Source of the DNA: a virus
Virus record (IMG/VR): IMGVR_UViG_3300027806_000064
Span: 1 to 43,599 of that record
DNA length: 43,599 nt
Strand: one strand, 5' to 3'
Part shown: one piece after another, positions 1-43,599 of the stretch
Layout of the letters: each line of letters opens with the position of its first letter
Numbering within the stretch: position 1 is the first letter of the stretch
The notes under the pieces: model-generated
Database searches by the model: none
What the model saw: only the letters and a program-made list of their open reading frames with translations
Told to the model about the DNA's origin: nothing
Translations under genes and position numbers: made by a program

Positions 1-137
1 TGGGGCGAATGGGCTCGTTTTTCGCCTGTTTTCGGATTTCGCAATCTGAAATCTACGATTAGACTGCGAAATGGCCTACGCAAGTCCTTGAATTGACTAG
101 CGTTGCGCCGCTTGCGCATTTGCGACATACTCAATTG

Positions 138-599
138 ATGGACAATCCCTACCCCCGCGTGCCCGGTCTAGGTGGCGCACGACCTAACGCCGGTCGCAAG
201 AAGCGCAACCCTGACGGCTCTCTGAAAGAGGGCGGGGCGCCGCGCGACTCGGTTGACGACATGTTCGGCCTGGACGAAAGCGGCGAATCGGCCTACTCCA
301 AGTACGAGAAGGCACGCGCCGAGAAGGAATATCACTTGGCTCGACAGGCGGCGATCAAAGCCGACTTCGAGGAAGGGCGGGTTGTTCAGCGCGCCGCGGT
401 GCAAACTGCCTGCGCGCGTGCGTTCGCCACGATCAGCCAGAGCCTCGACGCGATCCCCGACGTGCTTGAGCGGACGCTCGGCATCTCGCCCGAGACCGCG
501 GAAGCGGTCGGCGACATCATCGCTGCCAGCAAGGGGCAGTTGATGAAAGACCTCGAACTCGCATACCGCACCAATGTCGCAACAGCCAACGACACGTGA
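138..599 (+). CDS. terS: Terminase small subunit (putative)
   Basis: Likely the DNA-recognition subunit of the packaging motor. From the ATG at 138 it is 153 aa and opens with a basic, Gly/Arg-rich segment (GGARPNAGRKKRN) typical of small terminase N-termini, followed by a helical, charged stretch (about residues 50-85) and a C-terminal helical region. A TTG at 93 would add 15 residues (TSVAPLAHLRHTQL), but that extension looks unconserved in character, so I prefer 138, although no clear Shine-Dalgarno precedes either start. The 3' end overlaps the large-subunit start by 26 nt, which supports translational coupling. The assignment rests mainly on position and the N-terminal motif; sequence similarity among small terminases is low. 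Confidence 0.72.
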   Translation: MDNPYPRVPGLGGARPNAGRKKRNPDGSLKEGGAPRDSVDDMFGLDESGESAYSKYEKARAEKEYHLARQAAIKADFEEGRVVQRAAVQTACARAFATISQSLDAIPDVLERTLGISPETAEAVGDIIAASKGQLMKDLELAYRTNVATANDT

Positions 600-2745
600 G
601 GAATCCCGCGCACTGGTTGATGTGCTTCAATCGCATGAAGCCTTCAAACCGCCGCGCAAGGTAACGGTCGCTCAGTCGGCAGCCGAGACGCTGTGCTTCA
701 AGCAACCAGGCGGCGTGCCGGGCTTGTGGAATGCCGAAGAAACGCCGTACATGATCGAGCCAATGAATATGCTCGCCTCGCGGCGTCACGAGGCGGTGTG
801 CTTCATCGGTCCGGCGCGCACCGGCAAGACCGCTGGTTTGTTGCTCGGTTGGATGGCACACGGGGTTTCATCCGACCCTGGCGACATGCTTATGATTCAA
901 ATGAGTCAAGAGAAAGCCCGAGAGTTTTCGCGGGTTGAGATTGACCGCGCGATTCGCAACTCGCCGCGCTTGAACGAACTTATGGGCGGGTCGCAAGACG
1001 ACAACATCCACGATAAAACGTTCAGGCATGGCATGTGGCTGCGCATCGCATGGCCTACTGCGTCGAACGTATCGGGTTCGACCTACCGTTACGTGGCGAT
1101 CACTGACATCGACCGAATGCAGAACGCCGAAAACGTGGACGGCGAGGGTCCGCTTTTTTCGCTCGCGCTAAAGCGCACGCAGACCTACTTGAGCCGCGGC
1201 ATGTGCCTTGTCGAGTCGAGTCCCGGCAAGGAACTGATCGACCCCCACTGGCAGCCGCGCACTTTGCACGAAGCGCCGCCAGCACCTGGCATTCTCTCGA
1301 TCTACAACCGCAGTGACCGTCGCCGGTTCTACTGGCAGTGCCCCGACTGCAGCGAATACTTTGAAGCCGCCCCTGGCCTATCGTTGTTCGGCCTGCCGGC
1401 AGAGGACACGCTGTTGGAGATCGTGCGCGAAGCTGACCTTGAGGAAATCGCGGTCGAACACAATCGCGTCGTGTGTCCGCACTGCAAGGGAAAGATCGGG
1501 CCGCGCGCCAAGTTCGATTTGAACAAAGCCGGCCGCTGGTTGCAAGATGGCTTGACGCTCACCAAAAGCGGACAGGTTGTCGGCAAGGCGCACCAGAGCA
1601 CGATTGCCGGTTACTGGATGGGCGGTGCAGCCGCTGCTTACCAGTCTTGGCGTTCAATCATCCTGCGCTACCTGCAAGGGCTTCGTGACTACGTTCTCAC
1701 GAACTCTGAGGAAGCGATAAAAACGACGACCAACACTGACCAGGGCATGCCGTACCTGTCGCGCCATTTGCGCGAAGCTGCCGCCGCGGCGCGCGATCCC
1801 TCATCGCGGCGTGACAAGAGTCTTGACCGCTACGTTGTACCAGATGCCGCGCGCTTCCTCGTCGCCAGCATTGACGTGCAGGGCGGCGTGGGCTCGCGCT
1901 TCGTCGTGCAGGTTCACGCCATTGGGCCACACCGCGAGAAGTGGCTCGTTGATCGCTACGCCATCACCGAGTCGGCGCGCGAAGGGCTTGGCGGCCCGGC
2001 GCCGATCGACCCTACAGGCTACGCCGAGGATTGGGACTTGATTACAGAGCGCGTGGTGCGCTCGACGTACAAGACCAAGCACGAGAACGTCGAGATGCGA
2101 ATCAGGCTCACCGTGGTTGATACGGGCGGTGAAGACGGTGTGACCGAACGCGCCTATGCGTGGTATCGCCGCGTTCGAGCGCAGGGCATCGGAATGCGCG
2201 TGATGCTCATCAAGGGTCAAGACAGCAAGAAGTTTGCGAGCAACACGCCGTTCATCAAAGAGTCGCTTGTGGGTGGCCGCAACCCGAAGGAAAAAGGCGA
2301 CATCCCTCTTTATCTTCTGAACAGCGACCGCTTGAAAGATGTCATTGCCGCCGGCTTGAAGCGCCCGACCCCTGGTCCCGGTTACGTTCACATCCCCGCG
2401 TGGCTACCGCCGTCGTTTCTCGACGAATTGAATTCCGAGGTCCGCAATTCTGACGGCACCTGGTCGCAGATACGCAAGCGCAACGAGGCGTTCGACCTAC
2501 TTGCCTACTGCGAAGCCGGCTGCCTGCGTCTCGGCGTTGACAAGATCGACTGGAACAGTGCGCCCGAGTGGGCGCGTACCATCACAGAGAACAGCGACAA
2601 GATCATGCGCGAGGACCGCAGGGAGATGCAGGCCAACACGATCATCGCGCAGCCTGCGGCAGAGCGACCTACGCCTGAGTCTGCGCCTGCGTCGCGCACG
2701 AGCACGGGCACGCGCCGCTCTCGCGGGTCGTCATATCTTTCCTGA
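574..2745 (+). CDS. terL: Terminase large subunit, GpA family
   Basis: ATPase-nuclease motor that packages DNA into the prohead through the portal. The 723-aa protein has a Walker A motif GPARTGKT (about residues 79-86), a Walker B-like segment VAITDID (about 174-180), and a Cys4 zinc-finger-like insertion (CPDC ... CPHC) as in lambda GpA relatives. The C-terminal half contains acidic positions expected for the RNase H-like nuclease (for example SIDVQGG and VVDTGGEDG). The tail is Ser/Arg-rich. The length suits the GpA family. It follows the small subunit with overlapping frames and is followed by an oppositely oriented small regulator gene that overlaps its last 15 nt. Confidence 0.96.
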   Translation: MSQQPTTREESRALVDVLQSHEAFKPPRKVTVAQSAAETLCFKQPGGVPGLWNAEETPYMIEPMNMLASRRHEAVCFIGPARTGKTAGLLLGWMAHGVSSDPGDMLMIQMSQEKAREFSRVEIDRAIRNSPRLNELMGGSQDDNIHDKTFRHGMWLRIAWPTASNVSGSTYRYVAITDIDRMQNAENVDGEGPLFSLALKRTQTYLSRGMCLVESSPGKELIDPHWQPRTLHEAPPAPGILSIYNRSDRRRFYWQCPDCSEYFEAAPGLSLFGLPAEDTLLEIVREADLEEIAVEHNRVVCPHCKGKIGPRAKFDLNKAGRWLQDGLTLTKSGQVVGKAHQSTIAGYWMGGAAAAYQSWRSIILRYLQGLRDYVLTNSEEAIKTTTNTDQGMPYLSRHLREAAAAARDPSSRRDKSLDRYVVPDAARFLVASIDVQGGVGSRFVVQVHAIGPHREKWLVDRYAITESAREGLGGPAPIDPTGYAEDWDLITERVVRSTYKTKHENVEMRIRLTVVDTGGEDGVTERAYAWYRRVRAQGIGMRVMLIKGQDSKKFASNTPFIKESLVGGRNPKEKGDIPLYLLNSDRLKDVIAAGLKRPTPGPGYVHIPAWLPPSFLDELNSEVRNSDGTWSQIRKRNEAFDLLAYCEAGCLRLGVDKIDWNSAPEWARTITENSDKIMREDRREMQANTIIAQPAAERPTPESAPASRTSTGTRRSRGSSYLS

Positions 2746-2922
2746 TTGGTAAGCGTCGTAGGCCACGTCGGCGGCCTTGCGCACGCCGGCTGAGACGTTG
2801 CCGTCTCCGAGCACTCGCAGCTTGCGTAGTGTCATCTTGTCAAGCGTCAGTCCGATGCGCGCCATCGCCTCGGCGTCAATCATCGGCTTGCGCCCTCGCT
2901 TCGTCTTTGGCTCATTTTTCAT
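2731..2922 (-). CDS. Small ribbon-helix-helix type DNA-binding protein
   Basis: A 63-aa basic protein on the strand opposite to the late genes. After a basic arm (KTKRGRKP) comes a short strand ARIGLTLD, then KMTLRKLRVLGDGNVSAGVRKAADVA. This matches the pattern of CopG/Arc-type ribbon-helix-helix regulators (xVxLD...T...L..LG.GN.S.G.R.A). Such proteins dimerise and bind operators with the N-terminal strand. It overlaps the terminase 3' end by 15 nt, and its start faces the promoter-like region in front of the W-type joiner gene at 3035. It could therefore repress its own or the late promoter. The fold is well supported; the target is inferred. Confidence 0.75.
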   Translation of the reverse strand: MKNEPKTKRGRKPMIDAEAMARIGLTLDKMTLRKLRVLGDGNVSAGVRKAADVAYDAYQSGKI

Positions 2923-2961
2923 AGGCTAAATGATATGCCGCTAATTCAATGAAAGTGCGCA

Positions 2962-3006
2962 GCGAAATTTAACCGACTCTGTGTTTGCGTGTTCCGCTTG
3001 CATAAT
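2962..3006 (+). promoter_or_regulatory. Promoter-like element, copy 1 (before W-type joiner)
   Basis: Contains GCGAAATTTAACCGACTC at 2962-2979, then CATAAT at 3001-3006, 29 nt before the ATG at 3035. The upstream box is shared, with the same spacing to an ATAA-containing hexamer, by three other late-gene leaders (9142, 9413 and 13357). The segment lies between divergent genes. Confidence 0.5.
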
Positions 3007-3034
3007 TCGGTCGCACTGAATTGGTGGAACCTTT

Positions 3035-3247
3035 ATGGCCGTCTCGCAAGCAGACCTCGACGCATTGAACGCCGCGATTGCATCCGGAGAGCGCCAAGTC
3101 ACGATCGGATCGCAAAGCGTCACCTACCGCTCGATTGACGATCTCATCAAGGCGCGCGACGACATCCAGCGTCAGATCGACGCGCAGAGCGGCACCACAC
3201 GCGCTCGGCAGACTCGTCTCTACTACGCAGGGCGGGGGTACGAGTAA
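3035..3247 (+). CDS. gpW-like head-tail joining protein
   Basis: A 70-aa protein that begins QADLDALNAAIASGERQV and continues with VTYRSIDDLIKARDDI and a C-terminal aromatic RLYYAGRGYE. This is the classic layout of lambda gpW-type joiners: a helix, a short hairpin with YRS.D.L, a helix, and a basic tail. In the family it closes the connector after DNA filling and forms the platform for tail attachment. Its stop codon shares one base with the portal start (TAATG), and the order W then portal matches lambda. Confidence 0.9.
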   Translation: MAVSQADLDALNAAIASGERQVTIGSQSVTYRSIDDLIKARDDIQRQIDAQSGTTRARQTRLYYAGRGYE

Positions 3248-5169
3248 TGCCCGCTCGCCGCAAGCCAACAGTGGCCGCCAAAACCAAGGCGGCGCCTCGC
3301 GCCAAGCCGAGCAAGAATCTAGGCACGCTCGTCAACAAGTACGACGCGGCCGGCATGGGTCGCCGCATGAAGGGCTGGAACCCTCCGACCAGCGGCCCGA
3401 ACAAGGCGCTAATAGGTCTACAAACGATACGCAATCGTACGCGCGATGTTGTGCGCAACGATTGGGCTGGTGCGGCTGGCGAGCAACGTTGGACGACCAA
3501 CCTCATCGGCGTAGGTATCACGCCGCGTTTTGACAAGATCGCCAGCGAGAGCGCGAAGGCGCGATATACCAAGCTGCGCACTGATTGGGGCAAGGTCTGC
3601 GATGCTGACGGCGTTCTCAACGAGTTCGGCCAGCAGACGCTCGCAACGCGCTGCTTCATTCGTGACGGCGAGATTTTCGGTCGCCTGCGCTATCGACGCA
3701 GCAACTCCGGGCTTATCGTCCCTTTACAGATTCAGTTGCTTGAGAGCGAATACTGCCCGCTGCTCGATGCAGACACGTGGCCGTTCCTGCCCATTGGGCA
3801 TCGCATTCGCAGCGGTGTCGAGTTAAACCGTGTCGGCATGCGCGTGGCGTACTGGTTCTACCGCGAGCACCCCGGCGACAATGTTGGATCGGCGTCGATC
3901 TCGACTGATAGGCTCGTGCGCGTACCTGCGGACGAAGTGATGCACGTGTTCGAGCCCAAGCGAGCGGGTCAGTTGCGGGGTGTGCCCGACTTTGCGTCAA
4001 TTATCACCAAGCTGCGCAACGTTGCTGACTTCGACGACGCTGTGCTTGAGCGTCAGAAAATTGCCAACTTGTTCACGATGTTCATCACATCGCAGATTGG
4101 CAATGGCTCGGGCGCTGACGTGGACCCGCTCACTGGCCTACCGATCAAGACCGACATGGACGGCCCGATAGCCGGGCTTGAGCCTGGCACGTCGCACCAG
4201 TTGCTTGCCGGCGAGGACGTGAAGTTCGCCAATCCTCCCGAGGCCGGCACGACCTATTACGAGTACATGCGGACGCAGAACATGGCGACCGCGGCAGGCC
4301 AAGGTCTGCCATACGAATTGATGTCGGGGGACATCAAGGAAATCAGCGACCGCACCCTGCGCGTCATCATCAATGAGTTCCGTCGCTACTGCGAGCAGCG
4401 GCAGTGGCAAGTCATCATTCCGATGTGGTGCCAGAAGGTCAATGACGCATGGGTTAATGCGGGCATCTTGTCCGGTCAGATCGCAGCTTCGGATGCCGAC
4501 GCTTTGATGAACGTAAAGTGGGCGCCGCACGGGTGGGCGTACATCCATCCGGTGCAGGACGTGCAAGCCAAGCAGACAGAGGTTGAGGCTGGCTTCCGTT
4601 CGCGCAGTAGCGTCATCGGCGAGCGTGGCGACGATCCTGAGACTGTGGACAAGGAGCGCAAGGCGGACCAGGAGCGGGAGAAAAAGTTGGGCATCGAGGC
4701 GATGCAACCCGCTCCTGGTCAGGGCGGTGAGCCCGGCGCCGATGGCGACAACATCGCTCCCGGCGAGTATCCGCGCAACGAGATCAACACGCTCATTGCA
4801 AGCGTCGGCAAGCTCGAAAGCGTCGTGGCTGCCCGTGCGAACGAGCCTCGCCCCGAGCCCGTGGTCGTCAAGATCGACAACCACGTCCAGCCGCCGCCCG
4901 TCACCGTCAACACCACGGTCGAGCCTGCAGCCGTGAGCCCGACGCCGATCGTGGTCGAGAACAAGGTGGACGTGCCTGCATCGGTCGTCAACGTGGACGT
5001 GCCTGCGCCTGTCGTGAACGTGGCGGCGCCGAACGTCGAGATCACCAACGAAGTCCCTGCCCCGGAAGTCACTGTGAATCTGCCGGACCGCAAGACAACC
5101 TCCGAGATCACGCGGGACCGCAACGGTAACATCATCAACGTGACTCAGACCGAAACCACTTTGCAGTAG
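3247..5169 (+). CDS. Portal protein, lambda family
   Basis: A 640-aa protein forming the dodecameric portal through which DNA enters. Residues about 40-480 match lambda-type portals: the early RTRDVVRNDWAG segment, WTTNLIGVGITPR, FIRDGEIFGRLRY, a membrane-free core with HVFEPKRAGQLRGVPDF, and GLPYELMSGD. The last about 110 residues form a low-complexity extension rich in Val/Pro/Asn with repeated V-x-V strands (residues about 550-620). The extension is longer than the family's usual C-terminus and could protrude from the connector. Start shares one base with the joiner stop. Confidence 0.95.
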   Translation: MPARRKPTVAAKTKAAPRAKPSKNLGTLVNKYDAAGMGRRMKGWNPPTSGPNKALIGLQTIRNRTRDVVRNDWAGAAGEQRWTTNLIGVGITPRFDKIASESAKARYTKLRTDWGKVCDADGVLNEFGQQTLATRCFIRDGEIFGRLRYRRSNSGLIVPLQIQLLESEYCPLLDADTWPFLPIGHRIRSGVELNRVGMRVAYWFYREHPGDNVGSASISTDRLVRVPADEVMHVFEPKRAGQLRGVPDFASIITKLRNVADFDDAVLERQKIANLFTMFITSQIGNGSGADVDPLTGLPIKTDMDGPIAGLEPGTSHQLLAGEDVKFANPPEAGTTYYEYMRTQNMATAAGQGLPYELMSGDIKEISDRTLRVIINEFRRYCEQRQWQVIIPMWCQKVNDAWVNAGILSGQIAASDADALMNVKWAPHGWAYIHPVQDVQAKQTEVEAGFRSRSSVIGERGDDPETVDKERKADQEREKKLGIEAMQPAPGQGGEPGADGDNIAPGEYPRNEINTLIASVGKLESVVAARANEPRPEPVVVKIDNHVQPPPVTVNTTVEPAAVSPTPIVVENKVDVPASVVNVDVPAPVVNVAAPNVEITNEVPAPEVTVNLPDRKTTSEITRDRNGNIINVTQTETTLQ

Positions 5170-5190
5170 TCCTTACCTAGCGAGGAAAAA

Positions 5191-5556
5191 ATGTCAAAAG
5201 TTGTTCCCGATGCCTTTATTGACGGCGGCCTGACGCTCGACACGTTGCTGAATCAGGTTCTTGTGTGTGCCGGTCAGCCGACCAGCTACGCCGACGCGGC
5301 TACTCGTGCGCTCGCCACGGCGAGCATGAGCGCGCCGACGCTCGGTGCGGGCTCGCCTGACGGCCGACAGTCAAACTTTCCGGCCGTCAACAACATCATC
5401 ATCTCGACGAGCGGCACCGCGGATCACATCTGCTACCGCGACACGGTGAACTCGCGCTACATCGTCACGACTTGCGCCTCGACCGCCCTGGTCGCAAACG
5501 GCAGCAACACCGTGAGCGTTGGCTCGACGACCCGTCGCGTCGGCGCCGCAATCTGA
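5191..5556 (+). CDS. Hypothetical protein, probable structural
   Basis: A 121-aa protein with no motif I recognise. It is Ser/Thr/Ala-rich with predicted beta character (for example NNIIISTSGTADHICYRDTVNSRYIVTT), which suits a small virion protein. A good ribosome site (gaggaaaaa) precedes the ATG. It starts an approximately 4-kb group placed between portal and protease genes, where lambda has no equivalent. A decoration or capsid-fibre attachment role is possible but only inferred. Confidence 0.7.
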   Translation: MSKVVPDAFIDGGLTLDTLLNQVLVCAGQPTSYADAATRALATASMSAPTLGAGSPDGRQSNFPAVNNIIISTSGTADHICYRDTVNSRYIVTTCASTALVANGSNTVSVGSTTRRVGAAI

Positions 5557-5570
5557 TCGGAGAACCAAGA

Positions 5571-5804
5571 ATGAAAACGATCAAACTGAATTCGGTCTAC
5601 ATGCACCAAGGCCAGAAAATGTCGCCCAAGCTGGTTTACAGCGTGGATGACGCTGTTGCTGACGGCCTTGTTGGACTTGGCCTTGCCGAGCCAACGCTCA
5701 CGGCCCAAGCAGACCTCACGCTTGACGGTTTGACTTGGGAGAGCGGCACGGCGCTCTACGCGGCTCCTATCCTGCCGAAAGTGTTGGCGCATCTGGAAGA
5801 CTGA
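5571..5804 (+). CDS. Small conserved-looking phage protein (77 aa)
   Basis: The ATG at 5571 follows a clear ribosome site (ggagaaccaaga), so longer upstream versions of this frame are rejected. The 77-aa product begins MKTIKLNSVYMHQGQKM and contains GLVGLGLAEP. Short proteins of this kind that begin with a beta-strand and contain a D-x-A-x-x-L/GLA segment are frequent in head modules, but I cannot assign a function. It lies between two likely structural genes with 15 and 14 nt gaps. Confidence 0.72.
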   Translation: MKTIKLNSVYMHQGQKMSPKLVYSVDDAVADGLVGLGLAEPTLTAQADLTLDGLTWESGTALYAAPILPKVLAHLED

Positions 5805-5818
5805 CATAGGAGAGCGCC

Positions 5819-7954
5819 ATGAAAGCAGCCATCGAGCAACTGTTTAACGGCACGCTGCCGGTAACGACTTTGCCAAGCTACAACCCCGACAACATCAACG
5901 TCGGGAGTTTGCTCGGGCAGTTTAATCTTGGCGCAAACCCGGAAGATCGGTTTGTCGGGCCGCGGCCGGCTGTGACTATCCGGCCAATCGAAACTTCGGC
6001 CGCAATTCCGGCCACTGCTGTTCACCCGATGCAGATCGCCCCGGACTTGTTCTGGGTGTTTGCTGCAGACGGTGCCACTGCAAGTTCGACGCGCCGAATC
6101 CAGTTGTTCACGTATGTGCCGAGCACAAACGTCGCCACGTTCAACGGTTTCGTGACTCTGACGATGGCAGCGGCGAACAACCACACAATTCGCGGTCTGC
6201 GAATGGCTCGTGATCTCCACACGGCGGGCACTGTCACGGTCAGCGGCACTGCGGTTACGGGAACCGGCACGACTTGGTTGACGGATCGCGTTGCTGTCGG
6301 CTCAAGAATCGGCTTTGGGTCAACTGATCCGGCGGCGATAACAACGTGGTACGAGATCAGTGCGGTTGGCACGAACGGCTCGATCACGCTGACCGGCTCG
6401 GCTGGAACGATCGCTAGCGCGACCGCGTATGTGATCGAGGAACTGCGCGCAGTTCTCACTACGACCAATTCGGTCGCAACCAATGGCGGCTTGTTCGTCG
6501 CCAAAGGTCTGCGTATTGAGAACTTCATTCTTGGCGGCACGACAATTTCGGCTGCGACTACGGTGGACAACATCCGTGCGGTCTACTGGCTGCGCGATGC
6601 TGCAACCGTAACTAACACCGTAGCAGCCGGTCTAGCAATCGTTCCGCGCACGTCGTTTCAGCAGCATGACGTTTATGTGCTCGATGGTGCGGCTACGACT
6701 GCGCGTGTTTTTCGTTACAACATTCGTGCAGCGCTTACTCTGACGGCAGGTGCCGCAACCTTGACCGCTGGCACCGACTTGACTGTCACGGGTACGCAGA
6801 CCGTCACCGGGAACATCTCGCAGAACAACAACGGCCGAGTGTGGACAGCGAATCACGGCCCTGGGGCCGGTGTTGCATGCCTCTACTTCGTCACTGCTAC
6901 GCGAGTCTGTCGAGCACCGCTCTCGGGTATCACGGCTGGCTCGACGACGTTTGTTGCTGACAGCATGCTTGAAGTGCCGCCCGGTGGGACAAACACTTTC
7001 ACTGCAACGGCAACAATGGCAGCATTTGACGGAGCAGACTCTTTTGACCGTATTGTTGTCGCAACCAGTAGTGGTCGTATCTATACGACGCAGTATCGGA
7101 CAGATTCCGGGCAGTTTGAAGGAATCGGGAATATTGCTGTAACGCAGACCGACCAAGCCTCGGCAAGCGCAGGATCGTTCCCCTTCCTACACGCACCGGC
7201 TTCGACGGTGACGCCCTTTGTTTGGACGGAAGCGGGGTATCTGTTCTATGTGCTGGCTGGCACCACTAATGTCAGCAACTTCCTTTACATTCTGCCGCTC
7301 GGAGCGGATTGGAACTATGCGGCGACGACGGCTCAGCGCGTCATCTTCCCGCGCATGAATCTCGGGCAAGCCGCGCAGCGTTTTTATCGGGTGCTCGTAA
7401 ACGCCGCAGGCAACTTGGGTAGCAGCGCATTCGGCAAAGTCTGCGCGGGTTTCCGCGTCTACGTCCGAACCGCTGGAATCAATGACAACTCAGGCGCGTG
7501 GACACTGGTTCCGGCGAACGGCGATCTCTCGGGCCTCGGCTCGGTCAGTGAAGTGCAGTTTATGGCCGAGTTTCAATTGCTGACAGACATTATGGTGCCC
7601 GCTCGCGTGATGAACATGGCACTGGTCTACGAGACCCCTGATCCCCTGCCGTCGCAGTACCGCTGGAACTTCGGCGACTTCAACACAAGTAACGGAACCT
7701 TCGCATGGGTTCAGAGCACGCCGTTTGGCGGCACTCTTGGGACTCATACCATCAACATCTTACGGGCGGATACCAACGCACTCGTGCTTACGCAGTCGAG
7801 CAGCAGCACGACCAACGGCACATTCGAGTTCTGGAATGGCTCAGCATGGGCGGCGGGTCTCGGCTTCGACGTGATCGGCACTCGCCGTCGCTTCGTGCCT
7901 ACTGGTTCGCTCCCTGGCGGTGTGCCGCTTTACGCGACGATCAGCGTAGGCTAG
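5819..7954 (+). CDS. Large beta-rich structural protein of unknown role (711 aa)
   Basis: Not recognised as a named family. The sequence is rich in Thr, Ala, Gly and Val with short alternating strands, for example TVTVSGTAVTGTGTTWLTDRV (about 140-160), which resembles beta-sandwich or propeller repeats of virion proteins. There are no transmembrane segments or signal peptide. The central part (about 280-500) alternates YxxDG, TYVP-like and RI(Y/V) strands reminiscent of propeller blades. Good ribosome site (aggagagcgcc). It sits between portal and protease, so it may be a head fibre, vertex protein or appendage shaft. Confidence 0.75.
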   Translation: MKAAIEQLFNGTLPVTTLPSYNPDNINVGSLLGQFNLGANPEDRFVGPRPAVTIRPIETSAAIPATAVHPMQIAPDLFWVFAADGATASSTRRIQLFTYVPSTNVATFNGFVTLTMAAANNHTIRGLRMARDLHTAGTVTVSGTAVTGTGTTWLTDRVAVGSRIGFGSTDPAAITTWYEISAVGTNGSITLTGSAGTIASATAYVIEELRAVLTTTNSVATNGGLFVAKGLRIENFILGGTTISAATTVDNIRAVYWLRDAATVTNTVAAGLAIVPRTSFQQHDVYVLDGAATTARVFRYNIRAALTLTAGAATLTAGTDLTVTGTQTVTGNISQNNNGRVWTANHGPGAGVACLYFVTATRVCRAPLSGITAGSTTFVADSMLEVPPGGTNTFTATATMAAFDGADSFDRIVVATSSGRIYTTQYRTDSGQFEGIGNIAVTQTDQASASAGSFPFLHAPASTVTPFVWTEAGYLFYVLAGTTNVSNFLYILPLGADWNYAATTAQRVIFPRMNLGQAAQRFYRVLVNAAGNLGSSAFGKVCAGFRVYVRTAGINDNSGAWTLVPANGDLSGLGSVSEVQFMAEFQLLTDIMVPARVMNMALVYETPDPLPSQYRWNFGDFNTSNGTFAWVQSTPFGGTLGTHTINILRADTNALVLTQSSSSTTNGTFEFWNGSAWAAGLGFDVIGTRRRFVPTGSLPGGVPLYATISVG

Positions 7955-7958
7955 CGCC

Positions 7959-8942
7959 ATGCTCGAAGCTGGCGGCGCAAGTGCGCAGCTAACGCGCGAC
8001 ACGGGAACCCCCAACGCAGTCCAAGGGCAACAAGCCTTTGGTTCTGCGTTGCAGGGGGCAAACCTGCTTGTAGGTTTGCCGACGACCGTCGTTGTGCAGG
8101 CTGGAAACGAGGCAGCGCAGTTCAATCAAACGATAGCGGGCACATCGCTATCGCCGAACGCGCTCGCGCACGCGCAAGTCTTCGCGGCGACGACGGCAAG
8201 TGGAAGTCGGAATGTCGATCCGAATGCGCTAAGCCACGCGCACACCCTAGCAGCATCGAGTGTCGGCGCATCGGGGGCACTGTCTACTGCGTCGCTCGCG
8301 CATGTGCAAACGCTGTCGGTCCCGAGCGCAAGCAGCCAACAAGTCGTCGCCTCAAACACGCTCACGCACACGCACACCATCGCTGTTCCTGCGGTAAACA
8401 CCGGGCGGTCGCTGGTGTCCGATACCCTGACGCACGCGCACACGATCGAGTTGCCGAGTTTTACCGCTGCTCAGCAGATCGCAGCAGCGAGCCTCGGGCA
8501 CAGCCACGAGATCGCGCAACCGGCCGTCAACACGCCGCGCACCCTAGCCCCTGCGAGCGTGGCGCACGCGCATATCCAAGAGATTCCGCTGCTACCGCAA
8601 GGCTGGCCGGTTTCGCCAGTGTCAGTGACGCACGGCCAGAGTTTCGACGCGGCTGCACTGGTTTACAAGCTGACTATTGATCCTGACGCGATCTATCACG
8701 AGCAGTTGATCGGCCTTCCAAATCTGACTCGCGGCTCGACGCTCGGGCTCACGCCTGAACAGGTTTGGGAGTACGAGATCGTGCCGGGCGTCAGCGCAGC
8801 GAAAATGTTGCGCGAGCTTTGGCTCATGCACGGCCTGGACAGCAACAACCCGCTGCACGTTGCACAAACGAGCCGTCAGGTTGCCGACATTGCACAGACG
8901 ATCAGTGAGCAATCTGGCACTGTGACTATCACGAGGCAGTGA
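7959..8942 (+). CDS. Fibre-like protein with nine 22-residue Hx[HQ] repeats
   Basis: A 327-aa protein. His occurs at residues 71, 93, 115, 137, 159, 181, 203, 225 and 247, exactly every 22 residues. Each is followed two residues later by His (five copies) or Gln (four copies) within a pattern L-[ST/A]-H-x-[HQ]-T-[IL]. In known trimeric phage fibres such as the T4 long tail fibre tip, HxH motifs from three chains coordinate metal ions along the axis, so a metal-stapled trimeric beta fibre is a reasonable inference. The last about 60 residues (from QVWEYEI to TITRQ) resemble a helical end module found in other phage structural proteins. The stop overlaps the next start (TGATG). Confidence 0.85.
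   Translation: MLEAGGASAQLTRDTGTPNAVQGQQAFGSALQGANLLVGLPTTVVVQAGNEAAQFNQTIAGTSLSPNALAHAQVFAATTASGSRNVDPNALSHAHTLAASSVGASGALSTASLAHVQTLSVPSASSQQVVASNTLTHTHTIAVPAVNTGRSLVSDTLTHAHTIELPSFTAAQQIAAASLGHSHEIAQPAVNTPRTLAPASVAHAHIQEIPLLPQGWPVSPVSVTHGQSFDAAALVYKLTIDPDAIYHEQLIGLPNLTRGSTLGLTPEQVWEYEIVPGVSAAKMLRELWLMHGLDSNNPLHVAQTSRQVADIAQTISEQSGTVTITRQ
8157..8705 (+). repeat. Coding tandem repeat, 66-bp period
   Basis: Nine in-frame units of 66 bp encode the 22-residue Hx[HQ] repeats. The units are diverged at DNA level but stay in perfect phase with no indels, which argues that the repeat length is under structural selection. Confidence 0.85.
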
Positions 8943-9142
8943 TGTTGAACTCGCGCGCTATCGCTGTGCAAGGCGTGGGTTTCGGCCCACGTCTGCTTGC
9001 GGTTCAGGGGTTCTCCGCTATTCGGGCAGTGGAGCCGCCAGTTGACATCGTTCCCTACAGCAGCGGTCGGTTGGTGCGACCGGACGCGAAGCGTAAGCGC
9101 CGCGATCAAGACGATGATGTGCTGCTGTTCATGCTGCATTAA
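8942..9142 (+). CDS. Small protein coupled to the repeat-fibre gene (66 aa)
   Basis: The ATG at 8942 shares one base with the upstream stop. The 66-aa product starts MLNSRAIAVQGVGFG and has two related units, IAVQGVGFG and LLAVQGFSAI, then a Pro/Tyr segment and a basic cluster (DAKRKRRDQDDD) ending in hydrophobic LLFMLH. I cannot name it. The AVQG doublet may be a short beta hairpin that caps or docks the adjacent fibre protein, and tight coupling supports partnership, but this is inference. Confidence 0.68.
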   Translation: MLNSRAIAVQGVGFGPRLLAVQGFSAIRAVEPPVDIVPYSSGRLVRPDAKRKRRDQDDDVLLFMLH

Positions 9143-9186
9143 CGAAATCGGAACGTACAGGCGCTCGCGCCTTTCGCGGCAATAAT
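9142..9186 (+). promoter_or_regulatory. Promoter-like element, copy 2 (before holin-like gene)
   Basis: ACGAAATCGGAACGTACA at 9142-9159 and AATAAT at 9181-9186, 19 nt before the ATG at 9206. Between them lies a perfect short palindrome, AGGCGC-TC-GCGCCT (9159-9172), that could be an operator or a small hairpin. Confidence 0.45.
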
Positions 9187-9205
9187 TGCAGAATGCGGTC
9201 ACGAT

Positions 9206-9406
9206 ATGAAAGATGAAGCAATGACTCACGACGACAAGGTTGCATGGTTGAAACTGATCGGCGTATGGATTGCGGCGCTCGGCTCGTTTATCACCTTGCA
9301 GCACCTTCTTATGTTTGCAACTCTGATTTACACGCTGCTGCAGGTGTACGTCCTTGTGCGCGACAAGATCATCAAGAAGCGTGAAAACAAAGAGCAGCGG
9401 GAATAA
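9206..9406 (+). CDS. Small membrane protein, holin-like
   Basis: A 66-aa protein with hydrophobic residues from about 18 to 52 (IGVWIAALGSF then LLMFATLIYTLLQVYVLV), enough for two close membrane segments, and a strongly basic tail (RDKIIKKRENKEQRE). Size, topology and tail fit small class II holins. It is remote from the lysozyme gene, which has its own holin neighbour (27242), so it may be a second holin, an antiholin or a small membrane protein of other purpose. No clear ribosome site precedes the ATG; an internal ATG at 9221 is an alternative start. Confidence 0.68.
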   Translation: MKDEAMTHDDKVAWLKLIGVWIAALGSFITLQHLLMFATLIYTLLQVYVLVRDKIIKKRENKEQRE

Positions 9407-9412
9407 CTGCAT

Positions 9413-9455
9413 ACGAAATTCGACCGGACACTAAACCGCAACACTATCCGATAAG
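9413..9455 (+). promoter_or_regulatory. Promoter-like element, copy 3 (before protease)
   Basis: ACGAAATTCGACCGGACA at 9413-9430 and GATAAG at 9450-9455. The ATG of the protease follows only 10 nt later without a visible Shine-Dalgarno, so the transcript may have a very short leader. Confidence 0.5.
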
Positions 9456-9465
9456 ATTCCACGCT

Positions 9466-10455
9466 ATGAAAACTTGGTTCACTATCAAAGCGCTTGCCGA
9501 TGACTCGGCCGAAATCTCGATTTTTGATGAAATCGGGTTTTGGGGCGTCACCGCCAAAGACTTTATCAACGAGTTCCGCAAGGTGAGTGCGCAGAAGGTC
9601 ACTGTGCTCATCAACTCGCCTGGCGGATCGGTATTCGACGGCCTGGCGATTTACAACGTGCTGCGGCAAAGCAAGGCTGACATCACGGTGCGCGTCATGG
9701 GTGTGGCTGCGAGCGCAGCTTCGTTCATCGCAATGGCCGGCAAGAAGATCGTCATGCCGAAAAACTCGTTTATGATGGTTCACAACCCGATGGGTGTTGC
9801 CATCGGAAATGCTGACGAGATGCGCGAGTGGGCCGATACCCTCGACAAGATCGCAGCATCGCTGGTTGGCATTTACACGGCGCGCACCGGCAAGAGTGAA
9901 GACGAGATCAAGGCACTGCTTGACGCCGAGACGTGGATGACGGCGGATGAAGCGGTCGAACTCGGTTTTGCCGATGAGGTTGAGCCCGAGATGCGGATGA
10001 CCGCGCTGTTCGAGACTGAGCGTCTGCCCGAGAACATCCGTGCTGCGTTCGTACCGGCCGAGCCTGCGTCGCAGTCTGTGCAAGAGCCTTCGGCCACGCT
10101 CGCCGAGCAGATCGAAGTGCTTGCCAAAGCCGCAGGCTTTTCCGACTACGCACCAGTCTTCGCGGTGAACGCTGTCAGCATCGAGGACGCAAAGAAGTCC
10201 ATTGATGCGGCGCGCGAGATTCGCTCGCTGTGCTGCGTCGCCAAGATGGCAGACAAAGCCGATGGTTTCATCCGTGCGCGCAAGTCTGTCAACGATGTGC
10301 GCGAATCGTTGCTGACTGCGATGGCCGAGCGCGACGAGAACACGCACACCGATACTGCTGCACGCAACCCGTCTTCGCCCGCACCAATAACGCAGCCTGC
10401 GGCGCTGAATGTCACCGACGTTTGGGCTGCGCGTCGCAAACTCAAAGGCAATTAG
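9466..10455 (+). CDS. ClpP-type prohead protease
   Basis: Serine protease that processes the prohead. Residues 1-190 match the ClpP/S14 fold: INSPGGSVFDGLAIYN (about 50-64), the nucleophile loop GVAASAAS (Ser83 as the probable nucleophile), and the His loop MMVHNP (His106), followed by ETWMTADEAVELGFAD. The remaining about 140 residues are Ala/Glu-rich and helical, possibly a scaffold-like extension, since no separate scaffold gene is visible between it and the decoration protein. In lambda order it corresponds to gene C. Confidence 0.95.
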   Translation: MKTWFTIKALADDSAEISIFDEIGFWGVTAKDFINEFRKVSAQKVTVLINSPGGSVFDGLAIYNVLRQSKADITVRVMGVAASAASFIAMAGKKIVMPKNSFMMVHNPMGVAIGNADEMREWADTLDKIAASLVGIYTARTGKSEDEIKALLDAETWMTADEAVELGFADEVEPEMRMTALFETERLPENIRAAFVPAEPASQSVQEPSATLAEQIEVLAKAAGFSDYAPVFAVNAVSIEDAKKSIDAAREIRSLCCVAKMADKADGFIRARKSVNDVRESLLTAMAERDENTHTDTAARNPSSPAPITQPAALNVTDVWAARRKLKGN

Positions 10456-10466
10456 GAGATTAGGTC

Positions 10467-10814
10467 ATGTCCACTCGGTTTGAAGGCAAATACGCTGCGG
10501 AATTTCTGCTGTCGGAAGGTAACGGTTCAATTAGCCGCGAGCAAGTTGTAATCGCTGCCGCTGCTCCTGCGATGGTCGCTGGCACGGTGCTTGGGCGTAT
10601 CACTGCCAGCGGGAAATTCACTGCGTACAACAACGCAAACTCAGACGGCACTCAGACTGCGGTCGGTGTGCTCTACGAGGCTGTTCCCGATTCAACGTCC
10701 GATCAGAAAGCGGTTGCCATCGTGCGCTATGCCGAAGTGCAGCAGCTTGAGTTGACCGGCTACGACGCCGCAGCCAAGCCGGAACTTGAAGCCCTCGGCA
10801 TCATCGTTCGCTAA
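10467..10814 (+). CDS. Head decoration protein, lambda gpD-like
   Basis: A 115-aa protein that, by family, trimerises on the expanded capsid and stabilises it. It shows the typical start with a flexible N-terminus, SREQVVIAAAAPAMVAGTVLGRIT, then AVGVLYEAV and a C-terminal AVAIVRYAEV with a final ALGIIVR strand. Length and position directly before the major capsid gene match lambda D. Confidence 0.93.
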   Translation: MSTRFEGKYAAEFLLSEGNGSISREQVVIAAAAPAMVAGTVLGRITASGKFTAYNNANSDGTQTAVGVLYEAVPDSTSDQKAVAIVRYAEVQQLELTGYDAAAKPELEALGIIVR

Positions 10815-10843
10815 TCACCGACACAGGACTAGGAGTAAAGGAC

Positions 10844-11860
10844 ATGCCTACTCTCGACATCTTCACCAACGACGCCTTTAGTCTGCAGTCGATGACCAGG
10901 GCGATCAACGAGTCGCCGTATCAGCCGATGCTGATCGGCTCGCTCGGCCTTTTCAGCGAAGAAGGGATCACCACGACCAGTCTGTCGATCGAGATGAAGG
11001 GTACGACCCTGACCCTGATCCCGGCTGCCGCTCGCGGTGCTCCCGGTCGCGTTGAGCGCAACGACAAGGCTCGCCTGATCCCGATCAACACTGTGCATCT
11101 GCCGCAGCGCACCTCGGTGATCGCCGACGAAGTGCAGAACTTGCGTGCTTTCGGCACCGAGAACGAAACCGAGACGGTGCAGAACCTTGTGAACCGCAAA
11201 CTCGGCAAGCTGCGTCGCAACCTAGACGTTACGATTGAGTGGCAGCGCATTGGCGCCCTCAAGGGTCAAGTGCTTGACGCGGACGGCGCGGTGCTGCTGG
11301 ATATGTTCAGCACGTTCAACGTGACGCAGCAGATCCGGCAAATGCTTCTCGGGACCGACTCGACCAAGGTCAAGAGCCTGATCGTGCAAGCGCAGCGTCA
11401 GTCCGAGGATGCGCTTGGTGGCGTGATGCACCGCGGTTTCGTCGCGCTGTGCGGCAAGAACTTCTTCGACTCCCTAGTCGGTCATCCGGCAGTCGAGAAG
11501 GCTTACGACCGCTGGCTCGATGGCGCCTTCCTGCGCGACATCCAGCGTTCGCAGGAAGGCGGCTCGCCCGGCTTCCAGTTCTGCGGCGTGTCCTGGCACG
11601 AGTACAGGGGCCAGGTCTCGGGGCAGAACTTCGTCGGCGACGATGACGCTTTTCTGATCCCGCAGGGAGTACCGGATATGTTCGTGACGAACTACGCGCC
11701 GGCCGACTACATGGAGACGGTCAACACCATCGGCCTGCCGTACTACGCCAAGCAGGAAATGATGCGGATGAACAAGGGCGTCGAGATCGAAGCGCAGTCC
11801 AACCCGATCTCGATCTGCACTCGTCCGAACGCCATCGTGCGCCTGCTGCGCAACACCTAA
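10844..11860 (+). CDS. Major capsid protein, lambda gpE family
   Basis: A 338-aa shell-forming protein of HK97 fold. Diagnostic segments include DIFTNDAFSLQSMTRAIN near the N-terminus, FSEEGITTTSLSIE, LIPAAARGAPG, RTSVIADEVQNLRAFG and the C-terminal KGVEIEAQSNPI. The ribosome site is good (aggagtaaaggac). Together with the upstream protease and decoration genes it completes a lambda-type C-D-E block. Confidence 0.97.
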   Translation: MPTLDIFTNDAFSLQSMTRAINESPYQPMLIGSLGLFSEEGITTTSLSIEMKGTTLTLIPAAARGAPGRVERNDKARLIPINTVHLPQRTSVIADEVQNLRAFGTENETETVQNLVNRKLGKLRRNLDVTIEWQRIGALKGQVLDADGAVLLDMFSTFNVTQQIRQMLLGTDSTKVKSLIVQAQRQSEDALGGVMHRGFVALCGKNFFDSLVGHPAVEKAYDRWLDGAFLRDIQRSQEGGSPGFQFCGVSWHEYRGQVSGQNFVGDDDAFLIPQGVPDMFVTNYAPADYMETVNTIGLPYYAKQEMMRMNKGVEIEAQSNPISICTRPNAIVRLLRNT

Positions 11861-11862
11861 CC

Positions 11863-12147
11863 GTGGTGAACCCGATCCTGAGTCGGGCCGCAGAACGCAT
11901 CCTCGCTCGCATGGGCGAGGATGCGTTTTTGCGTGGCACCCTCGAAACGATTGTCAACATCCAGCAGGATGTCGAGATGACCGACGCCGAGGGCAACGTG
12001 GCCTACATCCGCCACCTTGCGCGCATACCGTCTAAGCACGCGCCGCAAAAGGGCGACACGCTGGCCGTTGGCGCCGACAACTACGTGCTCGATGCGCGAG
12101 TTGACGACGACGGCTATTTCGCCAGGTACGTTCTGCGCAAGGTCTGA
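11863..12147 (+). CDS. Head-tail connector, lambda FII-like
   Basis: A 94-aa protein, GTG start. The C-terminal half (KGDTLAVGADNYVLDARVDDDGYFARYVL) aligns in pattern with the beta-barrel of lambda FII, where RRGDTLTIG...F.VD...DDGG.. occurs. FII completes the connector to accept the tail. The gene starts 3 nt after the capsid stop, and its neighbours are the Z- and U-like genes, as in lambda. Confidence 0.75.
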   Translation: MVNPILSRAAERILARMGEDAFLRGTLETIVNIQQDVEMTDAEGNVAYIRHLARIPSKHAPQKGDTLAVGADNYVLDARVDDDGYFARYVLRKV

Positions 12148-12149
12148 TC

Positions 12150-12914
12150 GTGGCGTTTGCAGTCGTCATCAACACCCTGGACGTGGGGCGCGTAGCACAG
12201 CGACTCGGACAAATCAACGCTGCTGACATCAACCGCGTCTCGCTGAGAGCCGTCAACCTCGTCAGCGAGCGGGCGTACAAGGACTCGCTGACGCGCATGA
12301 CCAAGCGCATCAACTGGTCCCGCGCGTACCTTGAAGAACGGATGCAGTTCATTGCTGCCAACGACGAGCGCAAACCGCAGGCGAAGATCGTTGCGTTCCG
12401 CGGCGGATCGGGCAGCAAGAAGTCAGCACTGCGGCCGTCGAACATTCGCCAGTTCGCGCCGCGGCAGGTTTCGGTGCCGGTGCGCTTCGACAACAGTCTA
12501 GCCAAAGGCCCGACCTGGATTACCAAGGACGGGCGTCGCGCCGCGCAAATGCTGCGCAACCCTCGCCGCAAAGACAAGCGCCTTCCATTCATTCTGCGCA
12601 CGGGCTCAACCTTCCGCGAAATCCCGGTCGGCAAGAAGCAGGCAGGCATTAGTTTCGAGTTCATCAAGGGCCGCCGCGTCGTGATCCCGTATGCCTTCTT
12701 TGGCGATACGAAGAAGGCTCCAGGTGTTCTTGTCATGCAGCGCGAAAATACCGACCGCAAAGGCAAAGGAAAAATGAAGGCAATGTACCGCCTTCAAGCA
12801 TGGTCGGTGTTTCGGAAAACCGCCGCCGTCATCCTGCCGATGGTTCGGCGCGACTTGGAGCAGACGGTCGGCGACAACGTTGTTCGTGAAATCAATAAAA
12901 GGCTCACCGTATGA
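12150..12914 (+). CDS. Tail completion protein, lambda gpZ-like
   Basis: A 254-aa basic protein, GTG start 3 nt after the preceding stop. Segments such as VSLRAVNLVSERAYKDSLTRMTKRINW, YLEERMQF and a long basic middle (RNPRRKDKRLPFILRTGS) match minor tail protein Z, which acts at the head-proximal end of the tail. The stop overlaps the next start by 4 nt (ATGA), as expected for co-translated Z-U pairs. Confidence 0.85.
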   Translation: MAFAVVINTLDVGRVAQRLGQINAADINRVSLRAVNLVSERAYKDSLTRMTKRINWSRAYLEERMQFIAANDERKPQAKIVAFRGGSGSKKSALRPSNIRQFAPRQVSVPVRFDNSLAKGPTWITKDGRRAAQMLRNPRRKDKRLPFILRTGSTFREIPVGKKQAGISFEFIKGRRVVIPYAFFGDTKKAPGVLVMQRENTDRKGKGKMKAMYRLQAWSVFRKTAAVILPMVRRDLEQTVGDNVVREINKRLTV

Positions 12915-13357
12915 GCAAAGCCAGCATGCTCGCGCAGAAAGTGTCGGATCGAGTCGGCACGATCTCCATCGCCAACGGATACAACACCGACATCGGTCTG
13001 CGCGTGTTCCGTGGTCGGATCAACTTGGTGCCGGAAGAACTGCCGTGCATCGTCATCGTTGAAGGCGAGGATGACGTGCAGGCCACCAAGGGCACCGAGG
13101 CGAAAGTGCGCCAGGCATATCAAATCGAGGGGCATGACGAGTGTGATCCCATGAACCCGAACGACAAGGCGCACTTGATCCTTGCCGACTTGAAGAAGGC
13201 GATCTTTGGTGTTGACCCTTCATTCGACGGCGCGGTGCGCCCAAGCGAGCTTGAGTACGCTGGTCGTCAGATCGGCGTGCGCGAGGACGGCACGGCGTTT
13301 GTGTCGGGATCAATTGCCATTCGCATCACCTTTGTCGAGAACCTAGCCGAGCCGTAA
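12911..13357 (+). CDS. Tail terminator, lambda gpU-like
   Basis: A 148-aa protein. It has the alternating strand/helix layout of gpU (N-terminal helix, RVFRGRINLVPEELPCIVIVEGEDD, AKVRQAYQIEGHDECDPMNPNDKAH, a C-terminal SIAIRITFVEN strand), which forms the ring that stops tail-tube polymerisation and docks to the head. Start overlaps the Z-like stop. Position before the tail-tube gene agrees with lambda order. Confidence 0.85.
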   Translation: MSKASMLAQKVSDRVGTISIANGYNTDIGLRVFRGRINLVPEELPCIVIVEGEDDVQATKGTEAKVRQAYQIEGHDECDPMNPNDKAHLILADLKKAIFGVDPSFDGAVRPSELEYAGRQIGVREDGTAFVSGSIAIRITFVENLAEP

Positions 13358-13400
13358 CGAAATTGGACCGGACAGCGTTTTACTCGCGTCACCCTTAAAC
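13357..13400 (+). promoter_or_regulatory. Promoter-like element, copy 4 (before tail tube)
   Basis: ACGAAATTGGACCGGACA at 13357-13374 differs from copy 3 in one position of 18. A TTAAAC hexamer follows at 13395-13400. The tail-tube ATG at 13426 is preceded by a good ribosome site (tggagaacc). Confidence 0.5.
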
Positions 13401-13425
13401 TCATTCCTGTTTTTGGAGAACCACT

Positions 13426-14376
13426 ATGACATCTCGCGCATTCCTGGGCGCTGGCGATCTCTACATCGCGCGCTTCGTCAACGGCGTCTTCGAGGACTAC
13501 AGCGGTCCTTACGAGTGCGACCAGTTTGAGATCAAACCGAACGTTGACCTCAAGGAAAAGACTTCTCGCGGCCGCAACACCTACGGCCAGGTGATCGAGT
13601 CGGTGGCTGTGCCGCAGCCGGCCGACCTGACCATCGCGCTGTCCGAGGTCAACAAAGAGTCGCTGGCGATTGCGCTGCTTGGCACGACCGCGGCTCTGAG
13701 CCAGACTGCCGGCACGCTGACCAACGAGCGCATCCGCGTCAAGGTGGACAAGTGGGTGGCGCTGTCGCGCGCAAACCTGACCGGCGCGATCACCGTGGCC
13801 GGCGACGCGGCCAGCGTGACGGGCGCGATCAGCGGCACGACCCTGACCGTCTCGGCTTTGTCCTCGGGCTCGCTGCATGTTGGTCAGACGATCACCGGCG
13901 CGGGTGTGACCGCTGGCACCACGATCACGGCGCTTGGCACCGGCACGGGCGGCACGGGCACTTACACCGTGAGCGCGTCGCAGACCGTTGCGAGCACGTC
14001 GATCACGGCGTCTGGTCCGAACTACGTCGAGGGCGTGGACTACCTGCTGAACAAGCAACTCGGTTGGGTCAAGGAACTGGCCGGTGGCGCCATTGCCAAC
14101 GACCAGTTCGTGCGCGTGAGCGGTGCGTTCAGCGCGATCACCGGCACCGAAGTGCGAGGCATCACCGACGCGCAACTGCGCGCCCGGTTCCGCCTAGACG
14201 GCAAGAACTTCGCCGACAACCAGCCGGTGATCGTGACGGTGTTCGAGGCGGTTATCGCCGCTGACTCGGCGTTCAACTTCCTGGCCGACGACTTCGCGTC
14301 GATCACCCTGCCGGGCCGCATGAAGACGCCGGTCGGCTTCAACGAGCCGTTCACCGTGCATCTGCGCGACGCCTAA
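13426..14376 (+). CDS. Major tail tube protein with inserted beta domain
   Basis: A 316-aa subunit of the tail tube. Residues 1-118 and 198-316 match tube proteins of this phage group ([32 protein letters not shown] ... [18 protein letters not shown]). Between them lies an insert of about 78 residues (about 120-197), rich in Gly/Thr, with [20 protein letters not shown] and [13 protein letters not shown]. This sequence type is common as a mobile beta domain in phage fibres and surface-exposed virion proteins. The insert probably projects from the tube and may bind surfaces; that is inference. A strong terminator follows. Confidence 0.92.
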
Positions 14377-14400
14377 TCATCGGTTGACGGGGGCCGGCTC

Positions 14401-14441
14401 GGGGCGTCGGGGTTAAAACCCTGACGCCCCGTTTTTATTTT
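14401..14441 (+). terminator. Rho-independent terminator after the tail tube gene
   Basis: A 12-bp stem, ggggcgtcgggg (14401-14412) with ccctgacgcccc (14419-14430), one G-T pair, a 6-nt loop TTAAAA, then GTTTTTATTTT. It lies between the tail-tube stop and the tape-measure start and should reduce transcription into the tape measure relative to the abundant tube protein. Confidence 0.9.
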
Positions 14442-14453
14442 GGTGAATGAGCG

Positions 14454-17400
14454 ATGGCGACTGAAAACTCGCGCGACATCGAGCTTCGGATTGCAGCGAC
14501 CACGAGCGGGTCGGAGCAAGTCAAGAAACTCGCTTCTGAACTCGATCAACTGTCGAAAGAAGGTGGCGAAGCCACGCCGGAATTTGTGCGGCTTGGGCAA
14601 GCCCTGGACCGCGTTGCCGAGCAGGGTGATGCGGTCGCTGCGCTGAACGCCATTGAGGAACAGGTTACAAAGACCAGCGCGTCATTTGCTCAGGCGCGGA
14701 CCAATGTCGAGCAACTACAGACATCATTCAATGAGCAGCGCACGGTTGTCGAGGGATTCCGCGCTGCCCAAGTCGCTGCACAGCAGGCCGTCAACACTAC
14801 TGCTGTCCGCCTGCGCGAGCAAGAAGCTGCGCTAAACCTACTGCGAGCGGAGTACCAAGGCGCCGAGCGCAACACTGACTCCTACCGCGCCAAGAACCGC
14901 GAATTGCAGCGGAGCATTGCGGAACTTGAAAACACCCTAGCCGAGCAGAAGGCAACGCTCAAGTCTGCCAACGGCGATTTGCGTGAGAACGAATCCGCGC
15001 TGACCAAAGCCGAGAATGCGTACAACCGCGCATCGACGGCTGCGCAGCGTCTTGAGCGAACCCTAGCCGGGCAGAACTCCAAACTGGCTGAGTCGCGCGC
15101 CGAACTTGAGCGGCTTGGCGTGTCAGCGTCCACGTCGGCCGAAGCCCAGCGGCGAGTCGAAGCATCGCTCACGTCGCTGCGCCAGGAAGTCGGGCAAGCC
15201 AAACTCGCCGTCGAGGGATACAACCTCGTCATTGAAGAAGCAGCACGCGAGGAACGCGAATGGGCGCAGCAGAAAGCCGCGGCTGAGAAGGCCGCTGAAT
15301 ACCGCAAGCTGCAAGAGGCTCGCAACTACGTTAATTTATGGACGAAGGCGCTGAACGAAGCCGAAGTAGCGGAGCGGCAGGTTGCAGATGAAGCACGCCG
15401 CACGGCGGCTGCGCAGAAAACTCTCAACGACGCTTTTGGTGTAGCCGGCGTTCGATCTGCAGAAGCCATCAAGGCTGAGATCAACGAGCTTGTCCGCTCG
15501 ATGGTCACGCTCAAGAACAACACGAACGTCACCGCCCAAGAGTTTGATCGAGCGTTTGCCAATGCTCAAGTGCGCTTTCGTGATTTAAACGACGAACTTG
15601 CGAAAACGCCCGAACAGATTGGAAAGACTGGTGCAGCGACGCGAGTTGTGTCGCAGGCATTCGGTCAACTAGCGGCGATCTACGGTGGATTTGAACTCGC
15701 AAGCCGGTTCGTTGAGGCGAACGTCCAGATTGAGACGTTGCGCCGCTCGCTCGCGCTTGTCACTGGTAGCACCGAGCAGGCTGCCAGGCAGATCGAGATT
15801 CTGCGCGAAGTATCGAACAACGCGGGCGTTGCGATCGGGGCGATCAGCCAGTCCTACGTCAAGTTCCAGGCTGCGCTCAACGGCGCCAACGTGCCGCTTG
15901 AAACGACAGAAAGCCTGTTTCGTGCCGTTATAAATGCCTCGGGGCAGCTTGGTCTGTCATCGCAGCGGACGGGTTTGATCCTCGACGCCCTGGCCCAAAC
16001 TGCGAGCAAGGGCGTCGTATCGCTCGAAGAACTGCGTCAGCAGTTGGGCGACTCGTTGCCCGGCGCTCTTGAACTAACGGCGCGAGGGCTTGGCCTTAGC
16101 ACGTCGGAATTGATCCGTCTGGTAGAAACCGGTCAATTACTATCCGATGACTTTCTGCCGGCGCTTCGCAAATCGCTGGTCGAGACTTATGGAGACGGAA
16201 CAAAGTCTGTACAGGGCTTTCAAGCGGCGTGGAACCGCCTCAAGAACACACTCACTGAGACTGCACAATTTATTGGGGACAGCGGTGTTGTCCGCGCTCT
16301 TACGGTCACTATCGAACAAGCTGCAATTGCTGTTCGCGGCGTTACCACTGCGTTTGAGTTTCTTGGCGTCGCCGCTGGCAAGACGCTCGGGTTCATTGCC
16401 ACATTCGACTTCAAGAACCCGATTGAGTCTGTGCGTCGGTTCGGCAAAGAGATCAGCACCGCTTACACCGAGTTGAATGATCGGCTGTTGAAAACAAATC
16501 AGTCGATCGCTCAAAGCAGCCAAGCAGCAATTGATGGACAGGGGCAGATCGGCAACGCTGCCAAGGAAACCGGCCAGATCGCGCAGAACGCCGCTGGCTC
16601 GTTCAATGCGCTCTCGACATCACAGCAGCAAACAAGTCTTTCTGCCGAGGAAGTCACAAACGAGATTGAACGACTAAAAAACAGTGCAGAGGCTTTACGC
16701 GGACAAGTCGATCTTTCATCGGTGTCTTGGCAGAAGTTGCTTGTTGAACTTGGCAAGGTTAGTGAGAGTTACGAGAATCAAGTGACCGTCAGCGAGAAGG
16801 TCGCTGCGGCGAAGAAGATTGAAGGCGAGTCGCGCGTGCAACTCGTGCAACTCGCAGGAGACGAAGCCGCTACACTGGACGCCGTTGCGCAGGCTGCCAA
16901 TTCCGAAGCCGCTGCTCTCGCAAACGTGTCGGCAAAACGCGATGCCGAGATCGCAAAACTGCAGGAGTACCGAGCCGCGCTGATTGAAGAAGCCGCGCGT
17001 TTGGGCGACTCTACGGGCACGCGAAAGAAGGTGATCGAGGACATCACTCGCACGATCGATGTCAGGACCGCCGAGGCTCAAAAAGCCCGCGAGTCGGCCG
17101 AAGCGAGCCGCGTGGATGCCGAGCAAAAAGCCCTGGCCGTCAAGGTCTACGCCGACAACTCGGCCGCGCTGAACACATTGCGCGACGCTTACCTGCAGAC
17201 GGCCAAGAATCTTCAACTCGTCATTCAGTTGGAGAAGGAAGGGCTTGCGTCAAAGGCCGATGTCAACGCCGCGACTGAGCGCGCCGCCATTGCCGAGGCG
17301 CTATACCGCGATGCTGTCAACGACTCGGCTGCTGCAATCGAGCGTCGCAGACAGGCGTTGTCCGCTGGTCTGAGTGTGCAGGAAGCCAAACTCAGGCTTG

Positions 17401-18296
17401 AGCAGCAAGAAATTCAGACGAGCATCGAGTATGCCAAGCGCCGCGGCGACGAGCAAGCGGTGATCGAACTGACCATTCGCCAGAAGCGGCTTGAGATCGA
17501 GATAATCGAGGCGAAGATCAAGGTGCAGATCGAGGAAGTGCGTCTTGAGCAGCAGAAACTTGAGATTGAGCGCGCGGCGCTTGACCAGTCTGATCCGCTC
17601 TACAAGCAGAAGAAGCAGGAACTCGACATCCGCATTCAACTGCTTGAAGTCAAGCGCCTTGAGACTGCGGCCACTGAGCAGCAGATCGAGCGCATCCGCC
17701 TTGAGATTCAGGCATTGCGCGATCGGGCAAACGCGAGCAGTGACACCGCGAACGGGTTCGTGAACGACCGCGAGCGCGAGGCAACGGCCTTGGACCGGGT
17801 TGCCGAAGCCTCTACCCGCGCGGCCGACGCCGAGCGCCGCCGTCGTGATGTTGACGCCGATGGCTTTTCGACCGACCGCTCCGGCAACCGGATCGGCGCT
17901 GCCGGCGAGACGTTCCTGTCGCTGTTCAATCAAGCGCGCAGCGCCGGCCTGGATGACGCTACGGCGCAGAGCGTCGCAGATCAGTTCACCGACTCGCAGG
18001 GCAATGTCCCGTTCTTTGACAACCCCGGCCAGTTGCGATTCGGCGGCCAGGGCTCGACGCTATCGCAGGCATTCTCCAACGCGATTACGCAGGCGATCCG
18101 CAACAGGATCAATCAGGCTACCGGGGGCGGGCAGCAGGGCGTGTTTCCGGGCCAAGGCGCCAGCCAGTCGATCCGGGTGGACATCAACCTCAACGGGCAG
18201 CGCACAAGCGTCAACGTCGCCTCGCAGTCGGATGCGACGGCTTTACAGAATCTCCTACGCCAACTTCAACAGGCGGCACAACGCAGCGGTGGCTAA
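14454..18296 (+). CDS. Tape measure protein
   Basis: A 1280-aa protein that sets tail length and is ejected with the DNA. Residues about 15-400 and 740-1130 are long heptad-rich coiled coils (Ala/Glu/Arg/Gln). Residues about 415-610 match the tape-measure N-terminal domain (FVEANVQIETLRRSLALVTGS, GAISQSYVKFQAAL, SQRTGLILDALAQTASKG, LRQQLGDSLPGALELTARGLG). A hydrophobic stretch at about 625-655 may cross membranes during ejection. The C-terminus is Gln/Gly-rich. At the usual about 1.5 Angstrom per residue, the tail would be near 190 nm. The ribosome site is weak. Confidence 0.96.
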   Translation: MATENSRDIELRIAATTSGSEQVKKLASELDQLSKEGGEATPEFVRLGQALDRVAEQGDAVAALNAIEEQVTKTSASFAQARTNVEQLQTSFNEQRTVVEGFRAAQVAAQQAVNTTAVRLREQEAALNLLRAEYQGAERNTDSYRAKNRELQRSIAELENTLAEQKATLKSANGDLRENESALTKAENAYNRASTAAQRLERTLAGQNSKLAESRAELERLGVSASTSAEAQRRVEASLTSLRQEVGQAKLAVEGYNLVIEEAAREEREWAQQKAAAEKAAEYRKLQEARNYVNLWTKALNEAEVAERQVADEARRTAAAQKTLNDAFGVAGVRSAEAIKAEINELVRSMVTLKNNTNVTAQEFDRAFANAQVRFRDLNDELAKTPEQIGKTGAATRVVSQAFGQLAAIYGGFELASRFVEANVQIETLRRSLALVTGSTEQAARQIEILREVSNNAGVAIGAISQSYVKFQAALNGANVPLETTESLFRAVINASGQLGLSSQRTGLILDALAQTASKGVVSLEELRQQLGDSLPGALELTARGLGLSTSELIRLVETGQLLSDDFLPALRKSLVETYGDGTKSVQGFQAAWNRLKNTLTETAQFIGDSGVVRALTVTIEQAAIAVRGVTTAFEFLGVAAGKTLGFIATFDFKNPIESVRRFGKEISTAYTELNDRLLKTNQSIAQSSQAAIDGQGQIGNAAKETGQIAQNAAGSFNALSTSQQQTSLSAEEVTNEIERLKNSAEALRGQVDLSSVSWQKLLVELGKVSESYENQVTVSEKVAAAKKIEGESRVQLVQLAGDEAATLDAVAQAANSEAAALANVSAKRDAEIAKLQEYRAALIEEAARLGDSTGTRKKVIEDITRTIDVRTAEAQKARESAEASRVDAEQKALAVKVYADNSAALNTLRDAYLQTAKNLQLVIQLEKEGLASKADVNAATERAAIAEALYRDAVNDSAAAIERRRQALSAGLSVQEAKLRLEQQEIQTSIEYAKRRGDEQAVIELTIRQKRLEIEIIEAKIKVQIEEVRLEQQKLEIERAALDQSDPLYKQKKQELDIRIQLLEVKRLETAATEQQIERIRLEIQALRDRANASSDTANGFVNDREREATALDRVAEASTRAADAERRRRDVDADGFSTDRSGNRIGAAGETFLSLFNQARSAGLDDATAQSVADQFTDSQGNVPFFDNPGQLRFGGQGSTLSQAFSNAITQAIRNRINQATGGGQQGVFPGQGASQSIRVDINLNGQRTSVNVASQSDATALQNLLRQLQQAAQRSGG

Positions 18297-18299
18297 ACC

Positions 18300-18698
18300 A
18301 TGAGCATCACCATTTCATATAGTGGAACGACGCTCACCCTCGATCCCGACCTCTATTGGGAGGACGAAGCCAACTGGCACCCGGTCGAGCAGAGCGTTCA
18401 ACGGACAGTCACGGGCGCTCTGATCGTGAGCACTGCGACACGGCAGAAGGGCCGCCCGATCACCTTGCGCCCGCTCGACGACACGAGCGCGTGGATGCCG
18501 CGGGCGACCCTGGACATGCTGCGAAGTTGGGCCGCTGTTGCGGGCCGGGAAATGACCCTTACACTCCGGGGCGCGTCATATCAAGTGATCTTCCGTCACC
18601 AAGACGGCGCGGCGATTGAGGCCGAGCCAATCGTGCATTACAGCGACGTGGACGGCGCGGACTCATACAAGATCACCCTTCGTTTCATGGAGATTTAA
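18300..18698 (+). CDS. Minor tail protein (132 aa)
   Basis: Begins MSITISYSGTTLTLDPDLYWEDE and shows a beta-sandwich-like pattern (SVQRTVTGALIVSTATRQKGRPITLR, LDMLRSWAAVAGREMTLTLRG, YKITLRFMEI). Small proteins of this pattern directly follow tape-measure genes in several siphoviruses and are thought to join the tail tube to the tip complex. It starts 3 nt after the tape-measure stop. Exact family not recognised. Confidence 0.82.
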   Translation: MSITISYSGTTLTLDPDLYWEDEANWHPVEQSVQRTVTGALIVSTATRQKGRPITLRPLDDTSAWMPRATLDMLRSWAAVAGREMTLTLRGASYQVIFRHQDGAAIEAEPIVHYSDVDGADSYKITLRFMEI

Positions 18699-18699
18699 G

Positions 18700-21600
18700 A
18701 TGACCATCGAGAGCGGCGACATCAAACTGGTCGCGTCGCAAGTGATGCTGGACTCGGATCAAGGCGGCGGCGCCCCGACTTCCACCGTCATCAATGACGG
18801 CACCAGCAACAGCATCTTCCCCGATATTTCGGAAGTTGATCGCGCAGGCGGCCGAGTCAACCTGCGAAAACTGTTCGCATCGGTGCAGACCAGCGACACG
18901 GATCAGTATTTCGGCGCCAATGTCATCGTCGCCGACCCGCCTGACGATCCTAACGTGTCGGTCAACCTGTTCACGACCAACGAGGTCTTTGATCGGCGCA
19001 CCGAAGCGCGAGATCGGATCGAGTCGTATCTTGCTGTTGGAGCGATCTACTCGGGCTACCTGTTCGGCAACCACATCACCGGCATGCGGACGCTGACAAT
19101 TCTGCAGCGCGAGGAAATTTCGCCGCCTGTAGTTGGTGACACGTTCGTTTTGCGTGCGTTTGAAGGACTTGTCAATGAAGTTGAGCAGTATGTTCGAGTA
19201 TCGGACGTGGGTACGATTGTTCGCACGTTCGCCGATTCCGGTGGCGAGTTCCGGCGATTGCAAGTCACATTGGAAATCACCGACGCACTGCGCTCGGACT
19301 TCCCCGGCTTCGATGCCATACGCAACGATGCGACGGTGGTTTACACCGGAAAGACCAAGGTCTACGGCACGATCGTCGCAGACGCAGCGCGCTACTACGG
19401 CGTGGTGCCACTCGAACAGCCGGCCGAGATTGGAGATTTTACCATCAAGGCCGAGACGATTTTTACGCAGCTTGTACCAAGCACCCGGTTTGAGGTTCCC
19501 ATTGCCGACGCGCGCATGAATCGTCAAAGCGCGACCCTGGTCAAAGCCGGTGATATCTACAACCGCACGATCTCGATGACGTTCACCACGTCGCAGTCGA
19601 TGTTCGTCGGTGGTGGCATTCTGCCGGGCAGCCTCAGTGTGACCCGAGGCGGCATCACGATCACCGACCGCGGCGGCGTGCTGATCGACAACGCTAACGC
19701 TCAGGTCGGCACCGTTGATTACGAGAACGGTATTCTCAGCCTACAGACCAACGTGTTCGGTTCAGGTGCAGGTACTCATTCGGTCGTATACACGCCTGCT
19801 CGGCGGCCAGTGGTTGTCACTGATTCTTTGGGCATTCCAATTAACGCGCAGAGCCAACGCCTGAACTATACGCTCACCCTCGATCCTGTTCCTGCGCGCG
19901 GATCGCTTGAGGTTTCCTATCGCGCGCTCAATCGCTGGTACACGTTGACCGACGACGGCAGTGGCACCCTTCGCGGTTCAGATGCAGCGTTCGGCGCCGG
20001 CACGCTGAACTACACGACTGGCGGCCTAAGCGTCACTCTAGGCGCACTGCCCGACGTTGATTCACAAGTCATCTTCACATACTCGTCGTCCGTGGTCGTC
20101 AAGGCGATTTCTGAGGTTCAGCAGGCAGGCCCTTCTTTGCCACGAGCCTTCGGCAAGGTCGTGACGCTCGGACAGGCGATCAAGCCAGGCACACTGACGC
20201 TCACGTGGAATGATGGAGCGAACCGGACGGCCACTGATTTGAACGGCGCGCTGACGGGCGACGCGAGCGGGTCGATCAACTACGCCAATGGTCAGATTGT
20301 CTTTCGGCCGAATCTCTTGCCTGCAAAGAACACAAGTATTTCGGTTGCGATTCAAAACATCACGTCTCAGTCAGTCGATGTTCTGTCTTTTAACGATGCC
20401 GGAGCTAACTGGACATTTGGCATTGCCGGGCCAGTAGAACCGCGCTCTGTTGAACTTGCGGTAAATGCGTTTTACAGTTACCCCCTTGATATAAGCGGTT
20501 CGATAGAGAATCGTTACTTTGTCATTCGCATAACCGACGATGGCGCGGGTAACCTTATTACCGGCAACATGACAAGCAATCTAGTAGTTGGCACTATCAA
20601 CTACAGCAATGGGTCTTGCACGCTAGGAAAATCTATTTCTGAATACAAGGCTGAGATCGCTACTTTTAATTCTAGTTATCTGATTGGAGCGCAACCGTCA
20701 GGCGGTCAAGGGGGCGGCAGTATCGCTGCGTTTGATTGGAAGCGAACTGGAACTCAGATAATCAATGTCGTCATCAATCTGATTAACGGTCCAGGGTCGT
20801 TCACCATTGAGAATGCTCCTTGGCAGTGGTGGGCTGGTGTCAACGCCAACGCAGCTATTGTTCGTTACGCAAATGGCTCGACATCGGCCGGCACTAGCGC
20901 ATTCTCCCTGGACGAGATTTTCCTTCCGAACAATTCAAACGGTTTCACCGTCACGCCGGGCTACACGCCAAAACTGTCGTCGTTCTTCATTGGCCCGAAT
21001 CTCTACGTGCGACGCGACAGCGATTGGATTGTCAATCCTGATCCAACCGACGGAAACGGAACCACGGTTGGTTCCGAAGCGATCATCGGTGGTATTCCCG
21101 GCGTGCTGTTGAGCACGTGGACATCGGGACTGACATCTACGCCGACTCAGATTGCAGGCACCGCTGATCCGTCATCGAGCGGGTCAAGCACGCCTTTGAT
21201 CGTTGCCGGCGTCACGTTCCGCACCGCAGTTGCACCGCTGTTCAATGGCGGTTTCTCGATTGCCGGAAACTGGGTGGACGGCGGCGGTGCTTTGTTCAGC
21301 GCGACAGCAAACAACGCCGGGTTTATCAGCACCGGCAGCGCACCGCCCGATGCCAATACGCCGGGCTCGTGGGGCGTCTTTGGTGTGGTGGACTACGAGT
21401 CGGGCGTCGTGCAACTGCGCTTTGGTCGTCGCGTGCCTGAAAGCATGGCTACGGCAAATGGCGTTGCTGACATCACCGAATTGGCAATACCGAATGTCAC
21501 GCTTGTGCAGACGCGCTTTGCGCAGGCTGACACGCTACGCTACAACGCAGTGGGCTACGCCTACCTGCCGCTGGACGCGACCCTTCTCGGCCTAGACCCG

Positions 21601-22431
21601 GTGCGCTTGCCGAGCGATGGTCGCGTACCGATCTTCCGACCAGGTGCGTTTGTAGTTGTCGGCAACACCGCTACGGTCGGTCCCGTTACCGTGAGCAACG
21701 GGCAGACGATCAACTGTGGGCGGGTGCGCTTGTCTCGGGTGCGCGTGATTGGCGCCAACAATCAGGTTATCAACACTGGATTCACGACCAACCTCGACCT
21801 CGGCACCGTTACGTTCAACGATGTTACTGGCTACTCTCAACCTGTTCGCATCGAGCACAGGATCGAGGACATGGTGCTTGTGAGCGATGCGCAGATCAAC
21901 GGTCAACTGACCTTCACTCGCGCGCTGACGCATGACTATCCGGCGCCAGGCACTTACGTGTCAAGCGCCCTGGTCGCTGGCGACCTTTCGGCTCGGGTCG
22001 CAGAACTGTTCGATCAGCAGACTTGGAACAACGTGTGGAGCGACAGTCCCGTGGGTAGCCCGGCCACGGGCACGTTCAACGACATCCAATATCCGATTGT
22101 CGTGACTAACCGCGGCGCGCTGACCGAGCGGTGGGCGCTGCAATTCATCAACAACACGAACTTCAACATTATCGGCGAGCACGTCGGCGTGATCGGCCAG
22201 GGGAACACGTCAACGAACTGCGCACCGCTGAACCCCGCAACCAACGAGCCCTACTTCACGATCCCGTTCCAAGGGTGGGGCTTGGGATGGGCGACCGGCA
22301 ACGTGCTGCGCTTCAACACGGCCGGCGCGTTCTACCCAGTTTGGGTTGCCCGCACGATCCTGCAAGGCCCGGAAACGGTAATCAACGACTCCTTCACCAT
22401 CCTGATCCGCGGCGACGTGGATCGTCCGTAA
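18700..22431 (+). CDS. Large tail-tip structural protein with repeated beta units (1243 aa)
   Basis: The ATG at 18700, one base after the previous stop, is preferred over an in-frame ATG at 18616 that would run through the upstream gene. The product contains at least five units with the pattern hydrophobic-G-x-[IV]-[DN]-Y-[ETASN]-[NST]-G: VGTVDYENGIL, GAGTLNYTTGGL, GSINYANGQI, VGTINYSNGS and FGVVDYESGVV. These suggest stacked beta domains. The N-terminal 260 residues look distinct (SIFPDISEVDRAGGRVNLRKLF ... TYFGANVIVADPPDD-like) and may be the baseplate-facing part. No enzymatic motif seen. Probably a tip or side-fibre backbone. Confidence 0.85.
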   Translation: MTIESGDIKLVASQVMLDSDQGGGAPTSTVINDGTSNSIFPDISEVDRAGGRVNLRKLFASVQTSDTDQYFGANVIVADPPDDPNVSVNLFTTNEVFDRRTEARDRIESYLAVGAIYSGYLFGNHITGMRTLTILQREEISPPVVGDTFVLRAFEGLVNEVEQYVRVSDVGTIVRTFADSGGEFRRLQVTLEITDALRSDFPGFDAIRNDATVVYTGKTKVYGTIVADAARYYGVVPLEQPAEIGDFTIKAETIFTQLVPSTRFEVPIADARMNRQSATLVKAGDIYNRTISMTFTTSQSMFVGGGILPGSLSVTRGGITITDRGGVLIDNANAQVGTVDYENGILSLQTNVFGSGAGTHSVVYTPARRPVVVTDSLGIPINAQSQRLNYTLTLDPVPARGSLEVSYRALNRWYTLTDDGSGTLRGSDAAFGAGTLNYTTGGLSVTLGALPDVDSQVIFTYSSSVVVKAISEVQQAGPSLPRAFGKVVTLGQAIKPGTLTLTWNDGANRTATDLNGALTGDASGSINYANGQIVFRPNLLPAKNTSISVAIQNITSQSVDVLSFNDAGANWTFGIAGPVEPRSVELAVNAFYSYPLDISGSIENRYFVIRITDDGAGNLITGNMTSNLVVGTINYSNGSCTLGKSISEYKAEIATFNSSYLIGAQPSGGQGGGSIAAFDWKRTGTQIINVVINLINGPGSFTIENAPWQWWAGVNANAAIVRYANGSTSAGTSAFSLDEIFLPNNSNGFTVTPGYTPKLSSFFIGPNLYVRRDSDWIVNPDPTDGNGTTVGSEAIIGGIPGVLLSTWTSGLTSTPTQIAGTADPSSSGSSTPLIVAGVTFRTAVAPLFNGGFSIAGNWVDGGGALFSATANNAGFISTGSAPPDANTPGSWGVFGVVDYESGVVQLRFGRRVPESMATANGVADITELAIPNVTLVQTRFAQADTLRYNAVGYAYLPLDATLLGLDPVRLPSDGRVPIFRPGAFVVVGNTATVGPVTVSNGQTINCGRVRLSRVRVIGANNQVINTGFTTNLDLGTVTFNDVTGYSQPVRIEHRIEDMVLVSDAQINGQLTFTRALTHDYPAPGTYVSSALVAGDLSARVAELFDQQTWNNVWSDSPVGSPATGTFNDIQYPIVVTNRGALTERWALQFINNTNFNIIGEHVGVIGQGNTSTNCAPLNPATNEPYFTIPFQGWGLGWATGNVLRFNTAGAFYPVWVARTILQGPETVINDSFTILIRGDVDRP

Positions 22432-22446
22432 CCTGAGAGCTACGCT

Positions 22447-23616
22447 ATGTCCTCTGTAAAGTTCCTTCATTCGCAAATGACCGGCGCTCCACAACTGTCG
22501 GGGACGGTCGGCTCGATGATCGCCTTGCTCGACGCCTGCCTGATTAACGGGTTCGGCGGCGGCAGCGTCGATTCCCTGGTCGTCAATAACAACGTAGTGA
22601 CATGCACGCGCAGCGCCGGCCACCCCTACGAGATCGGCAGCGTGTGCGAAATGTCGGGCGCCACGGTGACGGGTGGTGGCACGGTCAACGGACAATTCAT
22701 CGTCACGACGGTCACTTCTACCCAATGGACATACGCAGTGACCGGAGTGTCAAATCAGACTGCGACGGGCTCGATCACGCACAAGGCCGCTGCGCTCGGA
22801 TGGGCCAAGCCTTTCACGGGCACGAACCTCGCGGTCTATCGCTCACCGAACGTCGCAGGGACGCGATGCTTCTTGCGCGTAAATGACACTGACGCGCGTG
22901 ACACTCGCGTGGTTGGCTACGAGACGATGAGCGACGTGAACACCGGCACCGGCATTTTTCCGACTGCGGTTCAGCAGTCGGGCGGGTTGTTTTGGACTAA
23001 ATCGAATGATGCAAACGCAACCACTCGGCAGTGGATCATCGTCGGTGACGATCGCGCGTTCCTTATTGCGATCTCGCACGGCACGAACACCGCATACAAC
23101 ACGAGTTTCTTCGGAGACATTAACTCGGTTAAGTCGCCCGACCCGTTTGCTTGCATGATTCACGGTTTTCAAACCACTCGCACTAATACAACTTTGGCAG
23201 GAAACGGTCAAGGAGACTTGCAGCAGATTTCGCCGATTAACGCGGTACCTGGGCTTTTCTTGCCGCGATCTTCGAGTGGCCTTGGATCAGCCTCGCAAGC
23301 TCGCACAAGTTCGCTAACGATGAGCATAGGCGCTTCAACAGTCTTCTCAGGCGTAAGCACTGCTGGTTCAGTTACATTTCCGAACCCTGCAGACAACGGC
23401 GTCTACATCGCGCCGATGTATGTAATTGATTCTCCGATGTTGTCATATCGCGGCGTTCTACCGGGTCTGTATTGGTGCTTTCAGAACATTGGTGACGCCA
23501 TCTTCGCCCCGCGAGAGTATTTGACCAGCGTCACGGCCTACCCCGGTCGCACTTTCCGCGCCATTAATAACAATACCGGCGTCGCGTTCGTGGACATCAC
23601 TGGTCCGTGGAGGTAA
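22447..23616 (+). CDS. Tail protein of unknown role (389 aa)
   Basis: Begins MSSVKFLHSQMTGAPQLSGTVGS, followed by a beta module with GGGTVNGQFIVTTVTSTQWTYAVTGVS (about 75-105), a small domain widespread in phage tail proteins. The remainder is mixed beta with W and N/G turns (WIIVGDDRAFLIAISHG) and ends in GVAFVDITGPWR. It lies between the large tip protein and the LamG-like protein, so it is probably part of the tip or a fibre. No catalytic motif found. Confidence 0.82.
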   Translation: MSSVKFLHSQMTGAPQLSGTVGSMIALLDACLINGFGGGSVDSLVVNNNVVTCTRSAGHPYEIGSVCEMSGATVTGGGTVNGQFIVTTVTSTQWTYAVTGVSNQTATGSITHKAAALGWAKPFTGTNLAVYRSPNVAGTRCFLRVNDTDARDTRVVGYETMSDVNTGTGIFPTAVQQSGGLFWTKSNDANATTRQWIIVGDDRAFLIAISHGTNTAYNTSFFGDINSVKSPDPFACMIHGFQTTRTNTTLAGNGQGDLQQISPINAVPGLFLPRSSSGLGSASQARTSSLTMSIGASTVFSGVSTAGSVTFPNPADNGVYIAPMYVIDSPMLSYRGVLPGLYWCFQNIGDAIFAPREYLTSVTAYPGRTFRAINNNTGVAFVDITGPWR

Positions 23617-23619
23617 GTC

Positions 23620-24666
23620 GTGCCGAACGTGTATCGGTATTTCAGCAGCACGCTAGACGGCGCGCTATTGGGCCGATCGGGTGCCGTTCTGTCGTCTGCC
23701 CAAGCGCGGTTCGGTGGAGGTTCTGTGCTTTGCGCCAACGGCGCGCATATCGAAGCTCCACAGATCGACGCTACTCATCTGTCGATGGACTCAGGTGACT
23801 TCACTATCGAAGGCTTCTCGTATCTGTTGTCAAAACCATCGACGTTCCCCGCACTGGTTTCAAACTTTTCGTCTTTTAGTTCAAACTCGATTGCAATTTA
23901 TGCAGGGGGAAGCACTGGCAGTGAAACGCGGTATCTAGTAGCGATTACCAACAGCGGTTTTCCGACCATCACATCGACAAGCACCATCGTTTACAACCAG
24001 TGGCAGCATTGGGCGCTTACGCGCCTTGGCAACGTATTTACGCTCTGGATTCAGGGAACAAGTCAGGGTTCGGCGACAATCGCTGCAAACCTGACTTCAA
24101 GTATTGGTTGGACGTTCGGCAACAGCCGAGATTTACTTAACAACAGTTTTATCAACGGTCATTTGAACTGGATACGCATCAAGAAAGGCATTGCGCTTTA
24201 CACAGCGCCGTTTACGCCGCCGTCCGTAGCCTTCGGCACCAACTCGGGCGGCGACGCAACTTGGAGCAACACGTCGCTTGTAGCGCCGCTTGATTCGCAG
24301 TTCGCACTACCGGCTAGGGGGTTGCAGAACGGCGCTGGCCGCTTCGCGCAGTTCGCTTCGCCTGCGTTCTCGGCCAGTGGCTTCTCGGTCCTGCCGTTGA
24401 TGTACCGCATCGACTACGGCGGTCGAGGCAAGATTTACGGGACGGTGAAGATTAAATCAGCGACGCCGATTCCTGTTGCAAGAGCCGTCAGGCTAATCCG
24501 CGATGTCGATGGTGTGTGCGTGAGCGAAGTGTGGAGCGATCCGGCGACGGGCTATTACGAGTTCGTTGGGTTCGATCCGCGTGTGCGCTACACGGTCTTG
24601 ACCTATGACTACACGAACAATTATCGCGCCGTCGTGGCCGACAACTTGACAGCGGAGGTCATTTAA
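23620..24666 (+). CDS. LamG/concanavalin-like tail protein, receptor-binding candidate
   Basis: A 348-aa protein, GTG start 3 nt after the preceding stop. Residues about 30-210 carry the LamG jelly-roll pattern: GGGSVLCANGAHIEAP-like first strands, DSGDFTIEGFSYLL, YNQWQHWALTRLGNVFTLWIQGT, INGHLNWIRIKKGIALYTAPFTPP. Residues about 265-348 resemble a small beta-sandwich of the transthyretin-like type (GKIYGTVKIKSATPIPVARAVRLI ... GYYEFVGFDP). LamG domains commonly bind carbohydrates, so a host-surface adhesin role is likely, though not proven. Confidence 0.87.
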   Translation: MPNVYRYFSSTLDGALLGRSGAVLSSAQARFGGGSVLCANGAHIEAPQIDATHLSMDSGDFTIEGFSYLLSKPSTFPALVSNFSSFSSNSIAIYAGGSTGSETRYLVAITNSGFPTITSTSTIVYNQWQHWALTRLGNVFTLWIQGTSQGSATIAANLTSSIGWTFGNSRDLLNNSFINGHLNWIRIKKGIALYTAPFTPPSVAFGTNSGGDATWSNTSLVAPLDSQFALPARGLQNGAGRFAQFASPAFSASGFSVLPLMYRIDYGGRGKIYGTVKIKSATPIPVARAVRLIRDVDGVCVSEVWSDPATGYYEFVGFDPRVRYTVLTYDYTNNYRAVVADNLTAEVI

Positions 24667-25064
24667 TGGCTGCTGTTGACATCTCAACCGCTCTTAACGA
24701 AGCGCGGCTTACTGCAACGCGAGACTATCTAGACAGCGGCACATCGAGCGCCAAGCTGCAAATCTACGCGACGCCTCGACCGACGCCGGGTGGAGCGCCT
24801 TCACCGGGTACGCTCTTGGTCGAATTGATTCTGACGGAACCCTGCGGCACGGTCGCTGGCGGCGTCTTGACCGTAACCGCCGTAGGTGAGGCTACAGCAG
24901 TGGGCTCGGGCACCCCGGTGTGGGGGCGCTTCGTGAATGGCTCTGGTGCATGGGTGATCGACGCCGATGCAGGCGGCCCCGGAAGCAACCAGCCTATCGT
25001 CCTGTCCGATACAAGCGTCTTGGCGGGAGGGAAACTCTCGCTTCTAAGCTGCGTCTTGGGGTAA
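24666..25064 (+). CDS. Small tail protein (132 aa)
   Basis: Start shares one base with the upstream stop (TAATG). Sequence starts MAAVDISTALNEARLTATRDYLDSG and continues with Gly/Thr/Val strands (GTLLVELILTEPCGTVAGGVLTVTAVG) and a WVIDADAGG segment. Proteins of this pattern accompany hub and fibre genes in other siphoviruses, and a tip-assembly role is plausible. No named domain recognised. Confidence 0.78.
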   Translation: MAAVDISTALNEARLTATRDYLDSGTSSAKLQIYATPRPTPGGAPSPGTLLVELILTEPCGTVAGGVLTVTAVGEATAVGSGTPVWGRFVNGSGAWVIDADAGGPGSNQPIVLSDTSVLAGGKLSLLSCVLG

Positions 25065-25067
25065 GCA

Positions 25068-27017
25068 GTGTCGTCGTCTCCTGTCGAACTGCTATTTCGA
25101 CAGCAACCGAAAAGCAACCCTGCCGAGTTGCTTTTCGGTGAGGTCGAGTCTCTGCCTGACGCAGATATTGCGGTCAACATCACCCTGCCGCCGCTGACCG
25201 TAGCGGCACTGATCGGCCGCGAGGTCGAGGTAACGGCAAACATCACGCTGCCCGCGCTCACGGTCAGCGCGAATGTGCTCGTATTTGAGCCGATTGAGAT
25301 TGTCGCAACGATCCCCTTGCCGCCGCTGACTGTCGCGGTTTCTGCCGATTACGACATCGCAGTCTCACGCCCCCTGGTCAATCAGCGCTCGTCGTCATGG
25401 CAGAAGGCCAACGCTCTGTCGATCAATCGCGGTGCTCGCCACAATGTCACAGTCAAGCGATTGGACGGAAAGCAAAGCCGGTGGCAGGGCGCGCTCGGTG
25501 CAGACTCGTCAAGCGCAAGCGCGTACAGCGAAGGTGTACCGGTCAAGGGTGCGAGCCAAAGCGGATTCGAGGACGCTACGCGCGTTCAAACGTGGGAGAC
25601 ACGGACGCTACATCAAGACGCGATCCGCGACCGGCGTCAGTCTTCGGACAGTGTTTGGCAGAACGGCGTGCCTGTGCGATTCGACCGCACATCTCTGTTT
25701 TCTGACATGCTTCGCGGCGCGCGGCCAGAGATCGTTGCAAAGTGGGACCAAGGGGTCGGTGTGCGCAAGCAGCACGACCACGATATTCGGCTTGCGTCAA
25801 CTCTGCGCAAACCGCTTCTCTCGACTTTTCAGCAGGCGTGGCGTCCGCGGCCAGGGCAATCACAGCCGCCGCAACCGCCCGGCCCCGAGCCCTGCTATCT
25901 GCCGGATACCAATCTGTTGTTTGACGGATTGGCGGCCACTGACGGGCATCTGATCTTTATTTGCGAGCGGCACGACGGCGGGGGCGGTGGACCCACCGAG
26001 ACGATCGTCGTGCCGGTACGGAGTGTTTACATGGTCATCAACAACATTCTGCTGCGTCGCGTGAGCGACAACTTCCTGATCCCCACGTTCGCCTTGTCGT
26101 TGTCGATCGACGCCGACTCGTGGACGTGGGGATTCAGCGCGAGCCTTCCGGCGACAGCGCTCGACGCAGTTATGCCGTCAGCCGGCACGCCGATCGAACT
26201 CGACGCGAGCATCAACGGCACGTCGTATCGAGTGATCGTCGAGAGCATCGGACGCGAGCGCGCCTTCAACAGCGACACGATCCGCATCTCGGGTCGCGGC
26301 AAGAACGCAGTCTTGGCCGCGCCCTACGCGCCGACGCAGACCTTCACGAACGCCAGCCAGCGCACGGCGCAGCAGTTGATGGACGACGTGCTCACGCTCA
26401 ACAACGTGCCGCTTGGCTGGACGATCGACTGGCAATTGGACGATTGGCTCGTGCCGGCCGGCGCATTCGCCGCGCAGGGAAGCTACATTGACGGGTTGAC
26501 TGCTATTGCGTCGGCTGCCGGGGCATATCTGCAACCGCATCCGACGTTGCAGCAAATGCGCGTGTTGCTGCAATACCCGATCGCCCCGTGGGAATGGGCG
26601 ACGGTGACGCCCGACTACGAATTGCCGAGCGCTGTGACGGTGCGCGAGAGCACCGAATGGATTGACAAGCCCGCCTACAACCGGGTTTTCGTGTCGGGCC
26701 AATCGCAAGGCATTCTCGGCCAGGTGACTCGCACCGGCACTGCCGGCGATCTCGTGGCGCCGATGGTCACTGACCCGCTCATCACCGAGGTCAACGCCGC
26801 GCGCCAGCGGGGCATCTCGGTGCTCGGCGACACCGGCCGCAAGGCGCTGCTCGGATTGCGTTTGCCGATTTTGCAGGAAACGGGCGTTATCCTTCCGGGC
26901 AAATTTGTCCGATACACCGATGGCGCCGACGAAATGATCGGCATCGTGCGTGGGACCAATGTCGAAGCCACGAGCCCCGAGGCGTGGCAGACCCTCGAAG
27001 TGGAGACGCAACTATGA
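25068..27017 (+). CDS. Baseplate hub / tail tip protein (649 aa)
   Basis: GTG start. Residues about 34-105 contain three units related to [IV]-x-[AV]-N-ITLPxLTVxA (NITLPPLTVAAL, NITLPALTVSAN, TIPLPPLTVAVS). A polar, Gln/Arg-rich middle (about 110-260) and a Pro-rich linker (about 263-280) lead to a C-terminal domain (about 320-649) of hub type: VINNILLRRVSDNFLIPTFAL, SWTWGFSASLP, SYRVIVESIGRER, GYVDGL-like SYIDGLTAIASAAGAYLQPH, and VYNRVFVSGQ-like AYNRVFVSGQ. This matches tail-hub proteins that close the tube at the tip. The N-terminal repeats are unusual for a hub. Confidence 0.85.
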   Translation: MSSSPVELLFRQQPKSNPAELLFGEVESLPDADIAVNITLPPLTVAALIGREVEVTANITLPALTVSANVLVFEPIEIVATIPLPPLTVAVSADYDIAVSRPLVNQRSSSWQKANALSINRGARHNVTVKRLDGKQSRWQGALGADSSSASAYSEGVPVKGASQSGFEDATRVQTWETRTLHQDAIRDRRQSSDSVWQNGVPVRFDRTSLFSDMLRGARPEIVAKWDQGVGVRKQHDHDIRLASTLRKPLLSTFQQAWRPRPGQSQPPQPPGPEPCYLPDTNLLFDGLAATDGHLIFICERHDGGGGGPTETIVVPVRSVYMVINNILLRRVSDNFLIPTFALSLSIDADSWTWGFSASLPATALDAVMPSAGTPIELDASINGTSYRVIVESIGRERAFNSDTIRISGRGKNAVLAAPYAPTQTFTNASQRTAQQLMDDVLTLNNVPLGWTIDWQLDDWLVPAGAFAAQGSYIDGLTAIASAAGAYLQPHPTLQQMRVLLQYPIAPWEWATVTPDYELPSAVTVRESTEWIDKPAYNRVFVSGQSQGILGQVTRTGTAGDLVAPMVTDPLITEVNAARQRGISVLGDTGRKALLGLRLPILQETGVILPGKFVRYTDGADEMIGIVRGTNVEATSPEAWQTLEVETQL

Positions 27018-27232
27018 ATCTCTTTAAGGTCTTCAAGTCGCTGATCCCCGAGCCGCCTTTGCAGGTTGGCGACGTGATCGCATTTGACGATGGCACCGCC
27101 CTAGTCGAACTACCCGGTGGTGGTGTGGTGCAAGCACGAGGCGAAGCCATTATTGGCGAGCGAGTTTTTGTGCGTGATGGCGTTATCGAAGGCCCGGCGC
27201 CAACGCTGCCGGTAGAAATCATTTCTGTATAA
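27014..27232 (+). CDS. Small protein coupled to the hub gene (72 aa)
   Basis: The ATG at 27014 overlaps the hub stop by 4 nt (ATGA), so the longer in-frame version from 26984 is rejected. The 72-aa product (MNLFKVFKSLIPEPPLQVGDVIAFDDGTALVELP split by Gly turns) has a small beta-barrel pattern, with VGDVI.FDDGTALVELPGG and GERVFVRDGVIEG, similar to SH3/OB-type barrels. Small genes of this kind follow hub genes in related phages. Function unknown, probably tip assembly. Confidence 0.8.
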   Translation: MNLFKVFKSLIPEPPLQVGDVIAFDDGTALVELPGGGVVQARGEAIIGERVFVRDGVIEGPAPTLPVEIISV

Positions 27233-27241
27233 GGAGTCGTC

Positions 27242-27727
27242 ATGGCTGTTGAATCTCTGTTGGGTGGAATCTTCGGCGGACTGCTGCGCATCGCTCCCGA
27301 GGTAATGAAACTGTGGGATCGCAAAAGCGAGCGTGAACACGAGTACCGGATGGCCGGGCTTGAGATGCAGATTGCCGAGAAGCGGCTTGAGTTCGGCATG
27401 CGTCAGACCGAGGCCGTGGTCGGCGTCGCAACGCTCGACGCGATCGGCGAAGCGCTCAAGGGTCAAGCCGAGATGGCAAAAGCGGGTGGTAGACTTGTTG
27501 CCGGCATCAGTGCGCTTGTGCGTCCGGTCATCACCTACTGGTTCATGGCTCTCTACAGTCTGCACAAGATTGCATTGATGCTTGTGGCTTACGACCAGTC
27601 TGGCAACTGGCGCGACGTGTTCATCACGACTTGGACCGACCAGGATTGGGCTATCTTTTCGATGATCTTAGGTTTTTGGTTTATCGGCCGCGTGTGGGAG
27701 CGGGTAAATGCTCAACGAAGCTCGTGA
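27242..27727 (+). CDS. Holin, three-segment type (161 aa)
   Basis: Strong ribosome site (ataaggagtcgtc). The cytosolic N-terminal half is helical and charged (LWDRKSEREHEYRMAGLEMQIAEKRLEFG). The C-terminal half has hydrophobic segments at about 83-102 (LVAGISALVRPVITYWFMAL), 103-117 and 138-154 (WAIFSMILGFWFIGRVW). The pattern matches the holin-of-3TMs family associated with phage and gene-transfer-agent release. The 3' end overlaps the lysozyme gene by 20 nt, which fits a lysis cassette. Confidence 0.85.
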   Translation: MAVESLLGGIFGGLLRIAPEVMKLWDRKSEREHEYRMAGLEMQIAEKRLEFGMRQTEAVVGVATLDAIGEALKGQAEMAKAGGRLVAGISALVRPVITYWFMALYSLHKIALMLVAYDQSGNWRDVFITTWTDQDWAIFSMILGFWFIGRVWERVNAQRSS

Positions 27728-28178
27728 TCTCGCTATCGAGTCGCTTATCAAACCGTCCGAGGGGTGCCATCACGTACTCCCGAACGGGATGATCGCCCCC
27801 TACCTCTGCCCGGCCGGTTATCCGACGCAGGGGTGGGGCATCGTCGTGCCGAACATGAATGTGCCGCCGATCACGCGCGCAATGGCTGACGCGATCTTGG
27901 CGCGTGAGACGCCGCGATACATGGCCGACGCGCTCAACTTGAGCCCTGTGCTCGTGCTCTACCCGCGCCGGCTGGCCGCGATAACGTCGTTCGTGTTTAA
28001 CCTTGGCGCCCCGCGCTATAGGTCAAGCACACTGCGTCGTCGAATCAACGCGCAAGATTGGCTCGGGGCTTCGCCAGAGTTTGACAAGTGGGTGTTCGCA
28101 GGCGGCGTAAAACTCCGCGGGCTTGTCCTGCGGCGCGCAGCCGAGCGAAAGATATTCGATTCGGAGACACGCCAATGA
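27708..28178 (+). CDS. Endolysin, T4-type lysozyme (GH24-like)
   Basis: Muramidase that cleaves the glycan strands of peptidoglycan. The catalytic Glu18 lies in KPSEG. The following loop is long and ends YLCPAGYPTQGWG, with Cys34 in the place of the usual Asp and Thr40 as the third catalytic residue; E-C-T variants are known in phage lysozymes. Later features include SFVFNLG and RRAAERKIF. There is no signal peptide or anchor helix (starts MLNEARDLAIESL), so export should depend on the adjacent holin. At 156 aa it has the family's usual size. Confidence 0.92.
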   Translation: MLNEARDLAIESLIKPSEGCHHVLPNGMIAPYLCPAGYPTQGWGIVVPNMNVPPITRAMADAILARETPRYMADALNLSPVLVLYPRRLAAITSFVFNLGAPRYRSSTLRRRINAQDWLGASPEFDKWVFAGGVKLRGLVLRRAAERKIFDSETRQ

Positions 28179-28600
28179 CAACGATCGTCGCCTCGTTCAA
28201 AGAACGCGCAATGTTCTCCGACTCGCGGACTACGGATGAAGATGCAGGCATCAAATGGGCTACGCGCAAGATCGAGAAGATTGACGGTGTGCTCTACGGC
28301 GCTTCTGGAGACTGCATTGACATTGAGGCGTTCATCAACTGGATTAAAGCCGGCAAAAAGCGTCGCCCGAAGATTGTTGACGAGTCCTTCTGCGCAATCG
28401 AGTTGAACGAGCGCGGTATCTGGCTTTGGGATTACCGACTCAAACCTTTTGCAGCAGGCATTGACCGTCACGCGATTGGTTCAGGCGCGATGGCCGCCTT
28501 GGCTGCGTTTGAGATGGGCGCCGATGCTAAGACTGCCATTGAAGTCGCATGCAAGATCGACTCCCGAAGTGAAGGCCCAATTTATACGGAAAGTCTGTAA
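28175..28600 (+). CDS. HslV/proteasome-like Ntn hydrolase (141 aa)
   Basis: The ATG at 28175 overlaps the lysozyme stop by 4 nt (ATGA). The product starts M-TTIVASFKERAMFSDSR; after Met removal Thr1 would be exposed, as in HslV (TTIVSVR..). The catalytic Asp (FSDSR) and Lys (in IKWATRKIEKI) are present, followed by GVLYGASGDCIDIEAF and HAIGSGAMAALAAFEMGADAKTAIEVACKID. The fold and catalytic Thr/Asp/Lys pattern match phage-encoded proteasome-beta-like proteins, whose biological role is poorly defined. It sits between lysis and phosphoesterase genes. Activity is inferred, not shown. Confidence 0.82.
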   Translation: MTTIVASFKERAMFSDSRTTDEDAGIKWATRKIEKIDGVLYGASGDCIDIEAFINWIKAGKKRRPKIVDESFCAIELNERGIWLWDYRLKPFAAGIDRHAIGSGAMAALAAFEMGADAKTAIEVACKIDSRSEGPIYTESL

Positions 28601-29784
28601 TGCCAGCTAGAATCTGGAAGATTGACGAAAGACTCAAAGAGTTTGCCAGCGAGAGGCAGATAGAGTTAATCGACGCGGTAAACGCGCACCGCGGTGTACG
28701 CCGCGCCGAGAACGCTCTTGGACTTTCTAGGGGAAGCATAAGCATTTCACTTGCTCGCGTTAAGAAGAACGCTGCCTTGGCCGGTTACTCACCCGAGCAC
28801 GACATGACCAAGGTCGTGCCCGAGCCCTACGTGGTCAAAGGTGTGTCCACGTACTACGACAAGGATGGTAAGCCGCGAGGCCAGTGGGTCAAGTCGAAAC
28901 TCGATCACGAGCGCTATCAAGAACTCATCAGGGAAGCCACCACGGCGATTGCCAGTGAAGTGCGAGGCATGGCGCCTGTAACCCCTGCGCCCGAGCACAC
29001 GAGCGCTGATCTGCTGGCCGTCTATCCCTTCGGCGATCCGCACTTCGGGATGTACGCATGGGGCCAGGAGACGGGCGAGGACTTCGATCTCGACATCGCC
29101 GAGCGGATCACGCAGGCCGCCGTTGATCGCCTTGTGGCGTCTGCGCCGGCTGCCGAGACGGCAATCCTGCTGCCGCTCGGCGACGTGCTCCACATGGACG
29201 ATCAAAGCAATCAGACACCGGCCAGCAAGCATCAACTTGATGCCGATGGCCGATTCGTGAAGGTGCTGCATGTCTGCATCAAGGCATACCGGCACGCGGT
29301 CCTGCGCTGTCTGCAAAAGCACAAGAAAGTGATCGTGCGCTTTGTCAGCGGCAACCACGACCCGCATGCCGTGTGGTCGATCGCGTTCACGATCGCAGCC
29401 TACTTCGACAGCGACCCGCGGGTGACGGTCGATCTGAGCCCCGCCCCATTCTGGTTCTACCGCTTCGGCAAAGTGCTCATCGGCGCCACGCACGGCGACA
29501 AGGCCAAAGGTGACAGTCTTCTCGGAGTCATGGCGACCGATCAGGCCGAGGCGTGGGGACAGACCAAGTTCCGGTACTGGTATCTAGGCCACGTCCACCA
29601 CGAGCGCGTCAAGGAGCTTCCTGGCGTGACGTGCGAGTCCTTCCGCACCCTAGCTGCCAAGGACGCCTACGCGACCGCCTACGGCTACCGCGCCGGCCGC
29701 GACATGCGCTGCATCGTCCACCATCGGGAGTTCGGCGAGATTGAGCGCCACCGCTGCGACGTGGCAATGATTGACAGGCAATGA
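28600..29784 (+). CDS. Metallophosphoesterase with N-terminal helix-turn-helix
   Basis: A 394-aa protein. Residues about 18-60 (QIELIDAVNAHRGVRRAENALGLSRG split by turns) look like a helix-turn-helix. The catalytic domain has the calcineurin-like motifs GDPHFG (D146, H148), GDVLHMDD (about 194), GNHD (251-254), THGD (H298) and GHVHH (330-334), which bind two metals. In phages this architecture often accompanies DNA metabolism genes. Start shares a base with the upstream stop. It converges with the - strand gene ending at 29650, with a 135-nt overlap. Confidence 0.9.
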   Translation: MPARIWKIDERLKEFASERQIELIDAVNAHRGVRRAENALGLSRGSISISLARVKKNAALAGYSPEHDMTKVVPEPYVVKGVSTYYDKDGKPRGQWVKSKLDHERYQELIREATTAIASEVRGMAPVTPAPEHTSADLLAVYPFGDPHFGMYAWGQETGEDFDLDIAERITQAAVDRLVASAPAAETAILLPLGDVLHMDDQSNQTPASKHQLDADGRFVKVLHVCIKAYRHAVLRCLQKHKKVIVRFVSGNHDPHAVWSIAFTIAAYFDSDPRVTVDLSPAPFWFYRFGKVLIGATHGDKAKGDSLLGVMATDQAEAWGQTKFRYWYLGHVHHERVKELPGVTCESFRTLAAKDAYATAYGYRAGRDMRCIVHHREFGEIERHRCDVAMIDRQ

Positions 29785-30159
29785 CAGCGATTCGCCGCCG
29801 TTTAAGCTGGCGTTAGCCGGCTCAAACTGCCACGACCCTGCGCCGAACGTGCTGCGATGAAACTCCACCAGCCGCACGATGCGGTGCTGCGGTTTGGCGC
29901 TGCGCCACTGCGGCCAGCCAAGCGCCACCAAGTCGCCGGCCTTGGCGCCGTCGTTGAACTGCGGGTAGACGAACTGTACGTAGTTGTCTTTGCGGTTCAC
30001 CCATCCATCGTCAGGGTGCGCGGCTCTCACGCCGGCCGCCCGCAGCGCAGTAACCCATGCTTCTTGGTCGCGCTCCATGTCAGTGCAAATTTTCGCGTAC
30101 AGCGCCACAAAGCCAGCCTGCCCAGAAACGCCGCGCATCAGTTTGCTTGCCAGTCCCAT
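29650..30159 (-). CDS. Hypothetical phage protein overlapping the phosphoesterase antisense
   Basis: The start at 30159 follows a good ribosome site (aaaggagattggc read on the - strand), so the earlier in-frame start at 30183 is not preferred. The first about 115 residues look like a real soluble domain (FVALYAKICTDMERDQEAWVTALRAAG, YVQFVYPQFNDGAKAGDLVALGWP, HRIVRL..F). The last about 45 residues, rich in Ala/Val/Gly, are antisense to the phosphoesterase gene and may be a non-conserved tail. Function unknown. It is the last gene of the - strand operon. Confidence 0.68.
   Translation of the reverse strand: MGLASKLMRGVSGQAGFVALYAKICTDMERDQEAWVTALRAAGVRAAHPDDGWVNRKDNYVQFVYPQFNDGAKAGDLVALGWPQWRSAKPQHRIVRLVEFHRSTFGAGSWQFEPANASLNGGESLSLPVNHCHVAAVALNLAELPMVDDAAHVAAGAVAVGGRVGVLGS
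29806..29821. terminator. Weak hairpin in the convergent region
   Basis: GCTGGC-gtta-GCCGGC (one G-T pair) lies just after the phosphoesterase stop, between convergent transcription units. No clear T-run follows on either strand, so termination is uncertain; it is the only stem-loop I see at this junction. Confidence 0.25.
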
Positions 30160-30205
30160 GCCAATCTCCTTTCGCTCCGGCACCAGCCGGCTAACGTTCG
30201 GCTTC

Positions 30206-30367
30206 TTACTGCGCGGTACCGTAGGTCACGATGTACGGCGGTTCCCACGGCTGGCGCAGCACCCAGGTCGGCGCAGGAATCATCATCGGCACGAGCAGCG
30301 GCTGTTCTAGGCGCGGCTCGGTCACGCCGTCGCACATCTTCACGTAAATGCAGGCGTCAATGCCCAT
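30206..30367 (-). CDS. Small protein (53 aa), Pro/Trp-rich
   Basis: ATG at 30367 with an aaaggaaag ribosome site, stop TAA at 30206. The product begins MGIDACIYVKMCDGV and ends VLRQPWEPPYIVTYGTAQ, with a LLVPMMIPAPTW segment between. There is no transmembrane or zinc motif. It fills the interval between its - strand neighbours, which supports a real gene. Function unknown. Confidence 0.62.
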   Translation of the reverse strand: MGIDACIYVKMCDGVTEPRLEQPLLVPMMIPAPTWVLRQPWEPPYIVTYGTAQ

Positions 30368-30415
30368 GTCTTTCCTTTGCGCCGCGCTGGGCAGCTTAAC
30401 TTAAACCGATCAGAT

Positions 30416-30790
30416 TCAGTGAGAAACACCGCGGTTGACCTCAAACACGGCGCTAAGGCTGCGCCCCTTCTTGTTGACCCTGTAACGCTTACGGTTGGCC
30501 TTGGTGTCGGATCGAGGCTTCGGTTTGTCCTTGCCGTCGCCGATCGCATAGACCGCTCGCGGATAGCGGCGCTCGCCATCGTCGCCGTCGTAGACCCACG
30601 CGGAAATGTGAACTCGCTTGGGGCCAAGTGGGCGCAGTTGAGGGCGAGCCAGTCGCGTGAAGATCGCTGCGCACTTCTCGCGCGTGAGGCGCAAATGCGC
30701 GCACATTTCGCCCCTGGTCATCGGGCCGATATGCTCAAGCGCGTCTAGGATGCGCAGGGTGGTGACACCCCAAAAGCGATGCGCTGTCAT
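30416..30790 (-). CDS. Winged-helix-like DNA-binding protein (124 aa)
   Basis: The ATG at 30790 overlaps the upstream gene's stop by 4 nt (ATGA), which fixes the start. Residues about 1-60 (FWGVTTLRILDALEHIGPMTRGEMCAHLRLTREKCAAIFTRL with normal turns) fit a winged helix: helix, MTRGEMCAHL, recognition helix TREKCAAIFTRL, then a wing with KRVHISAW and RRYPRAVYAIGDG. The C-terminal tail is very basic (KPKPRSDTKANRKRYRVNKKGR). A regulator of phage transcription or replication is plausible; no target can be named. Confidence 0.72.
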   Translation of the reverse strand: MTAHRFWGVTTLRILDALEHIGPMTRGEMCAHLRLTREKCAAIFTRLARPQLRPLGPKRVHISAWVYDGDDGERRYPRAVYAIGDGKDKPKPRSDTKANRKRYRVNKKGRSLSAVFEVNRGVSH

Positions 30791-30990
30791 TTCGGTTGCT
30801 TGTCGATGCAGTTGTCGCACGCTACAGCTTTGCGCTCCATGCCTTCAAACAGTTCGTCGAGCTTGCACATGGTCCCGCACGCGGGGCAACGCATCTTGGC
30901 TTCGCTGCTTGACGCAAACGCCATCAAGCAGATGATGGCGACGCCCAAGGTGCATCCAATCAGAATGCCGAGTGTGAAGGAGATCATCAT
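30787..30990 (-). CDS. Small membrane-anchored zinc-ribbon protein (67 aa)
   Basis: An N-terminal hydrophobic helix at about residues 2-26 (ISFTLGILIGCTLGVAIICLM) is followed by two Cys pairs, CPAC and CDNC, 24 residues apart, typical of a zinc ribbon. The likely topology places the zinc domain on one face of the membrane. ATGA overlaps occur at both ends with its neighbours. Function unknown. Confidence 0.68.
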   Translation of the reverse strand: MMISFTLGILIGCTLGVAIICLMAFASSSEAKMRCPACGTMCKLDELFEGMERKAVACDNCIDKQPK

Positions 30991-31565
30991 GCTTTCTCCG
31001 GCAGCCGAGGGCGATCGTCACCCTCTGGATAGAAATGAACGTAGTGCATCAACATGATGATGTTGCAGGCGAAGTGACCTCGATGCGGTAGGCCGCTTTC
31101 CTCGTCATATACTTCGCCGGCCAGTGGACCGAAAACGATGTGGCGCATAGCGCAACCGATGGGAACTGACCACGGCATTCCTTTCGACCAGTTCCATGCC
31201 GAATATTTCTTGCGGCCGTAGTCAAACACTGCAGCGGCTTCGGCAAAGACCTCGTGCAGCGGACCAGTGTAGTAAAGCGATGCTGCCAGAGCAGCGGGCT
31301 CATCTAGACTGCGCATCTGAAATAAACCGAGGCAGTCAAGCGCATCTACATAAGCGGGGCGAGCGACAGGATCGTGCTTGCTAGATATCAAATACACGTC
31401 GCTTATGATCTTCGCAGGGATCAGTTCAAGCGGCACCTTGCCAGCGTTGTAGCGAGCCCCGCTGCCACGCTCATCACTGTTGATGTCGCCGATGCCTTTG
31501 ATTGGCTCAAAGCCGAAAGTGAGCGACAGCGCATCTGGATTGACCAGGGGGTCGTCGGTGTTCAT
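30987..31565 (-). CDS. dATP/dGTP diphosphohydrolase-type protein (DUF5664-like)
   Basis: A 192-aa protein. ARYNAGKVPLELIP (about 37-50) and the C-terminal block GRKKYSAWNWSKGMPWSVPIG, AMRHIVFGPLAGEVYDEESGLPHRGHFACNIIML (split in two for length) match the all-helical family annotated as dATP/dGTP diphosphohydrolase N-terminal domain. The family includes MazZ-like enzymes of 2-aminoadenine phages as well as many proteins from ordinary-DNA phages. Key E, D and H residues (GE.YDEESGLPH..H) are present. Neighbouring nucleotide genes support a role in adjusting dNTP pools. No PurZ or DatZ partner is seen in the window. Confidence 0.8.
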   Translation of the reverse strand: MNTDDPLVNPDALSLTFGFEPIKGIGDINSDERGSGARYNAGKVPLELIPAKIISDVYLISSKHDPVARPAYVDALDCLGLFQMRSLDEPAALAASLYYTGPLHEVFAEAAAVFDYGRKKYSAWNWSKGMPWSVPIGCAMRHIVFGPLAGEVYDEESGLPHRGHFACNIIMLMHYVHFYPEGDDRPRLPEKA

Positions 31566-31864
31566 TGCGTGATCCTTTCAGTCGCCGTGATCGTCATGCC
31601 AAGCCTGTGCGCGATGTGCAGTTCAAGATGAGCCCCTTGCGAGTGCTCCCACCCGGGAAGCAGCGCGAGCGTGTCGCAGTCGCAGAGCAACTTGATGTCT
31701 TGCCGAAGGCACTCGTGCCAACTGAGTGTCACGTCGGGATTGACTTCGGCAGGGTTCACGACCTCGTAACCGAGAGCGCGCAGGCGCGCGGCTTCGGCGT
31801 TGAACGCCGGGAAGTTGTGCTCGGGGACGCCCGACATGGCCCCGCTGATATAGATGCGCTTCAC
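31562..31864 (-). CDS. DUF4406 nucleoside-deoxyribosyltransferase-like protein
   Basis: A 100-aa protein, GTG start. It shows IYISGAMSGVPEHNFPAFN at the N-terminus, ALGYEVVNPAEVN, and CDTLALLPGWEHSQGAHLELHIAHRLG. These match the small Rossmann-like DUF4406 family related to nucleoside 2-deoxyribosyltransferases. A nucleotide-salvage or nucleotide-sensing role is inferred. ATGA overlap with the diphosphohydrolase-type gene; the helicase stop lies 1 nt upstream of its start. Confidence 0.87.
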   Translation of the reverse strand: MKRIYISGAMSGVPEHNFPAFNAEAARLRALGYEVVNPAEVNPDVTLSWHECLRQDIKLLCDCDTLALLPGWEHSQGAHLELHIAHRLGMTITATERITQ

Positions 31865-31865
31865 T

Positions 31866-33290
31866 TTAACCTCGTTTCTTCATTGCGGATTTAACAGCGT
31901 CTTGCACGCTGGCCTTTGACTCGCACCGTTCTTGCATGTCTTCCTCAATCGTGCCTTCGGCGATGATGTGATGGACATAGCAAGGGCGATTCATTCCAGA
32001 CTGAGCCTGACGGGTTGGGCCGATTCGCTCAATCACTTGTTCAAGGGATTCCAAATCCCATGTCTGCGAGAACAAGACGATGTTGTTGCACACGGTCTGC
32101 ATGCCGTCAATCCCGTGACCGCCGCTCTGCGGGTGGATGAACAGCGTGGTAAACCGACGATTGATAAAGTCGTCCAGAGTGCGGGGGTTGTCGTCGAAGT
32201 AACGGCCCTTCGGGAATCGCTTTTGCAGGCGGGCGAGGTCGCTCTTGAAGTAGTACGCGATGAGAACGCTGGTGCCGTTCAGTTCGTTCACTATGTCCTC
32301 AACGGCATCGAGCTTTGCGTCGTGAACTTCAATCCAATTGCCGGCGTCATCCGTGTACGCGGCACCGCTGGCGATCTGCCGGCACTTCATCGACTTGGAG
32401 CCAGACGACACAGCCTCGATCTCGTGCCCGTTGATCTCGGCAAAAAACTCCTTCTCCATTTGCCGGTACTGGTTGTATGCCTGCGACGGTAGTTTGACCG
32501 ACACGACGTTCGTGACCATCGGGGGCAGATCGAAGTAATCCTTCGCGTCGATTGTGATCGTCACGTCGCGGATGGCTTCTTTGATCTGTTGCTCGGCAAA
32601 GTGCAGCGGCTCAAGTCGGAAGTCCCACGGGTCTGAGCCAACGCGCACTTGCTGAAACCAACGCTCCTTGAACGCCGTGAACGATCGGCCGAGGCGTGCG
32701 CCAGCATCGACATACCACGCCTGGCCCCATAGATCGACGAGCCCGTTCGGCAGCGGTGTGCCAGTCATGTTCACCCACCGCCCCACGCGCTTGTGCGATA
32801 CCGTGGCGAGATCAAACGCCCGCTTGCCGCCGCCCGAGCGCCGCGCAAACACCTTGCCCGTGGACGAGCGCCGCATGTCGATGCGCAGGCCCTTGAGGCG
32901 CGTGCTCTCGTCAGCGATCACCATGTCCCAATACCAGTGTTCGCCGACCGTATCCACGAGCCATTGCAGGTTGTCGTAGTTGATGGTCGTGATCGTCGCG
33001 CGCCGCTTGATCGCCGCGATGCGCTCGGCCGGCGTGCCAACGGCCACGGAAATGTCGATATGCTTGAAGTTGCTCCACTTGGTGATTTCTCGATCCCACA
33101 CCATGCGCGCGATGCGCTTGGTCGAGACGACGAGAACATGCCGCGCTTCCCCGAGAAGCAGTAACGTGGACACGAGTTCGAGAGCCGACGCCGTTTTACC
33201 GACGCCGGTTCCTGCCCACCACTGGCAGCGAGGCACGTCGAGCGCGAAGTCTCGAAGCGCCCGCTGATAATCTCGGGGATTGAAGTGCAT
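31866..33290 (-). CDS. SNF2-like superfamily 2 helicase
   Basis: A 474-aa DNA translocase. Motif I GTGVGKT (about 28-34), a motif Ia region LVVSTKRIARMVW, motif II ADES (in place of DEAD/DEAH), motif III TGTPLPNG, motif V region HPQSGGHGIDGMQ, and motif VI QVIERIGPTRQAQ are all present in order. Phage SNF2-type helicases of this size act in replication initiation or recombination. It is the only helicase in the window; no DnaB-type enzyme is visible. It shares a base with the upstream gene's stop (TAATG). Confidence 0.92.
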   Translation of the reverse strand: MHFNPRDYQRALRDFALDVPRCQWWAGTGVGKTASALELVSTLLLLGEARHVLVVSTKRIARMVWDREITKWSNFKHIDISVAVGTPAERIAAIKRRATITTINYDNLQWLVDTVGEHWYWDMVIADESTRLKGLRIDMRRSSTGKVFARRSGGGKRAFDLATVSHKRVGRWVNMTGTPLPNGLVDLWGQAWYVDAGARLGRSFTAFKERWFQQVRVGSDPWDFRLEPLHFAEQQIKEAIRDVTITIDAKDYFDLPPMVTNVVSVKLPSQAYNQYRQMEKEFFAEINGHEIEAVSSGSKSMKCRQIASGAAYTDDAGNWIEVHDAKLDAVEDIVNELNGTSVLIAYYFKSDLARLQKRFPKGRYFDDNPRTLDDFINRRFTTLFIHPQSGGHGIDGMQTVCNNIVLFSQTWDLESLEQVIERIGPTRQAQSGMNRPCYVHHIIAEGTIEEDMQERCESKASVQDAVKSAMKKRG

Positions 33291-33604
33291 TAACCGAAGA
33301 ACAAATCGCTGCTGTCTTGCGGCTCGGCCAGTTCGTCGGGCTCGTTGAGCACGTTCGCGCAGGCGAGGCTGAACAGCGATGACTCAGCAAGCAGATACCA
33401 AAGAGCTTCGTTGACGTGGCGGTTTGGCGTGGGAGGTTGCGCTTCAATCAAGTCACGAAACTCATCCAGACTCGTGAACTCAGGCAAGTAGTCGATGCTG
33501 AGTTGCAGCAACTCTTTCAAAGCCCAATCGACACCGGATGAAGGGTGATGATCGAGATAGAGATCAAAGCGCTGAAACACGCGCTCAAGCATTGATGTTT
33601 CCAT
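33290..33604 (-). CDS. Hypothetical protein with acidic DLF tail (104 aa)
   Basis: An acidic helical protein (ALKELLQLSIDYLPEFTSLDEFRDLIEAQ with normal turns; VNEALWYLLAESSLFSLACAN) ending DSSDLFFG. No named family recognised. The last residues resemble the acidic-hydrophobic tails of four other proteins of this operon, which suggests it joins the same complex. It precedes the helicase gene with a one-base overlap and may be a helicase partner. Confidence 0.72.
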   Translation of the reverse strand: METSMLERVFQRFDLYLDHHPSSGVDWALKELLQLSIDYLPEFTSLDEFRDLIEAQPPTPNRHVNEALWYLLAESSLFSLACANVLNEPDELAEPQDSSDLFFG

Positions 33605-33615
33605 GGCCGCGCTCC

Positions 33616-33987
33616 TTATGCGAAAAGGTCGTCGTTGTTTTCGGCAAACAAATCGTCATCGCCACCTTCGCCGAAAAGATCGTCGGCACCCTGGCCTGCA
33701 GACGGTGCCGGTGCCGGTGCCGGTGCCGGTGCCGGTGCCGGTGCGGGCGCAGATGCCTTCTCAGCCTTGCCAAGACGCTTGCCGTCGATCGCTGCGACGT
33801 TGACGCTGCGCGCCTTCTCGATGTGCGCGATGAGCGCATCGACGATCGCCTCGTACTGACCGATCTCCCACCACACCGCACGCTTCTCGTTGCCAGCGAC
33901 AGGCACTTTGAGAACGTCAGTAATGAAGGTCGCCGTGACCGGAATGCCGAGCGCCGTTTGAATTTGAACAATGTTTAAGTTTGCCAT
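33616..33987 (-). CDS. Protein with Ala-Pro linker and triple DDLF tail (123 aa)
   Basis: A globular part of about 75 residues (LNIVQIQTALGIPVTATFITDVL; KRAVWWEIGQYEAIVDALI) is followed by a flexible Ala-Pro linker of about 20 residues and an acidic tail with three hydrophobic tips: DDLFG, DDDLFA and DDLFA. The layout core-linker-acidic tip is the same as in single-strand DNA-binding proteins, whose tips recruit partner enzymes. The core is not a fold I recognise. It may be an SSB-like hub or a clamp-binding adaptor; both are inference. Confidence 0.72.
   Translation of the reverse strand: MANLNIVQIQTALGIPVTATFITDVLKVPVAGNEKRAVWWEIGQYEAIVDALIAHIEKARSVNVAAIDGKRLGKAEKASAPAPAPAPAPAPAPAPSAGQGADDLFGEGGDDDLFAENNDDLFA
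33704..33745. repeat. Hexanucleotide microsatellite GGTGCC x6 plus one variant
   Basis: Six perfect GGTGCC units (33704-33739) and one GGTGCG encode, on the - strand, the Ala-Pro linker of the protein at 33616. In-frame hexamers allow linker length to vary by slippage without frameshift. Confidence 0.95.
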
Positions 33988-34017
33988 GACAGTGATACCT
34001 TTCAGTGGTGAATGTAA

Positions 34018-34722
34018 TCAGTACGCTTTGCCGCCTTCGGCCAGGCGCGCGTCCTTCTTGTGGTCTGGACGAGTGGCGTTGAACGCCAGTTTCTCGGCAA
34101 TGGCCGATGCAAGGTCGTGTCCAAATCGTTCAGATACGTCGAAGCACATGAATACCGCCCGAGCCAGTTCAACGGCAATTGCGGGTCGGTGAATAAAAAG
34201 CGCATCCTTGCGAGCCTTTCGGTGGCCCTCCATCGCCTTTGCGACATAGCTCACGATCTGCATCAGATGCGCCCGCTCCGACTTTTGTTGAAACTTGCGC
34301 AGTAGGTGCAAAAACGTCTCGTCGAAACTGGATATGTCACCCATGACTTGACCAAGATCGACTCTAAGCGCACCCGTCAGATCGGCGATGCGAATCACCG
34401 TGTCAGCCAACTCAACCTCAGTCATCAACCGATGCGGCAACTTGTCGTCCATAGTGCTGCCAACGCCTTCGTTCGCTTCGGCAATTTCGCTGACGACCAG
34501 CATCAGTTTCTCGCCAACAATGTGCGGGCGGTTGATGAGTTCTTCGCCAGTGCGCAGATCGTTCCACCAACCAGCGGTGCGAGATGCACCGTGACAGGCT
34601 TGCTCAATCACAGTCGCAGCCTTGGCGACATCGCTCGGGTAAATCAACTCTGAGCGATAGATCGAAAGCATCACGGATTGAAGCGTTCGACCGGCGTTGA
34701 GCACATCGTTGTCGATTTCCAT
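34018..34722 (-). CDS. Duplicated MazG-like nucleotide pyrophosphohydrolase
   Basis: A 234-aa all-helical protein. The first half carries EKLMLVVSEIAEANEG, DDKLPHRLMTEVELADTVIRIADLTG, the typical MazG-like EExxE...ELAD pattern. The second half repeats it in part (VSYVAKAMEGHRKARKD, AVELARAVFMCFDVSERFG, AIAEKLAFNATRPDHK), ending as single-domain phage MazG proteins do. The second copy lacks some acidic positions and may be structural. MazG enzymes hydrolyse nucleotide triphosphates; substrate here is unknown. Confidence 0.8.
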   Translation of the reverse strand: MEIDNDVLNAGRTLQSVMLSIYRSELIYPSDVAKAATVIEQACHGASRTAGWWNDLRTGEELINRPHIVGEKLMLVVSEIAEANEGVGSTMDDKLPHRLMTEVELADTVIRIADLTGALRVDLGQVMGDISSFDETFLHLLRKFQQKSERAHLMQIVSYVAKAMEGHRKARKDALFIHRPAIAVELARAVFMCFDVSERFGHDLASAIAEKLAFNATRPDHKKDARLAEGGKAY

Positions 34723-34734
34723 GTTCTAGTCCTT

Positions 34735-35010
34735 TCAGAGCAGGGGAAAATGCTCGTCGATCGACTCCCTAGTCGGACAGACGAGGACAGGGCAATTCAG
34801 ACGCTCAAGGCGCGCGAACTCGCGCACTTGCGCAGGCCGAGGGCGCTTGCCGGGAGCTTTCGTTTCAACAAAAGTCGGAGCGCGCGTTGGCAGGAGCACC
34901 AAGCAGTCGGGCGCGCTACGCTGGCCGAGCCACTTGATGAAACGAACCTCGCCGCCAAGCGCTTTGACGCGCTCGCGCAGGTATTGCTTGACGGAGCCTT
35001 CGGGAGTCAC
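34735..35010 (-). CDS. VRR-NUC domain nuclease
   Basis: A 91-aa stand-alone PD-(D/E)XK nuclease. GTG start overlaps the exonuclease stop (GTGA). It carries an N-terminal helix (EGSVKQYLRERVKALGGEV), the catalytic APDCLVLLP (Asp) and FVETKAPGKRP (E-x-K) strands, and AQVREFARLERLNCPVLVC. Family members cut flaps or branched DNA. It sits between a 3'-5' exonuclease and MazG genes in a replication/recombination operon. Confidence 0.92.
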   Translation of the reverse strand: MTPEGSVKQYLRERVKALGGEVRFIKWLGQRSAPDCLVLLPTRAPTFVETKAPGKRPRPAQVREFARLERLNCPVLVCPTRESIDEHFPLL

Positions 35011-35561
35011 TTCTTGTTCCCTTTCAACGTGCGGCGAATCTTGAGCAGGTGCTCGGCCTGGAACAGCGCGTCATCGAGCGCGTTGTGATGCGTGCCGCCG
35101 CGCGCATCGGGCTCGACATTCGGGTAGAGCGTCTTGATCGTGCGGTAACAACACTGGTTGCTGTAGCGCCAGGGAATCTCTATGCCGCAGGCGCGAAAGG
35201 CTTGTTCGCAGATCACGATGTCAAACGCGGCACCGTTGCCCCAAGGACGAACACTCGCCTGCGGCGCGCATTCGCTGTGTAGCCACATGCGGAACGCTGT
35301 CAGTGCGCGCGACAAATCTTGACGATGTGAGAGCGTCAGTTGTGAACGTGCTGCGTCGTTTTGCTGCAGCCACCACAGCACGGTGTCGCCATCGACGTGA
35401 AGGCCTACGTCCTGCGCCGAGCGAAGGTCGATCACGGTGTAGAACTTTGGGCCGATCTCAAGCGTGGCAAAGTTGAATGCAACAGCACCGATGGCGACGA
35501 TCGCGGCATTGGGCCGCGTGCTCATCGTTTCAAGGTCAATCATGCAGTCGGGATAAACCAT
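35007..35561 (-). CDS. DEDDh 3'-5' exonuclease
   Basis: A 184-aa protein starting at the ATG at 35561 that overlaps the previous stop (TGATG). Motifs: CMIDLETMST (ExoI D-x-E), LWWLQQND..., WGNGAAFDIVICEQAF (ExoII Asp), and HNALDDALFQAEHL (ExoIII H....D). The order and the His place it in the RNase T-like DEDDh superfamily, similar to small phage ExoVIII-type exonucleases. Probable role: trimming DNA ends or recombination intermediates. It is separate from the polymerase's own exonuclease domain. Confidence 0.9.
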   Translation of the reverse strand: MVYPDCMIDLETMSTRPNAAIVAIGAVAFNFATLEIGPKFYTVIDLRSAQDVGLHVDGDTVLWWLQQNDAARSQLTLSHRQDLSRALTAFRMWLHSECAPQASVRPWGNGAAFDIVICEQAFRACGIEIPWRYSNQCCYRTIKTLYPNVEPDARGGTHHNALDDALFQAEHLLKIRRTLKGNKK

Positions 35562-35758
35562 CACGCCACCTCATCAAAGTCGTCGGCCAAGTGCTTGCGC
35601 ATCATCACCGGGTTGCACTTGTGCTCAGTGCCAATCTCGTTTAGCAACACTCGGCGCGCACCGATGCGAGCCCACTCAAGGCCGCTTTTGCCACACATAC
35701 CGCACTTGGCACCGTCGTTGGCCGGCTCGATGCGGCGGAAGGGTTCAGTTGTTCGCAT
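35561..35758 (-). CDS. Small Cys-containing protein (65 aa)
   Basis: Contains CGMCGKSGLEW and HKCNP, a partial zinc-binding pattern (C-x2-C ... H-x-C). The N-terminus (MRTTEPFRRIEPAND) is basic. It overlaps the polymerase stop by 14 nt and the exonuclease start by one base, so it is translationally coupled. Possibly a small zinc-stabilised accessory protein; function unknown. Confidence 0.7.
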   Translation of the reverse strand: MRTTEPFRRIEPANDGAKCGMCGKSGLEWARIGARRVLLNEIGTEHKCNPVMMRKHLADDFDEVA

Positions 35759-37541
35759 AACCGATGTCTTTCAGAATGTCGCGCGCTTCGCGCACGTAGA
35801 ACTCGTAGTCGATGTCATCGGGCATCTGGTCAGGCAATTCCATCATCGGCCGACAACGGTCAGTCCCTGCGACCTTATTGCCGTTACTCTCGTAGCGGAT
35901 CGGCTCATCGCCCTTGGTCGAGACGATCCACCGCACTGCCTTGCCGAGCCGCTGGCCCTTGTAGATCGCTCCACCCTTCACCGTGCGAATCGTGACAAAC
36001 TGCCGAATGTCAGAGCATGCATGGACGGTCACATCGAGCGGTATCCCGTATTCAAGGTAGTCGCATACGGCATCAACGCAGATTTGGTTGTGCGGACTCG
36101 GCCAAGAAGACGCGACAGGCTCGGGTGGCGCGTAGGCGCCCTTGAGTTTGAAGCCGCCCTTGTCTTTCAGTGCGAAGTAGTTGTTTACGTCCCGGCTGTA
36201 GATCGCGCGGTAGGGCGTTTCTTCCGTCTCAAAGCCCGTCTCCAACTCCCACCCGGCGATGATGTCAAACAAGTCATGTCTGCGGCGGCGCGGGCACTTG
36301 ATGACTATGCCGTCCGTGTTTGCGCTGACGACCGGAATGCCGGCAGCCTCGATACGTTCGATCAGCATAAGCAACGCAAGCTGCCCGGTGACGGTCGTTT
36401 GAATCAGCAGGTCGGGCGCGTAGAGCGTCGAGTAGGGGTTGCCAAATTTCCCGAACGAGCCATTGAGCACGATCTTGAGCGTGTCGGCTGTAACCTTGTC
36501 CCCGGAGTTCTTGGCCCTGATCCGTGTGTCGCGGATGTCCCGGTAAACGTGAAGAAAGTGACGCCCGAGATGTTTTGGGAACAACTCAGTCTCGATGATG
36601 ATCGCCGGATAAAACGACGCCACGTCACGGTCCACGAGCATCACGTCATCGTTGGCTTCGTGCGCGATCGACTTCTCGCTGCTGTGCAGACCGCCGATGC
36701 CCATTCGGTAAACCCCCTGGCCGATTCCGATCTTCGCCTCGGCCAGCGCTTCCGGCATCTTCACGTATCCGCCAGCGTCAACGACGAAATTGGCGTCGGC
36801 GACCATCTTGAGCACGCCGGCAAACGTCTCGCTCTTGGCGCGAAGGAAGTTGGGAAAGCGGTACTTAAACGATCGCGGCACGATCTCGGGTTTGCTGATC
36901 TTGTAACCGATCAGGCGGCTCACCTTGTCCTTGATGACCGCTTCGGCGATCTGCGCGTCACTCTTGCTGCGAAGATCGACGCCGTACTCCTGGCTCATTT
37001 TCGCGCGAAGCTCGATCTGCTTCTCGAACTTGCGGAACAGCGCGATTGTCGTGTCAAGATCGTTGCCGCAGTAGTCGCGCACCACAGCGCGGCGCTCGGC
37101 AGTCTCGATCAGCGCATCGTGGTGATAGGGCAAGTCCTGCATCTTCTTGGCGTGCATCCGGCCGCCGTAGATTTTCAGGCTGACGATGCCAGGGGCGACT
37201 TCGATCAGGTCGATGTGATCGAGCCCTGTGATCTCGCAGGCGCGCTCACGCTCAAACATCCACCCTTGGACCCGAGCGCCGATGATGTACTCGGCCGCAG
37301 CTTTGATTTCCTCGCACGACGCGCCGCGGAGCGCGTAACCGATGAGCGGCGCGTCGAAGTTGCGCGAGTTGAAGCCGATCAACGTCGAGCGCCGCATTGT
37401 GTCCAGCAGGTTGCGCCGGTCGAGCGGCTGGCCGTCAAACATCTCAAACTCGCGCACCGCGCCGTTATCCACGCGCGTGAACTTGGCGAGGAAATAGTCG
37501 CGGAACACTTCGATGTCAAAGGCGACGAGGGGCTTGGTCAT
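35745..37541 (-). CDS. Compact family-B-like DNA polymerase with 3'-5' exonuclease
   Basis: A 598-aa replicative polymerase candidate. Exonuclease motifs: FDIE (D9, E11), GFNSRNFD (N58, D63), YCGND (157-161). Polymerase motifs: A DVASFYPAI (D306), B KIVLNGSFG (K356), C SANTDGIV (D410; the first Asp of the usual DTD is Asn408). After motif C, NYFALKDKGGFKLKG acts as the K-rich motif. Only about 45 residues separate motifs A and B, so the protein-priming TPR1 insertion is absent. An intrinsic terminator lies just upstream, and a small hairpin precedes the start. Confidence 0.9.
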   Translation of the reverse strand: MTKPLVAFDIEVFRDYFLAKFTRVDNGAVREFEMFDGQPLDRRNLLDTMRRSTLIGFNSRNFDAPLIGYALRGASCEEIKAAAEYIIGARVQGWMFERERACEITGLDHIDLIEVAPGIVSLKIYGGRMHAKKMQDLPYHHDALIETAERRAVVRDYCGNDLDTTIALFRKFEKQIELRAKMSQEYGVDLRSKSDAQIAEAVIKDKVSRLIGYKISKPEIVPRSFKYRFPNFLRAKSETFAGVLKMVADANFVVDAGGYVKMPEALAEAKIGIGQGVYRMGIGGLHSSEKSIAHEANDDVMLVDRDVASFYPAIIIETELFPKHLGRHFLHVYRDIRDTRIRAKNSGDKVTADTLKIVLNGSFGKFGNPYSTLYAPDLLIQTTVTGQLALLMLIERIEAAGIPVVSANTDGIVIKCPRRRRHDLFDIIAGWELETGFETEETPYRAIYSRDVNNYFALKDKGGFKLKGAYAPPEPVASSWPSPHNQICVDAVCDYLEYGIPLDVTVHACSDIRQFVTIRTVKGGAIYKGQRLGKAVRWIVSTKGDEPIRYESNGNKVAGTDRCRPMMELPDQMPDDIDYEFYVREARDILKDIGYANN

Positions 37542-37573
37542 TTTGAGAAGGGCTCGCTCAACAAGCCCTGTTC

Positions 37574-37599
37574 AAAAAGACCCCGGCCGAAGCCGGGGG
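37574..37599 (-). terminator. Rho-independent terminator inside the replication operon
   Basis: Read on the - strand: CCCCGGC-TTCG-GCCGGGG followed by TCTTTTT. It lies between the gene ending at 37623 and the polymerase start, so it should attenuate transcription into the polymerase and downstream genes. A second short stem (37550-37568, GGGCT/AGCCC) lies in the polymerase leader. Confidence 0.88.
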
Positions 37600-37622
37600 A
37601 ACTTCGAGGGAGACAACCGAGA

Positions 37623-37982
37623 TCAGGCCGAGAACATATCGTCGTTGTTGGAGCCGACACGCTTGGCGCTGCGCGCTGGCGGCGGGTTGTACGCCGTCTT
37701 CCAAACGCGGACTTCATAGGCTTTACCGCTGTCGGGATGTGTCACTGCCCGCACCGCAAACCCGCACTTGTTCTCGGGGTCGTTGCGGTAGCGCCAGGTG
37801 CCGGCCGCGCTGCGCACGTTGCTCACGATCTTGGCGATCTGATCCTTGGTCGCATCCGCTGGCACAGAAATGGCAAACGAGTCGCCATGCGCCATTTGCT
37901 TGAAGGGGTAGTGAGCATCGCGGGAGATGCCGCGACCTTTCGGTTGCGGCAGCGGCACACCCTTTTCAACGGTGTAGGTCAT
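37623..37982 (-). CDS. Conserved-looking phage protein with DDMF tail (119 aa)
   Basis: Begins MTYTVEKGVPLPQPKGRG and contains YPFKQMAHGDSFAISVP, IAKIVSNVRSAAGTWRYR and FAVRAVTHPDSGKAYEVRVWKTA. This pattern recurs in phage replication regions as an uncharacterised family that may have a DNA-binding role. It ends VGSNNDDMFSA, an acidic tip with Phe as in four other proteins of this operon. The start lies 9 nt after the stop of the small gene at 37992. Confidence 0.78.
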   Translation of the reverse strand: MTYTVEKGVPLPQPKGRGISRDAHYPFKQMAHGDSFAISVPADATKDQIAKIVSNVRSAAGTWRYRNDPENKCGFAVRAVTHPDSGKAYEVRVWKTAYNPPPARSAKRVGSNNDDMFSA

Positions 37983-37991
37983 TACTGTTCC

Positions 37992-38168
37992 TTAGCGCGA
38001 CAGTTGCGACGGGCGCACTTTGATCTGCTTACCAGTCTCCTTGTCGGCGATCTGCACAAACGAGCCGCGCTGACCGTCAACAATGCCGATCACCTTGCCG
38101 CGACCTTTGTTGCCGTGGATCGTGACGTAGTTGTAGTTCTGGCCCGGACGAATTTTGCTGAGTTCCAT
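37992..38168 (-). CDS. Small KOW/SH3-like protein (58 aa)
   Basis: ATG at 38168 after a gaaaggaac ribosome site; stop TAA at 37992. Begins MELSKIRPGQNYNYVTIHG and continues GRGKVIGIVDGQRGSFVQIADKE in short strands (KVIGIV, FVQIA, KQIKVRPSQL), a pattern of small beta-barrels of the SH3/KOW type. It fills the gap between the SSB and the DDMF protein. A nucleic-acid-binding or accessory role is possible. Confidence 0.72.
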   Translation of the reverse strand: MELSKIRPGQNYNYVTIHGNKGRGKVIGIVDGQRGSFVQIADKETGKQIKVRPSQLSR

Positions 38169-38193
38169 GATAGTTCCTTTCGGTTGAAGTCAA

Positions 38194-38769
38194 TCAGAAG
38201 AACGAATCGGTACTGGCGGCAGTCGATGCGTCGCCGTCGTCCACCACACCGAAGTCGCTGTCGGTGTAGCCCTCGCCGCCGCTGAACGCTTGGCCGTCCT
38301 TGGCGAACTGGATAGCGATCAGTTTGGCGTTAATGCGCTTGCCGTAGCCGTTGTCCTGCGCCCAAATCTCAATTGACACATTAACGTAGCAACCGCTGTA
38401 GGGTTTGCCGTCCGACTGCGTAAGCGGAGACTTGTCTTTGTCAACGACCACGGGGCGAGCCTTGTTGCGCGCGGAAACAAACATATTCCCGGCGAAGCCA
38501 TCGTAGGTCGCCTTCGTGGCGCCGTCTTGCAGGCACAGATCACCCTTGGCCTTGAGCATCGTGAGCATGTCATTGGCCTTGGCGCCCCACTTCTCTGCGG
38601 CTACGGCCTTGATCGCCTCGACAACTTTGCTAATCTCAGCCGGCTGCGTCTTCGGGTCGATGATGAACGCGGCGCTGCACGCCGTTTCACCTGTCCCGTT
38701 GAACTGCTTGGGCTCCCAAATCGAGGCGAACGCGAGTCGGACGCCGTTGAGTACAACTTTCGTGGACAT
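38194..38769 (-). CDS. Single-stranded DNA-binding protein, Enc34 type (DUF2815)
   Basis: A 191-aa protein. VVLNGVRLAFASIWEPKQF, CSAAFIIDP, AKGDLCLQDG, GFAGNMFVSARNKARPVVVD, PYSGCYVNVSIEIWAQDNGYGKRINAKL are the diagnostic segments of the DUF2815/Enc34 SSB family (OB fold). It coats single-stranded DNA during replication. The acidic tail (DDGDASTAASTDSFF) is the partner-recruiting tip. Adjacent to the Cas4-like nuclease gene with a 5-nt gap, as in other phages of this type. Confidence 0.95.
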   Translation of the reverse strand: MSTKVVLNGVRLAFASIWEPKQFNGTGETACSAAFIIDPKTQPAEISKVVEAIKAVAAEKWGAKANDMLTMLKAKGDLCLQDGATKATYDGFAGNMFVSARNKARPVVVDKDKSPLTQSDGKPYSGCYVNVSIEIWAQDNGYGKRINAKLIAIQFAKDGQAFSGGEGYTDSDFGVVDDGDASTAASTDSFF

Positions 38770-38774
38770 CGGGA

Positions 38775-40052
38775 TTACTCCTGAAACAAATCGCCAACGC
38801 TCTCATCTTGAAAGTCGTCAGCATGGTTGACGCCCATCGCGGGCCGAGAATCGGAATCGGGCACGACTTTCGGCGAGCCTTCCTCACGAATGATGAAATT
38901 CTGTAGTCGCTCCCACGTCTCTTTTGAGAGTTTGCGAGTCTTCGGTCGAGCCAGCTTCTCGATCTGCGCAGGGCTCTTTAGGTTGCGAGTCTGATAATCC
39001 TCGGGATCGACGCCATCGACTTGCAAGCAAGCCACCACGCGCATCTGATCCGTCCACTTGCGATCACCCTGGTCGCCTTGCACGAGTTTGTAACCGGGCA
39101 CTTTGTTCCCGGACTGCAACTCGTTGCGCACGCGAGTGTTGATCCACTGGACAAACTGTTCGATGAGCGGGATCAGTTTCTTGAGCCGAGCGAGTTCGGA
39201 TAGGTCGTTCGGCGGAACACGAGCGGCGGTGTCAAAGTCATCAAGGGCCGCTTTGAGCACGGCGTCTTTGGCAGCGCTGCACGGAAATGCCTTGCAGAAC
39301 TGGCACGCTTTCTCGCTCGGGACCAGTGGGGCGTCGGGTGCCTTGGTGGCTTCGGCGCGCTCGCGCAACCACTGCACCCATTGCTCAAACTCTGCGATCG
39401 GCATGACGTGCTCATCGACGTGCTTTAGCCGCGGTTGACACACGATGATCCGCACGCGCTCCCAATCGCAGAAATCGCGGTATTGCTCAAGGAGCGCGCT
39501 CGCGTACATCACAAGCTGAGTGTTCGGCTTGAACGTGCCGTCAGCCTGCAACTCCTTGGCGTAGACCTTGAAAAAGCCGCCCTTGAGGTCAACGATGCAG
39601 ATTTCATTTTGCTTGAAGAACAGAATGCCCGCGTCGCACGTACCCTTCGCGCCAGTCTCACCCGTGATGTGCTCGATGCTGAGTCGTTCTTCGATCAGCA
39701 GCGTGCCGCCGAGCGCAAGGCCGCGCACGAGGTTGACGTATGACTCGACGCAATCGGCCATCTCGTCGTCGATCGCGTGGCCTTCTGCCTTGTTGGCCGG
39801 CACGTAGTAGACGGTGCCGTCGTCACGCACAACGCCGCGTGCGCCGAGCCTGGTTTCCAGATACCAGTCACCATGGCGCAAAGTGCCTTCGGCCAGATCG
39901 TGAGCAACCGTGCCCCACTCGGCAGCAGCATTGCGTTGATCTGGCTTGCCGTCTTCCTCGCGCAGAGAGCCATGGCACGAAGTCCAGCGAGCGCTGCCCG
40001 AAGCAGACATGCGCGCGTGCAGTTTGATTGTGGTTTGCGAGGCGATTGTCAT
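38775..40052 (-). CDS. DUF2800 Cas4/RecB-like nuclease
   Basis: A 425-aa PD-(D/E)XK exonuclease candidate. Features: SASGSARWTSCHGS (first Cys), EWGTVAHDLAE (His), GTCDAGILFF and ICIVDLKGG (D ... D-L-K), NTQLVMYASALLEQY (Q-x-x-x-Y), and CQFCKAFPC, which with the early Cys could hold a 4Fe-4S cluster as in Cas4/AddB. It ends DESVGDLFQE, another acidic Phe tip. Usually paired with the DUF2815 SSB, as here, suggesting recombination or DNA-end processing. Confidence 0.92.
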   Translation of the reverse strand: MTIASQTTIKLHARMSASGSARWTSCHGSLREEDGKPDQRNAAAEWGTVAHDLAEGTLRHGDWYLETRLGARGVVRDDGTVYYVPANKAEGHAIDDEMADCVESYVNLVRGLALGGTLLIEERLSIEHITGETGAKGTCDAGILFFKQNEICIVDLKGGFFKVYAKELQADGTFKPNTQLVMYASALLEQYRDFCDWERVRIIVCQPRLKHVDEHVMPIAEFEQWVQWLRERAEATKAPDAPLVPSEKACQFCKAFPCSAAKDAVLKAALDDFDTAARVPPNDLSELARLKKLIPLIEQFVQWINTRVRNELQSGNKVPGYKLVQGDQGDRKWTDQMRVVACLQVDGVDPEDYQTRNLKSPAQIEKLARPKTRKLSKETWERLQNFIIREEGSPKVVPDSDSRPAMGVNHADDFQDESVGDLFQE

Positions 40053-40243
40053 TGCACCATCTCAGCAACAGCCGATGTGTAATCCACTTTGACGCTATCA
40101 ATCTTGCCGAGAGCGCCGAAGTCGATTGCCTCGTCGCAAGCGAGCCGTTCAGGGAGCTTTGCAAGAGCACCTTCGATGCTCCGCGCTTCGATCTTGATCT
40201 TGGCAATTCCCATCACGGGCACGCTCACGACGAATAGAGGCAT
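40049..40243 (-). CDS. Small hypothetical protein (64 aa)
   Basis: Begins MPLFVVSVPVMGIAKIKIEARSIEGALAKL and continues LACDEAIDFGALGKIDSVKVDYTS. The alternation of strands and one helix suggests a small alpha/beta or ferredoxin-like fold. The stop overlaps the DUF2800 start (ATGA), so it is coupled to the nuclease. Function unknown. Confidence 0.72.
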   Translation of the reverse strand: MPLFVVSVPVMGIAKIKIEARSIEGALAKLPERLACDEAIDFGALGKIDSVKVDYTSAVAEMVQ

Positions 40244-40245
40244 GG

Positions 40246-40662
40246 TTAGGCCGACTTGCCTGCGTTCTTCACGAATTCCTCAGCGTACTCGGTGATCTCT
40301 TTCCACGCCTCGGGCTTGGCCTTGAGTTCCGGCACCTTGCTGCAGCCGTAGCGGGCCAGAGTGCCGGCAAAGTTCGAGCGGTCCATGACCGTTGACAGCG
40401 CTACCAGCGCCGGCAGCACGTCTTTGTCGTAGTCGAAGGTACGCTCGGGGGCGGCCGGCGCAGGAGCACGTGCGGCCGGCGCAGGAGCAGTAGCGGCCGG
40501 CGCAGGAGCAGTGGCGGCGTCAACGACGGCTGGCTTGTTATGCTGACCAAACAAGCGATCGGCAGCTTCGGCAGCAGTGGCCGGCGCAGGAGCGTTGTGC
40601 TTCGTCAAGAAAGCAGCGGCATCGGCCGCGCTCGGGAACGTGAAAGTTACTTGAACAGACAT
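40246..40662 (-). CDS. First gene of the replication operon, two-domain protein with Ala-Pro linker (138 aa)
   Basis: An N-terminal part of about 43 residues (VQVTFTFPSAADAAAFLTKHN, then AADRLFGQHN), an Ala/Pro linker of about 30 residues built of TAPAPAA units, and a C-terminal helical domain (FDYDKDVLPALVALSTVMDRSNFAGTLARYG across turns; EITEYAEEFVKNAG). The linker separates two small domains, perhaps binding different partners. The ADRLFG stretch resembles the operon's DLF tips but is internal. Ribosome site inside a GAGGA-T-TCCTC palindrome. Function unknown. Confidence 0.75.
   Translation of the reverse strand: MSVQVTFTFPSAADAAAFLTKHNAPAPATAAEAADRLFGQHNKPAVVDAATAPAPAATAPAPAARAPAPAAPERTFDYDKDVLPALVALSTVMDRSNFAGTLARYGCSKVPELKAKPEAWKEITEYAEEFVKNAGKSA
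40451..40513. repeat. Three 21-bp tandem repeats in the linker-coding region
   Basis: Units beginning gcggccggcgcaggagca occur at 40451, 40472 and 40493, with a diverged copy near 40578. They encode the TAPAPAA heptads of the protein at 40246, so linker length can change in seven-residue steps. Confidence 0.88.
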
Positions 40663-40844
40663 GAGGATTCCTCGTTGTTGGGGTTTGTCGGCAACCGACA
40701 GGGCGCATTATGCAGGTGCAAAACGGAATTTGGCAAATACCGCTTACGCGGTATGCGCCGAGGCTAGACGCGGCACTTTGCAATTGCTAAATTGTGTTCC
40801 GTCGTTGATTGAACGACGCCAACAACAGGAGAGCGAGAGAGCAG
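40663..40844. promoter_or_regulatory. Divergent control region with promoter and several inverted repeats
   Basis: No gene in this interval. On the - strand TTGCCA (40731-40736) and CATAAT (40707-40712), 18 bp apart, form a good sigma70-type promoter for the replication operon. Perfect inverted repeats: TGTCGG-CAA-CCGACA (40686-40700, near the expected transcription start), ATACCGC-TTAC-GCGGTAT (40737-40754, next to the -35 box), and CGTCGTT-GATTG-AACGACG (40800-40818, in the + strand leader). A weaker + strand promoter may be TAGACG / TAAATT before 40800. The repeats are operator candidates. No repressor gene is assigned. Confidence 0.65.
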
Positions 40845-41039
40845 ATGAGCAAGACCTTCACCGGCACCATCCAGGAAGCCGTCGGCGAGCGCGTCGCTGT
40901 GACGCTGCACGAGAAGACGCACAGTTACGTCGTGACTGACGGCTCGCGGGCATTCTTGAAACTCAACGGCGCGCAGGTTGTGGCCGAGCACGGCAAGGCG
41001 GGGCGCTTGTTGCTGCACACGTTGAAAGAGATGACATGA
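40845..41039 (+). CDS. Small hypothetical protein (64 aa)
   Basis: The ATG at 40845 follows aggagagcgagagag; the in-frame upstream start at 40809 is rejected. Sequence: MSKTFTGTIQEAVGERVAV, TLHEKTHSYVV, SRAFLKLNGAQVVAEHG, LLLHTLKEM. It looks like a small barrel plus a C-terminal helix. First gene of the rightward early-type operon, with an ATGA overlap into the membrane-protein gene. Function unknown. Confidence 0.68.
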   Translation: MSKTFTGTIQEAVGERVAVTLHEKTHSYVVTDGSRAFLKLNGAQVVAEHGKAGRLLLHTLKEMT

Positions 41040-41413
41040 AACCCAAACGCAAGCCGATCAAACTCACCAAGACCGAGGTCCGCACGGTCGGCCAAGTGAT
41101 CGCCGCGATTGCAGCGGCCTTTCTGCCGGTGGCGAGTTACGTCCTGGCGCACAGCGAGACGGCAAGCAACCCGTGGATGTGGCCGCTGATCGCCGCAGGA
41201 CTGGTGTTCTCCGCGCCGACCCTGGCCGAGTGGGCAGAGCGTTGGTGCAAGCACAAGGTCAAGGCGTGGGGCTTCACGATCCTGCTCGAAGGTGTGATGA
41301 TCTTCGCGGCGAGCGCGTGGCTCTCGCTGACCGGTCTTGCGATCCTGGTTGCAATCAACGGGCATGCGGCGTGGAACGCGGCGGCCAAGTACGTGACGAG
41401 GGAAGCGAAATGA
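41036..41413 (+). CDS. Multi-pass membrane protein (125 aa)
   Basis: Basic N-terminus (MKPKRKPIKLTKTE) then hydrophobic segments at about 19-40 (VIAAIAAAFLPVASYVLA), 48-66 (WPLIAAGLVFSAPTLAEWA) and 80-110 (ILLEGVMIFAASAWLSLTGLAILVAI across a turn). Three or four transmembrane helices. ATGA overlaps at both ends show a coupled operon. It may affect the host membrane (superinfection exclusion or lysis control), but this is only an inference from topology and position. Confidence 0.72.
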   Translation: MKPKRKPIKLTKTEVRTVGQVIAAIAAAFLPVASYVLAHSETASNPWMWPLIAAGLVFSAPTLAEWAERWCKHKVKAWGFTILLEGVMIFAASAWLSLTGLAILVAINGHAAWNAAAKYVTREAK

Positions 41414-41691
41414 GCGCGATCAACGACGTGAGACATATCCGTGTGCAGCAAGCCTCGACACGCATCGGTCGCCGTCTGCTGATCGTCCTAGTGTGCATGG
41501 CTATAGCCGCCGTAGGTGGTGTCTACGCAGGCATCCAAATCGGAGCAAAAGCGCTCGCGCTGCAGGCGCAGGCCGAAAAGCGCGAGGCAGACAAGTGCAA
41601 GCAAAAAGACGCGCTGGCGTTCATGGAGTTGGAGACACGCAGCGTGATTTGTTGGAGTGGAAGCAACAGGCTTAAAAAGTTAGGGAAATGA
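41410..41691 (+). CDS. Single-pass membrane protein (93 aa)
   Basis: The ATG at 41410 overlaps the upstream stop (ATGA), so the longer frame from 41173 is rejected. One membrane helix at about residues 26-47 (LIVLVCMAIAAVGGVYAGIQIG with flanking Arg), then a soluble charged tail with two Cys (DKCKQKD; VICWSG). The N-in, C-out topology resembles inner-membrane spanins, but the outer helix is short and no overlapping o-spanin frame was recognised. Function unresolved. Confidence 0.68.
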   Translation: MSAINDVRHIRVQQASTRIGRRLLIVLVCMAIAAVGGVYAGIQIGAKALALQAQAEKREADKCKQKDALAFMELETRSVICWSGSNRLKKLGK

Positions 41692-41755
41692 GCGACGTTT
41701 ATTCTTGCGGTTATCGCTGCCAAAGACCCGAGTGTATTGCCGCTAGGAGAAGCAG

Positions 41756-41932
41756 ATGAACCGCACACAAGACCTAATGCAGCGCGCCAAGAGCGAACTG
41801 ATTGACGCCATCCGCGCCGCCGAAGACGAGCGCGTGCCGGCCGCGCTGCTAAAGCAGTTGGAAACACTGGCCGGCAAACTGGAAACGCTGCAATGGAAGG
41901 TCAAGGAGCGGGCGCAACGTGGCAACCGCTAA
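41756..41932 (+). CDS. Small coiled-coil protein (58 aa)
   Basis: ATG at 41756 with aggagaagcag ribosome site, stop TAA at 41930. The product is almost one helix: MNRTQDLMQRAKSELIDAI, AAEDERVPAALLKQL, ETLAGKLETLQWKVKERAQ. Heptads with Leu suggest a coiled coil. The stop codon falls in the left arm of the first attC-like palindrome. Function unknown. Confidence 0.65.
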   Translation: MNRTQDLMQRAKSELIDAIRAAEDERVPAALLKQLETLAGKLETLQWKVKERAQRGNR

Positions 41933-41999
41933 GACCGCGGCCGAGCGCAAGCAGCGTGGCCCAGCGGCCCGAAGGGTCGGATTAAGCGAAGGGTTAGGC
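41920..41999 (+). repeat. attC-like element A
   Basis: Right core GTTAGGC (41993-41999) preceded by GCTAAGACC (41928-41936) pairing with GGTC..TTAAGC (41975-41987, three unpaired bases), and AACC (41924-41927) pairing with GGTT. The left core box (tggcaac) is poorly conserved. The stop of the gene at 41756 lies in the left arm. It is the least regular of the five elements together with D. Confidence 0.4.
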
Positions 42000-42037
42000 T
42001 GTATTTAGCCGGAGCAGATCGACAAGGAGACGAAAAA

Positions 42038-42190
42038 ATGAAGAAGCAGCGCGATGTCAAGATCAGAGGTGGGCGGGTGTTCTACGGCGTTCTTGTAGGC
42101 ATCGCGCTGGTGATCGTGGTCGAGCATGTCATCGTCCACGGCTTTAAGTCTGCGATAGTTGCGATTTGGTGTGACCGGGGCCAGTGCTAG
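42038..42190 (+). CDS. Small membrane protein (50 aa)
   Basis: ATG at 42038 after a strong site (caaggagacgaaaaa), stop TAG at 42188. Basic N-terminus MKKQRDVKIRGGR, then a hydrophobic helix VFYGVLVGIALVIVVEHVIV, then KSAIVAIWCDRGQC with two Cys. N-in topology is likely. It is the first ORF behind the attC-like element A and could be a cassette gene. Function unknown. Confidence 0.65.
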   Translation: MKKQRDVKIRGGRVFYGVLVGIALVIVVEHVIVHGFKSAIVAIWCDRGQC

Positions 42191-42217
42191 GTCCAACAAC
42201 TTTGAACGGAGATTGAG

Positions 42218-42424
42218 ATGATTGAAGCATTGCGCAAGATGATTGGCATTCCGCGAAACGACTTGGACGTGTTGCAACAGCAGTTGCACCAGGCGTTGGT
42301 CGATCGCGCGAATTGTGCTGCGACGCGCGAGTATTACGACGCGATGGAGCGCATGCTGCAGACACGTGTGTTGCGCTTGCAGCGGGAGGTCAAAGAACGC
42401 TTGGCTAGCGGCGTGGACAAGTAG
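42218..42424 (+). CDS. Small helical protein (68 aa)
   Basis: Ribosome site aacggagattgag before the ATG at 42218. Begins MIEALRKMIGIPRNDLDVLQ, continues QALVDRANCAATREYYDAMERM and LRLQREVKERLASG, mostly helical with heptad character. It lies 27 nt after the membrane protein and ends near element B. Function unknown. Confidence 0.62.
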   Translation: MIEALRKMIGIPRNDLDVLQQQLHQALVDRANCAATREYYDAMERMLQTRVLRLQREVKERLASGVDK

Positions 42425-42447
42425 TCCGGTGCAGCGCAGTGTTAGGC
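42403..42447 (+). repeat. attC-like element B
   Basis: Left box ggctagc (42403-42409) can pair at six of seven positions with GTTAGGC (42441-42447). Inner stem GGAC-aagta-GTCC with a GCGGC/GCAGC outer part containing one mismatch. 45 bp in total, the shortest of the five. It overlaps the end of the gene at 42218. Confidence 0.4.
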
Positions 42448-42472
42448 CACATTTAACCGAAGCGAGGAAGTG

Positions 42473-42787
42473 ATGAAAAAGATTGAAAAAGACGGCCGCA
42501 TTGCGGTGCTGTACTCGCCGGGCTTTGGCGCCGGCTGGAGCACCTGGGCTGACGACGACCAGAAAGAGGCCCTGTGCATGGATGCGCGCATCGTCGGCCC
42601 GTTTGTGGCCGGAGACAAGGCGGGCGCCGTGGCTGCCGCTGTGACAATGTTCCCCGACCTCTGCATTGGGGGCGCCGACAATCTGACGGTGATGTGGATT
42701 GAGAAGGGTAAGGCTTTCGAGGTGGATGAGTACGACGGCAGCGAAAGCGTGCATGTGCTGGGCGACCGCGCGTATTTGGTGGCCTAA
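42473..42787 (+). CDS. Hypothetical protein (104 aa)
   Basis: The ATG at 42473 follows agcgaggaagtg; the GTG at 42470 is an alternative. The product has segments IAVLYSPGFGAGWSTWADDD, ALCMDARIVGPFVAGDKAGAVAA, FPDLCIGGADNLTVMWIEKG and FEVDEYDGSESVHVLG. Proteins with this GYGAGW...YDGSE pattern occur in many phages and bacteria as an uncharacterised family. The TAA stop is embedded in the GCCTAAC box of element C, which is the typical relation of a cassette gene to its attC. Confidence 0.78.
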   Translation: MKKIEKDGRIAVLYSPGFGAGWSTWADDDQKEALCMDARIVGPFVAGDKAGAVAAAVTMFPDLCIGGADNLTVMWIEKGKAFEVDEYDGSESVHVLGDRAYLVA

Positions 42788-42877
42788 CCGACAAAGTGGA
42801 GCCACCACGCGCGGCAAGGAGGTTTGATGACTACAGAAGCAACGCCGCGCGAGGTCGGCTCGCACGCAGGGTTAGGC
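42782..42877 (+). repeat. attC-like element C (most complete)
   Basis: GCCTAACC (42782-42789) pairs perfectly with GGTTAGGC (42870-42877). Unpaired spacers of 9 and 8 nt follow on each side. GAGCC-ACC (42799-42806) pairs with GGT-c-GGCTC (42853-42861), leaving one extrahelical C. CGCGCGGC (42808-42815) pairs perfectly with GCCGCGCG (42844-42851). The 28-nt loop holds a ribosome site and the ATG of the gene at 42827. Core boxes, central spacer, inner arms and single extrahelical base reproduce integron attC architecture. Confidence 0.65.
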
Positions 42878-43087
42878 GCTGGTGCCGAGGTGGCCGAGCG
42901 CCACTTGCAGGCGATGCCGGACGGCACGCGCATGGTGCAAGCGTTTGGCACGTCGATGGCCCATGCAGCGGCGGCTCTGCAAGCGTTGGGCACGGCGGCT
43001 AAGGCGCTGGAAGAAGAGACCAAGGCGATGCTGGAAGCGCGCCGCGCTCGGCAGCCTTGGTGGCGCCGGCCATGGCGCTGCGACTGA
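42827..43087 (+). CDS. Small Ala-rich helical protein (86 aa)
   Basis: ATG 5 nt after a strong aaggagg site. The start and first 17 codons lie inside element C, so the N-terminal GSHAGLGAGAEVAE part is encoded by the palindrome. Residues about 30-70 are helical (MVQAFGTSMAHAAAALQALG; AAKALEEETKAMLEARRAR) and the tail is Trp/Arg-rich (PWWRRPWRCD), a possible membrane-active helix. Either a real cassette gene with a start in the attC loop or a fortuitous frame. Confidence 0.5.
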   Translation: MTTEATPREVGSHAGLGAGAEVAERHLQAMPDGTRMVQAFGTSMAHAAAALQALGTAAKALEEETKAMLEARRARQPWWRRPWRCD

Positions 43088-43129
43088 GCCGGGCAGTTCC
43101 CCGGCGTCCGCTGCATCGCGTGGTTATGT
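43085..43129 (+). repeat. attC-like element D (degenerate)
   Basis: GTTATGT (43123-43129), a near match to the right core of some attC sites, preceded by GCCGGG (43088-43093) pairing with CCCGGC and an imperfect outer arm (GCGAC / GT-c-CGC). No convincing left core box. It follows the stop of the gene at 42827. Confidence 0.25.
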
Positions 43130-43156
43130 CGGGTTGAATCACAAGAGGAGAACGTA

Positions 43157-43384
43157 ATGGGTTACAGCGTGGAACTTAGCCGCCGGGTTTACGACAACAA
43201 ACACGGGGTTTGTTTTGAGATTGCCCCTGACAGCGATGGATTAGATTGCGTGCAACTGCGAACACCGGACGCTGGCAGCAAGGAGTACTTCGGAGACGTT
43301 CGGTTCACGGTTCCGAAAGAGATGGCGATATTGATCGGGCAGGCGCTGATCGACGCGGCGAAAGAGGCAGAGTCGCGGGCATAG
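43157..43384 (+). CDS. Hypothetical protein (75 aa)
   Basis: Ribosome site aagaggagaacgta before ATG 43157. The product reads MGYSVELSRRVYDNKHGVC, FEIAPDSDGLDCVQLR, SKEYFGDVRFTVPKEMAILIGQALIDAAKE. A beta-rich start with a C-terminal amphipathic helix; pattern of small phage orphan proteins. Its TAG stop lies in the GCATAGC left box of element E. Function unknown. Confidence 0.7.
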   Translation: MGYSVELSRRVYDNKHGVCFEIAPDSDGLDCVQLRTPDAGSKEYFGDVRFTVPKEMAILIGQALIDAAKEAESRA

Positions 43385-43435
43385 CGCCCGAGGTAAGCCG
43401 CGCCGTCAGGCGTCGGCTCGCACGCAGGGTTAGGC
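43379..43435 (+). repeat. attC-like element E (compact)
   Basis: 57 bp. Left box gcatagc (43379-43385) can pair at six of seven positions with GTTAGGC (43429-43435). Spacers follow; then AGCCG-CGCC pairs with GGCG-t-CGGCT, one extrahelical T, loop GTCA. The last 24 bp (43412-43435) are identical to the right end of element C (42854-42877). Read on the - strand, it contains AGCCGACGCC ... GGCGCGGCTTA, very close to the inner arms of classical resistance-cassette attC sites as I remember them. Confidence 0.6.
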
Positions 43436-43454
43436 CCTGCGCAACCGGAGCGAG

Positions 43455-43599
43455 ATGATGGCCGACCACCACGGAACACCGACACACCCGAAGGCCAAGA
43501 AGGAACACCGCTGCATCTACTGCGGAGGACCGATCCTGGTGGGCGAGCAGTATGTGCAACAAGAGGGCTTCTATGACGGCGCCCCCTACCGCAACCGCT
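43455..43599 (+). CDS. Zinc-finger-like phage protein, 3' end cut by the window
   Basis: Starts ATG at 43455 (or 43458) directly after cggagcgag. The visible 48 residues contain HRCIYCGGPILVGEQYVQQEGFYDGAPYRNR. In known small phage proteins of this type a C-x2-C knuckle with G-E-x-Y and PYRNR is followed by H-x3-C, giving a treble-clef-like zinc site; the second half lies outside the window. Its start lies 19 nt after the core of element E, as for a cassette gene. Confidence 0.7.
   Translation, partial: MMADHHGTPTHPKAKKEHRCIYCGGPILVGEQYVQQEGFYDGAPYRNR

Follow-up and report, generated by a model that had tools for sequence, protein, structure and literature searches.

Integron cassettes are normally described as self-contained ORFs lying between non-coding attC sites. 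An attC is recognised by an R'' box (RYYYAAC) complementary to an R' box (GTTRRRY), and by inner arms, L'' and L', with an extrahelical base. The integron integrase, IntI, cuts at G-TTRRRY, and its gene usually lies divergent from the cassettes. The chromosomal integrons of Rubrivivax, whose hosts encode IntI, have the same R and L arms as the sites analysed here, including the 18-mer TTGAGCGAGGGGTTAGGC. However, their attC are about 129 nt long, have long stems and show no excess of start codons within attC, and host IntI lie outside the phage clade described below.

Phage-borne arrays are known as well. In 10,705 phage genomes, Qi et al. (2023) found 17 clusters of attC sites lacking an integrase (CALINs); the carriers included virulent and temperate phages as well as uncharacterized ones, and 5 of 6 tested attC from virulent phages recombined with IntI1 (PMC9892861). 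The CALINs of the virulent phages TJE1, P12002L and PH101 resemble the present locus in their attC arrays, small cassettes, usual hairpin attC and absence of an integrase; they differ in their hosts and in having had sites tested with IntI1 (PMC9892861). A sequence-only reading that preceded this work had stated that no established example of a lytic-phage accessory region built in this way was known; that claim to novelty fails as stated, because CALINs in virulent phages were already published (PMC9892861). The text of Qi et al. gives no description of start codons within attC, of leader-body fusions or of a phage IntI clade (PMC9892861).

Initiation signals inside recombination sites have a precedent in ORF-11 and ORF-18 of attI1 and in short attC ORFs, known reinitiation ORFs that aid a cassette without a signal of its own (PMC8876359). 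In that case the short ORF is described as ending, with reinitiation by the ribosome, whereas here the reading frame crosses the R box and goes on into the cassette protein, and such signals are found in a variety of attC. Fused cassettes such as blaGES-1/aacA4 show adjacent cassettes expressed as a unit, but that fusion is fixed and arose by attC loss, whereas here the attC is kept and appears itself to be coding (PMC4670013). A literature search on start codons, in-frame fusion and ribosome-binding sites in attC and on phage integrons, with most subscription journals outside its scope, returned no translated attC. Phage-borne cassette arrays are a known class, within which the translated attC seems to represent a new variant.

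The window, that is, the whole stretch of 43,599 nt that was analysed, is a siphovirus-like phage with terminase, portal, head, tape measure, polymerase, helicase and exonuclease genes. Its closest named phages by TerL are Curvibacter phage PCA1 (59%) and Acidovorax phage ACF1 (55%), in neither of which an attC covariance model found a site within the first 50 kb. Megablast of the final 9.6 kb of the window against phages gave no match, and no close relative spanning the array was found with the exonuclease and the DNA polymerase as baits. Phage genes flank the array on the left side only; on the right the contig ends within it. Further left, at 40445-40593, four copies of a 23-nt GC-rich repeat occur, three of them in tandem at 21 nt, within a minus-strand ORF (40246-40662), where they give an Ala/Pro-rich repeat stretch in the protein. 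The features of the array are as follows.

41756-41932, plus strand: ORF of 58 aa preceding the array and stopping within the left half of degenerate attC 1 (sequence, translation).
41914-41999, plus strand: degenerate attC 1, right arm intact and left half decayed (top right-arm score, 25.0; model E 1).
41994-42441, plus strand: cassette A, between cut points G-TTAGGC (boxes 41993 and 42441), with small ORFs 42038-42190 and 42218-42424.
42403-42447, plus strand: attC 2, essentially a right arm only (right-arm score 20.4; model 3.5 bits).
42442-42871, plus strand: cassette B, with ORF 42473-42787 of 104 aa (sequence, translation; no Pfam match).
42782-42877, plus strand: attC 3, complete, 96 nt, of the start-codon-bearing type (model E 4.1e-8; fold; SD and ATG position).
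42827-43087, plus strand: predicted fused ORF of 86 aa, leader MTTEATPREVGSHAG encoded by the attC and body by cassette C (translation, fusion table).
42872-43429, plus strand: cassette C, between boxes 42871 and 43429, with the body of the fused ORF and ORF 43157-43384, the latter 97% identical in DNA in contig L104.
43123-43129, plus strand: GTTATGT, no recognisable attC, possible relic right arm (score 5.8; no model match; present in L104 with the ORF).
43379-43435, plus strand: attC 4, complete, 57 nt, R'' GCATAGC (model E 8.6e-5; repeat D1).
43430-43599, plus strand: cassette D, with an ORF from 43455 truncated by the contig end (sequence).

PHROGs and Pfam searches of the window's cassette ORFs gave no match, and an Rfam search matched no family.

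The positions given in the sequence-only reading for the GTTAGGC boxes (41993, 42441, 42871, 43429), for GTTATGT (43123) and for the ORF ends (41932, 42787, 43384) and starts (42038, 42473, 43157, 43455) were all confirmed. The stop codon of the cassette B ORF is the TAA of the R'' box GCCTAAC. A bare count of GTTAGGC is not significant, with 6 in the window against 2.5 expected and 6 of 100 shuffles equally high. Because box counts alone prove little, the window was tested against attC gathered from other contigs. When a weight matrix for the right arm, derived from 174 attC outside the window, was applied, the four GTTAGGC boxes took the top ranks over the whole 43.6 kb (25.0, 20.4, 20.0 and 20.0), and the maximum across 60 shuffled windows was 16.0. 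A right-arm-like match at 18948-18954 on the minus strand, inside a tail-region gene (18616-22431), scored 15.1 (0.03 expected); the covariance model has no match there, and it is probably due to chance.

The covariance model was built from 22 attC, all of other contigs. In that set the L-box helix covaries around a constant extrahelical base, and both the R''/R' and the L boxes show pairing and covariation from phage to phage. The reading had proposed such a scan, with several matches clustered at 41.9-43.5 kb and nowhere else to count as support. Two significant matches did cluster in the region, at 42782-42877 (E 4.1e-8) and 43379-43435 (E 8.6e-5), 502 nt apart, and with the two decayed sites they form a cluster of at least two attC. 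The site at 41914-41999 was borderline (E 1 over the whole window, E 0.085 in a 3.6 kb search), 42441, where the right arm alone survives, reached a non-significant 3.5 bits, and 43123 gave nothing. The sole other match in the window was the 42782-42877 site on the opposite strand (E 0.39). R''/R' pairing is 7/7 at 42782-42877, R'' carries two changes (GCATAGC) at 43379-43435, and no clear R'' is present for the attC at 41993 and 42441. From the matrix ranks and the model matches, the window contains two complete attC and a further two whose left halves have decayed, all in one orientation and between small ORFs. The two complete sites have a common 24-nt right arm (repeat D1) and different left halves.

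GTTATGT at 43123 was rejected as an attC, its matrix score of 5.8 being at noise level and no model match being found; it is possibly, at best, a relic right arm. It accompanies ORF 43157-43384 in L104, another IMG/VR contig, with 97% DNA identity over 282 nt, and this identity begins inside the attC arm, not at the box. As to the main proposal of the reading, an attC cassette array within a phage genome, the covariance model, the attC common to other phage contigs and the R-box junctions in related arrays all support it: the end of this genome is a real integron-style cassette array.

The most unusual feature of the locus had been overlooked. In its predicted fold the attC at 42782-42877 is a usual hairpin, with AAGGAGGT and an ATG (42827) inside it. 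The frame from this ATG passes through GGG TTA GGC into the next cassette, giving the 86-aa ORF 42827-43087. We use the term start-codon-bearing attC for a site that contains an SD and an ATG from which the frame stays open across the R box and into the following cassette. The survey covered 153 unique phage attC followed by 250 nt or more of sequence. Of these, 63 were of this type, and 55 of the 63 had a frame that went on in the following cassette for 40 codons or more. With dinucleotide shuffling of the attC interiors, the two counts were 7.9±2.5 and 4.3±1.9, respectively. No excess was found in Rubrivivax chromosomal attC, with 6 of 156 against 8.1 in shuffles. A pattern for the start-bearing type matched 36/105 phage sites, 0/134 host array sites and 2/81 Rubrivivax genomes. 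GTTAGGC is open in two of its three frames, the third reading TAG, and both open frames are used (35 and 28).

Cassettes behind a start-bearing attC have an own start near the box in 18 of 55 cases, against 75 of 98 for the others (p 1.4e-7). In the predicted folds, 64% of the ATG and 55% of the SD are unpaired, against 34% for attC overall; at about one third of the leader sites the ATG or the SD is partly paired. The leaders encoded by attC are mostly 13-29 residues long. Since leader codons show little purifying selection, we read the attC as donor of a start signal and not of a functional peptide. Because the third-position excess in leader codons is only slight, we make no claim for a conserved, functional leader peptide. 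A pattern for a conserved cassette leader matched nothing. Translation of the fused ORFs probably begins at the attC start.

In the attC at 4381-4486 of L067, one extra G before the R box (GAGGGGGTTAGGC) places the leader in the other frame, the one fitting the body behind it. Fused ORFs in L003, L066, L084, L092 and L111 also end inside the next attC, so that both ends of the protein are encoded by attC, with C-termini such as PNVRAKL coming from the left arm of that next attC.

The attC type is shared between phages and Rubrivivax. A 21-base stretch at the 42871 box is present in three further IMG/VR contigs, all of which have plain attC arrays, and the attC of 42782-42877 recurs in four other phage-like contigs (L002, L003, L004, L014). 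When the window's own attC was searched against 84,980 genomes, the sole match was a contig with phage primase- and terminase-like genes, and no bacterial array was found. The 18-mer from the attC arms occurs in at least 80 stretches of IMG/VR viral contigs and in 21 of 60 Rubrivivax genomes (up to 82 copies), and in 0 of 398 other sampled Pseudomonadota genomes. IntI above the family cut-off is present in 45 of the 60 Rubrivivax genomes, and known Rubrivivax integron arrays also match the covariance model. By this sequence agreement, the R and L arms of the window attC are those of Rubrivivax chromosomal integrons. The 18-mer search replaced, for hosts, a strict attC pattern that had given 0/151 in the family to which the Rubrivivax MAG belongs; the most likely reason is that host attC exceed the length permitted by that pattern. 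Median attC length is 96 nt in phages versus 129 nt in hosts. As the sample was drawn with patterns derived from the attC itself, all proportions describe this attC type only.

Phage genes lie on both sides of the array in G002 (between exonuclease VIII and tail spike), G004 (between Gam and terminase), G006 (between endolysin and terminase) and G640. Other carriers have phage replication, tail, ejection or integrase genes near the array. Some carriers are temperate, a phage integrase adjoining the array; the label "lytic" given in the sequence-only reading is not borne out. One carrier of leader-type attC, L057 (7602-9392), encodes a phage transposase (phrog_310); transposable phages too may therefore hold such arrays.

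The reading had also described the cluster as lacking an integrase. This is right for the window contig, which ends inside the array and has no IntI, but some phage contigs with a like array carry one: IntI is present in 4 of 44 related carriers. In G640 the gene order is terminase, head, tail fibre, phage integrase, IntI, then array, and in G675 head, tape measure, tail fibre, IntI, array, DnaB. In a tree, the four phage IntI group with a single Rubrivivax IntI in a clade (98/95) that excludes the 23 other host sequences. The contig of this lone host member carries portal, terminase, DnaB and phage integrase genes and leader-type attC, so it most likely lies in a prophage. The clade, which consists of five sequences only, with G654 on a long branch and G661 partial, suggests a phage-adapted integron lineage. 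At L173 (6716-11356), L174 (17558-19409), L176 (1501-6415), L199/L200 and L040, the IntI gene follows the array and has the orientation of the cassettes. This arrangement is alike in phages and the Rubrivivax MAG, and no attI was identified at these loci.

Comparison of arrays gave a record of recombination between leaders and bodies. One body is found behind different leaders and one leader before different bodies, with junctions at the box: the body beginning ARSRSDWALRAL has three leaders, and the one beginning PAPERAELCQPEGLKFDAF stands behind the window's leader in L003 and behind another in L120. At least nine body families have more than one leader family. This figure is a lower bound, and only counts of several leaders per body were kept, leader clustering having merged many leaders via the common arm (one cluster held 60 bodies). 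Between L041 and L102, 90 nt of attC are identical up to the box and nothing beyond; between L053 and L067, identity is found only downstream of the box, beginning at it. IntI probably moves these attC sites. Several same-body pairs also have the final 10-20 nt of the arm in common; homologous exchange within the arms may therefore contribute alongside IntI.

For a methyltransferase body in L092 and a further body in L106, autonomous homologues exist in the Pseudomonas phages phPA-G and Doze. The homologous genes start about 3 codons before the part in common with the cassette bodies, and the cassette versions have no ATG, GTG or TTG at that point, so that the leader is the only evident start in L092 and L106. 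One fused cassette body, at and downstream of 3615-3718 in L106, is an ASCH-domain protein (PF04266, E 1.4e-6). The bodies presumably serve accessory functions such as anti-restriction.

Several other explanations have to be weighed. GC-rich inverted repeats between ORFs would also be seen if the palindromes were transcription terminators or other repeats between small phage genes, and the search without an Rfam family match sits well with that. But R'' and R' pair, the spacing is conserved and the helix covaries around an extrahelical base, all of which fits attC; integron arrays known from Rubrivivax also match the model, and its matches refute this account for 42782-42877 and 43379-43435; we consider it hardly credible. 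That the array is host DNA beside a prophage, or an assembly chimera, and thus outside the phage proper, might be suspected from its position at a contig end, off which it runs, and from an attC type that is that of Rubrivivax chromosomes. In other contigs, however, arrays with this attC have phage genes on both sides, the window attC was found in four further phage-like contigs but, among 84,980 genomes, in no bacterial array, and phage attC are shorter than those of hosts (median 96 versus 129 nt). This makes a foreign origin of the segment quite improbable.

An ordinary CALIN of no special design, with cassettes captured from a host chromosomal integron, and with the ORFs in attC arising by chance or being reinitiation ORFs like ORF-11 of attI1, would agree with the published phage CALINs (PMC9892861) and attI/attC reinitiation ORFs (PMC8876359), and with the weak constraint on leader amino acids. 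It sits poorly with the eightfold excess over shuffles of SD and ATG open through the box, an excess that host attC do not have, with frames that run without a stop and are fused to the next ORF (55/63 for at least 40 codons), and with bodies of which some have no other evident start; we find it unlikely. The boxes could instead be attC remnants on which no integrase acts now, the region changing through drift and through homologous recombination in its conserved arms. Two of the four window attC are indeed decayed, attC 3 and 4 have in common the 24-nt right arm and not the left halves, the identity with L104 begins within the arm, and several same-body pairs agree over the last 10-20 nt of the arm. 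Yet the window has two complete attC, pairing and covariation of the R''/R' and L boxes extend across phages, IntI is found in hosts and some carriers, and identity begins at the box in L053/L067 and ends at the box in L041/L102. We regard present-day remnants as a possibility to be kept in mind, although a doubtful one.

The explanation that we prefer, with a probability of roughly 0.75, is that of an integron array in a Burkholderiales phage, in whose accessory region it would occupy 41914-43599, with attC supplying a translation start to swapped cassettes. The host was probably Rubrivivax-like. An integron integrase, from the host (a Rubrivivax-type chromosomal integron) or from those related phages that encode IntI, would recombine the attC, and cutting and joining at G-TTAGGC would exchange small accessory genes between phages. 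An attC with an SD and an ATG inside, open through the R box, would thereby give initiation and a short N-terminal leader to any cassette placed behind it, and cassettes in that position often lack a start codon of their own. The sequences themselves show the attC and how widely they are spread, fusions that are in frame, junctions that are sharp, cassettes that frequently have no start of their own, and the IntI clade. Against this explanation stand the facts that only two of the four window attC are complete, that the window has no IntI, and that 18 of the 55 fused cassettes have a possible own start, as well as the weak selection on leader codons, the partial pairing of ATG or SD at about a third of leader sites, and the identity with L104 that begins within an arm. 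On a broader proposal we are evenly divided: there may be a phage-adapted integron lineage with its own IntI clade, in which attC would be both recombination sites and translation-initiation modules, and in which IntI recombination would build chimeric proteins from attC-encoded N-termini and cassette bodies and spread these proteins among unrelated phages.

If the start codon can come from the attC, cassettes would need no start of their own, and the array would be a device for recombining protein parts. The phage-borne version would give site-specific exchange of accessory genes, including a DNA methyltransferase homologue, across unrelated backbones, and phage selection would be seen reshaping integrons.
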